DNA of 64,000 nt from positions 29,245,124 to 29,309,123 of the forward strand of contig JAOANR010000006.1 in assembly GCA_030278955.1 (NCBI GenBank). The letters are read 5' to 3'. Source of the DNA: Hygrophila difformis (Eukaryota > Streptophyta > Magnoliopsida > Lamiales > Acanthaceae). Below are positions 1 to 64,000 of the stretch, piece after piece. How positions within the stretch are numbered: position 1 is the stretch's first letter; each line of letters begins with the position of its first letter. Position numbers and translations under genes: made by a program. The notes under the pieces were generated by a model. It saw only the letters and a program-made list of their open reading frames with translations, searched no databases and had not been told where the DNA came from.

Positions 1-3000
1 TTGATTTTGGATATTTTTACTAATTGTACTATCAAGTTTGGAACTAATGGATTTGTCCAGTAGATTTACAGCTTTATCACCTACTCCTTTCTGTTCATAC
101 AAGGTGAGAGTAAGGTAACGAAACAAGTATTGATTGTCAAACAAAGATATAAGGAAGGTAAAACAATTAACCTGGAAGTTCTCAGCAACAGAAGTGGATA
201 TTGCTTTCTCAATGGAGGGAGTTATTGTTCGTGCAACAGACTGCCCCAAAGCAGCCAGTTCTCTTTTAACAGTTTTCTCTACAATTGAAGGAAAGTCTTT
301 GTTTATGCAATTGCTAATTAGAGTTGTTAACTGTTGCATACGATCCCTCGCTGCCTTGTCCTGTTTGGCATTTTCTTCTTGGAAACGAGCCCATAAAGCC
401 TCCATATTGGCTTTCACAGCTTTCTCCATGCTCCGTCCCACGGCTGCCTCAAGCCTTTTGCCTTCTTTGTTAACTGGACCAGCAAGCATCGTTGACATTT
501 GCTTCTGCATATCTTTTTGCATAGATACAAGCTGCAAAGAAGGTTGTGATTCAGAAATGCAAATAAAGCTCAATTGAGAGAGAGAGAGAGAGAGAGCCAC
601 TTAGTCAAAAAAGCTTATAACAAATCCATTTTACATTCATATCAACTAGGAAATGGACAATAATTTTGAAACATGCTAAAATCTCAATAAAATAATTGTT
701 GACTGAACATGTGGAAACCTCATGCAGGACCTTTAATAGATCCTTACTGGAACAATATTTCAAGTTTTGGCCTAAAACTTGTTAACAAATCCGAATCAAT
801 GGCAAACGACAAGGCAAATAAATGTGGAGATAGCCACATAATAACAATCCCGAGCCACATGAAATAAGATATAATAATGAAACTTGAGAATGATCACAAT
901 CACCTGATTAAGCATCTCTTGCATAGCATTTATTTGCGGGAATGTACTTTCCGCAGAAATACCAGAGATGTGGCCCTGTTCACTACTAGAATCTGTTGAA
1001 TTGAAAGCACTGGGTGATGGGGAAGAGCCAGATGCCTGAACGCTCTTTCCCTTTTGCTTTTTCCCTTTAGTGTTTGTTGCAGGTAGATGCTGAGTAGGCA
1101 TTGGAGGCGGCAAATCAATCACCTTTCCTGAAGAATCCTTTGCAGAATCAAGATGTTCTACAGATGCCTGTTCATTAACTGTTTCAGTTTCACCGGTGCC
1201 ATTAAACTGCCTAGTTTCCGTTTCAGGCGATAATGCACGACATTCTCGAGCCATGTCAATTCCTAGATCAGATACTTGGGAACAGAACATTTTTTCCTTG
1301 CTTGCGGAGACAAATGTCTGAAGTTCTTGCCGGGTTGCATCATCATTATTTTGGTGCGATCTTGTTTCATCGACAACTTTTACCTCCACCTCAACATTCC
1401 TTGATTCGTTACTCATCGCCACATCTTGAATATTAAGTTCAACATCACTTTTGGGTTCATTAATGCGGCTTGCTTCAGATGTGGAATTGGCCATCAGTAT
1501 TTCTGAAGGAGTTACCAGATGAGTAGGGTGTTTGAACTTTACTGGATGATTGAGATCCAGGGAATTATCTTGGGAAAGTCTATTTTCATCTTTCTTTGTG
1601 TCATTATCCACTGAAGTAACATCTGACAAGTTAGCGTGAAATACATCCATTTGCCTGTCAACTGGATAATCAACAACCCTTGACTCTGGATTGGGATCAC
1701 TACCCAAAGGATCATAATCTGAACTGCTCAAAGGTGTTCTGATGCCAGAATGGGCTTTGGACAGTCTGGGACTCAAAGGAAGGGAAGGTGACGTAGCAGA
1801 TGCAATATTGGCATCTTTAGAAATCTCTGAAGGGATTGATTTGGTTTCTATACTAGAGGAAGCAAACTCCTGTGGCTTTGGTGACTCACCAGATGTAGAG
1901 ATAACAGGGTACCTTATTGTAGATGCACTCTCCATGGCAGTTTCTTGTGCAGAAGCTCTGGCCATGGAGCTGGACACAGTTATCTCCATCTGCTTATTGC
2001 TAGAAGGTTCCACATCAACATGTCTTTCAGCGCCAGAAGCTTCAAGCGCGACACCAGAATCTGGCTTCTCATATATGGCATTTTCCATTGGGGGTGGGAG
2101 GCACTGTGACAAATTCAAAGCGTACTGTTGAATAGCTTGTGTCTGAACACAATAAACCTGAACAATTTGTTCACCATGAGGTAGTAATTCGCTCGTCCCT
2201 GTAAAGCTTAGAATTGGCATCGTGACAGTAAATTCTGATATGTAATCCATGCGAGTGGCCTCTGGGTTGGGACCATACTCCAAGTGCACCGCATATATTG
2301 CATTCCTCTTGGCATTTGCCAACAAAAGAAGGCCAGGTTGAGACAAAGCTATTACTTGATTGAAGAAAGCTTCTTCAGATTGTGCCTCTGAACTCTTCAG
2401 CTCTAATGTTTGAGCACAATGCCATGATTCAGCTTCTGTAGGAAGCAACCAGCCTTCTTCATTCCCTGATATCCATATTTTCACTTCCCGATTCAGTGGT
2501 CCCTGAAAACATCCTTATTTAAGTTTAGTGATGCATTACAGAATAATTATTGATACCAACAGCTAGATTAAACAATAGAGTTCAAATTAAATTCAGCTGC
2601 TCTCAAGAAAATCCTTCTGGAGAAGACAAGTGTGCAACTTACTCACGCGCAACAAACTTTCATAAGTTACAAGAAAAATTAAAAGCCAAGTGCATGTACC
2701 CCAGTGATAAGTATGATGTGTTCAGGCCGATGTGGAGCAGCCAGAAATGTGACAGAGTTCACAGGATGGCCATCATGCGGTTGGATAACAGCAGTAGGCT
2801 GCAACTTCCGATCTTCCCAAATCTTTATCTGCAACCAAAAGTGGCCTTGACAGCAAGTTCAAGAAAAGCTGATTGTCGTATATAACCCATGAAACGCAAA
2901 AGGCAACAAGAGATACCAAATACCAGATTCCTAAGCCTAAATCGGCATCCAATTATCCATGTATTGCAAAATGAAAGGAATCCTAAATATAAGCATGAAC

Positions 3001-5691
3001 TATAAAACCAATCTCTAAGTCCCTTGTCATGATCACTTTTCAAGATTCAAAAGCAGCAGTTTTACCATCCTCAGTTTAAATTATTGCTGCAAACTGAATT
3101 GATTTGAGACCTTTCACACACTTGGTAGTTGGTACTGAGAGTTGAACTGCACTCTATAGTCTATACAACTTCAAAGACAATACATGTATAAATGACAAGG
3201 TTGCTTTGGATTTAAGTTTAGCATATCAACTTCTTGAATAGTCATAATGCACAGCTCAGCAATGCAAGGGTAATTTTTTGGTTTGGATCATTAAAAGATA
3301 ATACATGTATAAATGCATTGATAATTAACAGATATCTGTGTTTTAAATGATAAAGCAATAACGCATTCACTGCTTAATAATTTCATATAAAATTTTATAC
3401 AAAGCAAGAGGGTTTTCTATGTTCAGATAACACACGTAAAAAAATGAGCGAGCAAAATTAACTACAATATGAATATTCTGATAGAAAACAATAAAGCAAC
3501 AACAATACAAGCATAAAAATACAATAAAGTGTAGTCAACGAAGAGACTGGAAAGTAAAAACCAAGTCCATTATGAAGCAAACTTGAAATACGCATTAAAC
3601 AACTTTGATCCTGTTAGTTGTCTACATAATTTATTATAAAATCCAGACAAAAGAGAAAATGAGCATAAAGAATAAGATTGGTAAAAGACAGCAAGAAATA
3701 TAATTATATACTGTTAAATAACCAAGAGCTGATCATCAGATTAAAATAACATAAAATAGCAAAAATGTGGGAGAGCAGCATGTTAAACAAGCAAACAACA
3801 TGATACACGCACGCAAAAAATATCTGCCTGGAATCACTGCATGGTTAGTCTAACTAACATATCAACACTGACTCAAAACTGATAATAATAAGCGATCTAG
3901 ATTCTAGACATCAATCATTATGTCCCCATAACTAAAAACAAAATTGAGCAACGAAAAAGATGTGACGAACCGTGCCATCTACTGAAGCAGATACCAAGCG
4001 GGTAGTCATCCACTGGCACATAGACAAATCAGTTACTTCTCCGTCGTGGGTCCCAACAAGTTGGACACCGTCAATCAATTTGTCAACCGAACATTTAAGA
4101 GGTTCCTCTGCTGAAAATTTTTCACCTTTGCCAACTTTTGTAGTATCAATCTTTAATATACGTCTCCCAATTCCCACCACAAGAATCTCCTGCGAGAAGA
4201 TGACACAGTGACCCATAATTAGGATGTTTGGAGATAAAATTATAGAGGTAGAAAAACTACAATTTTATGAAAAGGAAACGAAAAGAATACTTGTTTATGG
4301 CAATGCCAACAAACTCTGGGGTGAACAGATTCCCCTTCTCCAGTAATTTGAATCGCAATAACAATCCTTCCTGTAATTTGAGGCTTTTCTTCTTCATCTG
4401 GACCTTCACTAATCTTCCATACATAAACTCGCCCATCCATGCTTGCACTGCACCAAAGCAAACAATGCGCAATAAGCACGAGTCTAACGTTGGATACCAC
4501 CAAAAAAAATAAAGGAAATAGACATGTAGGATACCTAGCCAGAAGATGAACATCCTCAGCAAAGAATGCCATGTCCGTGACCCTCTGGAAAGTAAAATAC
4601 ATTATTGAATATAGAAATCAAAGGCAAGGCCACATATCCAGATAAGGGAGTAACTTCTACAATAATCCATCTATAATCCAATGCATCAAATCTTATATCC
4701 AGCATTGACCTCATAAAAAAACATGAAAACAGAAAAAACCAACCTGAGCAAGGCCCTTGAGCAATGATCTCAATGCAGTGTTGATATTAAGTACCCGGAT
4801 GGCGCCCTGCTTCAGCCCATAACATATATATGTCTTGTTAACTGCAATTTGCCTGCCCAAAACCAATCCGGGATCAGACCCATACTTTGTTATGGGCGTC
4901 ACTTCGAGCTGAGGCTGCACCTCTCCTGGCAGCCTCACATCTATATCATAAACCATGCGATCCTCAATCAAATGCCTCCCCTTCGGAAGCTTACTGCTCG
5001 GCATTCGCATCACAGGACCCTGATGCGAAACCACTAATCCAACCCCCGAAGGCAAGTTGTTGTTGGGGACATTCTGGGTGGCTGACAAATCAGAACCAGC
5101 AGAGGAAGAGGGGAGGATTTGGGGAACGGGCATCGTGGGCTGCTGCGAAATCTCATGAGTAGAAGAGGGAGGAGCACTCAACAACGCCATCAAACGAGCA
5201 CCGTGGTTATTAGGGTTTTGGGAACTAGGGGAATTATGAAAATTTGTATGCTGGGAAGAACTAGTGGGCGACGGCGCTTGAAGAGGCGGCGTGGGATAAG
5301 ACATGGACCTCTGCGGATGCGCGTTAACCGGCTCCTGCTGCTGCTGCGGCGGCGGGGGAGTCGGCGTCGGGGGATTGGAATAGCCTGTATACATGGGATG
5401 GTAATTGAAGGGCGAAGATAGAGGGGGGTACGCATAGGCACCGCCAGATGGGCCGCCGGTGGGCGGAGGATAAGAGGCGGAGGGAGGGGGGAAGGGGGAG
5501 GAGGGCAGATTAGGGTTTACAATAGGAACAGTAGTAGCAGTATTAGTGAAGGAGTGGGGATTGGGATTGGGGGTGGATGAGGCAATGGCGGTGGGGGGAG
5601 GCGGAGGGGGCGTAGAAGGATTGAAGAGCTTCTGCATATCGAAGGGGGGAGCAGCTCCGGCCGGTGGGTTATGGTTGCCGGCGGAGGCCAT
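1..5691 (-). CDS. VCS: VARICOSE / EDC4-type mRNA decapping scaffold (partial, C-terminus off window)
   Basis: Large scaffold of the cytoplasmic 5' mRNA decapping complex (P-bodies, partner of DCP1/DCP2). Exons, read on the minus strand: 5691-4744, 4584-4535, 4447-4291, 4189-3971, 2828-2700, 2502-904, 531-172 and 90-1. All junctions are GT-AG and the reading frame closes through every intron, giving 1,184 codons so far. The start at 5691 ([10 protein letters not shown]) precedes the family's typical N-terminus ([16 protein letters not shown]). A Pro/Ser-rich region fills residues 1-230. A WD-repeat propeller follows at roughly 250-640 ([57 protein letters not shown]). A low-complexity Ser/Glu linker comes next, then a helical C-terminal region ([20 protein letters not shown]). 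An in-frame Met at 5835 gives a less likely 48-residue extension. Intron 4 is 1.1 kb. The identification rests on recalled family sequence; I am very sure of the family and less sure of paralogue identity (VCS versus VCS-related). Confidence 0.93.
576..596. repeat. (GA)n microsatellite in VCS intron 6
   Basis: About ten uninterrupted GA units lie in the intron between the exons at 904-2502 and 172-531. It is a likely length-polymorphic marker; no function is implied. Confidence 0.9.
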
Positions 5692-5916
5692 ATCGGAAAT
5701 CTTAGGGAAATCAATTAGATCTGGGAATGGGAAATCGGGAAGGGAGTAGACGTAGAGTGCGGATCGGTGGGCGAAAGGGGGAATTGGGTAATTGGGGCCT
5801 TCTGGAAATTGGGAATGGGGATTGGATGGGAACAAGGAATTGGAAGCAGAGATGACTACTGGGAGACCAAAATTTGTTTCTTGTTTCTACTTTCTTTTTC
5901 TTTTGTGGGATGAGAA

Positions 5917-5970
5917 TGAAGATTTTATACACCCCCTCAAAATCACGGTAAAAATCCAATTTTATACACA
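5917..5970 (-). promoter_or_regulatory. Candidate TATA boxes upstream of VCS
   Basis: On the minus strand two GTGTATAAAAT sequences occur (around 5919-5929 and 5957-5967), about 230-270 nt upstream of the proposed start codon. They suit a core promoter with a roughly 200 nt 5' UTR. Both sit in AT-rich DNA, so they are only candidates. Confidence 0.35.
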
Positions 5971-6048
5971 TCTATGACCCACCCCTGTAAATTCAAGCGA
6001 TATAAATATTCCTTCTCTTGGGAAATATACTAGGAAGATTTATTAATA

Positions 6049-6398
6049 CTCCCTCCCTCCCTAATAAAGTGGAGGGATAGGGTGCCGGGTGGGATCGAAC
6101 TCCCAACCTATGGTTGGGAGAAGGGGACTTGACCGCTATGGTAAGTCCCCAACCCCAAAAATTTAACATTCCTTATTTTCACCTAATTTAATATATATTT
6201 TTAATTATAATATTTCAAATTTTATAAAATAAAAATTATAAAATTTTAATATTATAAAACTACGTGATTAGACAAATCTAATAAGATCTTACTTGACTGT
6301 GTTTTATCTTATGTAACCGTGTAAAAAAATCGAATCAAAATTACTCAATAAATAGTATTTACTTTGCAAATATTAAAATTAATAAAATATGGAGGAAG
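6049..6398. mobile_element. Stowaway-type MITE with SINE inserted near its left end
   Basis: It starts CTCCCTCCCTCC and ends GGAGGAAG, and is flanked by TA on both sides (6047-6048, 6399-6400), as Tc1/mariner-type Stowaway MITEs are. The core (AAACTACGTGATTAGAC, then ACTTGACT) is shared with the copies at 21498, 24419, 31039 and 56171. It is about 90 bp longer than those copies because of tRNA-like sequence at 6061-6160. Confidence 0.75.
6061..6160 (-). mobile_element. tRNA-derived SINE fragment
   Basis: On the minus strand an A-box-like segment (CATAGCGGTCAAG) is followed about 30 nt later by a B-box-like segment (GAGTTCGATCCC). The same arrangement and flanking words recur at 31791-31960, so this is a dispersed SINE family rather than a tRNA gene. 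It lies inside the Stowaway MITE. Confidence 0.55.
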
Positions 6399-6506
6399 TA
6401 TACAGTATACACCCCGGAACAACAGAAATAATTCAGTACCTCTAATATGAAGGTATCAAGTCCTCACCCCATGTTTGCATACATACACTTTGTATCATAC
6501 ACCTTA

Positions 6507-6700
6507 GAGCATCTACAACTCATTCCAATTAATAACTCACTTTTATCATTCTCTTACCCCCACATCAGTTTTCCACTATCTCCAACATCCTTTTAGAGCA
6601 CCCACATCCCTACCCCAATTAATAGCTCACTTTTTCATTCTCTCTCCGCCACATTAGCTTTTCACTTCTTCCAACACTCTATAATTCATTTCAATTAATC
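6507..6700. repeat. Duplicated Harbinger-like terminal sequence
   Basis: Two imperfect copies (6507-6592 and 6596-6685), each preceded by TTA, begin GAGCATCTACAAC and GAGCACCCACATC. Both continue with a similar CCAATTAATA(A/G)CTCAC segment. TTA followed by GAGCA(T/C)C is typical of a PIF/Harbinger end and target site. This is probably the left terminus of the Harbinger element whose pseudogenes follow; no matching right end was found before the gypsy fragment. Confidence 0.5.
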
Positions 6701-6879
6701 CATAGTTCCATACATCCTACACCAATTAATATCTTCTTTTTAATGGGATCCACAATCTAATCATTTCAATTAGTCTGTACGTGAATGTGGACCATTGATT
6801 TCAATCGGATGGTCATAAATGGATAAGGGTATTATTGTCAAAAAAATATAATTGTTTCTTTACGTATCAAAATCACGAA

Positions 6880-7170
6880 AATATGTCGCTGAGATAAGCG
6901 TAACATGTCGCTGAGATAACCATATATGTCGTTGAAATATACTATAGCATGTCACTGAGAAGTAGTACTATATCATGTCGCTGAATTGCATATGTCATGT
7001 CGATGACATGTGTATGCTCTGTTGTTGAGATGCGCTAAAATGCATAGAACTATATCTCTAAAATGTATAAAATTGGGTTGTTGTAGTGAATACAATAATG
7101 TCGCTAAATTACATATCCCATGTCATTGGATTTGTATTGGTCATGTCGCTGAATTATATATCCTATATTG
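6880..7170. repeat. Degenerate minisatellite based on ATGTCGCTGA
   Basis: At least nine variants of ATGTCGCTGA (G/A and C/T changes) recur, most about 22 bp apart, with AT-rich spacers. It lies between the Harbinger terminus and the transposase pseudogene. The open reading frame crossing it (7010-7240) has no recognisable domain and is not called. Confidence 0.7.
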
Positions 7171-7649
7171 CGAATTCAACAGATACCTAACACGTAAAAT
7201 TATGAAACTAACCCTCCAAATGATTTCAATCATTGGATGATAAAATGGATCAACGGTATACAATTGATTCCGCGCGGTACGGATGAAAAATCATCCGCAT
7301 AGCAACATATGCGATCATTTAATATCAATATTAAAATTATACAATAATTTAATTTCATACAAATTTAATTATATACATACTTATTTTTAAAAAATGCAAA
7401 AAATATATATTATTTTGTAAATATTAATGCAATTTATTTTACTATACAAAAAATTAATGTTCCAAATATACATTAAATATCTGTAATATTCGAAAGTTAG
7501 AATATTAAAAATCTATCAACACATTAAATAAACATACATAAATTTAAATTTGAAATAAAATATATTAATTAAAAGATATTAAATACTTACAAACGTCCCA
7601 TACAACATAAATAGTAAATAAAACATAAAACTGCGAGGAACATAAAAAT
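7171..7649. other. AT-rich spacer, no gene seen
   Basis: Very AT-rich DNA between the minisatellite and the 3' end of the Harbinger transposase remnant. I see no coding sequence; it is probably internal non-coding DNA of the Harbinger element. Confidence 0.5.
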
Positions 7650-9400
7650 TACTCAACGTTGCTGCCAAAGTGCATCCAAATATGTTCAACTAAATCATGC
7701 CGAAGTTGATGATGAACTTGGGTGTCACGGAGGACAGAATTCCTCCGGAGATATTCTAAAAAAAATAACGGGTGGCGCCTTAAGCCGGTACTGCAAGCTC
7801 GTCTTCTTCCTCATTTACCCAATTTGTAATTATATACCCTTCATTTTCAACAATTATGTTGTGAGAACAATGCATGTTAACATTATTGCTTTGAACTTTT
7901 TCTTATACTAAAGACGAGCTGGGCCCCTGACAATAGCCCATTTAGCTTGAAGCAATCCGAAAGCTCATTCAACATCCTTCCTTGCATATTCCTGTTTTTG
8001 TTTAAATAAACTTCTCTTTGGATCTTGTGGGCATGGGAAAGCTTTGACGAATGTAGACCATTCTGGATATACTCCATCGGTTAAATAATAACCTTTCGTA
8101 TATTGAGTCTCATTCACCATGAAATTAACATTCGGCGCATCCCCCGTCAAAACATTGTTGAACAAAGGAGATTCGCTCAAAACGTTAATATCATTACGTG
8201 AACCAGACACTCCAAAAAAAGCATGTCATATCCATAGATCCTGAGATGCAACCGCTTCAAGCACTATTGTTGGTGACCCGTGTCCTCTTACGAATTGCAC
8301 TTTCCAAGCCACTGGACAAATTTTTCACTCCCAGTGCATGCAATCGAGGCTACCCAACATACCGGGAAACCCATGTCTCGTCTCATGCAAATGTAGAAGA
8401 CGTTGAATGTTGTTGTAATCCGGCCTTCTCAAGTAGATGGCTAAATAATTCAACGATAACTTCACAAAATTTATACAAGCATTTGATAGTAATTGACTCG
8501 CCCATCCATAGATACTCATCAAGAGAGTTGGCAGTAGGGGTGGTAAAAAATGGTATACCGAAATACCGTTACCGATACCATACCGTACCGAAATTTTCGG
8601 TATGGGTAAAAATCATACTGATACCGATACCGAATATTTCGGTATACCTATTTTCGGTCTACCGAAAATTTCAGTTTCCTATAATATATACCATTACCGT
8701 ACCGAAAATTATATTCACCAAAATATCAAAATATACCGAAAAATACCGAAAATATCGAAAAATACCGAAAATTTTACATACCGAACAATGCATTACATAC
8801 CTTTATAAATCGGCAAACCGAACTATACCCGAAGAAATTAATACCGTGAACATATTCCAATCGCGGGTATACCGAAAAATTACTTAAATTGGCCCTTCAA
8901 AGTTCCAAATGTGTTAACACAACAATAAATATTAAATCTGAAAATAATTAAAATTAATGTTTCGGTATTACGGTATACCGAAATGCCGAAAATCTCGTAT
9001 GCGCATACCGTTATTGTACTGTTTTTTTCGGCATACCTAAATTTCGGTATACCTAAATTTCGGCATACCTAAATTTTGATATTTTTCGGTAATTTTCGAT
9101 ACAGTAAGCTCGGTATACCGAGTTTTCGGTAATTTTTCCACCCCCAGTCGGCAGGAACTCCATATCAACTGTTGTGCATTTTTGTAGCGGTGATAGGCTT
9201 TGTCGCCCTATTGCGTCGCTCCGTTGTTGGAAATACCCAGATCGACCTGCAACTGCATTAACTATATGAAGGAATAATTCCTTGCGCATGCGAAATTGTC
9301 GACGGAAGATACGATTGTGATACACCGGATTTTCTGAGAAATAATCTTTCTCAACCTTAGCATGTTCATCTTCCCGATTTCTCCGATAAACCTCTGTCAC
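7650..9400 (-). pseudogene. PIF/Harbinger transposase pseudogene (DDE_Tnp_4 type)
   Basis: Blocks read on the minus strand match plant Harbinger nuclease/transposase order. An N-terminal block is at about 9400-9155 (YFSENPVYHNRIFRRQFRMR). Next comes LVFS-type helical sequence, then HETRHGFPGMLGSLDCMHWE near 8330, GSRNDINVLSESPLF near 8200, YYLTDGVYPEWSTFVKAF near 8080, a KDVERAFG block near 7970, and a C-terminal LRHDLVEHIW block near 7670. Breaks: the codon after HWE, normally Trp, is TGA near 8328. Several frame shifts occur, and a 612-bp hAT MITE splits the gene at 8535-9146. The protein would cut and paste DNA together with the Myb-like partner whose remnant lies at 10078-10454. It is not functional. 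Confidence 0.85.
8535..9146. mobile_element. hAT-type MITE inside the Harbinger transposase
   Basis: It has inverted ends TAGGGGTGGTAAAAA / TTTTTCCACCCCCA and 8-bp target duplications GTTGGCAG (8527-8534) and GTCGGCAG (9147-9154, one mismatch). The interior is dominated by variants of ATACCGAAA and its complement TTTCGGTAT in both orientations, so it could fold extensively. It has no transposase. Short open frames crossing it are repeat-derived. Confidence 0.85.
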
Positions 9401-9639
9401 GGTATTTGCAGCTCATCTTCCACAAAACTGGAATAGTATGGACACCATTGCTTCAGCCGTGGAATCTACTTCATCTTCTGTGGATTCCTCGTGTGCATAT
9501 TTATCTTGCGTGGGTTCTTCAGACATGGAGGATGTTGAGCTTTCAGAATTTTGAGACACTGTAGTATGTGAAGAGGTGAGTGGAAAAATGAAAGCAAATA
9601 ATTCAGAAAGTAGTGTTTGGGTGTGCACAAATATAATAA

Positions 9640-10077
9640 AATGGTATGTATTAATAGGTAAAATAAATTAACGGTCATATTTTTAAACGTTTGAATTTTG
9701 AATATTATTATTTTTCTATATTATTTTTTATTATTTAATTTTAAAAAATAACCGTTGGAAATTTAAATTTTATTACATATTTATATTATTATTTAATTTT
9801 AAAAAGTAACCGTTTGAAATCTAAACATTATTGCTTGATATAATACTATTTTATTTTATTAAAAGTCGATCGTTTGAATTTTGAATATTATTGATTTTTA
9901 TATCATTTTTCAAGGTAACGATAATAATTTTAAATATTTGGAAAAAATTACATTGTAAAAATATTCAATTAATATATTTGAAAACGGGAAACAACATTAG
10001 ATAAATGAAAATCGCAAGACCTAAGGAACAGAAACATCGAAAGTGAATACGGTTGCAAGCTCAAATATTGTTGGCTT
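9640..10077. other. AT-rich inter-ORF spacer of Harbinger element
   Basis: AT-rich DNA with three or four repeats resembling AAAATAACCGTTGGAAAT lies between the transposase and Myb-like ORF remnants. No gene is supported. Confidence 0.5.
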
Positions 10078-10454
10078 CTACTTCGCATAAATTTGGGCAC
10101 ATGCACGCTTGTGATTTTCGCGTTGTTTATCCGTCATTGTTGAAGTGTCACGCGCAACGAACTCGCATTTTTGCATAAGAGTTGAGGCTTTTTTTGCCTC
10201 CGCTTTATGGATTTTCAACTCTGCCGCAATCTTTTTTGCCTCTGCCTCAATCCTTTTTGCCTCTGCTAGCTTCTCTCTAACATGCGCGTCCAGCTTTTTC
10301 GCCTCATTGTATTCATTAATGTGACAGAGTGCATCAGCCAACCTCGGATAGTCTGATGTAGATCGTGCCTTACCCTTAGCCTTCCCTTACTTTTTGCCAT
10401 TTTCTGCCCCATCGGCCTAGTATCGTCAATTCCAAATCCGACATGTTCGTCCAT
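10078..10454 (-). pseudogene. Harbinger ORF1 (Myb/NAM-associated) C-terminal remnant
   Basis: Two overlapping minus-strand frames together read [19 protein letters not shown], then a Lys/Ala/Glu-rich helix (AEAKRIEAEAKKIAAELKI), ending in AQIYAK. This resembles the C-terminal part of the accessory proteins of plant PIF/Harbinger elements, often annotated as NAM-associated or GST-T3-like. A frame shift lies around 10340. The N-terminal Myb/SANT part is missing: upstream, at about 10455, the sequence changes abruptly into a gypsy RNase H domain. Confidence 0.7.
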
Positions 10455-12590
10455 AAAGGTAGTGTTGCCAAATCTTAAGAGCGAACACGACCGCGGTCAA
10501 TTCCAAATCGTGGGTCGGATAATTCTCTTCATGCGACTTGAGTTGTCGCGATGCATAAGCAATCACCCTTTGGTTTTGCATTAGCATGCAACCTAATCCT
10601 TCCTTTGAGGCGTCGCTGTACACTTCAAAACCTTCCGCCTCTGATGGTAGTGCCAAGACCGATGCTGTTGTGAGTCTTTTCTTGAGTTCTTGGAATGACT
10701 CCTCACACTCAGCGGTCCATTCGAACTTTAACCCTTTCTTCAACAATTGGGTCATCGGTCTTTCACTCTTGGAAAAATCCTTCACAAAGCTTCTATATTA
10801 TTCGGCTAGTTCAAGGGAACTTCTTATTTCCGTCTGACTTGTCGGCACTGGCCAATCAGTCACCGTGTATATCTTTGCCGGATCAACCGACACTCCATTA
10901 GCCGATACTATATGTCCCAAAAATGTGAATTCTTTCATCCAGAATTCGCATTTCGACAACTTCGCGTACAATTGATTCTTCCTTAATATTCCAAGCACTT
11001 GATGCAAATGTTTCACATGCTCCTCTTCATTCCTTGAGTAGACTAGAATGTCATCGATGAATACGACAACGCAATAATCTAGCAACTCTTGGAAAACACT
11101 ATTCATGAGGTTCATGAATACTGGGAGAGCATTTTTCAAACCAAAGGACATTACGGTGAATTCGTAGTGTCCATATCTCGTACTGAACGCTGTCTTTGGT
11201 ATGTCCTCTTCGGCGATACGCAATTGATGGTATCCCGATTGCAGGTCGACTTTCGAAAGTACCGATGCTCCTTTCAGTTGATCGAAAAGGTCTTCGATCC
11301 TAGGTAGCGGGTATTTGTTCTTTATTGTCACTTGGTTCAACCCTCTGTAGTCAATACACAACCGGAGCCCACCGTCTTTCTTATTGACGAATAAAACGGG
11401 TGCTCCCCATGGCAACGTACTGGGTCGAATATATCCCTTTGCCAATAACTCTTCAAGTTTTTCTTTAGCTCTTTCATCCCAGCAGGTGCCATGCGATATG
11501 GCGCCTTGGACACCGGCCTGGTCAATCTTGAATTCGATTTCTCGCTCTGGCGGCATTCCTGGGATATCTTCAGGGAAAACGTCGGGATAGTTGTTCATGA
11601 CTGGGATTCTATTGATCTTGTTTCCCTCATCTTCGAGGTTATGTACGTAGCATATGTACGGTTGATAGCCCTTTTGCACGAGGTTGCAGAATTTTAAGGC
11701 ATTTACCACCTTGGCACTCCTCTTTTGAGGTTGCATGTAGTAAACGACCTTCTTTCCTCGACTCTGGGCTATGGTAATCTTCTGCTTTTGGCACTCAATG
11801 ATAGCCTTGTATTGAGTCAGTCAGTCCATTCCCAAAATTATATCGAAATCCCTAAGGTCAAACTCTACCAGATTTGCGAAGAATTTAAAGTTCTTAATTA
11901 CTATCAGGATCCCGTCGTATCTTTTAGAACACGATACCACTTTACCCGATGATAATTGAATTCCTAAGTTAATGCTCTTAGGTGCTGGTAGATCTAGCGC
12001 AGATAAAATTCTGGTTGAAATTAAAGAGCAACTTGCGCCAGAATCGAATAAAACTTTAACAGGTACGCTTAAAGTAGTAAACGTACCAGTTATCACATCC
12101 CCCTGAGCTGGCGGATCAGCTTGATTGATGACATTCAAGCGTCCTACAGCTCCTCCCTAGTTCCCTTGCTGATTACAGTTCTGGGGTGGCCTATAATCAT
12201 GTTGGAATCTCTGCCCCTGATTGTTCTGTTGATTTGGCCCAGCTGGCCGATTTCCTTGAGGACGGTTCACAAAGTCTGGCCACTTCTCAAGTGTTTCTTG
12301 ATGCACTCTACGATCTTTTCTTAAATGGCCTTCCTTACCACATCTATAACAAGATTCGGGCTTTGGGCATTCACGCACCAAGCGCGGAATGTTGCATCGG
12401 GTACAACGAGGTATGAAAGGACCTCGAGTCTCATTCCTTCTGTTGTTAAATCCTCTTTTCTCATCCTTCATAGGCCCTTCAAACCTTGCCTGGTTGTTGC
12501 CCTTCCTGAAATTGTTACTATTGTTGTTGTTGTTTCGGTTCCTCTTATCAAAGCTATTCGAGCACTTCTATTGGGAACCCTATCACTCCT
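10455..12590 (-). pseudogene. Ty3/gypsy gag-pol fragment (Tekay-like chromovirus), truncated at both ends
   Basis: Minus strand, in order. Asn-rich gag with zinc knuckles lies at about 12570-12157 (CTRCNIPRLVRECP; CYRCGKEGHLRKDR, where the final Cys is Arg). The aspartic protease DSGASCSLIS is at 12138-11821. RT is at 11736-10798 ([34 protein letters not shown]). RNase H is at 10785-10470 ([15 protein letters not shown]), stopping at HYLYG. Frame shifts occur near 11520 ([11 protein letters not shown] is in another frame) and 10795. Integrase and both LTRs are absent. The lineage call rests on the [17 protein letters not shown] segment. Confidence 0.85.
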
Positions 12591-12699
12591 TAATCTACCC
12601 CAAACCAGCCCCAAAACCAACCTCACTTCTCTAATCCGAAAATCAGGTTTCATAGGGAGAGTTGGGAGTGTTGTGAGTTGATCATCGGTTTCCAGAGGA

Positions 12700-14522
12700 C
12701 CTTGGCCGAGATTTGATCATCCATATCGATCATCCTTAGGTAAGGAAGGTTCCCATTCATCTCCTATGATTTTAGATTCGATTTTCATGCCTAAACATAA
12801 GGATTTTTGCTCAACATTTCCAAACTAGGTTCAGTCAGTAGAGTGTAGATTCGTGGGACTGTTCTAGGGCGTTTTGGAGATTCCAAAGAGGATTTTGACC
12901 CCAATCAACTCACAAGTAAATTAATACCATACACCCCAAAGATTAGACGTTTTTGTTGATTAGAATTCAAGTTCTAGATCCTTTTATGCCGTATTCCAAA
13001 TCTGTCAGCAATTTGTTTCTGTGGTATGTTTCTGTTGATCGTCGTTTTAGACTTAGATCCGTTCCTCTTTACAAAATCTTTTCTAAATGAAAGTTATTTC
13101 CAACATATTGAAGTCTATGCCTGTAAATTTTCATAAATTTTGGAATCCGTTTACTATGCCAAATCTGATCTGGTTTAGCGTAAGAAGTTGCTGTCAATTC
13201 TATCTTTGATTGAGTCCGAACTTGTATGGAGTTTTAGACTATCCTATGATCGATTTCTCTCATTGAGTTCTTCATGAAAGTTGTTTATATGTGTGTCTAG
13301 TTTTCTTTGTCAAATTTTACAATATTTGGAAGTGCATTGTGAAAGTTACGAATTTATTTCCACCCGTTGTCTTAAAACCACTGAAAGGTTAATTTTTAAA
13401 GAGTAGGGTTTTCTGTAATCGTTATGTTTGGCCTAGAATGAGTCCGAAAATCAAAATGGTTATTTCTAAGTAAAATGCTTATTTTGATGTTTTCTTGCCA
13501 CTGTGAATTTTTTGGAATTTGTAAAAATCATTAGCTATGTTTTCAAGCGTAAAAATGATGACTGCTCATTTTTAGAATTTATGCCTAAATTGCAAATTCC
13601 ATGTTATGATAAAGTGACGACTTTTGAGCCGATTTCTGCCTCAGTTTTTAAAGTTATGAATCTGAAAATTTTTCCACCTTCGTGTTGGTGAATTAAAGTT
13701 CAAATTTGGTATGGCATGAATGAATTCATTTAAGTTAAAATTATGAATTTTGAACTATGTGAATTATGATCGAGTGGGATGCCTTAATTTATTTTCTTGA
13801 GAATAAGTACACTGGGTGGAGGTCGTTGGGCCGCCCACTCTCGTAGCCAAAACGGCAAATGTGATTATGTGATTGTAAGAGTCTATACTCCTAGATGTAT
13901 CCGTATGGGTTATCTAGGACTCCGGAGTGGTCTGTATAGAGTCACTGCTTTCATGACCCTCGTGGGTACGAGTCCCAGAGGTTTGTCCCTAGGACATATT
14001 ATGAGGTGTCCTCGATCTTAATGAACATTGGCAAAAAGTTCGTTCAGAATCTGTAAGATTTTGATTAATCTCTTATAATTAAATATCTGTATTTTTAAAT
14101 AAAAATCTTATTTTTATTACTCTCCTAAAACTTCTAAAATTTTTTGTGTTGTGTATTAACTTATGCAGTACCATTTGTACTGATTTGTTGTCTCTATTTT
14201 CCTCAGACTTTGAAGAGTAAGCATTGCACGGCGGGATGGGAATTCTTCTTACAAGACTTGTCGCATTTAAATTCTTTAAATTTCGCATTGGACTTGGACT
14301 ATGTTTTGACCATATTTTTAGCTTCCGCACTGCTTTACTTATGCTTGGTAGACTTTAACTCTGTTTTAACTTCGTGCATTGTTTGAATAATTTTAAGTAT
14401 TTTAAATCATTGATGCGACTTAAGCCTTAGCATCTTTTTAAATGAGCTCTATTTGATCGTGTCTTGTTTAAAAAGGTGTGGCGGTAGCGTCCTGGCCTGG
14501 GTAACCAAAACTGGGGTTTTAC
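12700..14522 (+). mobile_element. LTR-like remnant ending at a tRNA-Met-like primer site
   Basis: The segment ends CTGGGGTTTTACA (to about 14521), immediately followed by AAGTGGTAT, the usual start of a primer-binding site after a plant gypsy LTR. The preceding stretch (GGTGTGGCGGTAGCGTCCTGG) resembles the 3' end of chromovirus LTRs. No gag follows and I cannot fix the left boundary, so this is a truncated or solo LTR candidate. Confidence 0.4.
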
Positions 14523-14593
14523 AAAGTGGTATAATTCGAATGAATAAATCCTTTCGCATACAAAATTGCCGGACACAATATAAATTAGTTGTG

Positions 14594-14860
14594 TCATGTC
14601 CATCCGCGCCAAATCATATGCGCGAGTATATCCGTCTGTCGCAACCTCGTTTAGTTACTTATTTGTTTTTCACATTTGTTTAATTGTTCCTATGTTCTTT
14701 TAATTGTGTAATCGAGTGCGATTAGAGTCCTAATCTCCCGAGGCCAATAAATATGACCTCCCTTATAATGTTGATACATTTTGATCAAAATGAATGAATA
14801 TTTACATTTTCATTGAGAGGTCATCCGAGAGCATTTCAAGCTTTCAACACTTATGTTTAG
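14594..14860. repeat. Diverged direct repeat, copy 1
   Basis: Begins TGTGTCATGTCCAT and ends near TTTCAAGCTTTCAACACTTATG. It matches 15103-15367 with scattered substitutions and small indels. The match resumes after the Helitron at 16050 (TGTTTAATCCGTGCGGCTAAGCAC versus TGTTTAGTCCTTGCGGCTAAGCAC). Origin unknown. Confidence 0.7.
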
Positions 14861-15102
14861 TCCTTGCGGCTAAGCACAATTTAATGATCGGGATAACTTA
14901 AATTGAATCTAATCTGGGAGTTTGAAGTGGAAAGGATGGGTCGATTGGTTAATACACCAGCACCGTGTCATGCCACCAACAACCCACGCTATGCACTAAA
15001 GGAAGAATCCACAAGGCCCTCTCTCAAGACACTGAGTACAAGCCTTTGTCGCGCTAAGAGCAAATCATGTGCACCACCATTACTGCCACAACATAAATTA
15101 AA

Positions 15103-15367
15103 TGTGTCATGTCCATAGCGCCAAATCATTCGCGCGAGTCCATCCATATGTCGCGTCAATCTACTCCAAAACCTCGTTTAGTTGTATATTTGTTTCCCGC
15201 ACTTGTTTAATTGTTCCGAGGTTCGTGTAATCGTGGTTAGAATTCAAATCTCCTAAGGCCAATAAATATAACATGCCTTATAATGCTAATTCCATTTGAT
15301 CAAATTGAATAAATATTTCATTTCCATTAAGAGATTATCCGAGAACTTTTCAAGCTTTGAGCATTTA
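15103..15367. repeat. Diverged direct repeat, copy 2 (interrupted by the Helitron)
   Basis: Second copy of the repeat at 14594-14860. Alignment with the intact copy shows that the 682 bp at 15368-16049 are an insertion, which defines the Helitron ends to the base. Confidence 0.7.
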
Positions 15368-16049
15368 CTAGTATTACCCTAGCCCGAATGGGCCGGGATG
15401 TAATGAAGATGGATTAATATAGTTTGAATAATAAAATATTAAAATTTAATATTTGTATGTTGATTCAACAATAATTAATTCACCAATAATTAAACATGAA
15501 ATATCAATTGTTCAAATATAACCAAACACATCTGACATGTTTGATATGGGCTCTGACAGCTTAAGCAAAAGGTCTCGGGTTCGAACCTTTGTATATGCAA
15601 AATTCTGCTTTGGGAGAGATAACCCTTCAATGTCAACCAAATCCTTAAAAAATTAGTATTGGACCTAATGTGGCCTGGGATACTCGGTATACGCCAAAAA
15701 ATTGTTCAAATATAAATCTTTGTTTTTACTATTAAGATAAAGATTTTACATACATTTTTATTATAGATCGTTTAATACAAATTGATATGAAGCAAATAGA
15801 ATATTTAATTCAAAATATTGTAAGTAAACAAATTAATATTAAATAATATCATTTGTAATATATAGTATTATATAAAGATTAATTACTAAAATATTTAAAT
15901 TTATTAAACAATGTAAATAATTGCTATATAATTAAACAATGAAAATTGAGTTTAATTCTTAAAAGCCTAATTGAGTCTCATAATTATTCTTTAAGCCCAT
16001 TAATAGTCCATCACTATTCATAAGATCAAGAGATTTAATATATTATAGA
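15368..16049 (-). mobile_element. Short non-autonomous Helitron
   Basis: On the minus strand it begins TCTATAATATAT and ends with a GC-rich hairpin (GCCCATTCGGGC) followed about 11 nt later by CTAG. It lies between A (15367) and T (16050) with no target duplication. TC at the 5' end, hairpin plus CTAG at the 3' end and A^T insertion are the Helitron signature. No Rep/helicase is present. A SINE is nested inside at 15522-15699. Confidence 0.75.
15522..15699 (+). mobile_element. SINE nested in the Helitron, with 16-bp target duplication
   Basis: Flanked by perfect copies of AATTGTTCAAATATAA (15506-15521 and 15700-15715). It carries a B-box-like GGGTTCGAACC. Its tail (CTTTGGGAGAGATAACCCTTC, then GATACTCGGTAT) is shared with the SINE at 30961-31403. 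It is an RNA polymerase III-type retroposon, not a tRNA gene. Confidence 0.85.
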
Positions 16050-16162
16050 TGTTTAATCCGTGCGGCTAAGCACGCAAAAGTGGGAAGGATGGGTTTCGAT
16101 TGGTTAGAGTTAGTCCCAAAAGTATCATCCGACTAGGTAGTCTTGAATTTTAATATATTATT

Positions 16163-16529
16163 TGTTGTAAATACTCTGTCGACGTCGACGTCTACATAAT
16201 TATTGTGTGGATGCCATCCCATAAGATACATGTATGTATCTAGTGATTTGAATGTCTTAGTCCGTAAGTTTACTAGTAGGAAGAAAAGTTGATTTTTCCT
16301 ATCTTACCTAATGTGGCAGTTCAATTGTATTTTTACACTATAAATACATGGTGTGGCAATACATGAAATATACTCTTGAGATTTGTGTATTCTCTGTCCA
16401 GTTTCCATATTTCATTTCAATTTGCTTTCCTTACTTCCTTTGAGCTAACACTTACATAATTATTACTATCTATATTCATACGCCTGTACACATATATTAC
16501 CTCACCCATATTAATATACTATCACAACA
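16163..16529 (+). repeat. copia 5' LTR
   Basis: 367 bp, intact. Hand alignment to the 3' LTR gives 12 substitutions (9 transitions, 3 transversions) and no indels apart from the MITEs. TATA-like CTATAAATACATGG near 16340 is the likely U3 promoter core. Confidence 0.95.
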
Positions 16530-16738
16530 CATTATCAGCACGACTGCTGTTGGATTTTGCTATTCCTACAGAAGTTCTGCCCGAACGTTGTTGAATTTTG
16601 CAGAAATACCAAATCCCTACCGAGGTTTCGTTCGAGGTTTTTCTGAAATTTCAATTGATACTGGGGTTCTGCCGAAAAATTTCTAAATCCACAAAAAGGT
16701 AGTTAAAGGTAATATATTACTACTATTTCAATATAAAT

Positions 16739-17768
16739 ATGTCTAAGCTTGAGAAGCAATTGTTTACGCCACTTGAAGTTTCCGGAAGAAACTATCAACT
16801 ATGGGCTATAGATGTAAAGATGCATCGTGATTTAATGAATCTGGAAAGAGCTATTATAAAGGGAAAGGATATGGCTAATTCTGAAAAAGCCAAGACGATG
16901 ATTTTCCTGCGTCTTCACTTTAATTCAGGCCTGAAGTCTGAATATTTGACCCTTCAAGATCCTGTAGATCTCTGGGAGGAGTTAAAAGAACGGTATGATC
17001 ACCTGAAGATGGTCAACCTGCCAAAGGCAAGAAATGATTGGCTGACTTTGAGATTGCAAGATTTTAAAACAGTCAGTGAGTATAACTCTGCCATGTTTAG
17101 AATCACTTCATAGCTGAAATTGTGCAGTAAAAAAGTATCCAATGATGAGATGCTTGAAAAAACCTTTACAACATTCCATGCCTCAAATTTGCTCCTGGAG
17201 CAACAATATCGAGAAAGAAGGTTAACAAGATATTCTGAGTTCATTATCTGTTTATTATTGGCTGAGCAAAACTCTGAATTATTATTGAAGAATCATGAGG
17301 CACGACCCACTGGAGCTAGTCCATTCCCGAAGCGACTGGGACTCAAATTTCTAAAAACCACCAAACTTGGGATAATACACGAGGTGGTCACCGCGGACGT
17401 GGTCGCGGTCGTGGTTATGGTCGTGGTCGAGGTCGTGCACGTGGCCAAAATCAAAATAACAAATCCAGAAGATTTGAGCCATACAATCAAGTGAATGAAA
17501 AATGGCAAGATGATATAGACAAGTACAGCAGATGTGGAATGGAAGGACACTGGCCCGGACTTGTCGAACCGCAGAACATCTTGTGAAACTGTACCAAAGT
17601 TCAGTAAAGGGAAAAGGAAAAATAGCAGAGACAAATCTGGTTACAAATGATGATATCTTTATGCCTATCATTCCAGCTCCTGAAGCAGCTGACCCTTTCA
17701 AGATAGATGGTGAACCATCTTTCAAGGCCAATTTTGATATAGATGATTTTATGGAAGATATAGACTAA
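16739..17768 (+). pseudogene. copia gag (broken)
   Basis: Capsid-type gag of the copia superfamily: SGRNYQLWAIDVKMH near the start, then VDLWEELKERYDHLK and ARNDWLTLRLQDFK. Its normal job is packaging element RNA into virus-like particles. Breaks: an in-frame TAG at 17111-17113, further frame changes near 17340, and a zinc-knuckle region (around 17520) in which the CX2C motif is disrupted. An Arg/Gly-rich tract near 17400 is out of frame. Confidence 0.85.
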
Positions 17769-17897
17769 TGTAATATGTTTTGTTATGTTTCTTTTTAGTT
17801 GTTTTTCTATGTATCTTTTGTTATCAAATTTTGCTATGTACTCGTTGTACTCTTTTGGCATGGATATTAATATAGTACTTTTCTTCCAGAAGAAGAA

Positions 17898-20800
17898 ATG
17901 AATGCAAATTATAATGAGACATGCCTAATTGATAGTGCCAGTACGCACACGATATTGAAAAATGAGAATTATTTCTCTTGTATTAAATTGGGAGATGCAC
18001 CAGTTAATACAATATGTGGAAGTGCAACTATGATTAAAGGCTCCGGAGGAGCTGTAGTGTTCCTTTTGAATGGGACAAAACTCATTATTGAAAATGCACT
18101 GTTATCTCCCAAGTCCAGAAGAAACTTGTTGAGTTTTAAAGATATTCGCAGAAATGGATATCATATTGAGACATTAACTGAAGGGACTGATGAATATTTA
18201 TTGATCACAAATACAGCTCATGATGTGAAGCATGATTGGAAAAATTACCATCCCTTTCATCTGGGCTATATTATACAAATATATATATATATATGTCAGT
18301 GAAGCCCATAATGTAATAGACCAGAAGTCTATAATTCCAGCTGAGTTTATGATTTGGCATGATCGTTTTGGCCATCCTGGATGTACAATGATAAAGCGGA
18401 TAATTGTAAATTCACATGGTCATCCCCTGAAGGGAAAGAACTTTCCAAGTTCAAGTGAATTTACATCTGTTGCCTGTTCAAAGGGAAAATTGATTATTAG
18501 ACCATCAGCAAGCAAAGTGGGAATTGAATCCCCTGTATTTCTTGAACGAATTCAGGGTGATATATGTGGGCCTGTAGATCCACCATGTGGACCATTTAAA
18601 TATTTTGTGGTGTTAATTGATGCATCAACAAGATGGTCTCACGTTTGTTTATTATCTACTCGCAATCAAGCATTTGCAAAGTTACTTGCACAGATAATTA
18701 AATTGCGAGCACAATTCCCTGACTATCCAATTAAGAAAATAAGATTGGATAATGCTGCTGAGTTTTCATCACGTGCATTTGATGATTATTGCATGTCCAT
18801 TGGAATAACTATTTAACATCCTGTAGCATATGTTCATACACAAAATGGCCTGGCAGAGTCATTTATAAAAAGATTGCAACTTATTGCAAGACCAATATTG
18901 ATGAGGTCGAAGTTACCTACATCGGTTTGGGGACATGCTATATTGCACGCAACAACACTTGTAAGAATAAGACCGACAAGTTATCACCAATATTCTCCCC
19001 CACAATTGGTTTTTGGTCATGAGCCCAATGTTTCACATTTGAGAATTTTTGAGTGTGCGCTATATGTTCATATTGCACCGCCCCAACGTACAAAAATGCG
19101 CCCCCAACGGAGATTGGGAGTATATGTCGGATATGAATCACCATTTATAATTAAATACTTGGAATCGAAAATAGGTGATTTATTTACTGCAAGGTTTGCA
19201 GATTGTCATTTTGATGAATCAAATTTTCCGACATTAGGGGGAGATATGAGTCAACCAAGAAAAGAGATTTATTGGAAAATGACATTTGATTTCCTTGATC
19301 CTCGTATGAAGGATTGTGAACTTGAAGTTCAGAAAATTATTCATTTACAAGGAATTGCAAATCAATTGCCAGATGCATTGTGTGACTCCAGAAGAGTTAC
19401 TAAATCACATATTCCAGCAGTAAATGTTCCAATTAATCCTTGAAGGAAAAATAACAAGTGCTAATGAATCCAGTACACGCCTGAAGCGTGGTAGACCAAT
19501 CGTTTCGAAAGATAAGAATCCTCGGAAGAAGAGAGATTCAAATGATCAAAATATACATTGTGACAAAACTCAAACTCCTGAAGAGAAAACTCCTGAAGAG
19601 GAATAAGTTATAGAAACTTCAATAAATTTTGTCACTAATGGAAAATACTGGAATAGGAAAGATACTGATATGAATGATGTATTTTTCTATAGTATAGCAC
19701 TTGAAATTATGGAACAAGATAATGATCAAAAACCCAAATCGGTTGAAGAATGTCGGCAAAGAATTGATTGGCCAAAATGGAAAGATGCAATCCAATCTGA
19801 ATTGGATTCATTGGCAAACCGAGAGGTTTTTGGACCTGTAGTCGAAACACCTGAAGGTACAAAACCCGTGGGCTATAAATGGGTTTTTGTTAGAAAAAGA
19901 AACGAGCATAATGAAATCATACGATATAAAGCCAGATTGGTTGCTCAAGGTTTTTCCCAAAGACAGGTTTTGACTATGATGAAACATATTCGCCTGTGAT
20001 GGATGGAATTACATTCAGATTTCTAATATGTTTGGCAGTACATCAAAGGCTTAAAATGCGCCTTATGGATGTTGTTACTGCGTATCTATATGGGATATTA
20101 GATACTGATATTTATATGAAAGTGCACGAAGCATTCAATATGCCTGAAGCATTTAAATCAAAGCCTAAGCAATTATATTCAGTAAAATTGCAAAAATCAT
20201 TATATGGGCTTAAACAATCAGGGCGAATGTAGTATAATCCTCTTAGTGAATGTTTGATTAAAGAAGGTTATACAAATAATCCAGTCTGCCCATGTGTTTT
20301 TATAAAGAAAACTGGATCAAATTTTGTAATTATTGCAGTATACGTTGATGATATTAATCTAATTGGAACTCCTAAAGAGTTACATACTGCAAATTTGAAA
20401 TCAAGGATTTTGGAAAGACAAGATTTTGCCTTGGTTTACAAATCGAACATTTTGAGAATTGAATATTTATTCATCAAGCGAATTATACCCAGAAGGTATT
20501 AAAACGATTTTATATGGATAAAGCACATCCATTGAGCATCCCGATGGTGGTCAGATCGCTTGATCTCTTGAAAGATCCATTCAGGCCTAAAGATGAAAAT
20601 GAAGATATACTTGGTCCTGAAGTACCATATCTCAGTGCTATTGGAGCACTTATGTATCTTGCTAATTGTAAAGGCCTGATATAGCATTTTGAGTCAATTT
20701 ATTGGCACGTTTTAGTGCTTGCCCCACAAAGCGACATTGGCAAGGTATTAAACATATTTTTCGATACCTTCAAGGTACACATGATCTTGGCTTGTTTTGT

Positions 20801-21325
20801 TCAAACAAATGCAATAATGAATTGATTGATAATGCTGATGCTGGTTATTTGTCTGACCCGCACAAAGCCAAGTCCCAGACGGGCTATATATTTACTTGTG
20901 GCAGTACTGCAGTTTCCTGGAGATCTGCTAAACAAACACTAACGGCCACATCTTCCAATCATGCTGAAATACTGGCAATTCATGAAGTCAGTCGAGAATG
21001 TGTTTGGTTAAGGTCAATGACCCATCATATCCTGAAGAATTGTCGGTTAATATCTGAGGAAAACATTTCCCCAACATTATTGTATGAAGATAATACAGCT
21101 TGTATAGCTCAACTGAAAGGAGGGTATATCAAGGGAGACAGAACGAAGCATATTTCACCAAAGTTCTTCTTCACTCATGATCTTCAAAAGAATGGTGAAA
21201 TTGAAGTGCAACAAATTCGATCAGACAATAATCTAGCGGATCTATTGACGAAAGCATTACCGACCGCAACATTCGAGAAACTTGTGAACAGAATTGGAAT
21301 GCAACGGCTAAAGAATCTTCAATGA
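17898..21325 (+). pseudogene. copia pol: protease, integrase, RT, RNase H (broken)
   Basis: In order: protease DSASTHTIL (about 17930); GAG-pre-integrase MIWHDRFGHPG (18350); integrase core GDICGPVDPPCGPFKYFVVL and LDNAAEFSS (18550-18800); RT KPVGYKWVFVRKRN and KARLVAQGFS (19860-19960); RT catalytic YVDDINLIG (20340); RNase H LLYEDNTACIAQL and TKHISPKFFF (21080-21165). Breaks include an AT-dinucleotide expansion at 18279-18294, TAA at 18814-18816, TAG at 20230-20232 (Trp expected) and a frame change near 20500. The order protease-integrase-RT-RNase H defines the copia superfamily. Confidence 0.9.
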
Positions 21326-21497
21326 TGTACAAAACAGGGGGAGTAAAGAATACAAGAATACTGTACTCTTTTTCCTTCACTAGGATTTTTTCCCCCTGGG
21401 TTTTTTCCTAGTAAGGTTTTAACGAGGCATATTCTTTGTATAAGCGGCATTCAAGGGGGAGTGTTGTAAATACTCTGTCGACGTCGATGTCTACATA

Positions 21498-21756
21498 CTT
21501 CCTCTGTTCTCATATAAGTGCTCCACTTCTGCATTTCACGCAGTCCAATACACATTTTTAAATGTTTATAACTCAAATTGTATATAAGTAAAAATTATAA
21601 AAATTTGATATTCTAAAACTACGTGATTAGACGAATCTAACAAGATCTCACTTGACTACATTTTATCTTATAGAATTATGTTAAAAAATTGATCAAAGTT
21701 ACTCAATGAATAGTTATTACTATGCAAAGGGAGCACTTAAATGAGAACGGAGGTAG
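21498..21756. mobile_element. Stowaway MITE in copia 3' LTR
   Basis: CTTCCTCTGTTC...GAACGGAGGTAG between TA duplications at 21496-21497 and 21757-21758. The empty site is visible in the 5' LTR (GTCTACATAATTATTG), which proves insertion after the copia element integrated. Confidence 0.93.
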
Positions 21757-22073
21757 TAATTATTATGTGGATGCCATCCCATAAGACACATGCATGTATC
21801 TAGTCATTTGAATGTCTTAGTCCGTAAGTTTACTAGTAGGAAGAAAAGTTGATTTTGCCTATCTTACCTAATGTGGCGGTTCAATTGTATTTTTACACTA
21901 TAAATACATGGTATGGCAATACATGAAATATACTCTTGAGATTTGTCTATTCTCTGTCCAGTTTCCATATTCCATTTCAATTTGCTTTCCTTACTTCCTT
22001 TGAGCTAACACTTACATAATTATTACTATCCATATTCATACGCCCGTACACATATATTACCTCACCCATATTA

Positions 22074-22535
22074 GAGGCCGTTTGGATTGGCTTTTGGGGG
22101 AGTGCTTTTGGCTTTTGCTTCTGCCAAAAGCACTTCTGATAAAAAAGAGGTGTTTGTTTTGGCTTTTGGAAAAAAGCAAAAGCACCATGAGAAGCCAAAA
22201 AAGTGCTTCTGGGAGAAGCAGCCCAGGGGGTGCTTCTCCCAAAAGCAGAAGCCAAAAGCACTTCGTAAAATGTGCAAAGACTTAAATACCCCCACTACTT
22301 AATATAAATTACACTATAAATATATCTTATTATCATATTAAATAGCATGTCCTTTTTAGTAATTACCACATTCCAAAAGCACTTTTCATCTTTATTCATC
22401 CAAACATATTTTTAAAAAAAGCCGCTTTTCAAGCATTCCATCCAAACACAAAAGTTACATGCTTTTGCTTTTGACTTCTGCTTCTGCTTCTACTTTTGGC
22501 TTCTGCTTTTTTCAAAAGTCAATCCAAACGGGCCC
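22074..22535. mobile_element. Tourist-like (PIF/Harbinger) MITE in copia 3' LTR
   Basis: Inverted ends GAGGCCGTTTGGATTGGCTTTTG / rc AGGGCCCGTTTGGATTGACTTTTG, with TTA duplicated at 22071-22073 and 22536-22538. The 5' LTR supplies the empty site (CCCATATTAATATAC). The interior is built of AAAAGC/GCTTTT words in both orientations, so a strong hairpin is expected. No coding capacity. Confidence 0.9.
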
Positions 22536-22554
22536 TTAATATACTATCACAACA

Positions 22555-23439
22555 TTCTTTATCTTTTTTTTTCCCCATTATTTTGTTTGCACTATCGACA
22601 TCTAGCTAAACAATCCATATTAGGAATTTCCTTAATACAATATGTGGTGGACAACAAATTCTACATCTCCCCTTACAGTATATCTATCACTTGCAAGAGA
22701 AAAAAAAGACGTCTAAAATTCACCCCAACCACATCAAATAAATAGCTTCCAAACAAAACGAATAGATATTATATAAAGTTTGTATTCTTCTAATTAATTA
22801 GTTATAAAATAAATAGTTTATTTTTATTATATATCTATTACATAATTATTTTAATATTGTTTATTTAAACTCACAAATAAACACACGACGATTAGGGTTT
22901 TGGTTCAATATCTAGCAATGTGAAAATGTGATGTCTAGATGATTTTTGTGATATTTATGAATATGATTTGGGGACATATTTTTTCTTCTGTATCCATCAT
23001 AAAATATCACTTTTGCATCATACATGGTGACTCTCCCTGCTCAAACAATCTACCCCTGATTTGCACCATAATCGGACTGCTAGTACTTGTTATTAGAACA
23101 AACTAATTAAATGGAATACTTAGGTTGCCCGCAGCTTCTGACTGCATGTCTGCATCATAGTATTTGTTTAGAACTCGATTTTGATTTAGAATCTTATGAT
23201 TTTAAGACCATACCTCTTAACAGGATTCGATCTTTGTAGGATATTAAAATTAGTAAATTTGGATACAGTTTCGATCCTGATCATAGAATATTACGATCTA
23301 TAATTATGCTCCCTTAAATGCTTTTATGATCTTACTATTATACCCGCATAAGATCTTTGTATGATTTTATGATTTGGGATTAAAGTATTTTTTTTACTTT
23401 AATTTTAAACTTAAGAACTTGTAGCTCTTTATGTATGAT
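22555..23439. other. AT-rich intergenic DNA, no gene seen
   Basis: No coding region or element ends were recognised. GATC- and TCTTA-rich words from about 23150 suggest it includes decayed relatives of the element at 23440. Confidence 0.4.
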
Positions 23440-24001
23440 CATAGTTAACAAGATCGAGATCTTAGTCTGGATCGTTCTTGTCTTTTCAAAATTGGGATGA
23501 TATGATCGAATTCAAATTCTAAGATTCTACGAAATTGCAACAATAGATAAAAACAATTATATATATTAACAAGTAAAAACATAACATAGAAACCCCTGCC
23601 CGCCTTCTAGTTGTTTTTCCTTACTTATATCACGATTTGCCAGCTATCATTAGGTAAATGAAGCGATATAGCATTATAAACCGTCGAAAATAAAATTCAT
23701 TATCGATCTTTTGAGAAACATGAAATTATGAGACCATACTTTAAATTTTGGTAGGATAGGATCACATATGATCATGAGACCCTACAATTAATATCGAGAT
23801 CCCACAATAAACATCCGGATCACGATCAAGATCGTACTAATTTTAAAATGCTACAAATATTTGGATCATTTTTAAGGGGTGCGATCGTAAAATCATAAGA
23901 TCTAAGATCAAGATCTTCACCTCTTTTTTTTTTTCCTGACTCGGAAATGATGATAGGGTAATAGTTGTTGACCCGGATACACCGAGATCTTAATAACTAT
24001 A
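23440..24001. mobile_element. TIR element rich in AAGATC (copy 1)
   Basis: Ends ATAGTTAACAAGATCGAG and, inverted, ATAGTTATTAAGATCTCGG. GTATGAT flanks both sides (23433-23439, 24002-24008). It shares about 55 bp with the element at 32136 in opposite orientation (centred on AAACCGTCGAAAATAAAATTC). Non-coding; the superfamily is unclear, and 7-8 bp duplications suit hAT. Confidence 0.6.
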
Positions 24002-24132
24002 GTATGATGTGTAAAAAACACAATATACAAATCTGTGCAAATCTTTTTAATGTTTATTTTGGATGTTTTTGTATTAATTACCTTGCAACATTGATAAACA
24101 CACGAATTAATATTTTTACTTGTTAGTATATA

Positions 24133-24380
24133 CTCCCTTCATTTTTTACTCCATAGGAGTTTTTGCTACTGTTCACGCACACACTTTGATTTAAAGTTTT
24201 ATTATAGTTATACAAGTTAAAATATAGCAAAGTGGAATCTTGTTAGATTTGTTTTGTCTTGTAGTTTTTAAATATAGAACTTTTAGGATTTTTATTTGTA
24301 CCGAACATGAGTTATTAATGATTTAAAATGTGTATTGAACAGCGTGCTGGATGGGTCCAAATAAGAATAAAAAACGGAGG
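24133..24380. mobile_element. Stowaway-type MITE (inverted)
   Basis: CTCCCTTCATTTT...AAAACGGAGG flanked by TA (24131-24132, 24381-24382). The internal AATCTTGTTAGATTTGT is the complement of the family core. Confidence 0.75.
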
Positions 24381-24418
24381 TATTACTTATAATTTTTGTC
24401 CATTGTCGTAATTTTATA

Positions 24419-24679
24419 CTTCCTCTATTTTTATTTGTTTGCTACGGACCCACATTGCACGCAGTCCAATGCATATTTTAAATCGTTAATAACTCAAGTT
24501 TGGTACAAGTAAATATTTTAAAAGTTTCATATTTAAAAACTACAAGACGAGACAAATCTAACAAGATTCCACTTGACTATATTTTAACTTGTATAACTAT
24601 GAGAAAAATTAAAATCAAAGTAGTTCAATGAAGAGTAGAAAAACTTTCAATGTAGCTAACAATAAAAAAATGGAGGAAG
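24419..24679. mobile_element. Stowaway-type MITE
   Basis: CTTCCTCTATTTT...AAAATGGAGGAAG with TA on the left (24417-24418) and AA in place of TA on the right, so one mutated target base. It carries the family core AACAAGATTCCACTTGACTA. Confidence 0.75.
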
Positions 24680-24734
24680 AATTTTATGATCTCGATGCCA
24701 TCGATTCCGATTTTGGAAGAGAAAAACTTTCACG

Positions 24735-25330
24735 GGGCGTTTGGTTCGGGGGATCTGAGATTCCCACTGGGAATCTTAGGTAGGGAATGAAACATGCCCA
24801 TGTTTGGTTCGGGGCATGTTTCATGTGGGAATATCATATTCCCACCTCGGTGGGAATGTTGGGTGTTTTAGGTGGGAATCACATTCCCACTTGGAGTGCA
24901 GGTAATCTTAGATTACCACCTCCACTTTACCTACTTTTATATTAATTTGACTTTTATACCCTCACTTTTTATACTTATTTTATTTTATAAATTTAGATAT
25001 TTGTATTCTAAAAAATGATAAATTTATAAAATTTAATTTTAAAAAATAAATTGAAAAATTTTAAATTATTTAAACATATTTTTAAATATATATATATATA
25101 TTCTCATATTTTAATATTTATATATATTATCATATTTTAATATATTCTCATATTAAATAAGTAATTATCACACAATAAATTACATATAAAGAGTTTTTAA
25201 TATTTTAAAAAATAAATCGGTAAAAATATTTTTATTGTGTAGCAAAATGACATATTTATAACATTCTTTCAATTGAAATTCAGGGACATTATGGTAAATT
25301 AATTAGAACTAGAAATCTGAGCCAAACGCA
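24735..25330. mobile_element. MITE with GGCGTTTGGTTC ends
   Basis: The left end GGGGCGTTTGGTTCGGGG and the inverted right end GCGTTTGGCTCAGATTT pair imperfectly. Short local duplications around GGTTCGGGGCATG and GGGAATCTTAGGT suggest internal rearrangement. I could not fix the target duplication. A 32-bp tandem duplication (AAAACATAAGAAAATGAG...) just right of it at 25338-25400 may belong to it. Confidence 0.5.
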
Positions 25331-25457
25331 TTAATCTTAAAACATAAGAAAATGAGATTCCCAGATATATTAAAACATAAGAAAATGAGATTCCCAGATG
25401 TATATGATCTCAATGTAATGATCTCAAATTCTCAATGACCCCTTTAATTAATTTGGC

Positions 25458-25466
25458 TATAAAAGA
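25458..25466 (+). promoter_or_regulatory. TATA box of the plastid zinc-finger gene
   Basis: CTATAAAAG lies 106-114 nt upstream of the ATG at 25572, a normal distance for a plant core promoter with a short 5' UTR. A G-box-like TGACGTGG follows at 25471. Confidence 0.55.
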
Positions 25467-25571
25467 AAAATGACGTGGTGTGGTTTTGGTCCTTTGGGAT
25501 GCCTTCCAAATCCCATTTTATCTTAAAACTGCCATCCTCGGGCCACAGATTGGTTCTCTAAGCTACCAATA

Positions 25572-28500
25572 ATGGCTTCCCTCTTGCTCGGGCCTCCTCC
25601 CGTCCTCCCTAACCGGACTTCACCTCCACTCCGAGCTAAATTAGGTTTTTCTGTCTACTGCGCCAGACTAGACGATCAAACTGCTCGCCGAAATCGCTTC
25701 ATTCACTCCTTTGGGAATGTGAGTTAATTCTTTTTTTTTTCTTTATTATTATGTTTAAATGGTTTCTTATGCGGAATATTGTGCGTGCAGGGACGGCAAA
25801 AGGACAAGTTGAAGAGGAGAGGACCGCCGCCGCCGCGAAGCGATAAGTACGACGACGGTGAGGTTGTCAGAATTGAAATTCTCAGTCTACAAATTGTGTC
25901 TCTGGTTTTTCATTTTTTTATATTTTTGTCTGAAGAATTGAGCAAGAACTAGTCACTGTTTTCAATCCAGCTATTACATATACATTATATATATAGCATT
26001 ATTCAGCAGGAACTGATCATACGAAAATATCAAATTAGAGTACTTTCAGAATTGATATCCATGCTTGAAAATAAGAAAGAAGAAAGTGCATTCAGATGAC
26101 AGCCTCTTAGAATAGTGAATTGTACTGCACTATTTTTGGCTTTGGAGTTCGATATTTAGGGACTTTAGCAGTGTTAGGCTACTGAAGTACAAGGACAATT
26201 CTATAATGCTTTATGTGGTTTCCAAAATTTGAATTGTTTTGGTACCATTAGTGTATGTTACACCAGTGACAACGTAGAATATTTGATTGGTAATTTGTGT
26301 TGCCAGATATAGAATGTTATTTCTTGAGTGATTTGCATGATAGAGTATAGTGGTAAGTACTGGAAACTATCATGCCTAAAACAAAAGAGGTGCTCTTGAC
26401 CTTGGCTTGTTAAGTGCAGAAATAAATCAAACTTCAAGTCTGAAAATGCAATAATATTAGGTTTGTTGAGAGTGTTAACTGTTATTTTAGAAATAGATTA
26501 CCAAATATTGTTATTGCATGTACTCATCAATTACTCCCATAAGGCTTGAAGTGTGACTTTTTATGATGAACCACAGAAGCTTTAGGCTTTATTATTAATT
26601 ACCCAATATGAGGCACAAAAAACATCAGATACTATGTTTGATAGGGCAGTCATTTAAGAACACCTACTAGTAAGTTTTAGGATAAGTCTATAAGAGAGCA
26701 GACGGATGGATCAATTCATATTTAAACTTGAATCAGTGATCGAGTTTGAATTTTTTCTATGTATTTTCGTAAAATATTAGTATGTGCTAATTGACGAAAA
26801 ATTAGGTTTAGAGTTAACATGTTTCGTAGTGCCATAGTTGAATTTTAAAAAATAGTGTAAGGCTTCTTCGCATGCTACTTTTAAATCTAAAGACCAAACC
26901 ACCTGCCTCCATCCAAGCAATGAAATCATGTGATGTGAATTTTTCAATAAATGAACTTTTAAATTGTGAATTTCCAGTTTATGAGTGAATCCATAAGTTT
27001 ATAGGATTTTCAATTTAGCAGTCACCGCAATAAGTAGAGGGTGTAAGAAATTGAAATTGTCTGATTTTATCTTCTAATTACAGTATTATTTATTTATTTA
27101 TTTTTCTTTTTGTTTCCCTGTTATTTTGTTTCTCATGGATATGTAGTTATGTGATTAAGGAGGAATGAAATAAAGAAGCTTTACTTTGTTCATACTTTTG
27201 AATTTGCTTTGTTGTGTTAACTATCTGAGTGAAAAACTCCATCTGTACTTGATTGAATGATGAAACTGAAGAGTTATGTTAGTTAAACTAAAATTCGAGT
27301 GATTTTGGTGTGTGTTTGCTCATTTGTAGCTGCAAACTTAAAGCCATTCGGGTTTCAATTGTAGGCCAGCTTGGATGATGAGAGCTTCTCATGTGGTAGT
27401 TCCGATCAGTCATCAGGACACATCAAGCCAGAGGTCTTCAATCTCTTATTCTTTTTTATCTAGTACTCTCCTCTGTTGTCTCAGTGGCAGTGCTGCCCAA
27501 AATTTGTCTTTGGTCTAACTTAGTTATGTTGTCTCTTATGCTGTGTGACTTGGCAAATGAAGTTAATATGTATCATTGTATCTTGTTTAGATTTATGTTT
27601 TGAGTAGCCATCATGATATATTTGATTCTATGATTGTATCCAAAACTATACAAGCTAACCCTATTGTTAACATGTAAAACATCCTATTTGTATCTACTAT
27701 TTTTCTTAACATTGAAGTTATAGGTGGTTCCTGTGCAATCTTAGTTCAGACGTAATTTATATCATTATGCTATGTGATTATTTTCTTAATCTGTCTATTT
27801 TGTTTGTGCCCTGTATCTTTCCAGTTGACAATATAATTCGTAATCATTTCTTTCCAAATATTTTTTTCAGATCACTATGATAATCTATTGCAATTGAAAA
27901 TTATGTTTTTAATCTTGAAACAGGAATCTCATACCAAATCCTCGCGTCGTCGATGCCTGACCTGTTTATGTTCCTCTGTAGCTTTGATAGTAGCTCCAGG
28001 AATATCCTCTAGTAGTCCAAAGGCAATTGCTTTCGATGGCAATGAAAAAGCTGTATGTCGCAATTGTGGGGGCAGTGGTGCTGTGATCTGTAAGTGTGTA
28101 TGTTTGAATTCACATGACGATCCACAATATATAAAACAATATATGGATATTTATTCCTCCTTTATCTCTATTTTTGGGCACAAAGATAGTATATAACGTC
28201 GCTAAACAATCTGTATGCTTAGTCCGTTATGATTTTCTTCCAGTTCAGCTTAGAATTTGTGGTGTCAATAGCAATGTAACTATTTATGGTTTTCTCAGTA
28301 TATGTCCTGAAGGCAGTAGCAATCCAAAGCCCTGAAAGATAATGTAGCTTATCACATAATTTTAATTGATTACGTACTTATTCATTTAAACTATTTTATA
28401 ATGGCAAATTCATTAATTGATTAAGTGTTAGGTGTAAAATTTGTTCGAAATTAAATTATTTGATTTTCCCTTACTAATGGATGAAAAATTACTTCAAGTA

Positions 28501-30315
28501 TATTTTTCATCAGCTTAAAATTATTCAAATCTAGTGATCTAATCATTCTTAATTTAGATTTTTCATATATTATATTCAATTTTATGGATGAGCTTAAATA
28601 TTGTAGATTGTATGTTATCCGACATTTGGTTGACTTTTTCTGGTACATGAGATTGTTCTTTTGCTCTTTATTTAGGTGACATGTGTGGTGGTACAGGAAA
28701 ATGGAAAGCTCTTAACAGAAAACGAGCAAAGGATGTGTACGAGTTTACAGAATGTCCAAACTGCTATGGTAATAAACATCTCACAACACATGCATGATAA
28801 TTAGGGCTACTGTGAGCAAACATATATGACTTCATTATGTTATGACTGTTTATATAAACAGGGGGTGTTCACTTGGTGGATGTGATTGATTAATTACTCT
28901 ATTCCATTGGGATAAAGACTATAATCACATGATTTAAGGCTAATAATACCGGGCCCAAGCATGGGCCCGAATCATGAAAATTGAACATGGGTCGGGATGG
29001 CAATTTGACCCGATAGACCCGAGAACCAACCCATTTAGATCGGTTCGGATCTTGAGTCGGTTCTTGCTCGTGTCTATCTTAAGTTTTCTCGGGTCGGGTC
29101 GGGTATGTCTTAGTAAAATTGTAGTGCTTTTGTTGCAATGGGCTTATGTGGTTGATTAGTTGTTTATTTGTTTGCATAATTTATGTTTGAATTTAGTAAT
29201 TCATTGTTTTGTAGTATTTGAATTTACAATTGTAAATTTGTGAACTTAATTTTGGTATTATGGTTATTTTTATAATTTATTCCCTGATTCATATGCAAGA
29301 ATCATGATTTTTGGCAATAATTTGGTGTTTTTGTAATGAGTTGTGAGCTACTACATTTTTCGGGTCTTGGGTCGGGTTGGTCGGGTTCATAACAATTTTC
29401 ATTACATTCTGTCGGGTCCACAGGTCTAGGTTCCGGTCCTCATGGGTCAGTTCTGTCCGGGTCCAAAGATATGATATCTCTGTTCGGGTCGATTCCTGTG
29501 TCTGAAATTTTCTTTTGGTTTGCGTCTTGGGTCCGGAAGGACCCGACGCATTGCCATCCCTAAACATGGGATAGGTTGGAAAACTTCATCACCCCCACAA
29601 ATGTTAATTCATTCATTACTATTGAATATTGATAAGAGGATTTTCTCTGATTTAAATTGGTTGTCTTTTGTCCTGTAATTTCTCTGAAAAAATATTCTGT
29701 CGAAACGCCGCATGATAAAAAGTAAACATGTATGTTTGAAATTTGTCTTTTGTCCTGTAATTTCTCTGAAAAAATATTCTGTCGAAACGCCGCATGATAA
29801 AAGTAAACATGTATGTTTGAAATTTGTATTGATATCCCTCATCAACGGATCCACCAATCAGAAATTATGGAAGTGAAGCGTTTACTGTCAGTTTCTAAGT
29901 TTTCTGACTTCTGTTAGGGAAATTAGAAAATAAAATCATTGTTCATTTTCATCCTACTAGGAATCATCCTATACTATTTGCCCAAGGGAGAAAAATGTAC
30001 AAATAAAGAATTGCTGTTTGTTTTTCATAGTGATGCTTTTTGAAGAACTTTCTCACATTCATTTTCCTTTTGATGCAACCCACTTCCATGATTGTATCTC
30101 TTCATTAGATGATAGTTCTCCATAAACCGAACTTCAGCATTCAACCCTTTTCGTGCTCAGCAACTCTCTTATCTGGTGGTGCAGGTCGAGGAAAGCTAGT
30201 GTGCCCAGTCTGTTTGGGAACAGGTTTGCCAAACAACAAAGGTCTTCTTAGGAGACCAGAAGCACGACAGCTACTTGATAAGATGTATAATGGCAGGTTG
30301 TTACCCAAATCCTAG
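25572..30315 (+). CDS. Plastid DnaJ-type zinc-finger protein (LQY1/BSD2-like family)
   Basis: Exons 25572-25718, 25791-25862, 27365-27433, 27924-28089, 28676-28768 and 30185-30315. The frame closes through all of them, giving 225 residues. The N-terminus ([17 protein letters not shown]) looks like a chloroplast transit peptide. Next come a basic/proline linker, an acidic Ser-rich segment, then RRRCLTC followed by a hydrophobic stretch [12 protein letters not shown] (thylakoid-transfer or membrane segment). The C-terminal half has four CXXCXGXG motifs: [24 protein letters not shown] and CPVCLGTG. These bind zinc in DnaJ-like plastid proteins without a J domain that help photosystem II repair or Rubisco assembly. 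The C-terminal [19 protein letters not shown] is characteristic. At 225 residues it is longer than LQY1 as I recall it (about 150), so exons 1-3 or the paralogue assignment may differ. The exon 2 donor is ambiguous: only GAG|GTTGTC keeps frame, yet GACG|GTGAGG looks stronger. Confidence 0.88.
28992..29562. mobile_element. hAT-type MITE in intron 5 of the zinc-finger gene
   Basis: Ends TCGGGATGGCAA and, inverted, TAGGGATGGCAA. Perfect 8-bp duplication AACATGGG at 28984-28991 and 29563-29570. The interior is rich in GGGTCGGGT / ACCCGAC words in both orientations. No transposase. Confidence 0.9.
29664..29826. repeat. 82-bp tandem duplication in intron 5
   Basis: Unit 1 at 29664-29745 and unit 2 at 29746-29826 are identical except for one A missing from a homopolymer. 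Near-identity implies a recent duplication. Confidence 0.95.
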
Positions 30316-30942
30316 GTAAGGTTCTGTTTCAGTGTCCATGTCATTTCCACTTATACTTAGTGTTGGGACAAACAATTATTCTTACTTGGATCTACATATC
30401 TCCAGTTTTGATTTTCAAAAGAAATCAGTGTTTATGATATCCCATCCAGAGAGTGTATATGAAGAGAAGTAGGGAAAGGGAGATACATGGTTAGATGTAG
30501 AGCTGACCTGAAAGAGGAAAGGTTAGTTTGATCAACCAGTGATTTGCCTATATGAAGTAAGATGTGTATTAACATTTTTACCACATAATTTGCTCTATAA
30601 ATTAGCCATCCAATGAAGTGATGGCCTTGAGGATGGGTTCTTTGTCACTAAAGGTTCCTCTAAATTGAAATGTTTGCAGCTATATGCCGGGATAGAGTGG
30701 GGTCAGAGTTGTCATATTATTGTACTTAATCGGGATATACGAATGCAATAGTTTGGATAACCTATTAATCATGCAGTTTGGATAACCTATTAATCATGCT
30801 CTTTAAGATGAAATATGATATCACTGGGTGGAATAACACCATTGTAGTTTGTGGTAATGTAGCCCATTTGGAAGAACCTCAAACAAGTTGGGTTTGAAGC
30901 TATGATACAGGCTATAAATAGTCAGTGATAAGTTCGAGTATC
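30316..30942. other. 3' flank of the zinc-finger gene, no further gene seen
   Basis: Probable 3' UTR and intergenic DNA. A short direct repeat (ATGCAGTTTGGATAACCTATTAATC, in part) occurs at about 30750-30800. No coding sequence or RNA gene recognised. Confidence 0.45.
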
Positions 30943-30960
30943 AAAATTTATTGGTAACAT

Positions 30961-31403
30961 ACCAAACGCAGTTGGTCTGAGTGGTATGTGCTCTGTTAGC
31001 TTAAGCAAATGTTTCGGGTTCGAGCCTTTATGTATGTACTACCTCCGTTTCTTTTTAAGTGTTACATTTCTCTTTTGCACGTTTGCCAATGCACATTTTA
31101 AACTATTAATAACTCAAATTCGGTACAAGTACAAATTTTAAAAATTTGATATTTAAAAACTACAAGATGAGACGAATCCAACAAGATCTCACTTGACTAT
31201 ATTTTTTCTTGTATAACTATAAGAAAAATAGAAGTCAAAGTGCTACAATGAACAGTGAAAAAAGTCAAAACGTAACACTTATTTAGAAACGGAGGGAGTA
31301 GAATTTTGCTTTGGGAGAAACGATCCTTCAAATGCCCACTCAATCCAAAGAGAAATTAGTCTTGAGTTTAATGTAGCTTGAGGATACCTCGGTATTCACC
31401 TAC
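30961..31403 (+). mobile_element. SINE split by a Stowaway MITE
   Basis: A-box-like TGGTCTGAGTGG and B-box-like GGGTTCGAGCC. The tail GCTTTGGGAGAAACGATCCTTC...ATACCTCGGTATTC matches the SINE at 15522. Flanking duplications are AAAATTTATTGGTAACAT (30943-30960) and AAAATTATTGGTCACAT (31404-31420), with one indel and one mismatch. Confidence 0.85.
31039..31298. mobile_element. Stowaway MITE inside the SINE
   Basis: CTACCTCCGTTTC...GAAACGGAGGGAG between TA duplications (31037-31038, 31299-31300). The related SINE at 15522 gives the empty site (TATATGCAAAATTCTGCTTTGGG). Confidence 0.92.
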
Positions 31404-31790
31404 AAAATTATTGGTCACATGAGCACTATTTTTTAAGTACTATTTTGCATGGCCTTAGGGCAAAACATCGTGTGTGGCTTTTCAAATTCGCATGAATTGG
31501 TTTATTAAACACAATTCACAACATAGATCTCTTGTGTAGACTATTAGAGGCTGCTCCCATAACAACAATCACATTGAATTTTTTTATCGTATAATCCGAA
31601 AAGGAAATGGAGTTATTAATGTCTTTTTGAAGAAAGGAGTTTAGGTGATGAATATGTTCATTTGGGTTTTTTTTCCACTATTGATGTTGGCTTTTCGCAA
31701 TAATAGATTGTTTTGGAGCCACTTTGAGTGGAATCTTGACATTTAAAGTTTGATTTCGATAATTTTGAGATTCAAAATTGAAAGTAGAAT

Positions 31791-31960
31791 GGGATGAAGA
31801 CTTGGCCTAGTGGTTAAGTCCTTACTTCCAACCTTATGATTGGGGTTTCAATTCTCCAACCGGTCCTCTATTTCTCTCCTTTATTCCCTTTTCATGTATT
31901 AAAAAAATGTTCCATCACTCTTTTCATGTATTAAAAAAAAATATTTTGGTGTGTTTAATT
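31791..31960 (+). mobile_element. tRNA-derived SINE
   Basis: A-box-like TTGGCCTAGTGGTTAAG, then a B-box-like GGGTTTCAATTCTCC, then a tail with repeated CTTTTCATGTATTAAAAAAA. It is the same family as the fragment at 6061-6160. Confidence 0.65.
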
Positions 31961-32135
31961 GGAAAAATAGGATGGAAAAGTTTTTTTTAGATAGAAAAAT
32001 AAAAAAGATGATAAATAAAATAAAACTTTACAAAATATATTTTTTTATATTGAATATGTTGAAAGTTTTGAATCTCAAAATGAAAGCGCGAATTTGAAAT
32101 ATCTTTTTGGTATCCAAGACACCAATGCTTCTTCC

Positions 32136-32557
32136 CATACTTATTAAGATCTTGATCTTAAGACCTTATACGATTCTACAATCTCACTAATTAAAAACGA
32201 TCCAGATCTTTAGGATCTTAAATTTGGTTGGATCTGGATCTTGATTGTATAATGTCGATCTTAATGGTAGGATCTCACGATCCTATACGATATAATCCTA
32301 CCAATATTTTAAATATGTTCCCATGATATCATGTTTATCATAAAATCGATCTTGAATTTTATTTTCGACGGTTTATAGTGTTTTATTGCTTCATTTACTT
32401 AATAATATTTTATTTTATGCCTTCACTTATTAATATGTATGATTATTTTCATATATTATTGCAAATTGGTAGATCTTAGGATCTAAATTCAATTCTATGA
32501 TCCGATCTTGCAAAGACAAAACCGACCCAAGCTAAGATTTAGATCTTAATAACCTTA
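32136..32557. mobile_element. TIR element rich in AAGATC (copy 2)
   Basis: Both ends carry TTATTAAGATCT, inverted. Perfect 8-bp flanking repeat CTTCTTCC at 32128-32135 and 32558-32565. It shares an internal segment with 23440-24001 in reverse orientation. Non-coding; the duplication length suggests hAT. Confidence 0.7.
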
Positions 32558-32651
32558 CTTCTTCCTCATCATGATTGGGTCTTAGCCGTTCAATATATAG
32601 GTTAGGGTTTGAATTATCTGTACAATGATTGACAAAGTAAAATTACTAGAT

Positions 32652-32765
32652 GAGTTAATAGTTAATTTAGGCCATAACAAGTAGTCATTTCCACTTTTGA
32701 GCCATAACAAGTTTGAGTTATGATTTTAGGCCATAACAAACCACTTTTGTTCAATTTTGGGCCAT
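32652..32765 (+). repeat. Left terminal inverted repeat of the 7.8-kb unit
   Basis: Starts GAGTTAATAGTTAATTTAGG. It pairs with 40367-40481 and carries an internal tandem motif CCATAACAAG. Confidence 0.85.
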
Positions 32766-32769
32766 TTAG

Positions 32770-33120
32770 ACTTTTTAAAATAATAATTGAGCCCACCTAC
32801 TTTCCTTTATTATATTTTGACCCCATCAGTTGACTTATCAACTTTTGCCCTTTTACACTTTGACCCCAAACTTTAGATTTTTCATTAAATTTAATCCAAT
32901 AACCGCCCATCATGCTTCCGATAATTAAATTAAGCACTAAACTTCATACCTTGGCTTTGACCGCCTTGCTGCCGGGTTTCCTAAGCTCCGGGATTTTACG
33001 GACTTCCTCCAACCACGCAGCCGCGACCGATGGTTCACCGATTCTTGGCTCCTTCAGCAACAAACAGCACAGTCCTATTTCGTTTCCTACCTTAGGACGT
33101 ATCAAGATATGAATAAAGGG
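32770..33120. other. Unassigned segment between the left TIR and the viral DNA
   Basis: Holds a plus-strand open frame (32912-33112, 66 codons: TALLPGFLSSGILRTSSNHA) of less AT-rich composition than its surroundings. No family recognised. It could be a captured gene fragment, as in Pack-MULEs, or part of the viral leader; I cannot tell. Confidence 0.4.
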
Positions 33121-33371
33121 TTTTAATTATATTATCGGGATATTTGGGATATTTGGAAGCCTGGATTTTACTGAAGAAATATTAAAAATATTATTTAAAC
33201 ATAATTTCCCCTAACGGAGAAGACAGACACTTAGTTCCTCATGGAGGATACAAGACTCTTGGGGGAATACCCCATACTTTTACAGACTTGAAAGGAAATA
33301 TGCAGAAAGAGAAATATTACAAATACTTTGAAGAGTTGGGAGGAATTTTCGATGCCTTCCATCTGCTTCAA

Positions 33372-33390
33372 ACTCCTTTATTTATAGGCG
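33372..33390 (-). promoter_or_regulatory. Pararetroviral pregenomic promoter TATA box
   Basis: On the minus strand CCTATAAATAAAGG (TATAAATA at 33386-33379) lies about 250 nt downstream of the transactivator stop codon. This is where Caulimoviridae place the pregenomic RNA promoter. It overlaps an AATAAA polyadenylation-type signal. Confidence 0.6.
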
Positions 33391-33635
33391 CCTACGGACT
33401 TCAGCCCCGGATTCCAATCTTCCTCTAAATCCTTGTGACGTCACTGCGTTCGTCACTTGGCCTTAATTTCCACCGGCTACATTATTGTCCTTTTTTGAAT
33501 TATTGCATTAGGTGGCTTTTGTCAACTTTCCACCTTCTCTTGTCGGCCACTTTCTGCCAGCCACTCTGCCCTTCTTTGTCGGCTTTTAATTATGAGTGTT
33601 GCCGACACCTCTTTTTCTTTTACATCCAGCTAATC

Positions 33636-34928
33636 TTACTTTGGCTTGTGAAAGTTTTTTGGACGTTTCATCCCTTTGTCCTGTTCGGGTCCGGATTTTT
33701 TCTGGGTTACCCGGATCTTTGTGCCGAATAGGGGTTTCTCCTGTTCTGCACAATATGGGCATATGTGGTTATCCCATTGGCCAACATGCATCATATTGCA
33801 TGCCTTTTTTCTGGTAGACTCGGTTGCTGGCAACTTGTTTTCCCAGATGAGTAACCTCTTCTTCTCAAATGAGGTTTCCGCAAACTCTGTGCTTTTCCCT
33901 GTTAAAGAATTAACCAGGAACGATCCATTTAAATTGTTTGAGAATATTTTAAACGGATATTTAACCTTTTCCATCTCGGTGAGACAGACCCAGAATCCCC
34001 ATGCTCGTCGGGTGGAGATTTCATCTTCGCTGATTGAAGATACTAATGGTGCCTTCTCATCCATAGACTTAACTCTGTTGAAGGCAATCATATCAGGTCT
34101 CTGTAATTTAATAAATTGAAAGACCGGATAAGAACCTTTTCCGACTATCTCTGGTGCCGCTGAAATGAACTTAAGCTCCAGAATATCTCCTCTTTGCAGG
34201 TGCGGGTTGTTCTGCCATGATTCGTGCACCGCACTACTTATCCATCCCGGAAGTTTTTCGATTTCTGGAAACCCTGGTGATGTAGTATGAACAGATGCTA
34301 ATGCTCCAAAGTCATACCACTTCCGAACTTCTTCTGGTTTCGATCCTTCGAGCATCCATACCCTGTTGTATCTCCCGGATGTCTCGATTACTGTTTTGCT
34401 AGGGTTAATTCCCTTTTTGGAAACCAGTTGTTCCCATTTTCCTTGGTAGTCCAGCCAGGCAGTAGATAGGACCTTCTCATCTGAATTAACCTTAGAGGTG
34501 CCTGTCATTGGCCTAAGGTTAATTTCTTCCTCTTTCACCCCAGAGGCAGTGGGTTGACTTGAGCTTTCGGAAATGTGACTTTCCTCTTGCTCAACATTTT
34601 TGTCGGTATCCGACAATGGTTCCTTTGAAGCAGTGCTTGAATCTGCTTCTTCATATGTGACCACTTTAGCTTTTTGGGCACATTTCTCTTTGTTTACCAG
34701 GGAAGCTGACGCTTTCCTGATTGGCTCTAATACTGTTTCCCATAGTGCTGTCATTGCTATATGGGAGGTTCGTATATTGTTGCGGACCATGTCCACATCG
34801 CTCTGTTGTATTTGGCCAGCTGCTCGTGCATTGATCTCGAGCTGTCCAAAATGCTTTGATAGCTCCTCTAGGTTTTCTCTGAGGTGCCTGAATCTCGTAA
34901 TGATGGAATCAGCTTCAAATGCTTCCAT
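33636..34928 (-). CDS. Endogenous pararetrovirus ORF: transactivator / inclusion-body protein
   Basis: 430 codons, open. It is the last ORF before the promoter, the position of the Caulimoviridae translational transactivator (needed for polycistronic translation and virion-factory formation). Residues about 1-60 form predicted helices (RFRHLRENLEELSKHF). The middle is acidic and Ser-rich. Residues about 160-400 form the conserved core, with WLDYQGKWEQL near 160 and RRAWGFWVCLTEMEKVKYPF near 330. A C-terminal HICPYC motif could bind metal. Its ATG overlaps the end of the preceding pol ORF by 14 nt. Assignment is by position, length and general resemblance rather than a recalled exact match. 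Confidence 0.75.
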   Translation of the reverse strand: MEAFEADSIITRFRHLRENLEELSKHFGQLEINARAAGQIQQSDVDMVRNNIRTSHIAMTALWETVLEPIRKASASLVNKEKCAQKAKVVTYEEADSSTASKEPLSDTDKNVEQEESHISESSSQPTASGVKEEEINLRPMTGTSKVNSDEKVLSTAWLDYQGKWEQLVSKKGINPSKTVIETSGRYNRVWMLEGSKPEEVRKWYDFGALASVHTTSPGFPEIEKLPGWISSAVHESWQNNPHLQRGDILELKFISAAPEIVGKGSYPVFQFIKLQRPDMIAFNRVKSMDEKAPLVSSISEDEISTRRAWGFWVCLTEMEKVKYPFKIFSNNLNGSFLVNSLTGKSTEFAETSFEKKRLLIWENKLPATESTRKKACNMMHVGQWDNHICPYCAEQEKPLFGTKIRVTQKKSGPEQDKGMKRPKNFHKPK

Positions 34929-36975
34929 CTCTCGTCAAGAAATCTGCAAGAACATTTTCATGAGATTTTATAACATCAATATCATAAGTATAATATTGAC
35001 ATTCAGCTTGCCATCTGATAATACGAGCTTTTTCAATTTTTGATTCAAGTTTATTTTTTAAAAAAGCTCTAACATTAGTATTATCAACTTTTAATACAAA
35101 TTTCTTTGCAAGTAAGAATAAAGGCCATTTTTTAAATGTTTTCCATACTGCAAAGAATTCCTTCTCGTTAATATGCCAAAGTTTGGCTTGTTGTTCAGTG
35201 AACAACCCTCCTGTGTATCTACAAGGTTCTTGACCCGTAGTTGTTTTTCTCATGAGCACTCCTGCCCATCGAAAATCATTGGCGTCTGTGTAGACTACCA
35301 GCTCATCCTCATCCTGAGGTATCGCGAGTTTTGGCAAGCTATTACAGACTTGCTTTAGTTCACGAATTCTCTTGGTATGGATTTCTTCCCATTTCCATCT
35401 AGAGCTTTCAGTCTCTTTCAGGAGTGGTCTAAAATCCTTTCTATATTTTGCAAGGTCTTTAATAAACATACCCGCAAAATTTACAACTCCTAAGAAACTC
35501 TGAAGTTGTTTCTTGTCTTTTAATATATCAGGAAAATTGCGGATTTTCTCCACAATGTGTTCCTGTAACTCTATTCCTGCTTCATCAATTTGAACTCCTA
35601 AGAATTCAATTTTGTTAGCAGCGATAGTGGCCTTTTTCTCAGAGAGAACTAGACCTTCCCTGTGACATGCATCAGAAAATATTTCAAGATGTTTAATATG
35701 CTCTTTAATATTTCGAGATGCAATCAGAATGTCATCTATGTAGACGAACATAAACTCTAGATAATCCTTAAATAGATTATCCATCTTTCTTTGGAATATC
35801 TGAGGGGCATTAGAAAGCCCCATTGGCATAACATTCCAAATATATTGCCCTTGTGGGGTGGAGAATGCTGTGAATTTCTTCGACTCATTCTCCATCTTAA
35901 TCTGATAGAAACCAGATTTGCAATCAAATTTAGAAAACACTTTAGCACCTTTGATGCAATCAATTAAGTGTTCTCTACTCGGAATGTAATAACCATCAAA
36001 CTGTATTATTTTGTTAATACCTTGATAGTTTATTACCAACCTGGGTTTACCTCTCTTTATTTCACCGTGGTTTCTTACCAAGAATCCAGGGCTACTATAA
36101 GCTGAGACTCCAGGCTCGATGAGTTTAAGATCAATATGCTCCTTGATAATTTGCTGCATATCTTTCTTATCCTGCATATTCATTAAGATGGGTTTGTATC
36201 GAACATACTCATATTTATATTGTTCTTTTACCTGTAGAGTGGCTTCGATCTTGTTTTTATCCCACCATGCCAGAGGATCCTCGTTAAAGTTTCTCTGGAT
36301 AAGTCTTTTGACATTTTCGAGGGACAATTTAGTTTCCCCATCAATGTCTAGTGAAGTTATATTTAATGACTTCATTTCCTGCATTGCTTCTTTGAGGTTT
36401 ATAATTTCCTCAATAGAAGCTTCATCAAATCATTGCTGTCTAAAAGACAACAAAGCCTTACCAAACTTTCTTTTATCCTGCATTTTTGGATGGGTTAGTT
36501 TGGCATCATTATCACCACGTTTGCTGCGAAATAATATAGGCATTAACCTGTTGAATGCCTTTTCCCTGCGCAACACCTGTATCTCATTTCCACAACTTGT
36601 GGTAAATATTAACAAATTTCTTTTGTTATCTTGAACATATTTTGTAAAGGATTGTATAAAATTGTTTCCTAACAAAATATCCGCTCCTGTGTCATGAAAG
36701 TAAATAGGAGGCGTTTTTACCTTATACCAAGGTGTACCAAATGCTCCTCCAATCATGATATTGGCTTGTCGAATACCCTTATTTAGTACTAAGATTTTTT
36801 GGGAAAAATCTCTTCCTGCAATAATGGGTAATGATTCCATAGCTTCGCTAGGGAAAACTCCTGGTTTTGCCGTGCAAATACCTGATCCTGAATCAATATA
36901 AGCTGCGAAATATTCTGACTTATATTCTTCATATATTATCCCTACTGAGATATAAATGAAGAATGGACTTGTCAT
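34915..36975 (-). pseudogene. Endogenous pararetrovirus pol: protease, RT, RNase H; one nonsense codon
   Basis: One frame with a single TGA at 36432-36430, between protease and RT. Protease: AYIDSGSGIC near 36890 and HDTGADILLG. RT: GKPRLVINYQGIN, then the catalytic FVYIDDILIAS near 35740. RNase H: VVYTDANDFRWAGVLM near 35300 and KVDNTNVRAFL, ending FLTRDGSI. There is no integrase, as expected for Caulimoviridae rather than gypsy. It would reverse-transcribe pregenomic RNA in the cytoplasm. Its ATG overlaps the movement-protein stop codon as ATGA (36975-36972), a termination-reinitiation arrangement. Confidence 0.93.
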
Positions 36976-38219
36976 TTAATTCTGATGGTGTGACCCTTCA
37001 GATTAAATTCTATACCATTATCCTTTCTTACCCATGGTTTATGATTTTCGAGAAAACTTAATCCCAAAATCATAACCCCATTGTCTTTTCCGGCGGTGCC
37101 TAAGACTCTAATCTCGTGTCCTGCAATTTCAATTGTTCCTTCATAGGTTCCAATTGATGGCTGCTGCAAGTAGTATAAGTCATCACATGGAAAACGGTTA
37201 ATCTTTTCAGTGATGTCGAATATTACTCGTATTTCTTTCCATCCTTCAGGGCATTTTATCTTTATATTATCTACCCCAATGGATTGAGGAGTTAGATCTT
37301 TGATGAACTCCTTCCCTTTATATGCCATAATTCTGTCTTCCGAAAAAGACATACGGCTTGCGTACTCAATTCTAGCACTCGTTGATCTGTCTAGAATTGG
37401 ATGATCTCTTATTTGTATGTCTACTCCTCCTAACCTTGGAATTTGGGTAGGATTTGGAGTCATGACTTTAGCAAATTCCTTGAAAATTCTAGGAATTTCT
37501 ATATATTCTTTCCTGAGAAATAAGTCAGAATGATGACTATTGGAAAGTGCATAAGAGATTCTATAAGTTATAGAATATGGTCTGTTCCCTTCTTTCATCA
37601 GATCTTTTCTTTTAAAATCCTGATGAAGGGTTAGAACTCTACTAAAATCTTGGTCAGCTAAGTTATAGGAAATTCTGGGATGTATGTCAAACATTAATTT
37701 CCCAGCATATAAATTTCCCACCATAGTTCCAAGAAGACCATCTCTAAGGTTATTGATTCTTCTATCAGTGACTGATAGATGCAATTCAGAATCAATGCCT
37801 TCTTTGAAGGTTGCCTTAATTACTACTTCAATGGCTCCTATGTGGATCCATTTCATAGTAATGGCGATTTCCTCCTTCATTCTGCTTAATTCCTCAAGAA
37901 TTTCTTCTTTAGGAATTAATTGCATATCCATAACATTACAAGTAAGTTCCATAGGAATTGCAAACTCACCTACACTTACCTTGTAGATGATGTTATGTCT
38001 TCTCTGGTTGAGTCCCATCTGGTTAAGAACTCGTCCAATCCCGCCAATTCTGAATCCGTCATATGGGCTGAGGTTGGAATCTTGTCGCATTATTCTTTCC
38101 ATGGTTCGATTCGAGATCGTCATCCTTGAAAAGAATCCAGACAGGTTTTCAGTGGTCTGAATCCTGTCTTCTTCAGTCAGACTCGGTTGAAGATCCATCT
38201 GAATATGAGTCCGAGTCAC
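36972..38219 (-). CDS. Endogenous pararetrovirus movement protein (30K superfamily)
   Basis: 415 codons, open. The central region with GLLGTMVGNLYAGKLMFDI and SYNLADQDF fits the 30K-type movement proteins of Caulimoviridae, which dilate plasmodesmata for cell-to-cell spread. It begins inside the 3' end of the coat-protein ORF (overlap 38219-38173); a second Met lies eight codons into the ORF. It ends in an ATGA overlap with pol. The C-terminal aspartic-protease-like LGLSFLENHKPW region is typical of the MP-PR junction. Confidence 0.85.
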   Translation of the reverse strand: MTRTHIQMDLQPSLTEEDRIQTTENLSGFFSRMTISNRTMERIMRQDSNLSPYDGFRIGGIGRVLNQMGLNQRRHNIIYKVSVGEFAIPMELTCNVMDMQLIPKEEILEELSRMKEEIAITMKWIHIGAIEVVIKATFKEGIDSELHLSVTDRRINNLRDGLLGTMVGNLYAGKLMFDIHPRISYNLADQDFSRVLTLHQDFKRKDLMKEGNRPYSITYRISYALSNSHHSDLFLRKEYIEIPRIFKEFAKVMTPNPTQIPRLGGVDIQIRDHPILDRSTSARIEYASRMSFSEDRIMAYKGKEFIKDLTPQSIGVDNIKIKCPEGWKEIRVIFDITEKINRFPCDDLYYLQQPSIGTYEGTIEIAGHEIRVLGTAGKDNGVMILGLSFLENHKPWVRKDNGIEFNLKGHTIRIK

Positions 38220-39621
38220 TTCTTAATTCTTCCTCGTAGATGCTTTCATCCGAGGGGATGTCCTCAAACTGATAGACTGGTACCAGCTTTCCGTGGTAGA
38301 CTGCTTCCACGATATCTTCCGTGGCTTCGTACATTCGTACCTCACGCTTCTGAGGGCAATCGGGTGAGATATGACCTCTGGCTCCACACTTCCAACAGTT
38401 GCAGTCCTTGAAACTTTCGTTGGCTCGGGTATGGGCTCGTCTGAATGTTCTCTTGGACGTCGTTCTCCCCGTGCTCCTTGCTGCTGAGCTAGTTGAACCT
38501 TGGGATGAACTCTTCGCCGTTCCCGTTCTTTGTCCAGTTTTGTATGATCTGGCCTTGCTCTTGGACCACCATGCTCTTCTTCTTCGGAATGGAGGTCTTC
38601 TGAAACTCCTACTGTATGAGCCCCGACTCTTCTTCTTTTTCCTCTTTTCTCCTGATTCTCCTATAATTGTTGGAAAATCGTTATTTTCACAGCAAAGAGG
38701 AGTTCTTTTTATTTTACCTCTTAGTCTCTTGATGTTCTTTTGGGCTGCTGCCTGTTGACACCATTCTCTGAGTTTATCCTTTAAGAAGGACATTCTTCGA
38801 GCTATTGAGTCCACTGTACCAGAAGGTACTGTGTAAGATTAGATCAACATTTCTCTCCATGGGCTGCAGATCTTTGCAAAGAACATGGGACATGCTACTT
38901 CAGCTGTCATTTCGCTCCGAAAATAGTATTTACGAAACCAGTAGATGTATTCGTCTACTGCGCAAATACTTCTTAACTCCATACCCAATAATGCTTGGGT
39001 ATAGACCTTGATTTTTTCGGTTCTCTGTTCTTCAAAATACCCATCTCCTACAAAATGGGTTTTGAATAAGAGGCCAAATCTTTCACAGATTGTGCTTTTG
39101 GATTCTCCCTCGAGTATTTGCTCTTTTAAAGCAGTCGTGGAGTTTTTCCAGCCCAGCTTTGCCGATCCTTCGAGACTCAGCTCTATTAATCTGACAAAGT
39201 TTTCTTTATCGAGTTCCAGGGTAGTTGCTGCAATCTTCATTGAAGCTACCCATTCATCAATCAGGTCTTCGATGTTTCGGAAGTCGATAACGTCGAGGTT
39301 TAGTGTTATGCCATATGGATTTAATGGTTGTAACATCGTCTTGGCCCACGATGTGGATTCTGGTGCTCTACTTGGGTTCCGTCCTGGGTTTCGTCTTGCA
39401 TTGAGATGCACCTCAGGATACCTGTTCATGTAGAAGTCTGTACTCTCTCTCATTGGAACATCAGGCGGTCCATCGTGGGTCACGTTGGATCCTGATCCTT
39501 CCGTATAACCCAATTGAAGGACTTCATTGGGTTTTACATTAACCAGATCCATAATCCCAAGTTGGGAAAATGATTCTGCTAATTCTTGTAGATCTGATAG
39601 ATCTGCCCTGGAAACACTCAT
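38173..39621 (-). pseudogene. Endogenous pararetrovirus coat protein; one nonsense codon
   Basis: One frame of 482 residues interrupted once by TAA at 38841-38839. The N-terminal half holds the capsid core (DLIDEWVASMKIA, KLGWKNSTTAL). The C-terminal half has a basic Arg/Lys/Ser-rich segment, a CCHC zinc finger CWKCGARGHISPDCP (near 38400) and an acidic tail rich in SDSDS. That is the standard Caulimoviridae coat-protein layout for binding pregenomic RNA. Its ATG overlaps the previous ORF stop as ATGA (39621-39618). Confidence 0.9.
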
Positions 39622-40040
39622 TCGACTGTTTTCAGGAGATCGATCATAAGCTCTTCTTGTGATTTCTGCTTTGGAACCATAGTTGCTTTACCCTTTTGAT
39701 GTAAAGCTTGTACTGGTCCGAATGCATCTCTAATATTGGCTTGGTTATTCTTGGAAGATCCAGGAATATCCTTCTGCCTTTTCTTGATATCCGAAATGTC
39801 AAATTTCAGATTCAAAATTTCTTTCTTTAGATCTTGAAATACTTTCAAGATCTCATCTGTTGTCTGATTCAAGTTATCTATTTTCCCAGGTATAATTAAT
39901 ACCCGGTTACCAAAATCTTGAATCGTCTTTTGGATTTCTCTTAAGTCTTTTGATAACTTAGAGCTATCCGGATCAATTTCTTTCCAGTCCGTTCCTCTCA
40001 TTTTTAGGAAAGAAACTGATTTTGATAATATCTTGTCCAT
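39618..40040 (-). CDS. Endogenous pararetrovirus ORF1, coiled-coil protein
   Basis: 140 codons, open, first ORF after the primer site. Heptad-like hydrophobics (LREIQKTIQDFGNRVLII to DLKKEILNLKFDISDIKK) indicate a coiled coil at about residues 30-90. By position and character it may be a virion-associated or assembly protein; the exact homologue is not recognised. Confidence 0.7.
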   Translation of the reverse strand: MDKILSKSVSFLKMRGTDWKEIDPDSSKLSKDLREIQKTIQDFGNRVLIIPGKIDNLNQTTDEILKVFQDLKKEILNLKFDISDIKKRQKDIPGSSKNNQANIRDAFGPVQALHQKGKATMVPKQKSQEELMIDLLKTVE

Positions 40041-40207
40041 GGGACAAGTTCAAGAAATTCCTTTGGAATTTTCTATTTTTTATTTCCAAAATTTGGAAAT
40101 AACTTGTGGGTTTCAAATTAATTGAATCCATTAAATAATTAAATCTTCTCCATTAAGAAATAAAATATTATAAATAATATAATTAATATGTTCTTCAATA
40201 AAACCTA

Positions 40208-40220
40208 GGCTCTGATACCA
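40208..40220 (-). other. tRNA-iMet primer-binding site of the pararetrovirus
   Basis: The minus strand reads TGGTATCAGAGCC, complementary to the initiator tRNA-Met 3' end. It lies about 170 nt upstream of ORF1, the conventional origin of Caulimoviridae reverse transcription and coordinate zero of their maps. Confidence 0.9.
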
Positions 40221-40366
40221 ATTTTCAAGCGCATTGGGTGTCATTTATATAATGAAAAATTAAGTATATTGAGAAAGGACTAAAGTAAATAAAGTCAAAC
40301 TTCCTTGGGGTATGAATGAAATAAAGGAAAAGTTGTTGGATTCCTTTATTAATTTCAAATTGGTCC

Positions 40367-40481
40367 TATGGCCTAAATTTTACAAAACTGTGTTTGTTAT
40401 GGCCTGTTTTCATAATTGCAACTTGTTATGGCCTAAAAGCGGAATAGCCTCCTTGTTATGGCCCTTTTTAACATTTAACCC
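40367..40481 (-). repeat. Right terminal inverted repeat of the 7.8-kb unit
   Basis: Read on the minus strand it starts GGGTTAAATGTTAAAAAGGG. It pairs with 32652-32765 and is followed immediately by the 9-bp duplication. Confidence 0.85.
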
Positions 40482-40545
40482 TTACTAGATTATCTCTAAA
40501 TTTATAACTAAATTCCAACTTAATATATATACACCCTTACACTTC

Positions 40546-41108
40546 TGTTAACAGTGAAAATTTTGAAGAACAGAATCTCTCTCTTTATTGATGAACTTGG
40601 GGAAAGATTACAGGAAAGTAGAAAAGGAAGTACAAGAACTAAAAGAAAACAGTAAATGAATTGAAAGAAACAGAAAGCAGTAAAAATTGCAGAAAGAAAG
40701 TAAAGTAAGTAATGCGGCTCTCTAGGAGTGTTGAGGGTGTCTTGCATGTGGTGCCACATTGCATATATATAGTGGTGAGGAGTCTTCACGCTACGAACGC
40801 TCCACCTTAATCTCGTCTTGATTTGTTTCCTTATGTGGTGCCTCGCTCCGATTTGTTTCCTTGAATGGTGTCTCGCCTGATTTGTTTCCTTTGATACACC
40901 CCAAGGTGATGCCTCATCCTTGCATGTTGCACTTCACCCCTATCTGCTTTTCTTGCAAGGTGTCTTAACAGACTTTACGGACTGGGCCAAGCAATTTACA
41001 ATTTAGCAATCCCCTTCTACCGGATATATCTTTACGGACTGGGCCGAGCAATTTAGCAATTTGGGTTGGAAAATGATGGGCCTCAACATTTATTTTATTG
41101 GGTTAACA
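40546..41108 (-). repeat. 3' LTR of the Tat-lineage gypsy element
   Basis: 563 bp. Both ends are TGTTAACA / TGTTAACA (inverted, 5' TG...CA 3'). On the minus strand it is preceded by a polypurine tract CGAGGGGGCATC (41109-41121). The outer flank is ACTTC (40541-40545), one half of the expected target duplication. Confidence 0.8.
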
Positions 41109-41289
41109 GATGCCCCCTCGTGCAATTTGTCTGATTAGGATTTTCCAAGACAAATTTGCGCGCTTGATTTAGGGTTTAGAGGCTTATTAAGGCCCATTAG
41201 GTTTTAAAAACCCTAGCATTATAAAAGCCCATTTTCTTCAAATTTTTCTAAAGTTTTCCAAAAACTTTGTCCACTTCCCAACTTTCTTT

Positions 41290-42070
41290 TCTTCCTCCTC
41301 TCCTTGCCCTTGCCGCCGGCCGCCACCAAGGGATTCCGGTCGCCGCCGCCGTCGACTTCTCGGCTGCCAACCTCGTCTCCTCAGCGTGCTGCTCCGACGG
41401 AGCGTCGTCCGGCCGCCGCCTTCTTCCTGCTCGCCGGCCGCCATCCTCGTTGGATAGGGAGGCCGTCGTTGCTCGCTGCTCCCGGAGGCCGCCGTTGCAG
41501 ACCCGAGCGCCGCCATCTTCATCGCGGCTGGAGAGCCGCCGCTACCCCCTGGTGCTCGGGCCGCCAACCTTGTTTTCAGTGAGAGGCCGCCATCCCCTGT
41601 GAGAGGCCGCCACCCATCCCTCGGTCTCCAGGAGGCCGCACCTGATCGAGGGCTGCCACTGTCGGAGGGGTCGCCACCATCCGAGGGCCGCTATCCCTTC
41701 GCTTGGCCGCCATCATCCTTGCACGAGGCCGCCATCCACCTAGCTGAGGGTCGCCGCCATTCGGGTCTACTCTTCAAACCGCCATCCTCTCTTGCACGAG
41801 GGCCGCCACCATCTTCTTGATCTCGGGCTGCCATCGTCGTGCATAGGGGCCGCCATCCCTGTCTTAGGAAATCACCGCCACCCCTTTTGTTCAGGGCCGC
41901 TACTTGCAAGAGCTGAGGATCGTCGCCATCGTCGCTTGGTAAGGACCGCCAGGCCGCCACCTGCTAGCCTTGGGCCGCCGGCCTCCACTGTGAACCAGGC
42001 CGCCACACTTGCTCCTAGCCGCCACTTGACTTGGCCGGGCCGCCACCCTATTCTGCTTGGGTGCCATTTG
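41290..42070. repeat. GC-rich tract with dozens of GCCGCCA(C/T) words
   Basis: Irregularly spaced AGGCCGCCATCC / GGGCCGCCACC words fill about 780 bp, sharply unlike the surrounding AT-rich DNA. Spacing is not constant, so this is not a simple satellite. The same word encodes the QAAT repeats of the antisense gene at 42553-43033, so this is probably a frame-shifted or untranslated upstream extension of that low-complexity coding DNA. Confidence 0.7.
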
Positions 42071-42074
42071 CCTC

Positions 42075-45000
42075 ATGGATCAGGTTAGTTCCATCTTGTT
42101 CTCCTTGCTTTCAATTGTTCGATTGACGTGGTTTTGGCTTCGTAATATGTGATTATCGAACTGGGGATGTGGATGTTAGGCTCAATAAAATCGTATGTCA
42201 TGATGCTTCTATTTGTTGTGTATATTCATCATGCTCTTATTTGTTATCATTCCAAACACTTTCTGCTTGGTGCCATAGATCTGTAGACTAGCAAAATTAT
42301 CTACCTTTATTTGGCCTATCTCTTCTTTATGAGCATGCATCGCCTCATAACCTAGGACTTAGAGAACTGCCACATATTAGCTGTTAGGTTGATCAAGAGC
42401 TGTTTCTCTAGTCCTGCAACTGTTCTAGTATCCTCACTTGCTTATGACAGGATTTAGAGAACTATGCTATAGGGCTTAGAAAACCATGCTTAGGTGTTAG
42501 ATTGACTTAGAGCTGTTTCTTTGGTTTCCCACACCCTGCATATATGATATAGGATTTAGTAGACGAGACTACGCCGGCCGCCCCTCATTTGGCTCGGGCC
42601 GCCACTGATAGTCATCCCGAGACATCACCGGCCACCACCCAGGGGTCACCAGCCACTGCTCAGGCCACCACCTTATCTCAGGCCGCCACCCCATAGCAGG
42701 CCGCCAATCAGACCCATCAGCCGCCACCTTCTTCGGGACAACCGCCATTCACTCAGCCCGGGTTACCACTCCCTTGACAGGGTTCGCTGCCTCGTCGTCT
42801 CTGGGCATGGCTTTCAGGTTTGAATGTTTCCCTGGCCTCACCATGTTCACTTTACTTAACACTTTTGTTCAGTGGCTTATCCTTGTAACTTCGTGATATA
42901 GGATGTCGCCAGATTTGCTCCTCCGTCAGCGAGTCAGGCCGCCACTCCTAGTGTCCACACCACTACTCAGGCCGCCACTCCTAGTGTCCACACAATTACT
43001 CAGGCCGCCACTCTAGCACCTCCCATGACTCAGGTTTGTCTTGTTTCACATTCTTGCTAAGTGTGGCCTATATTTGCGTTTCTTAATCTCGTGTTGCCTT
43101 CTTCGTACAGCGTCCGCTTATTCCGGACTCTGATGATGAGGCTTACGATTTCGACCGTCGGGAGTCGGAACCTTTTCTACGGCCGTTTCATAGTACGAGT
43201 GCACACGCAGATGAGGCGAGAGGGTTTTTATCGTGCCGGTGCTCGATTACTAAGGCTGCATTCACGAGTGCCTTTGTATCCCAGACTAAGGCTATTCGGT
43301 CTCACCAGTGCGGTATTTCTGCTTCCAAGTCAAAGGCCAAGGTTCCTAGGAATGAGATTGATGATGATAGCAATTTAGGCAAGTATATTTCATGGGTGCA
43401 TCGGATGAGTGGACGCGCCTCCGAGTGGTGTCAGTGGGGGATTGATGAGGCTATCACTCTATCCACCAAGCCGGTGGTGTTAGATCACCGCTTAATCTAC
43501 TATCTCATGGGTTTTTGGAACTCCACAGTCAATGCCTTTCAGCTCCCTTGCGGCTTCATTGGTCCTACCCTTCTTGACGTCGCGATGATCATGGGACTTC
43601 GCGTGGACGGAGCTGAGCTGACACAGTCGGGTATTGAGGACTCTGTACTTGGTGCGGCCATTTGTCCTCCGAGCAAATTGGCCAGACGATACACAGCCTA
43701 TATTGACCACAACATGACGACTGGGGCTTCTCCATCCACACGGGACGAGCATGTGGCATTTCTTTTACTGTGGTTCAGTCGATTCATCGTTTGTTTCAGT
43801 GCTCGCACTGTTTTACGCACTGCCTTGCCCCTCGTCCTAGCTATCATGAGTCCTCATTCTCGAGCTACAGGCTCATATTTCCTTGGCACCCTATTCAGTG
43901 GTATGGCCAAGGTCTCTGACATGTTGGCTAATGGGCGAGATCCCACTACTACGGCCTCCGGACCGTTCTGGTTTCTACAATTATGGATTCAGCTGTATTT
44001 TCCTCAGCTGTTTACCGGTGTATCTCGCCCTGGCCCAAGGGATGTTTCGGAGGGTTTTCCGCTAGGCAGGTGGTTGGCCGCTGGTTCTGTGAGGATTAGC
44101 CGGGATGACCTTTTGAGACGGGATAGTCTGGGGATTATCCGCTGGTTCTATCATCATCGGCCATTTTATCATGACTTGTATGTGTATGCACCCATTGGGT
44201 GGTTGCTTTCTACTCTTGTATGCAAGCCCGATCAGCCACGCGACATCCATGGGGAGGCTATTTGGAACATTAGCATGAAGCCTCACATGCTTTTGAGTGG
44301 GGTGAGAAGGAATGATCCTTCTAATCGATTCATTGCTGAGCCGTATTGTCCTCAGTTGCTTGCTCGTCAGTTCGGCTGCCATCTTGGACTTCCTCGCAGA
44401 GTGAGGTGACCGGTTCGTTTGACTAGATGTGAGAGCATGACAGAGGCCGGTATTAGGGCTGTGGTGGCTTTTTCATCCCGTTTGACGTATTCCAGCTACT
44501 TGCCTTTTACTCCGACGGGGTCACTTGCTGCCGGTTTTATGGCGTGGTGGACGCCATATATCACCTCCGTTTTGCCGTCATATGATGATCTTACATCTCG
44601 TTTCGGAGGTCCGCATCGTGGTCCAGCCTCTTCGCAACGATCCCGTACTTGTGGTGCTGCCGTATCGGCTCGTACCTCCATATCTCGCGGTGTTACCCGA
44701 AAGGCTAAGTCTGTTGCAACCTCTTCCTCTCGTAAGCGCCGAAGAGGTATGTCGAATCCCTCCTATGTCACTATGATACTTTATACATTGACTTGGTCCT
44801 ATGAAGCAAGTGATGAGGATGCTCCAGTTGACGATGAGCAGTCCAGTTCTGATGAGGAGGAGGCCAGCTCTGGTGATGAGGAGTCACGTCCTGATGAAGA
44901 GGATCCGGCAGGTGATGTCGGCACCAAGGATGAGGACGATCACCATGTAGAAGATGAGTATGTAGATCCTCATAGTGATGGAGGTCACGCGGAGACTGGT

Positions 45001-46558
45001 GATGAGGGTAGCACTAACCGCGGCCGGGCGGATGATCCCATTAGCGATATTCTTTTGGCCGTCGATTCTCGATATTCTTCCTCTCTTGGCAGACCTTCCG
45101 ATGATCCTTCTGAGTTTATGGAAGTGTTGTTAGCTCGTGCTGACTACATCATCCTCCATGGTGATGATCCCAAGTATCAGACGGATGCCATGGTGACCGG
45201 CGTTGACGACTCCTCGCCTACTACCGCTGCCCAGTTATGCTTTGCCACTTTTAGGTTCTTTATTTGTATTAATCTTAGTATTGTAATAACATCATTCTTT
45301 ATTGTTCAGGTAGACCCACACTCCTCTCGGTCTGATGATCATTCTCCTGCAGTTGGCTCAGCTGACCACGAGTTGGTCCCACAGGTACTTCTTGGTTATG
45401 TTCCCTCTCCTTTTCTGCTATTTTGTTTGAATAAGGTGTTCTAAGGGTAGCTGTCTTCCAGATCCTTGCGGATCTCACAGATCATCCTTTTTCTACTCAG
45501 ACCGTGGATCATGCCCCCACGACTAGTCAGGCTGGCCCCTCAGTGACCTCTCAGGTACTCCTTAGTTGCATCCTTACTTTCTCTTTTTCTTCTCAAGTGT
45601 AGGATCTAAGAGTTCTCCTCTTTAGATTCCCATGGATCAGGCAGATCATTCTGTGGCTGATGCTCCTGCCACTTCAGCTGATTTGGTCGTGCCGCCTCCT
45701 CAGGTATGCTTCATTTCATATTTCGTGACTGTAAAATTTCTTTGGCATATACTCATGCAAAGCTGTCCTCAGGTACCCACGGTTCCTCTTTCAGATCCTG
45801 CGACCTCTTTATCTTCAGGTCTTCCGACATCTGCCCCTACTGGAGGGGTCATTATTTCGTCATGTGAGGCGTTTGACCGCCTTCTATACACCCAGACCGA
45901 TCTACTCTCTGCTGAGGTGGTTTCTGGTCTTGATGGCCTGCTTGACGATGTTAGCGCCGTTCCCGCGTTTGTCGAGGAAGTCGGCTTCCTTGACTTTTCA
46001 GAGCTTATTTCTGATTTGTCTATCGGCTATCCTGCTTTTAGCAGTACTGCGGACCAGTTTGCCCAGGATTTGACGCTGCTTGATAATCTCGAGGCGCGAC
46101 ATCGTGATGTGCGTTCTCAGATGGATGCCATCCCCCCTCAGCGCGAGCAGTTGTCTGCTGATCGCGGAGCTAGGGAGAGTCGCAGATCCCAGCTTCAAAG
46201 TGTAATTACACAAGCGGAGCATGATATCGTAGAGGCAGAGCGTATCATTTTGGAGAGGAGGCGCACCATTCAGGGGGCCCAGGATGAGCTGGCTACGTTG
46301 GAGCCTGCTTTAGCTGACATTTCCTCCCGAGTTGCTATGTTGGAGACCACGTATGATCGTTTAGCCGCAGATGAGCGCGATCTATCGGCTAAGCTATCGA
46401 GAGTTCAGGTTCGTCGGATTCGGTTGTCTGCGCGTGCTCGTGCTTCAGCGGCTGCACTTCATCGTCTGACGGACACTTTCAGGCGTACTCGTGATCAGTG
46501 GGCCATCATGCGTCGTCGCATACTGGGTGATGGGATGCAGCCCCCCCCCCCCCCCCAG
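42075..46558 (+). pseudogene. Antisense spliced gene inside the Tat element: PMD protein with coiled-coil tail
   Basis: Plus-strand gene, opposite to the retrotransposon's pol. Recognisable exons: 42075-42083 (MDQ), 42553-42817, 42902-43033, 43111-44746, 44807-45234, 45310-45384, 45462-45554, 45626-45703, 45773-46558. Most end in CAG before GT and are phase 0. Early exons encode QAATP-type repeats. 43111-44600 encodes a plant mobile domain (aminotransferase-like): GFIGPTLLDVAMIMGLRVDG, IWNISMKPHMLLSGV. Then come a basic patch SSRKRRRG, an acidic tract (SSSDEEEASSGDEE), and a final coiled coil (LERRRTIQGAQDELATLEPA). Breaks: TAG and TGA in the 42553 exon, TGA at 44407-44409, and a doubtful donor near 45234. 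PMD proteins act in transposon silencing in plants, and PMD genes carried by gypsy elements have been reported. Confidence 0.75.
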
Positions 46559-46699
46559 GTATCTAGCACTACTTTGCTTTTCAGTACACTTTTTGGGTTA
46601 GCCCATCGGCTTTGTGGTGGGTAACTCTTGTTTTTAGGATATGATTGCTACTTCTTTGGCCGAGCTTGTGATTGGCCACTTTTGATGCACTTATGTTAT

Positions 46700-47830
46700 T
46701 TATTCAGATTCCCAGACTGACGGATAGAACATTTTGAGATATTTTGCATTTATACTCTGTTTGTGCTCTTGACCATCGATGTCCATCAGCTTGTATGCAC
46801 CATTAAGTAGTCTTTGTGTTACAATGAATGACCCTTCCCAATTTGGAGACCACTTGACTGTTTCATTGTCACGCACCCCCGAGGGTAGAATCACCTTCCA
46901 TACTAGGTCCGCCTCGCTAAAGGTTTTGCCTCGAACCCTCTTGTCATAATGTCTTGCCATCCTCACCTTTTGGCGACAGATATTTTCCAAAGCCATAAGC
47001 TTGTCGCCATCTGCCATCTCCAGCTCTTGCAACATGGCCTCTTCATACTTAGTTAAGTCTAAGTGATGCTGCTGGGCCACTCTTAGAGAAGGGACTGTGA
47101 TTTCTAAAGGTAGAACGACGTCATGACCATATGTCAGGTAGTATGGTGTGAAGCCAGTGGCTGCAGATTTAGAGTTTCTGTAAGCCCACAGGACCTCTGA
47201 CAAAGCCTCATGCCACTTCCTTGGTTTCTCACCTACTGCCTTCTTGATCATAACTATCAAGATCTTATTGGTGGCCTCAGCTTGACCGTTTGCTTGGGGG
47301 TAGTATGGAGTGGAATGATATATGTGAATCCCGAATTATTTAGCAAAAGCTAAAAACTTTTCACCAGTGAACACAGTACCTTGATCAGCGGTGATTGTTT
47401 GGGGGATTCCAAATCGATGTATGAGCTCAGTCACGAACTTAATTACATCATTTTGGTCGATCTTCCTCATTGGCCATGCTTCTACCCATTTGGTGAAGTA
47501 ATCGGTGGCCATTAGTATGAATGCGTGATTCTTAGACGATGGCCGATGAATTTTTCCAATGATGTCCATCCCCCAACCACGGAATGGCCAAGGCTTGATG
47601 ACTGTGTGTAACTCTTCCGCCGGTACTCTTTGAATTGGCCCATGTTTCTGGCAAGCCTCGCAACCTCGAGCATAGACGATGCAATCTTCCATGACGGTCG
47701 GCCAGAAGTATCCATGGCGATGAATACTCCATCTCATGCTAGGCGCTGCCCGGTGGGAGCCGCATATCCCCTCGTGGACCTCTCCCATTACCAGCTTAGC
47801 TTCTTCGGGACCTACACATTTAAGCAGCAA
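46700..47830 (-). pseudogene. Tat gypsy integrase
   Basis: Zinc-binding HEGICGSH...CEACQKHG, catalytic core GWGMDIIGKIH and ATDYFTKWVEAWP, then TADQGTVF. After a TAA at 47338-47336 (AFAK stop FGIHI) it continues with ANGQAEATNK and AYRNSKSAATGFTPYYL. The C-terminal region NWEGSFIVTQRLLNGAYKL lacks a chromodomain. Three further in-frame TGA codons lie between this and the RNase H block (47835-47945). Confidence 0.92.
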
Positions 47831-47932
47831 TCCATCGACCGCTTTTCAGAATAACTCGCCATTTATCAGTGTGTATCGCAAAGCTTTGATCTTTAGCGAG
47901 CTGTCTCATCCGGATGATGGGTTCTCGAGGTA

Positions 47933-48736
47933 TCATGTGATTCCAGTCCTCCAATCATCATTTGAATTTTGAGGTTGGACTTCTTGTGGATCTTCAGGCT
48001 CATTTGTGATGGCGGCGTTGTATGGTGCCCCCCTAGGGCGACCCGTCTGCCAGCCAGAAGCAAGTTGAGCAGCTTCGTTGGCCTCTTGATTTTGACTTCT
48101 AGGTACGTGGGTGATGGTAGTGTCCGAAAATTTGCCCAATAATTCTAGTGCTGTCTCATAGCACTTAATCAGTCTTGGACTCTTACATTCATATTCTCCA
48201 GTTAGTTGCTTCAGGATGACTTGGGAGTCTCCAAAAATTGTAATGGATTTTGCACCCTTGAGCAACGCTGTCTCCAGGACGAATATCAAAGCTTCATATT
48301 CCGCTTGATTGTTGGTAGTGCCCGGTTCCAGTTCTCGAGCAAGCTTCCAATGTTGCCCCTGAGGGCTAGTGATCGTAATACCAGCTCCCGAGCCGCTGCT
48401 TGCACACGATCCATCAAAGGTCAGTTCCCAAGGTTCGAATCCTATGAAGGATGCCTCTCTGGGATCCTCCGGCACCGTCAACGAGGGATGTTGAGCTAGG
48501 AAGTCAGCTAAAGCCTGTCCCTTGACTGCTTTCTGAGGAACGTGTACAAGAGTAAAGGGACTGATCTTCATAGCCCATTTGGCCTGGCGACCCTTCAATG
48601 CTGGCTTGTGTAGGAGTGTCCTTACCAGGTCGAAGGGAGCTACCACTTGGACCGTTCTTGGCAGCGTGTAATGTTCTAATTTACTGCAGGAGTATACTAG
48701 AGCATAATATAATTTCTCTAGTGCAGTGTATCTCAC
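47933..48736 (-). pseudogene. Tat gypsy tandem RNase H domains
   Basis: First the end of the ordinary gypsy RNase H (RYTALEKLYYALVYSCSKL, then QALADFLAQHP), then a second archaeal-type RNase H (ELTFDGSCASSGSGAGI, NNQAEYEALIFVLETA, IFGDSQVILKQLTGEY, HVPRSQNQEANEAAQLASG). A second RNase H before integrase is diagnostic of the Tat clade (Ogre/Retand/Tat). A one-base frame shift near 48740 separates it from RT. Confidence 0.92.
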
Positions 48737-50370
48737 CTCTGGCCCTTGAAGAGTTTTGCTAAGGTAGTAGATAAATCTTTCTCTGCCCTTTCATCGTCTT
48801 GTGCAAGTAGGCATCCGATGGATTCTTCGGCGGCTGACACATATAGCTTCAGAGGCGTTCCATGCCTTGGCGGCACTAGCACTGGGTGGTTGCCCAACGC
48901 CCTCTTTAAGTCTTCGAAGGCCGCTTGATGTTCAGCTGTCCATAGAAATGTCTCGTTCTTTCTTCCTTTAAGCAAGGTAGTGAACGCCTTCATCTTTCCT
49001 GCAGCATTAGCAATGAATCTCCTTAAGAAATTAAATTTGCCAACCAGTGACTGTAATTCCTTGAGATTGGATGGTGCGCGAGCTTCCAAGATGGCCTTTG
49101 CCTTATTCTGATCCACCTCGATGCCCCTCTCATGTACCAAGAAACCTAAGAAGTTCCCCGCCGCCACTCCGAAGGCACAATTAGCTGGATTGATTTTCAA
49201 TCCATGTTGCCTCATTGGGATGAATGCATCCTCAAGATGGGCCACGTGCTGGCCGAATTCACACGATTTGACTACGATGTCGTCAATATACACTTCAAGT
49301 GTGTGGCCAATTAAATCATGAAAAATCATGTTCATGACCCTTTGGTAGGTTGCCCCGGCATTCTTCAAACCAAAAGGCATGACTACCCATTCGAAGATGC
49401 CGACAGGCCCCGGGCAACGAAAAGCAGTTTTATGTATGTCAGTTTCAGAAATAAAGATTTGGTTGTATCCAGAATAACCATCCATTACTGATAAAAATTT
49501 ATAGCCGGCGGCCGCATCAACAAGCATATTGGCCATAGGCATTACATATTCATCCTTGGGTGTCGCCAAGTTTAAATTTCTAAAGTCTATACAGACTCTT
49601 AATTGGCCATTCTTCTTCACAACAGGTACAATATTTGCTAGCCATTCTACGTAACGACAAGTTCTAATATAACCTGCTCTAAGAAGTTTTTCAACCTCGG
49701 TCTTTATCTTTGGGATGGTGTCTGGATCGAACCATCTAGGCGGCTGCTTGTGGGGTCTGAACTCGGGGTGAGTTGGCAGCTTGTGCTCCATGAGTTCTCT
49801 TGAGAGTCCTGACATGTCTGTGTAGTGCCACGCAAAACAATCTTTGTATTTCTGAATCAACTCCACTAGTTGGTGCCGCTCCTCTTCGGGCAATGAAGTG
49901 CTTATCCTGGTGAGTTTTGCCTCTGTATCCGTCCCGAGGCTGATGTCTACATGTGGTTCCTTGGCTTCCGAACTAGGCATCGTCCGCTTCACAGGGGATG
50001 GCCACTCAGATGGCCTTCCGTCAGTCAGGTTCTTGGACTTGTCTTCGGCACCCATCATCATCTTAGTGATGGCGAGCCGCTGCAGCAAGTCTTTATAGAT
50101 GTCTTGGCTGCTAATCATGGAGCCTGAGGACTCATTCGGCCGTCTATCGGATGTAGCTTGAAGCCGCTGGAAGTAAAGTCGATGGACTCGAGGTCCAAGT
50201 CCACCAATCAAAGCCGACGCAGGCTGGATATCCTCCAAGTAAAAGACTGCCTCATCGTTGTTACGGTCGTGTCCTATGAAGGGTTGGGGATCTGCTTCCA
50301 CCAACTCTACTTGATCATCATTCTAGATAAGCAACTGCTGGTGTAATGTCGATGGCACACATTGTGCCAT
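48733..50370 (-). pseudogene. Tat gypsy protease end, RT and start of RNase H
   Basis: RT blocks: GYIRTCRYVEWLANIVPVVK, GQLRVCIDFRNLNLATPKDE, MDGYSGYNQI, VMPFGLKNAGATYQRVMN, catalytic VYIDDIVVKS, then FNFLRRFIANAAGK. The frame is open from 50304 and continues upstream through a TAG at 50323-50321 (Trp expected) into CVPSTLHQQLLI, the end of the protease domain. It stops at 50371, where the Athila LTR begins. Gag, the catalytic protease segment and the 5' LTR must lie beyond the window. Confidence 0.92.
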
Positions 50371-52360
50371 TGATGGGTGATTTTCACTACTCATATTTTA
50401 CCACAAGCGGATGGTTGTCATCAAGTAATAAATACCGGTGAATACCGGGTCGAACCACAGGGAATTTCAGAATATTATTTCATTCCGGAGAAATTTTAAT
50501 TGTTCTTAAGTTCATTAATTATATTATATATTTTAAAAGAGTTTGTTTAATTCTAATGGTGATTAAATTAAAATGGCAGTGACATTAAAGTTAAAATAAA
50601 GCAAGTTAAAATTATAATTAATAAAGATATAAATGGGAGATGCTTGTAATATTTTAAATATTGCCATCTTTATATAAAATAGAAATTGCATATTGATTTA
50701 GCATTTTCAAATGTCTAAAAAGATCAATTTCTTAAAATTAATTATTTTATAAAGATTAAAAATATTGTAATCTACCAATAATCAAACTAAGCTTAAACGA
50801 ATTTCATGGAAGCTGATCAAATTATCTAACATTCTGCAATCATTATTCGAGGCCTAAATTTGAGTCTTTCCCAAGCATACAAATTTTCCTATAGCAATTA
50901 AAAGGCACTTTTCATTTCTCAAATCATTGTGCACATGCCAAAACCCATTTATAATGTAATTTATTCCCAATTCCGGTACTAAAATATTAATTCTATTTTT
51001 TATCTCCCGATTTAGCAAAGCAGAAATCACAGAATTTGGATTCTAACATTTAATTATGCAGAACAGTGTAAATAATTTAACAATTATGGTAAAAAAATAA
51101 TAAAACATGGTAAAATGGATTTTATTAAGGATATTAAAATGCAGATAGATTAGAATTATTGCCATATTACTAAAAATAGGGAATACAGATTGATCGATTA
51201 ATTCAGGGCTTTAGCAGATTAACAATTTAAATAGCAGATTTGGTAAAACACAGAATGTCGATCATTTCAACAACATCTAACATATAATTCTAAAACAGAT
51301 TCTAACAATTTTTGCAGATTAACCCAGATTACATAAGAAAACATCGATAAATTATATTGCTTCCATAAAACAGATAAATTCATACTTCAAAATGATTCTG
51401 AACTCCCGTTCTAGAACACTTCTGACACGAACAATACAGAAATCCGTCTAAAAATTAAAAACATGATAGCAGATTACATTTAGAGGCAATTTCAAGTCAT
51501 TACAAAGCAAGAAAAAGAAAGGCAACACCTAGAATAGGAAGAACACGCCCAGAACAGCGTTCTTGATGCATTCCTCCGGCATGATTATGTGTTTCTGGCC
51601 TTCTTCTCCCATTGGAATGTGTTTACAGAGAGTTTTTGTCGAAAAATGATAAGTCTGGATGATGAAGAATGAAGAGAAACGGCATTTAAAACCGAGTTCA
51701 GGAGGTTAGAAAACTGCCCAACTGCGACGGTGGCGCATAAAGTGGCGCTCGGAAGAGGGTTTAGGCGCCACCAAGGAGAGCTGGCGCATGCGATGATTTT
51801 CCGAATTTTCCTCTGCGGCGCAAAAAGTGGCGCTCCAAGATGGTTTTAGGCACCACCAAGGAAGTGCGGCGCATTCTGAAAATTTCCCAATTTTTAATTC
51901 AACAGCGGCGCATTTTGTGGCGCTCCGGAGTAGATTTCGGCGCCACCAAGCTTATGCGGCGCATCCTGAAGCTTTTTCCATCCGAAATTTTCCTAAGTGT
52001 CGATGTGGCGCATAATGTGGCGCTCGAGCATGATTTTATGCGCCGCCATGCCTATGTGGCGCATTCTGGAGCTTTTCCAGTGTTGAAAATTCCGAATTTT
52101 ACATCCTTTGACCTCCGAACATCTTCTTTCTTCATTTTAATGCCTGAAACATCATTGTAATGCATTAGAATTGCCAAAGTCTTATTAAAAAGCATAAAAC
52201 AAGGTAAATCGGGCTCGGATAAGCTCAATTTAACCGGTCTTATTAATATTTACACATCACATGAAATATACACTAAAAAGCAGTAAAATAGTCTCATGCA
52301 TGCAATTTAGGTTCGTTTTAACACAATTTAAGCTCATATGTGGTTTCACAGGGTGCATCA
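50371..52360 (-). repeat. Athila-lineage 3' LTR (1,990 bp) inserted in the Tat element
   Basis: Minus strand TGATGCACCCTG ... CACCCATCA, with TGATG/CATCA ends. It is preceded by a polypurine tract TAAGTGTGAGGATGT (52375-52361). Near the LTR 3' end the minus strand carries the complement of ACCGGTGAATACCGGGTCGAACCACAGGGA (50422-50463, in part), a segment type common in plant Athila LTRs. Sequence left of 50371 is Tat protease/RT coding DNA, so the insertion point is exact. GCCAT (50366-50370) is the predicted target duplication. Confidence 0.85.
51729..52072. repeat. Minisatellite array 1 (in the Athila LTR)
   Basis: Four units anchored by GTGGCGCT at 51742, 51827, 51917 and 52017. Each has a preceding GGCGCA and a following GGCGCC(A/G)CC about 20 bp on. 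Spacing is 85, 90 and 100 bp. Confidence 0.9.
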
Positions 52361-52375
52361 ACATCCTCACACTTA

Positions 52376-53791
52376 AATATTGCTCGTCCCTTGAGTAATG
52401 AGATCAATTAGCATATCAACTTGCCAATCAAGATAATAAAGATAAAGTCTCTATAGTTCTGCCAAATCATAGATTTCAACAACAAAATGAGATAAGAGGG
52501 TTCAAAGTTTAATGTACTAGAACTAGGCAAATTGATATGCATCAGCTATTAGAACCAGATACCCAAAACACTTACAATACAGAAAACAAATTAATTATAC
52601 ATAGCACTTAATATGGGAAAGTGAATAATGTAAATATGCTTTTCTATTCCAGTCTTTAAATATGCTCAATCTATGGCTAGGTTTCACTATATTCTAGACA
52701 CTTTGGCTGAGTTGTAGACGGTTGAATTCCAAAAGCTACTCGTGTCACCGAATATGTGCCAGTCATCCAGTCAAGAGTTTATGAATTTTTATTTAATCCC
52801 CCTCTTTTTTCTTTTCTTTTTTTTTCTTTTGATCTTGCATTCTTCAATCATTTTTCTTTTTCTGTTTGCAAGATTTGAGTATCATTCATTTTTTTTAATA
52901 GGGGTTTCACTCTGACTTTATTTTAATTAAGCATTTAAAAAGACTTAGAACGAGCATATTTATTTATAAATAATGATAACTCTCGACATTTTAAATAACT
53001 AGTCTAATTAATCAAATAGTTTTCTGCAAGGCAAATAGAATTGTCACCAATAGCTCAAACAACTTGCATAACAATTTGACAAAGTCTAGGACTTTAAACT
53101 AAGAAACCTAACACTCATTAAATTGTAAAATCAGATTAAAACAGAACATTTAGACTTATTTGGATTCTCTCCAGATTGGCAATGATGTGGTAATCTCCAA
53201 ATAGTAGCATCACTGGGAAAACACAATTTAAATTTAAAATAACTAGTCATGCATCTACCATTTTATTCCAAGCATAATAAACAGAAAATAAAATTAAATC
53301 AAGCTCTTACCACATACTTCATGCAAATTGATAACATATAACATGAAAAGATCACACCTGGAGTATGTAGATCTTTAGAATTTCCCTTTACCAATACGGA
53401 TGTCCCCTTTTAGCTTGCTTCTTCATGGCATATCCTGCTTCTTTATATATTTATATGGTATTTGCTCATACAAAAAGATAATCATTAGAACACATGGTAA
53501 TTTATAGATTAAAATAATTAAATTCTATCCATAATTTATTTAATTCAGATTTTTATTATTTTAATTTTTAAATTTCAGATTTTTAATTTTTATTAACTCT
53601 TTTTATTAATTAAATAAACATAAACAGATTTAATTAAAATATTAAATTTCATAAACTTACCAAAAGCAAAATACCACAAGTTCTAGCAACTATTAGATAA
53701 AGATGCTAATTAAATAAGCAAAATAGTGCCAAAATTATTCTAACTATTACAAATTAAACCAAAAAGGGAGCAATCCTATCTAATCAAAAAT
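52376..53791. other. Athila 3' non-coding region with a second polypurine tract
   Basis: AT-rich DNA between the last ORF and the LTR polypurine tract. On the minus strand 52830-52797 is a long A/G run ending AAGAGGGGG, a candidate internal polypurine tract. No gene seen. Confidence 0.5.
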
Positions 53792-55249
53792 CTAGATTTC
53801 TAAAGATCCATCCGAATCACCTACTCCATCTTCCCTAGGAACATCATCACTCCTTGTAGAGCTCGAACTAGTGGTAGGAGGAATATATCGATCACCTAGA
53901 CTTGCAGACATGAAGTACTCAAGTCTGGTGGAAAGTCGTGCAATCTGTGTCTGTGTATTATCCTCATTCTTCTTCATCTCAGCTCTAAGCTGATGAATTT
54001 CATAAGTCATCCTATTGATTGCATTCTCTGCGGGCTCAGCCTTAGTACCAGATGTACTAGGCATATCAGTGTGATGAGTGGGTACCCTACGAGGTGAATT
54101 CGGGTAAGCTAGCTCTGCACATCTTACTCCAGGCTTGGTATAATTAGTCTTGAAACAGATAGGGGGTTTCGGCTTCACATCTTGAGCATAGGCACTTAGA
54201 TCCACTCCAGCTCTCTTGCAAAGTGCCCAAATCAGTGCAGGGAATCCAAGAATCTTCCTTTTTACATCAGAAGCCAATTTATCCAACTCATATGCCACCA
54301 TATCTCCAATGTCAATAGGCAACCCATTCTTCACACAGTACACAAAATACAGCTCCTCTGCATTCGGTTGTGCAGTGTGCGAAGTAGGAAACACCTTATG
54401 CTTGTAGAGCAAGTAGATCTGGTATAGCGGTGCATCCATTGAAGTGGCAACAACATTTTCCTTCTTCTCCCCTATGTAGGCAACTTCCTTTTGCTTTTCA
54501 AACATCTCTCTCAAGATTCTTTTCTCCAACTCTGGTCCTCCTTCCTCTTCATGAATAGGGTTATGAAAGTGCTTCTTCTTTGTAGCCGGGCAAGAGACAT
54601 CCACAGTACCATAAAGTTCATTAATTACTGCGGGACCATATGGCACAGGCACTCCCCTAATCTATGAAGTATAGTGATCATATCGAGCATTACATAGGAA
54701 TTGCCTAGTAAGCTCCCAAGAGTAAACTCATTTCGGATGCGCAGCAAATTTCATTCATCCTCGACTCATGAGAGCATCATGAACCGAAAATCGCTCCATA
54801 TCAGCTTCAGTGAATCCTTTGTCCTGGATAATCCATCTTTCCACCATCTTCTGATAATAAGAATATGCCGTTTGATTGATGAAAATAGCCGGATTGAAAG
54901 TGTCCCCAGTTAATTCTTCCAGAGGAGGGGTATCATTCTTTTTATTGTGACTCTTTCTCTTGGTTTTAGAATCACGTGGAATCTCCGGTGAAATTTCCTT
55001 CGGGGATTCAGCGTCATCCTCTTCTTGATGTGGATCATCCTCCGTTGGTTGAGCAGAATTGAAAGAAGTGTTGTAACCATTATATGAATCAGGAGCCACC
55101 AAATTATTCACAAACATGTCTTCAGTACCCACAGCAGCCGGCTCCGGAACAGGTTCTCTAATAACTGGTGTCTGTGATGAGGCAGGCTCTGTGGCTTTCT
55201 GTTTCTTTCCACCATTGTTTCTCGGGTTATTCTTTCTCTTTGTTCTCAT
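53792..55249 (-). pseudogene. Athila 3' ORF, copy B (broken)
   Basis: Two pieces, 55249-54755 and 54652-53792, separated by stops. The N-terminal piece has a basic start (MRTKRKNNPRNNGGKKQK), an acidic linker and FNPAIFINQTAYSYYQKM. The C-terminal piece has YGTVDVSCPATKKKHFHNP, MDAPLYQIYLLYKHKVFP, PIDIGDMVAYELDKLAS, LEYFMSASLGDRYIPP and an acidic tail. It aligns collinearly with copy A at 56571-58319. This is the protein family found between pol and the 3' LTR or elsewhere in Athila elements (annotated as ATHILA ORF-1 or plant transposon protein); the function is unknown. Confidence 0.75.
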
Positions 55250-55536
55250 GATGGCAGAATTTAGGAAGAAGGGATTGAGATTGGAAAGCTAATTAAACCG
55301 AAAGAGAGAAGAATTGACAGATTGGGTAATGGGAGAGTGAGGACCGATCGGTATTCTCTCTTTTAAAGGTGGTGAAATCTTGATTTTGTTGAGATATGGA
55401 GGGATTGATTTAATCTAGATCCAAATATACACTAAACATATGATTTGGAGTCAGTATAATGCTGTTTAGGATCCCAAAAATCGATTAGATATGATTTGAA
55501 TCTTTTGGATTCGCGGATTTTTGAAAAATTCACGTC

Positions 55537-55875
55537 GGTGGCGCAAAAAGTGGCGCTCCGAGGCCAATTTAGGCGCCACACAGTGAGTGTGGCGCATTTT
55601 AAAATAAAATAAAATTTAAAAATAATATGTGGCGCAATTTGTGGCGCTTAAAGGGGGTTTTATGCGCCGCACAGTTGATGCGGCGCATCCTGAAGCAAAC
55701 TTGGAAAAATTCTCATTTTGCGGCGCCAAAAGTGGCGCTTCAAGGCAGATTTAGGCGCCACCAAGCACGTGCGGCGAATTTTGGAAAAACTTAGAAAAAT
55801 TTCTAAGTTTTGCGGCGCATAAAGTGGCGCTGGAAGGCATTTTTAGGCGCCACAATGCACATGTGGCGCATTCTG
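55537..55875. repeat. Minisatellite array 2, 91-bp units
   Basis: GTGGCGCT anchors at 55550, 55641, 55732 and 55824: spacing 91, 91 and 92 bp. Each unit has GCGGCGCA, GTGGCGCT and TTAGGCGCCAC. The GGCGCC is self-complementary. Confidence 0.95.
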
Positions 55876-56170
55876 TGCCAATTCGGGCAGAATGTGCTTT
55901 CCTAAGTTCTTCCCCATGATGTCCAAAATCTCCAAATCACTCAACAGTACCAATTTCACTTCATCCACACCTCAATCAAGTCCAAATAAACTTCATTGAT
56001 CTTTTTAACAGTTCAAAACAACTCAATTTAGCATGCTATTGGTAAGAGCTACTTTATTGAATTTAAAAACAACTAAAAACCTTATAAGCTAAATAAACAC
56101 TATCTAATGCTTCATATAATCAAAAAGACGTGATTAACGGAAATAATATATCTAAGATAGCAAAATAATA

Positions 56171-56429
56171 CTCCCTCCGTCCCATTTAACTTGTCTTGTT
56201 TGATTTCTGCACACAATCCAATGCACGTTTTCAACCGTTAATATCTCAAAATATATACAACGAAAAATTATGTGAAATGTATATTCTAAAACTAGACGAT
56301 TACACGATTCTAACAAGATCCAACTCGACTATTTTTTCCAAGTGTATACTTGCAAAAAAATCGAGTCAAAATTGAACAATGAACAGTGTCAAAAAGTCAA
56401 ACAGGACACATTTGGTGGGACGGAGGGAG
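56171..56429. mobile_element. Stowaway MITE in the Athila element
   Basis: CTCCCTCCGTCCCATTT...TGGGACGGAGGGAG with TA duplications at 56169-56170 and 56430-56431. Its termini are the closest in the window to the Stowaway consensus. Confidence 0.92.
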
Positions 56430-56570
56430 TAGGAAATAGAGTTAGGACAATACAACCCCAAATGAAAATAACTAAAATGTAGCAAAATAAAAATAGAGTC
56501 AAATACATAGGCCTATCAATACATGTGATATATAATGATCACAAGCCTATCTATCGCTCATCTCTCGCAC

Positions 56571-58319
56571 TCAGTCAGAGTCCTCAGAATCGTCATCATC
56601 ATTGTCTCCAACTTCCTCAGATCCATCCCCGGCATCAGCATCCTCAGCATCATCATCTCCATCATCGCTACCATCTCCAGAGCCTACATAGTCCTCATCC
56701 TCATCGTCCTCAGAAGGTGTCTGAGGGGCGACATATCGCTGCCCTAAGCTCTGGGACATGAAGTACTCCAGTCGGGCTGCGTGGTAAGCCTGGGCTCGAG
56801 CATTCTTGGCTATCTGATCAGCCAAGAAATGGTGCCTTTGAGCTGCAAGTAAGGCATGCTCATTCACTGTGTTCAGCAAGTTCTGCTGGTTTATCAATAA
56901 AGTCCTAGCCCACTCAGGCTCTCCCTGATGCTGATATGACTGCTGTGACTGCTGTGGCTGAGCTCTCCCTCGTCCTCTACCTCTACCTCTACCACCTCGT
57001 GTACCCTGGGTGGACTGTGAAGGAGCCTCAGAATGCTCCTGGCTAGCCTGTGAAGGTGCAGGTGGTGGTGACTGCCTGGGCAACTCCCTGGGAAGTATCA
57101 TAGGTTGGAATCTTATGCCAGGCAACTTGAAGTTCTTCTTCCCAAATGGAATAGGGGGCCTCATTCTCCAATCTCTATCAAACTGCCCCATATTCACTCC
57201 TGCCTGAGCACAAAGTTGCCATATCAAGCTGGGGAACATAAGAGCTGACCTCTTAGACACCCCCGGTGTCTGTCTCAACTCAAGTGATATAAGCTCTCCC
57301 ATGTTGATCGGGCTCCCCACCTTGATGCAATATGGGACATACATATCCAGGGCAGTGGGTCCAGAGGTGTGAGTCGAAGGACTCAATCTAGATCTGTACA
57401 ACATGAGAAGCTGGTACATGGGTGCATCCATATCAGGCCCATGTAGCCTACTCATGTCATCATCATCATATGTGAGGACATCCTCCTGACCCTCAAACAT
57501 AGACATCAGTACAAGCTTCTTGAAATCTGCCCTATCATCGGCTCTCATCACCGGCTCCCAGAAGTCTCTGCCATAGGGCACATCCACTACTCCAAATAAT
57601 TGGTTGATGTGCTGAGGAGTGATGGGTACTCTAACCCCAAAAATCCAAGAATCCTCCTCCTCAGCATTGGCTAGAAACAGCCTAGTCAGCTCCCATGAAT
57701 ATGATCCAGCTGGGTGTCTCACAAATCTCTCCCAACCCCTGGATCTAATAGCATCTCGGAGTAAAGGGTGCTGTAAATCTCTATCTGAAAAACCCCTATC
57801 AGCAATGATCCTCTTCTTGTGGAATCTTTTGTACAGCTCGTATGCTCTGGCACTCCTGAATACAGTGGCATCGAATATGCCCTCCCTGACATACAACAGA
57901 TCGGGGACATAGGCTCTGGGATCTTGCCTTTTCGGTCCTCCCCTTGCCGGTTGCTCCTCCTGCTTCTCCTGATCAACCTCATCATCATCTTCCCCCCCCC
58001 CCCCCCCCACAGCCTCAGGGACAGGCTCCTGTATAGCTAATGCAGCAGATCTCCCTCTCCTAGGTCGAGAGGAAGTGGAACTCATGGCAGGTGCTTTCCC
58101 CCGAGAGGCTCTAGAGGGGGCCTGTGAGTGATCAGATGCCTCAGGCTGAACGGACTGATCAGGCTGATCGGGCTGATTGACCTCCTGATGGTCATCAGCG
58201 GGTACTGTAGTATGTCTCGAAGAAGCACCACTCTTGGACTTGCTCTTCCTGAAATAGGAGAGAAGTCCCTTGGACTTGGAAGCACCTCCTGAGCCCTGTG
58301 GGTGATCCATCTGTATCAA
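56571..58319 (-). CDS. Athila 3' ORF, copy A (open, 582 codons)
   Basis: An N-terminal Ser/Gln-rich basic region (SKSKGLLSYFRKSKSKSG) is followed by a Gly run encoded by a 14-16 nt G tract near 58000 and an acidic stretch. The conserved domain spans about residues 140-430 (YELYKRFHKKRIIADRGF, INQLFGVVDVPYG, MDAPMYQLLMLYRSRLSP, INMGELISLELRQTPGVSKR, LIWQLCAQAGVNMGQF). A GRGRGRGR segment, LEYFMSQSLGQRYVAP and a long Asp/Glu tail complete it. It is open, whereas most other frames in this element are broken. Its role in the element is unknown. I see no signal peptide or membrane span, so an envelope role is not supported. Confidence 0.8.
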   Translation of the reverse strand: MIQMDHPQGSGGASKSKGLLSYFRKSKSKSGASSRHTTVPADDHQEVNQPDQPDQSVQPEASDHSQAPSRASRGKAPAMSSTSSRPRRGRSAALAIQEPVPEAVGGGGGEDDDEVDQEKQEEQPARGGPKRQDPRAYVPDLLYVREGIFDATVFRSARAYELYKRFHKKRIIADRGFSDRDLQHPLLRDAIRSRGWERFVRHPAGSYSWELTRLFLANAEEEDSWIFGVRVPITPQHINQLFGVVDVPYGRDFWEPVMRADDRADFKKLVLMSMFEGQEDVLTYDDDDMSRLHGPDMDAPMYQLLMLYRSRLSPSTHTSGPTALDMYVPYCIKVGSPINMGELISLELRQTPGVSKRSALMFPSLIWQLCAQAGVNMGQFDRDWRMRPPIPFGKKNFKLPGIRFQPMILPRELPRQSPPPAPSQASQEHSEAPSQSTQGTRGGRGRGRGRGRAQPQQSQQSYQHQGEPEWARTLLINQQNLLNTVNEHALLAAQRHHFLADQIAKNARAQAYHAARLEYFMSQSLGQRYVAPQTPSEDDEDEDYVGSGDGSDDGDDDAEDADAGDGSEEVGDNDDDDSEDSD

Positions 58320-58534
58320 ATTTTTCGTACGGAGTCTAAATTAAAGGATTTGAGCACTTTGGAGTAGAATCCCCAAACTTGAAGACCTAGGGTTGAAGAA
58401 CCCTAATTTGATTTAAACAAAGCAAAATTTGAGTTTTGGAATGAGAATTTGAACAATGTGGATGAAAATTGATAGGAAGAAACAAGAATTGGAAGAATTC
58501 TTACCGGATTGGCGCAAGTGTGTCGTTTGGAGGG

Positions 58535-58910
58535 AGAAAAAGTGGCGCTCGGTGGTGAGGGAAGGGCTCTCGGTCGATTGTTTGGTAAAATGAGGGAAAA
58601 AGAAAGAATTGGGGGATTAAAATCCCGTTCCAGACCCGGGTCAGGGACCCAGACCCGCCGGGTCATGCGCCAATGTGGCGCATCAAGCATGATTTAGGCG
58701 CCGCACAGGCTGTGCGGCGCATTTTTGGATCAAGAAATTTTCTAAGTCTGAAAGTGGCGCCGAAAGTGGCGCTCCGGAGTGATTTTATGCGCCACACAGT
58801 ACGTGTGGCGCCTTTACTGACTTGACCAATTTTCCATTACGAAAATGGCGCACTATGTGGCGCTTCAGCATGGTTTTAGGCGCCACCAAGAAGGTGTGGC
58901 GCCTAAACCG
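58535..58910. repeat. Minisatellite array 3, 91-bp units
   Basis: GTGGCGC anchors at 58675, 58766 and 58857: exact 91-bp spacing, with an outlying copy at 58542. Same unit as arrays 1 and 2. Confidence 0.92.
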
Positions 58911-59421
58911 AGTCTGTGACACTCGAATTTCAGCTCAAACTCAACCACAATGATAGTTAATCCAATCCCTAAGGTTAGCAAGTCAGAATTAGCATATATA
59001 GCTTCCATAAATCCTCCCGGGTCATAATTCTCCTCAATTAAACCAACTAGTCCATATAGATCCTCATCCTCAATTTCCAACCGGGTCAACTTGCACATAT
59101 CAAGATCAATCTCCAAGCACACCTAAATCCATCATTTCTCAACATTTTGCTACTTATTCCAATTCATAGGCAATGTCCTACTCAATTTATTCAACACATG
59201 CAATAAACATACCATAAGATTCAAACAACATAATTTAAACTAAAAGCACATTTCAATTAAATTGAACAAGAGCAATAAAGCAAATAAAAGCACATAAACA
59301 ATAAGATGCAAAATATTTTTGTCTTTTTCTTCCATTTATAATTTTTATTGGTTTTTATAAGCTTAATAAATAAAAACTTAACATAATTAAAAATGCAATG
59401 CAAATACTTCAATAAGCAGAC
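58911..59421. other. Athila spacer between pol and the 3' ORFs
   Basis: AT-rich, no supported gene. The short frame at 58865-59122 runs partly through array 3 and has no domain. Confidence 0.45.
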
Positions 59422-60405
59422 TTAAATAACCAAAGGCTTAACATTAATTTGTTCGATGAATTTAACTTCATCTCCAAAATAATGTTTAAGTCTTTGACCA
59501 TTTACAGTGAATTCTCTTTCATCTTCAGCTTTTAAAACTACTGCACCATTATCCAACACTTTAACAATCCTAAAAGGCCCTGACCATTTTGTCTTCAATT
59601 TACCAGGAAACAGCTTAAATCTAGAATTAAATAAAAGCACTAACTGTCCAGCTTCAAACACTTTAGGCCTAAGCATTTTATCATGATAAAGCTTTGTTCT
59701 TTCCTTATAAATTAGAGCATTATCATACGCTTGACGTCTAATTTCTTCTAATTCAGTAAGATCTACCTTCCTTATTTCTTGAGCCTCTTTAAATTCAAAA
59801 TTCAATTTCTTCATAGCCCAAAGTGATTTAAACTCAAGTTCAAAAGGTAAGTGACAAGCTTTACCATAAACCAATTTAAAAGGAGTCATACCTATAGGTG
59901 TTTTAAAAGCTGTCCTATAAGCCCACAGTGCTTCATCTAACTTAAAAGCCCAGTCTTTTCTAGATTTTCCTACAGTAGCTTCCAAAATCTTTTTAATCTC
60001 ACGATTAGTGACTTCTACTTGACCATTGGCTTGAGGATGTTAGGGTGTTGTTATCCTATGATGAACATGAAATCTAGATAATAATTGATTAACAGCCCTA
60101 TTGACAAAATGAGATCCACCATCACTAATGATTGCTTTAGGCACACCAAAACGAGTAAAGATTTGCTTTTTCAAGAATTTAATCACTTGTTTAGCATCGT
60201 TTAAGGCACATGATTCAGCTTCTACCCATTTTGATACATACTCTACAGCAACAAGAATATACAATTTCCCATTAGATGGTGGAAATGGACCCATAAAATC
60301 AATTCCCCACAAATCAAACAACTCAACAGGCATAATTCCTTTTAATGGCATTTCATCTCTTTTAGTGATATTACCAGCTCTTTGACATACATCACATTTT
60401 TGCAC
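59422..60405 (-). pseudogene. Athila integrase
   Basis: MQKCDVCQRAGNI (zinc-binding end), core LWGIDFMGPFPPSNGKLYI and VAVEYVSKWVEAESC, and AIISDGGSHFVN. A TAA at 60041-60039 replaces the usual Tyr before [10 protein letters not shown]. It continues with [20 protein letters not shown] and a C-terminal [20 protein letters not shown] one-base shift lies near 59990. Integrates element cDNA; no chromodomain. Confidence 0.92.
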
Positions 60406-61052
60406 AAATGATCTAGCATCACGATAAATATTAGGCCAATATAAACCACCTTCGAGTACCTTATGAGCTGTCCTATTTGGTCCAACATGTCCTCCTCCAA
60501 GTCCTTCGTGGCAAGCCTTTAAAACTTTTTCAAAATCCTCATCAGGGATGCATCTCCTTATGATTTGATCTGAATACAGTCTAAAGGTTCATCCCAAATA
60601 AAATATTTAGCATCAGTTTTAAATTTTTGCTTTTGGCTATGCCATTTTAAATGATCGGGAATTACACCACATGCTAAATAGTTCACAAAATCAGCAAACC
60701 ACGGATCAGAGGAAGTGTTATTTATTAAATACAAATTTTCATCAGGAAATGCATCATTAATTAATCTTTCTTCCCCTTTTTCATGCTCCAGTCTAGATAG
60801 ATGATCAGCTACAGGATTTTCCTCTCATTTTCTATCTTTAATTTCTAAATCAAATTCCTGTAACAATAATACCCATCTAATTAACCGTGGTTTAGCATCT
60901 TTCTTTGCAAATAGATGTTTAATAGCAGCATGATCAGTGTAAAGTACAGTCTTAGAGCCAATCAGATACGGTCTAAATTTTTCACATGCATAAACAACAG
61001 ATAAAAGTTCTTTTTCAGTGGTGGCATAATTTCTTTGTGCAGAATTTAAAGC
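60406..61052 (-). pseudogene. Athila RNase H and linker to integrase (fragmented)
   Basis: After a TAG at 61052-61050 the frame continues with [31 protein letters not shown] and [18 protein letters not shown], then a stop near 60823 and NPVADHLSRLE. Further stops follow in the linker near 60580. Too fragmented to appear as one ORF, but collinear with other Athila pol genes. Confidence 0.85.
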
Positions 61053-63077
61053 CTAACTAGCATAATAAATGACATGAAGCTTCTTATCCTTTCGTTGACC
61101 CAGTACTGCTCCAACAGCAAAGTCACTAGCATCGCTCATAATCTCAAATGGCAAACTCCAGTCAGGTGGCTGAATAATTGGTGCTGTCACTAATGCTTCC
61201 TTGATCCTATTGAACGCCTCAATACACTCGTCAGTAAAATCAAACTCGACATCCTTACATAGCAGCTTAAACAGAGGCAATGCAATTTTAGAAAAATCTT
61301 TTATAAATCTTCGATAGAATCCAGCATGTCCCAGAAAGCTTCTCAAAGTTTTTAAATTATTAGGAGGTGGAATTTTTGCAATCACTTCTACTTTAGCCCT
61401 ATCAACTTCAATGCCATTTTTAGAAATCCTATGTCCTAAGACAATACCTTCATTAACCATAAAATGACATTTTTCCCAATTAAGAACTAAATTTGACTCG
61501 TCACATCTAATCAGAACTTTTTCCAAGTTAATTAAACATTTTTCAAAGTCAGACCCGAATACAGAAAAATCATCCATAAATACCTCAATGCATGTCTCAA
61601 TTAAATCAGAAAATATAGACATCATGCATCTCTGAAATGTAGCTGGAGCATTACACAAACCAAATGGCATTCTCCTATATGCAAATGTACCGTAAGGACA
61701 TGTAAATGTAGTTTTATCTTGATCCTCAGGTGCAATTGGAACTTGATTATACCCAGAATAGCCATCTAAAAAGCAATAAAACTCATGACCAGCTAAACGC
61801 TCTAGCATTTGATCAATAAAAGGTAATGGAAAATGATCTTTCCTAGTCTTATCATTCAATCTCCTATAATCAATGCATACACGCCATCCAGTAGTAGGTC
61901 TAGTAGGTACTAATTCACCATTTTCATTTCTAATCACAGTCATCCCTCCCTTTTTAGGCACTACTTGAACTGGACTCATCCACTGACTATCAGAGATAGG
62001 ATAGATAATACCTGCATCGAGTAGTTTAATCACCTCTGATCTTACAGCTTCTTGTAGATGTGGATTCAGTCTCCTTTGGGGCTGTCTCACTGGCTTGTCA
62101 TCCTTCTCCATATAAATCCGGTGTGTGCACAATGCTGGACTCAGTCCTTTGATGTCGGCTATCGTCGAACCTATTGCTCTAACATGCTTACTCAACACTT
62201 GGGTTAATGCATTTAATTGATCATCATTTAATTTATTACTTGCAATAACAGGTAAAATATCATTCTCACCAAGAAAAACATACCTCAAATGTGATGGCAG
62301 CTCCTTCAATGTCAATGTAGGTGGTTTTTCAACAGACGGGACTAACTTAGACTCTTCTATCGCACATGTTACTTGCACAGGTAATCCTCCCTCACACTTA
62401 CTTTCAGCTAAGTCCTCACAACTCTCCACTAACTGCTCAAATTTCCTATATGGATCATGTCTAGCAAAGAACTCTCTCTCAATCACCTCATCCTCCTGAT
62501 AGATAGCTGTAACTCTATTACACGGGTAGGTGTCAGAACTAGCGTGTTGTGTTTTAGTTGTCTTAGAAATGTCAAACGACACTTGTTCATTACCTACTTT
62601 AAGTGTAATTTTACCATCATCCATATCAACCATAGCCCTACCAGTTTGCAGAAATGGTCTACCTAAAATCAGAGGAATATCAATATCTTTTTCCATATCA
62701 AGAACAACAAAGTCGACAGGGAAGATGAAGCTCTCTACTTAAACAGGAACATCTTCTACAATGCCTAAAGGAGTCCTAATAGATCTATCAGCAAGCTGTA
62801 GCTGCATCCGAGTAGGCTTCACAACTCCTACTCCTAGTTCTCTAAAGACATGTAGAGGCATCAGATTAATACTAGACCTGAGATCACACAGAGCTTTGTT
62901 GAATTCTTTAGTGCCAATAATGCACGGAATAATATAACTCCCAGGATCTTTTTGTTTAATAGGTTGCCTTCTTTGTAAGATTGCACTACATTCCCCTGTC
63001 AGTGTCACTTTCTCTTCATCATCAACACTCCTCTTTTTTGATAGAATTTCTTTTAAGAACTTAGCATACACAGGCAT
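61053..63077 (-). pseudogene. Athila protease and reverse transcriptase
   Basis: Protease region: ALCDLRSSINLMPLHVF near 62890, where the family has DLGAS, so the catalytic motif is altered. Then a TAA at 62741-62739, and LILGRPFLQTGRAMVDM. RT: MSPVQVVPKKGGMTVI, GWRVCIDYRRLNDKTRKDHF, LDGYSGYNQVPIAPEDQDK, catalytic VFMDDFSVFGSDFEKCL and LNWEKCHFMVNEGIVLGH. The RNase H start SDASDFAVGAVLGQR follows. The FMDD catalytic box and the DFSVFG context are characteristic of the Athila clade. Confidence 0.94.
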
Positions 63078-63130
63078 TTGTGCAATGGCATCAGAAAAAG
63101 GGATATCAATTCTTATATTCTTAAAGACTT

Positions 63131-63994
63131 CTAAGAATTTGGCATAATCTTTATCTTCCTTAGCCTTTTTAAGACGCTGTGGATATGAATAGATGGCTGA
63201 TATGGCTTGACCGGGACAGTAGACTTTCCTTTATCCTTATCCTGTTCAACTCTAAGTTTCTCACTCTCCTTAGGTTCATCAGTGTTTTTATGCTGACTTT
63301 CTTTCTCTGTATCCTCACTTCGATCATCTACAGCTTCAGCTAAAACCTCTGGATCATCTAAGGTAGGGTAAGGATTAGGTAATCCCTTTTTATTCCTTAA
63401 AGTGATTGCTTTACATTGCTCTTTTGGATTAGGATCAGGCATGCTTGGTAGTGTTCCTTGCTGTCTATTTGAGGTGTCCCTAGCAATCTGACCAACTTGA
63501 ACTTCTAAATTTCTCATTGAGGCTTGCATTTGCTGAATTGTTTGTTGTTGAGACACGATTGTGCTCATTAACTCTTTTAAATTGACCTCATCACTTCCTT
63601 GGTTTTGTTGCAGCTGTTGTTGAGGTTGAAAGTTCCTGGACTGTTGGTTAAGGTAAAAAGGTTGATTTTGATTTCTGTTCTGATTATAGTTTTGGTTCTG
63701 ATTCTGGTTTTGAAAATTCTGATTTTGATTTGGGTAATTTTGATTTTGGTTTTGTGGATAAGGTTGATGGTTGTTTTGTGGGTAGGTGTTTTGTTGAAAT
63801 TGAGAATTTTGATTTGGATAGAAGTTTTGATTTTGAGGACGGTTCTGATTGTAATTCTGCTGCCTATTTCCCATGTAGTTCACATCTTCGACTTGCTCCT
63901 CAGTCCCCTCACACTGCATAGTCTCTTGAAGTCCTTGATCAAGCAGGTGACAGGCTGACGACTCGTGAGGTCCATGACAAATACCGCATCTCAC
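63131..63994 (-). pseudogene. Athila gag C-terminus (partial, off window)
   Basis: Zinc-finger-like CGICHGPHESSACH at the window edge, then a long Asn/Gln-rich tract (repeats of NQNQNQNYNQN type, roughly residues 45-135), LKELMSTIVSQQQTIQQMQA (coiled coil) and AITLRNKKGLP, a typical gag/protease junction. A frame shift near 63175 separates it from protease. Gag forms the particle; the capsid core lies beyond 64,000. Confidence 0.85.
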
Positions 63995-64000
63995 AACTTT

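What the first reader, a model, noticed from the sequence alone, without database searches (positions are those of the whole stretch)
32643..40490. A near-complete pararetrovirus sits inside a Mutator-like TIR unit with a perfect 9-bp target duplication
Seen: TTACTAGAT on both sides, directly abutting about 115-bp inverted repeats (about 75 per cent identical by hand) with a repeated GGCCATAACAA motif. Everything between 33.1 and 40.2 kb is Caulimoviridae. Known: 9-bp duplications and long TIRs are Mutator-like hallmarks, and Pack-MULEs carry captured DNA. Inference: either the virus inserted into an existing non-autonomous MULE, or the MULE mobilised the viral genome. If the latter, a DNA transposon would be a vehicle for spreading an endogenous virus.
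Basis: partly seen in the sequence, partly recalled or inferred. Interest (0 to 1): 0.88.

Follow-up and report, generated by a model that had tools for sequence, protein, structure and literature searches.

The report
Jumping gene carrying whole virus
In one plant genome, a near-complete plant virus lies between the ends of a Mutator-like DNA transposon, and the same transposon-virus unit, in full-length or altered form, sits at 40 other sites checked at both ends, 36 of them with their own perfect target-site duplication, so a borrowed transposase has most likely been copying the virus around the genome.

Summary
The window unit (32652-40481, 7,830 bp) has ~250-bp inverted ends and a perfect 9-bp duplication. 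Between them lies a caulimovirid (movement protein, A3 protease, RT-RNase H, CCHC protein, exact tRNA-Met primer site; no integrase or transposase in 19 of 33 frames scanned), apparently opened just 5' of the primer site. The window's own 915-Mb genome holds an end of this unit at 48 or more loci. I paired both ends of 40 others: 28 about full length, 6 shortened, 6 enlarged. Of these 40, 32 have perfect, all-different 9-bp duplications, 4 have perfect 10-bp ones, 1 has 8/9 and 3 have none; mismatched end pairings gave 0 of 1,560. Right ends of 26 copies differ by 0.79% on average, mostly by singletons, so the burst is young. The window's two in-frame stops are absent from 20 of 20 other copies sampled, so the founder was probably less decayed. 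A MULE therefore mobilised a viral genome, most likely with a transposase supplied in trans. The partner element and a virus-free progenitor were not found. Whether a virus carrying these ends ever existed as an episome is untested.

The parts
32643..32651 (.). left copy of the 9-bp target-site duplication TTACTAGAT
   Evidence: sequence and exact search
32652..32900 (+). left terminal inverted repeat; outer edge GAGTTAATAG, GGCCATAACAA subrepeats at 32670 and 32729
   Evidence: alignment; first 129 bp found 40 times (window included) in G000 at 99-100%
32901..33145 (.). non-TIR, apparently non-viral stretch, partly G+C-rich and exon-like (minus-strand open stretch ending at a possible splice donor; eye reading); part of the mobile unit
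   Evidence: no convincing Pfam match (best 0.053, below cut-off); inside all 40 matches listed
33146..40222 (-). caulimovirid genome (about 7.1 kb), linear, opened just 5' of the primer-binding site (exact ends inferred)
   Evidence: domains; primer site; complementarity of its two ends
33379..33443 (-). promoter-like stretch: TGACGTCA (33436-33443) and TATAAATA (33379-33386), pointing at the left TIR; motifs recognised by eye
   Evidence: sequence; not tested
33636..34934 (-). 432-aa open stretch after RT, position of a transactivator (recalled); no Pfam match over cut-off
34915..36429 (-). reverse transcriptase and RNase H
   Evidence: PF00078 3.5e-36, PF17917 8.1e-17; best database relative 87% identical, Sesamum
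36430..36975 (-). A3 aspartic protease; in the window an in-frame stop separates it from RT, absent from 20 of 20 other copies sampled
   Evidence: PF02160 2.7e-11
36972..38222 (-). movement protein
   Evidence: PF01107 2.8e-31
38173..39687 (-). coat-protein-like frame with CCHC zinc knuckle; an in-frame stop at 38839-38841 in the window, absent from 20 of 20 other copies sampled
   Evidence: PF00098 1.3e-4; PF22909 4.2e-3, below cut-off
39618..40049 (-). 143-aa coiled-coil-like first open stretch
   Evidence: weak matches below cut-off only
40209..40220 (-). TGGTATCAGAGC, tRNA-Met primer-binding site (identity recalled)
   Evidence: exact match, the only exact one in the window
40232..40481 (-). 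right terminal inverted repeat; outer edge ...CATTTAACCC
   Evidence: found 40 times (window included) in G000
40482..40490 (.). right copy of the 9-bp target-site duplication

Best explanation
A non-autonomous Mutator-like element holding a near-complete caulimovirid genome between its inverted repeats occurs, full-length or altered, at 40 other genomic sites paired at both ends, 36 with perfect private duplications, and has most likely been spread by a transposase supplied in trans. Shown: one unit with the same outer edges and the same inner junctions in every match listed, different left flanks, its own 9- or 10-bp duplication at 36 of 40 sites, and low divergence made mostly of singletons. 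Inferred: viral double-stranded DNA opened at its minus-strand discontinuity (the tRNA primer site) was joined between two MULE ends, probably as filler in break repair, beside a short piece of other DNA; MULE transposases encoded elsewhere then recognised the TIRs and moved the whole ~7.8-kb unit, whose ends now lie at 48 or more loci after a recent burst. On this view these endogenous copies multiplied as a DNA transposon, not by repeated infection.
For: Left edge plus 129 bp: 40 scored matches of 1,185 candidates, all 99-100%. Left TIR-inner, filler and viral end as one 501-bp block: 40 scored of 1,994 candidates, 99-100%, all full length. Right end with PBS: 40 scored of 1,769, 99-100%. 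Each of these lists includes the window. In 7 of 7 other loci (L005 is the window itself) similarity to the window begins at the TIR edge and runs 1.6 kb inward at 98.9-99.6%; it starts exactly at the edge in 4, and 1, 3 and 15-17 bases outside it in the other 3. Pairing of ends: 40 other copies, 32 perfect 9-bp (all distinct, 90% A+T), 4 perfect 10-bp, 1 at 8/9, 3 none; 0 of 1,560 mismatched pairings agree. 300-bp left flanks of 40 copies plus the window: 12 pairs share some stretch, none reaching the junction in both. Right-end pieces of 25 copies 98.1-100% identical to the window; mean pairwise divergence of 26 sequences 0.79%, 43 of 50 variable sites singletons. Interior CP and PR/RT pieces present in all 20 copies sampled, of 25 full-length ones known then. 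No transposase domain in 19 of the unit's 33 listed frames, but 150 scored MULE transposase matches in the genome, all over the family cut-off, 147 of them without a stop inside.
Against: The autonomous partner was not found: no TIR-like match better than E 0.29 in 34 sampled transposase loci, 30 of which hold only 1.5 kb each side. No virus-free progenitor among 40 scored of 2,923 candidates. 3 of 40 paired copies lack a matching duplication and 7 of 48 loci were not paired. The CP piece is less star-like: only 7 of 15 variable sites are singletons. Transposition was not observed; copies were ranked by likeness, so the age estimate leans young.
Confidence: 0.9

Rival explanations
1. An episomal virus carried the MULE ends in its leader, and each copy is an infection whose DNA was integrated by host MULE transposase: an infectious transposon.
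For: In a closed circle the two TIRs would lie between the promoter-like stretch and the PBS, where caulimovirids have a leader hairpin (recalled); the founder probably lacked both in-frame stops of the window copy; divergence is mostly singletons.
Against: The viral leader pairs directly with the PBS region up to the break (duplex -73.4 against -30.6 +/- 5.0 for 100 shuffles, though 1 of 300 random window pairs was stronger at -89.1), as if the natural leader had no insert there; six copies with internal losses still have TIR ends, five of them with perfect 9-bp duplications, as expected of a DNA transposon. The decisive pattern search never ran.
Confidence: 0.07
2. The virus inserted once into a MULE and the many copies are segmental duplications of that locus.
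For: Near-identity of copies.
Against: In 7 of 7 loci similarity stops at the TIR edge or within 17 bases of it, left flanks differ and duplications are private.
Confidence: 0.01
3. Independent viral integrations into many pre-existing copies of one MULE.
For: Caulimovirid DNA is thought to enter by break repair (PMC10377300, section 12).
Against: The same junction appears in all 40 listed matches of the 501-bp left junction and all 40 of the right junction; independent events would differ.
Confidence: 0.01
4. Amplification by viral reverse transcription (endogenous proliferation), the TIRs being passive passengers.
For: Viral frames were probably still open at two sites in the founder.
Against: Viral RNA starting inside the unit would not be expected to carry both TIRs to their outer edges; no route to 9-bp duplications at TIR edges is known to me for caulimovirids.
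Confidence: 0.01

Closest known systems
Pack-MULEs (Mutator-like elements carrying captured DNA)
   Same: Long TIRs, 9-10-bp duplications, no transposase found inside, cargo captured from elsewhere, moved as a unit.
   Different: The cargo is a near-complete viral genome of about 7.1 kb with its own promoter-like stretch and primer site, not host gene fragments; in a 2026 review of gene capture (PMC13317346, word counts and passages only) 'viral' does not occur and 'virus' occurs once, as 'virus-like'.
Teratorn (piggyBac transposon fused with a herpesvirus, medaka; PMC5601938, abstract and section list seen)
   Same: A DNA transposon whose ends enclose a virus genome and give it a chromosomal way of multiplying.
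   Different: Teratorn is ~180 kb and belongs to the piggyBac superfamily; here the host is a plant, the ends are Mutator-like, the virus reverse-transcribes, and no transposase was found inside.
Endogenous caulimovirids / EPRVs (review PMC10377300)
   Same: MP, A3 protease, RT-RNase H, CCHC protein, Met-tRNA primer site, no integrase, multicopy in the genome.
   Different: The review names break repair or LTR-retrotransposon chimeras as routes in, mentions a suggested transposon-derived integrase, and says each copy in principle is one integration (sections 12-13 read); here the copies share TIR ends and 36 of 40 pairs have their own perfect duplication.

Membership tests
Mutator-like element (MULE) | long terminal inverted repeats | tested here: met
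   about 250 bp, ~70-75% alike
Mutator-like element (MULE) | 9-bp (8-11; range recalled) target duplication at each insertion | tested here: met
   window plus 32 of 40 perfect 9-bp, 4 of 40 perfect 10-bp, 1 of 40 8/9, 3 of 40 none
Mutator-like element (MULE) | mudrA/MULE transposase encoded (autonomous members only) | tested here: not met
   no transposase domain in 19 of the unit's 33 listed frames, so non-autonomous at most; matching partner not found
Pack-MULE | captured foreign DNA moved between the TIRs | tested here: met
   virus between TIRs at many loci
Pack-MULE | donor locus or empty progenitor known | tested here: inconclusive
   none among 40 scored of 2,923 candidates
Caulimoviridae | MP, CP, protease and RT-RNase H, no integrase | tested here: met
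   CP by CCHC knuckle and a sub-cut-off CP-domain match only; no integrase in 19 of 33 frames
Caulimoviridae | tRNA-Met primer site | tested here: met
   exact TGGTATCAGAGC (its identity recalled)
Solendovirus/Cavemovirus group | order CP-MP-PR-RT-transactivator (recalled) | tested here: inconclusive
   order CP-MP-PR-RT seen, transactivator not recognised by Pfam
Teratorn-type transposon-virus fusion | transposase inside the fusion (recalled) | tested here: not met
   (19 of 33 frames)

The most novel reading that the evidence does not exclude
The unit is a two-way hybrid: the virus once circulated as an episome with MULE ends in its leader, so that it could infect by reverse transcription and settle by borrowing a host DNA transposase in place of the integrase it lacks.
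Probability: 0.1. Interest if true: 0.97.

Novelty: new variant of a known kind. Interest (0 to 1): 0.9.

Why it matters
How caulimovirids without an integrase reach high, near-identical copy numbers in plant genomes is an open question: the 2023 review calls the mechanisms speculative and offers repeated infection or endogenous viral proliferation (PMC10377300, sections 12-13). Here is a case with sequence evidence at 36 of 40 sites (TIR edge plus private perfect duplication) of a third route: a cut-and-paste DNA transposon multiplying a viral genome. It means that clusters of identical endogenous viruses need not record recent infections, so dates and virus histories read from them need a check for TIRs. 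It also shows that a transposon-virus merger of the Teratorn type can arise in plants with a reverse-transcribing virus.

Tried and rejected
Empty site inside the window: the joined flanks found no uninterrupted paralogue there; the rest of the genome was not searched for it. Virus-free progenitor: a 421-base query made of the two MULE sides without virus gave 40 scored matches, each covering only the left side (query 1-280 or 1-279). Autonomous partner: TIR arms against 30 transposase loci and then 34 (four of 6 kb, the rest 3.3 kb) gave nothing better than E 0.29. Viral relatives in IMG/VR: 9 stretches matched a pattern, none confirmed. Filler origin: no convincing family or structure match. 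tRNA and Rfam scans of the window: empty. Host identity: the RT's best match is a Sesamum protein at 87%, the MP's an unnamed ENA entry at 88% followed by Sesamum ones, so a Lamiales-like plant is my inference; a paper on Fittonia was looked at in passages and did not settle it. Papers: searches combined pararetrovirus/Caulimoviridae terms with MULE, Mutator-like, transduplication, TIR or transposase, search 64 Sesamum with pararetrovirus, search 95 endogenous caulimovirids with transposable elements; no listed title or start of abstract, and no passage I read, describes a MULE carrying a caulimovirid. Searches matched more papers than they listed (15 of 51, 15 of 9,356, 12 of 1,801), and most listed papers were not opened. 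One paper on florendoviruses in grapevine argues against transduplication there (PMC4241990, one passage).
Full report
What is in the window. The 9-mer TTACTAGAT occurs twice only, at 32643 and 40482, directly against inverted arms. The arms share a 112-bp ungapped core at 74% and align with gaps over about 250 bp. Between them, on the minus strand, Pfam finds a CCHC knuckle, a movement protein, the A3 protease of caulimoviruses, reverse transcriptase and RNase H in that order; no integrase or transposase domain was found in the 19 frames scanned of 33 listed inside the unit. TGGTATCAGAGC lies at 40209-40220, about a dozen bases from the inner end of the right arm (its role as the tRNA-Met primer site is recalled). 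The left viral end and the primer-site region form a long RNA duplex (-73.4 kcal/mol against -30.6, s.d. 5.0, for 100 shuffled pairs; among 300 random window pairs the strongest were -89.1, -71.8 and -71.7, so 1 of 300 was stronger). By plain alignment the same two ends score 81, against at most 48 in 300 random pairs. I read this as one viral circle opened just 5' of the primer site, where the minus strand of these genomes is discontinuous (recalled). About 245 bp at 32901-33145 are neither arm nor recognisable virus.

The genome. The window lies in G000, contig C12, of a 915-Mb assembly. Its viral proteins are closest to Sesamum entries among named ones: RT 87% over the whole query, MP 80% over 95% for the best-scoring named one, with an unnamed entry at 88% above it.

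Copies. The first 129 bp of the left arm gave 40 scored matches at 99-100% (1,185 candidates). A 501-bp query running from the left arm through the filler into the virus gave 40 full-length matches at 99-100% (1,994 candidates). The right end with the primer site gave 40 at 99-100% (1,769 candidates). The union is 48 loci including the window: 40, 6 more, one right-only site whose left edge was then found and one further left end. The tool scored only 40 per such search, so this is a lower bound on loci with an end; 41 including the window are verified at both ends. In the 7 loci fetched besides the window, similarity to the window begins at the TIR edge (4 loci) or 1, 3 and 15-17 bases outside it, and continues 1.6 kb inward at 98.9-99.6%.

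Both ends. I fetched left edges and expected right ends for 40 other copies and 19 further pieces. In one search, 25 of 40 had the right edge within 700 bp of the expected place; 15 had not. Right-end positions resolved 11 of those 15 and gave 4 new pairs. In all 40 other copies are paired: 28 of about 7.8 kb, 6 of 4.1-6.8 kb and 6 of 12.8-27.8 kb (probably nested insertions; their inserts were not examined). 7 of 48 loci remain unpaired. Of the 40 pairs, 32 have perfect 9-bp duplications, all different, 90% A+T; 4 have perfect 10-bp ones; 1 matches at 8 of 9; 3 do not match. Pairing left ends with right ends of other copies gave 0 matches in 1,560. Among the 300-bp left flanks of 40 copies and the window, 12 pairs share some stretch, but none reaches the junction in both; right flanks were not compared. 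This is the signature of transposition of the whole unit.

Age and state. Over 681 bp at the right end, 26 sequences (window included) differ by 0.79% on average and 43 of 50 variable sites are singletons. For 21 sequences, a 300-bp PR/RT piece gives 0.65% with 19 of 19 variable sites singletons, while a CP piece gives 0.95%, with only 7 of 15 singletons, 2 shared by two and 6 by three sequences, so some substructure exists. At recalled plant rates of 0.7-1.3e-8 per site and year, 0.79% means roughly 0.3-0.6 million years; copies were picked by likeness, so this leans young. The window copy has an in-frame stop in the CP frame and one between protease and RT; neither is in any of 20 other copies sampled, of 25 full-length ones known then. 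They look like private decay, and the unit that spread was probably less damaged at these points. Whether any copy is intact was not asked, and none is singled out.

Where the enzyme comes from. No transposase was recognised in the unit. The genome holds 150 scored MULE transposase matches, all over the family cut-off, 147 without a stop inside (2,396 candidates), so a source in trans is plausible. The TIRs were not found within the pieces of 34 such loci examined, so the partner is unknown.

Order of events. The identical inner junctions in all 40 listed left-junction and all 40 right-junction matches point to one founding capture. A query lacking the virus found no uninterrupted MULE among 40 scored of 2,923 candidates; a diverged one could have been ranked below the virus-bearing copies. 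The alternative, that the virus itself once carried the ends as an episome, could not be tested: the pattern search for a TIR-free leader did not complete (last try), and the one for a TIR-TIR junction was planned but not sent.

What is known. The 2023 review of endogenous caulimovirids (PMC10377300; sections 12 and 13 read, other passages seen) calls integration mechanisms speculative, lists break repair and LTR-retrotransposon chimeras, mentions a suggestion of a hijacked transposon-derived integrase, and leaves clusters of identical copies to recent infection or endogenous viral proliferation. PMC9794742 (passages) reports such clusters. Teratorn in medaka (PMC5601938, abstract and section list) is the nearest precedent for a DNA transposon enclosing a virus. 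My searches listed no paper whose title or start of abstract describes a MULE-caulimovirid unit; the library lacks most subscription journals.

Verdict. The observation and its bolder interpretation are confirmed: a Mutator-like element has mobilised and multiplied a near-complete pararetrovirus genome. The kind (transposon with captured cargo; transposon-virus merger) is known; this combination, with its own perfect duplications at 36 of 40 paired sites, appears new.

Noticed in passing
window 33379-33443 (-): A promoter-like stretch of the virus (TGACGTCA and TATAAATA, by eye) points outward through the left TIR; an inserted unit would bring a promoter aimed at its left flank.
   Followed up: no
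window 32901-33145: G+C-rich, exon-like stretch between left TIR and virus, part of the mobile unit; may be a captured host gene fragment.
   Followed up: partly
G000, six paired copies of 12.8-27.8 kb: Units enlarged by 5-20 kb but with matching duplications at the outer ends (five 9-bp, one 10-bp), so later nested insertions probably sit inside them.
   Followed up: partly
G000: Many MULE transposase matches share the same bit score and a 353-aa or ~530-aa open frame across many contigs, which looks like recently amplified autonomous families.
   Followed up: no
Sesamum proteins: The same viral lineage has very many annotated relatives in several Sesamum species; whether those lie in MULE ends could not be seen.
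   Followed up: no
window 43087-44409 (+): Plant mobile domain (PF10536) open frame near the unit; several of the other window frames scanned are reverse-transcriptase or plant-transposon fragments.
   Followed up: no
window 32146-32553 and 23444-23917: Inverted copies of another repeat, about 68-76% alike; the one beside the unit ends about 90 bp short of the insertion point.
   Followed up: partly
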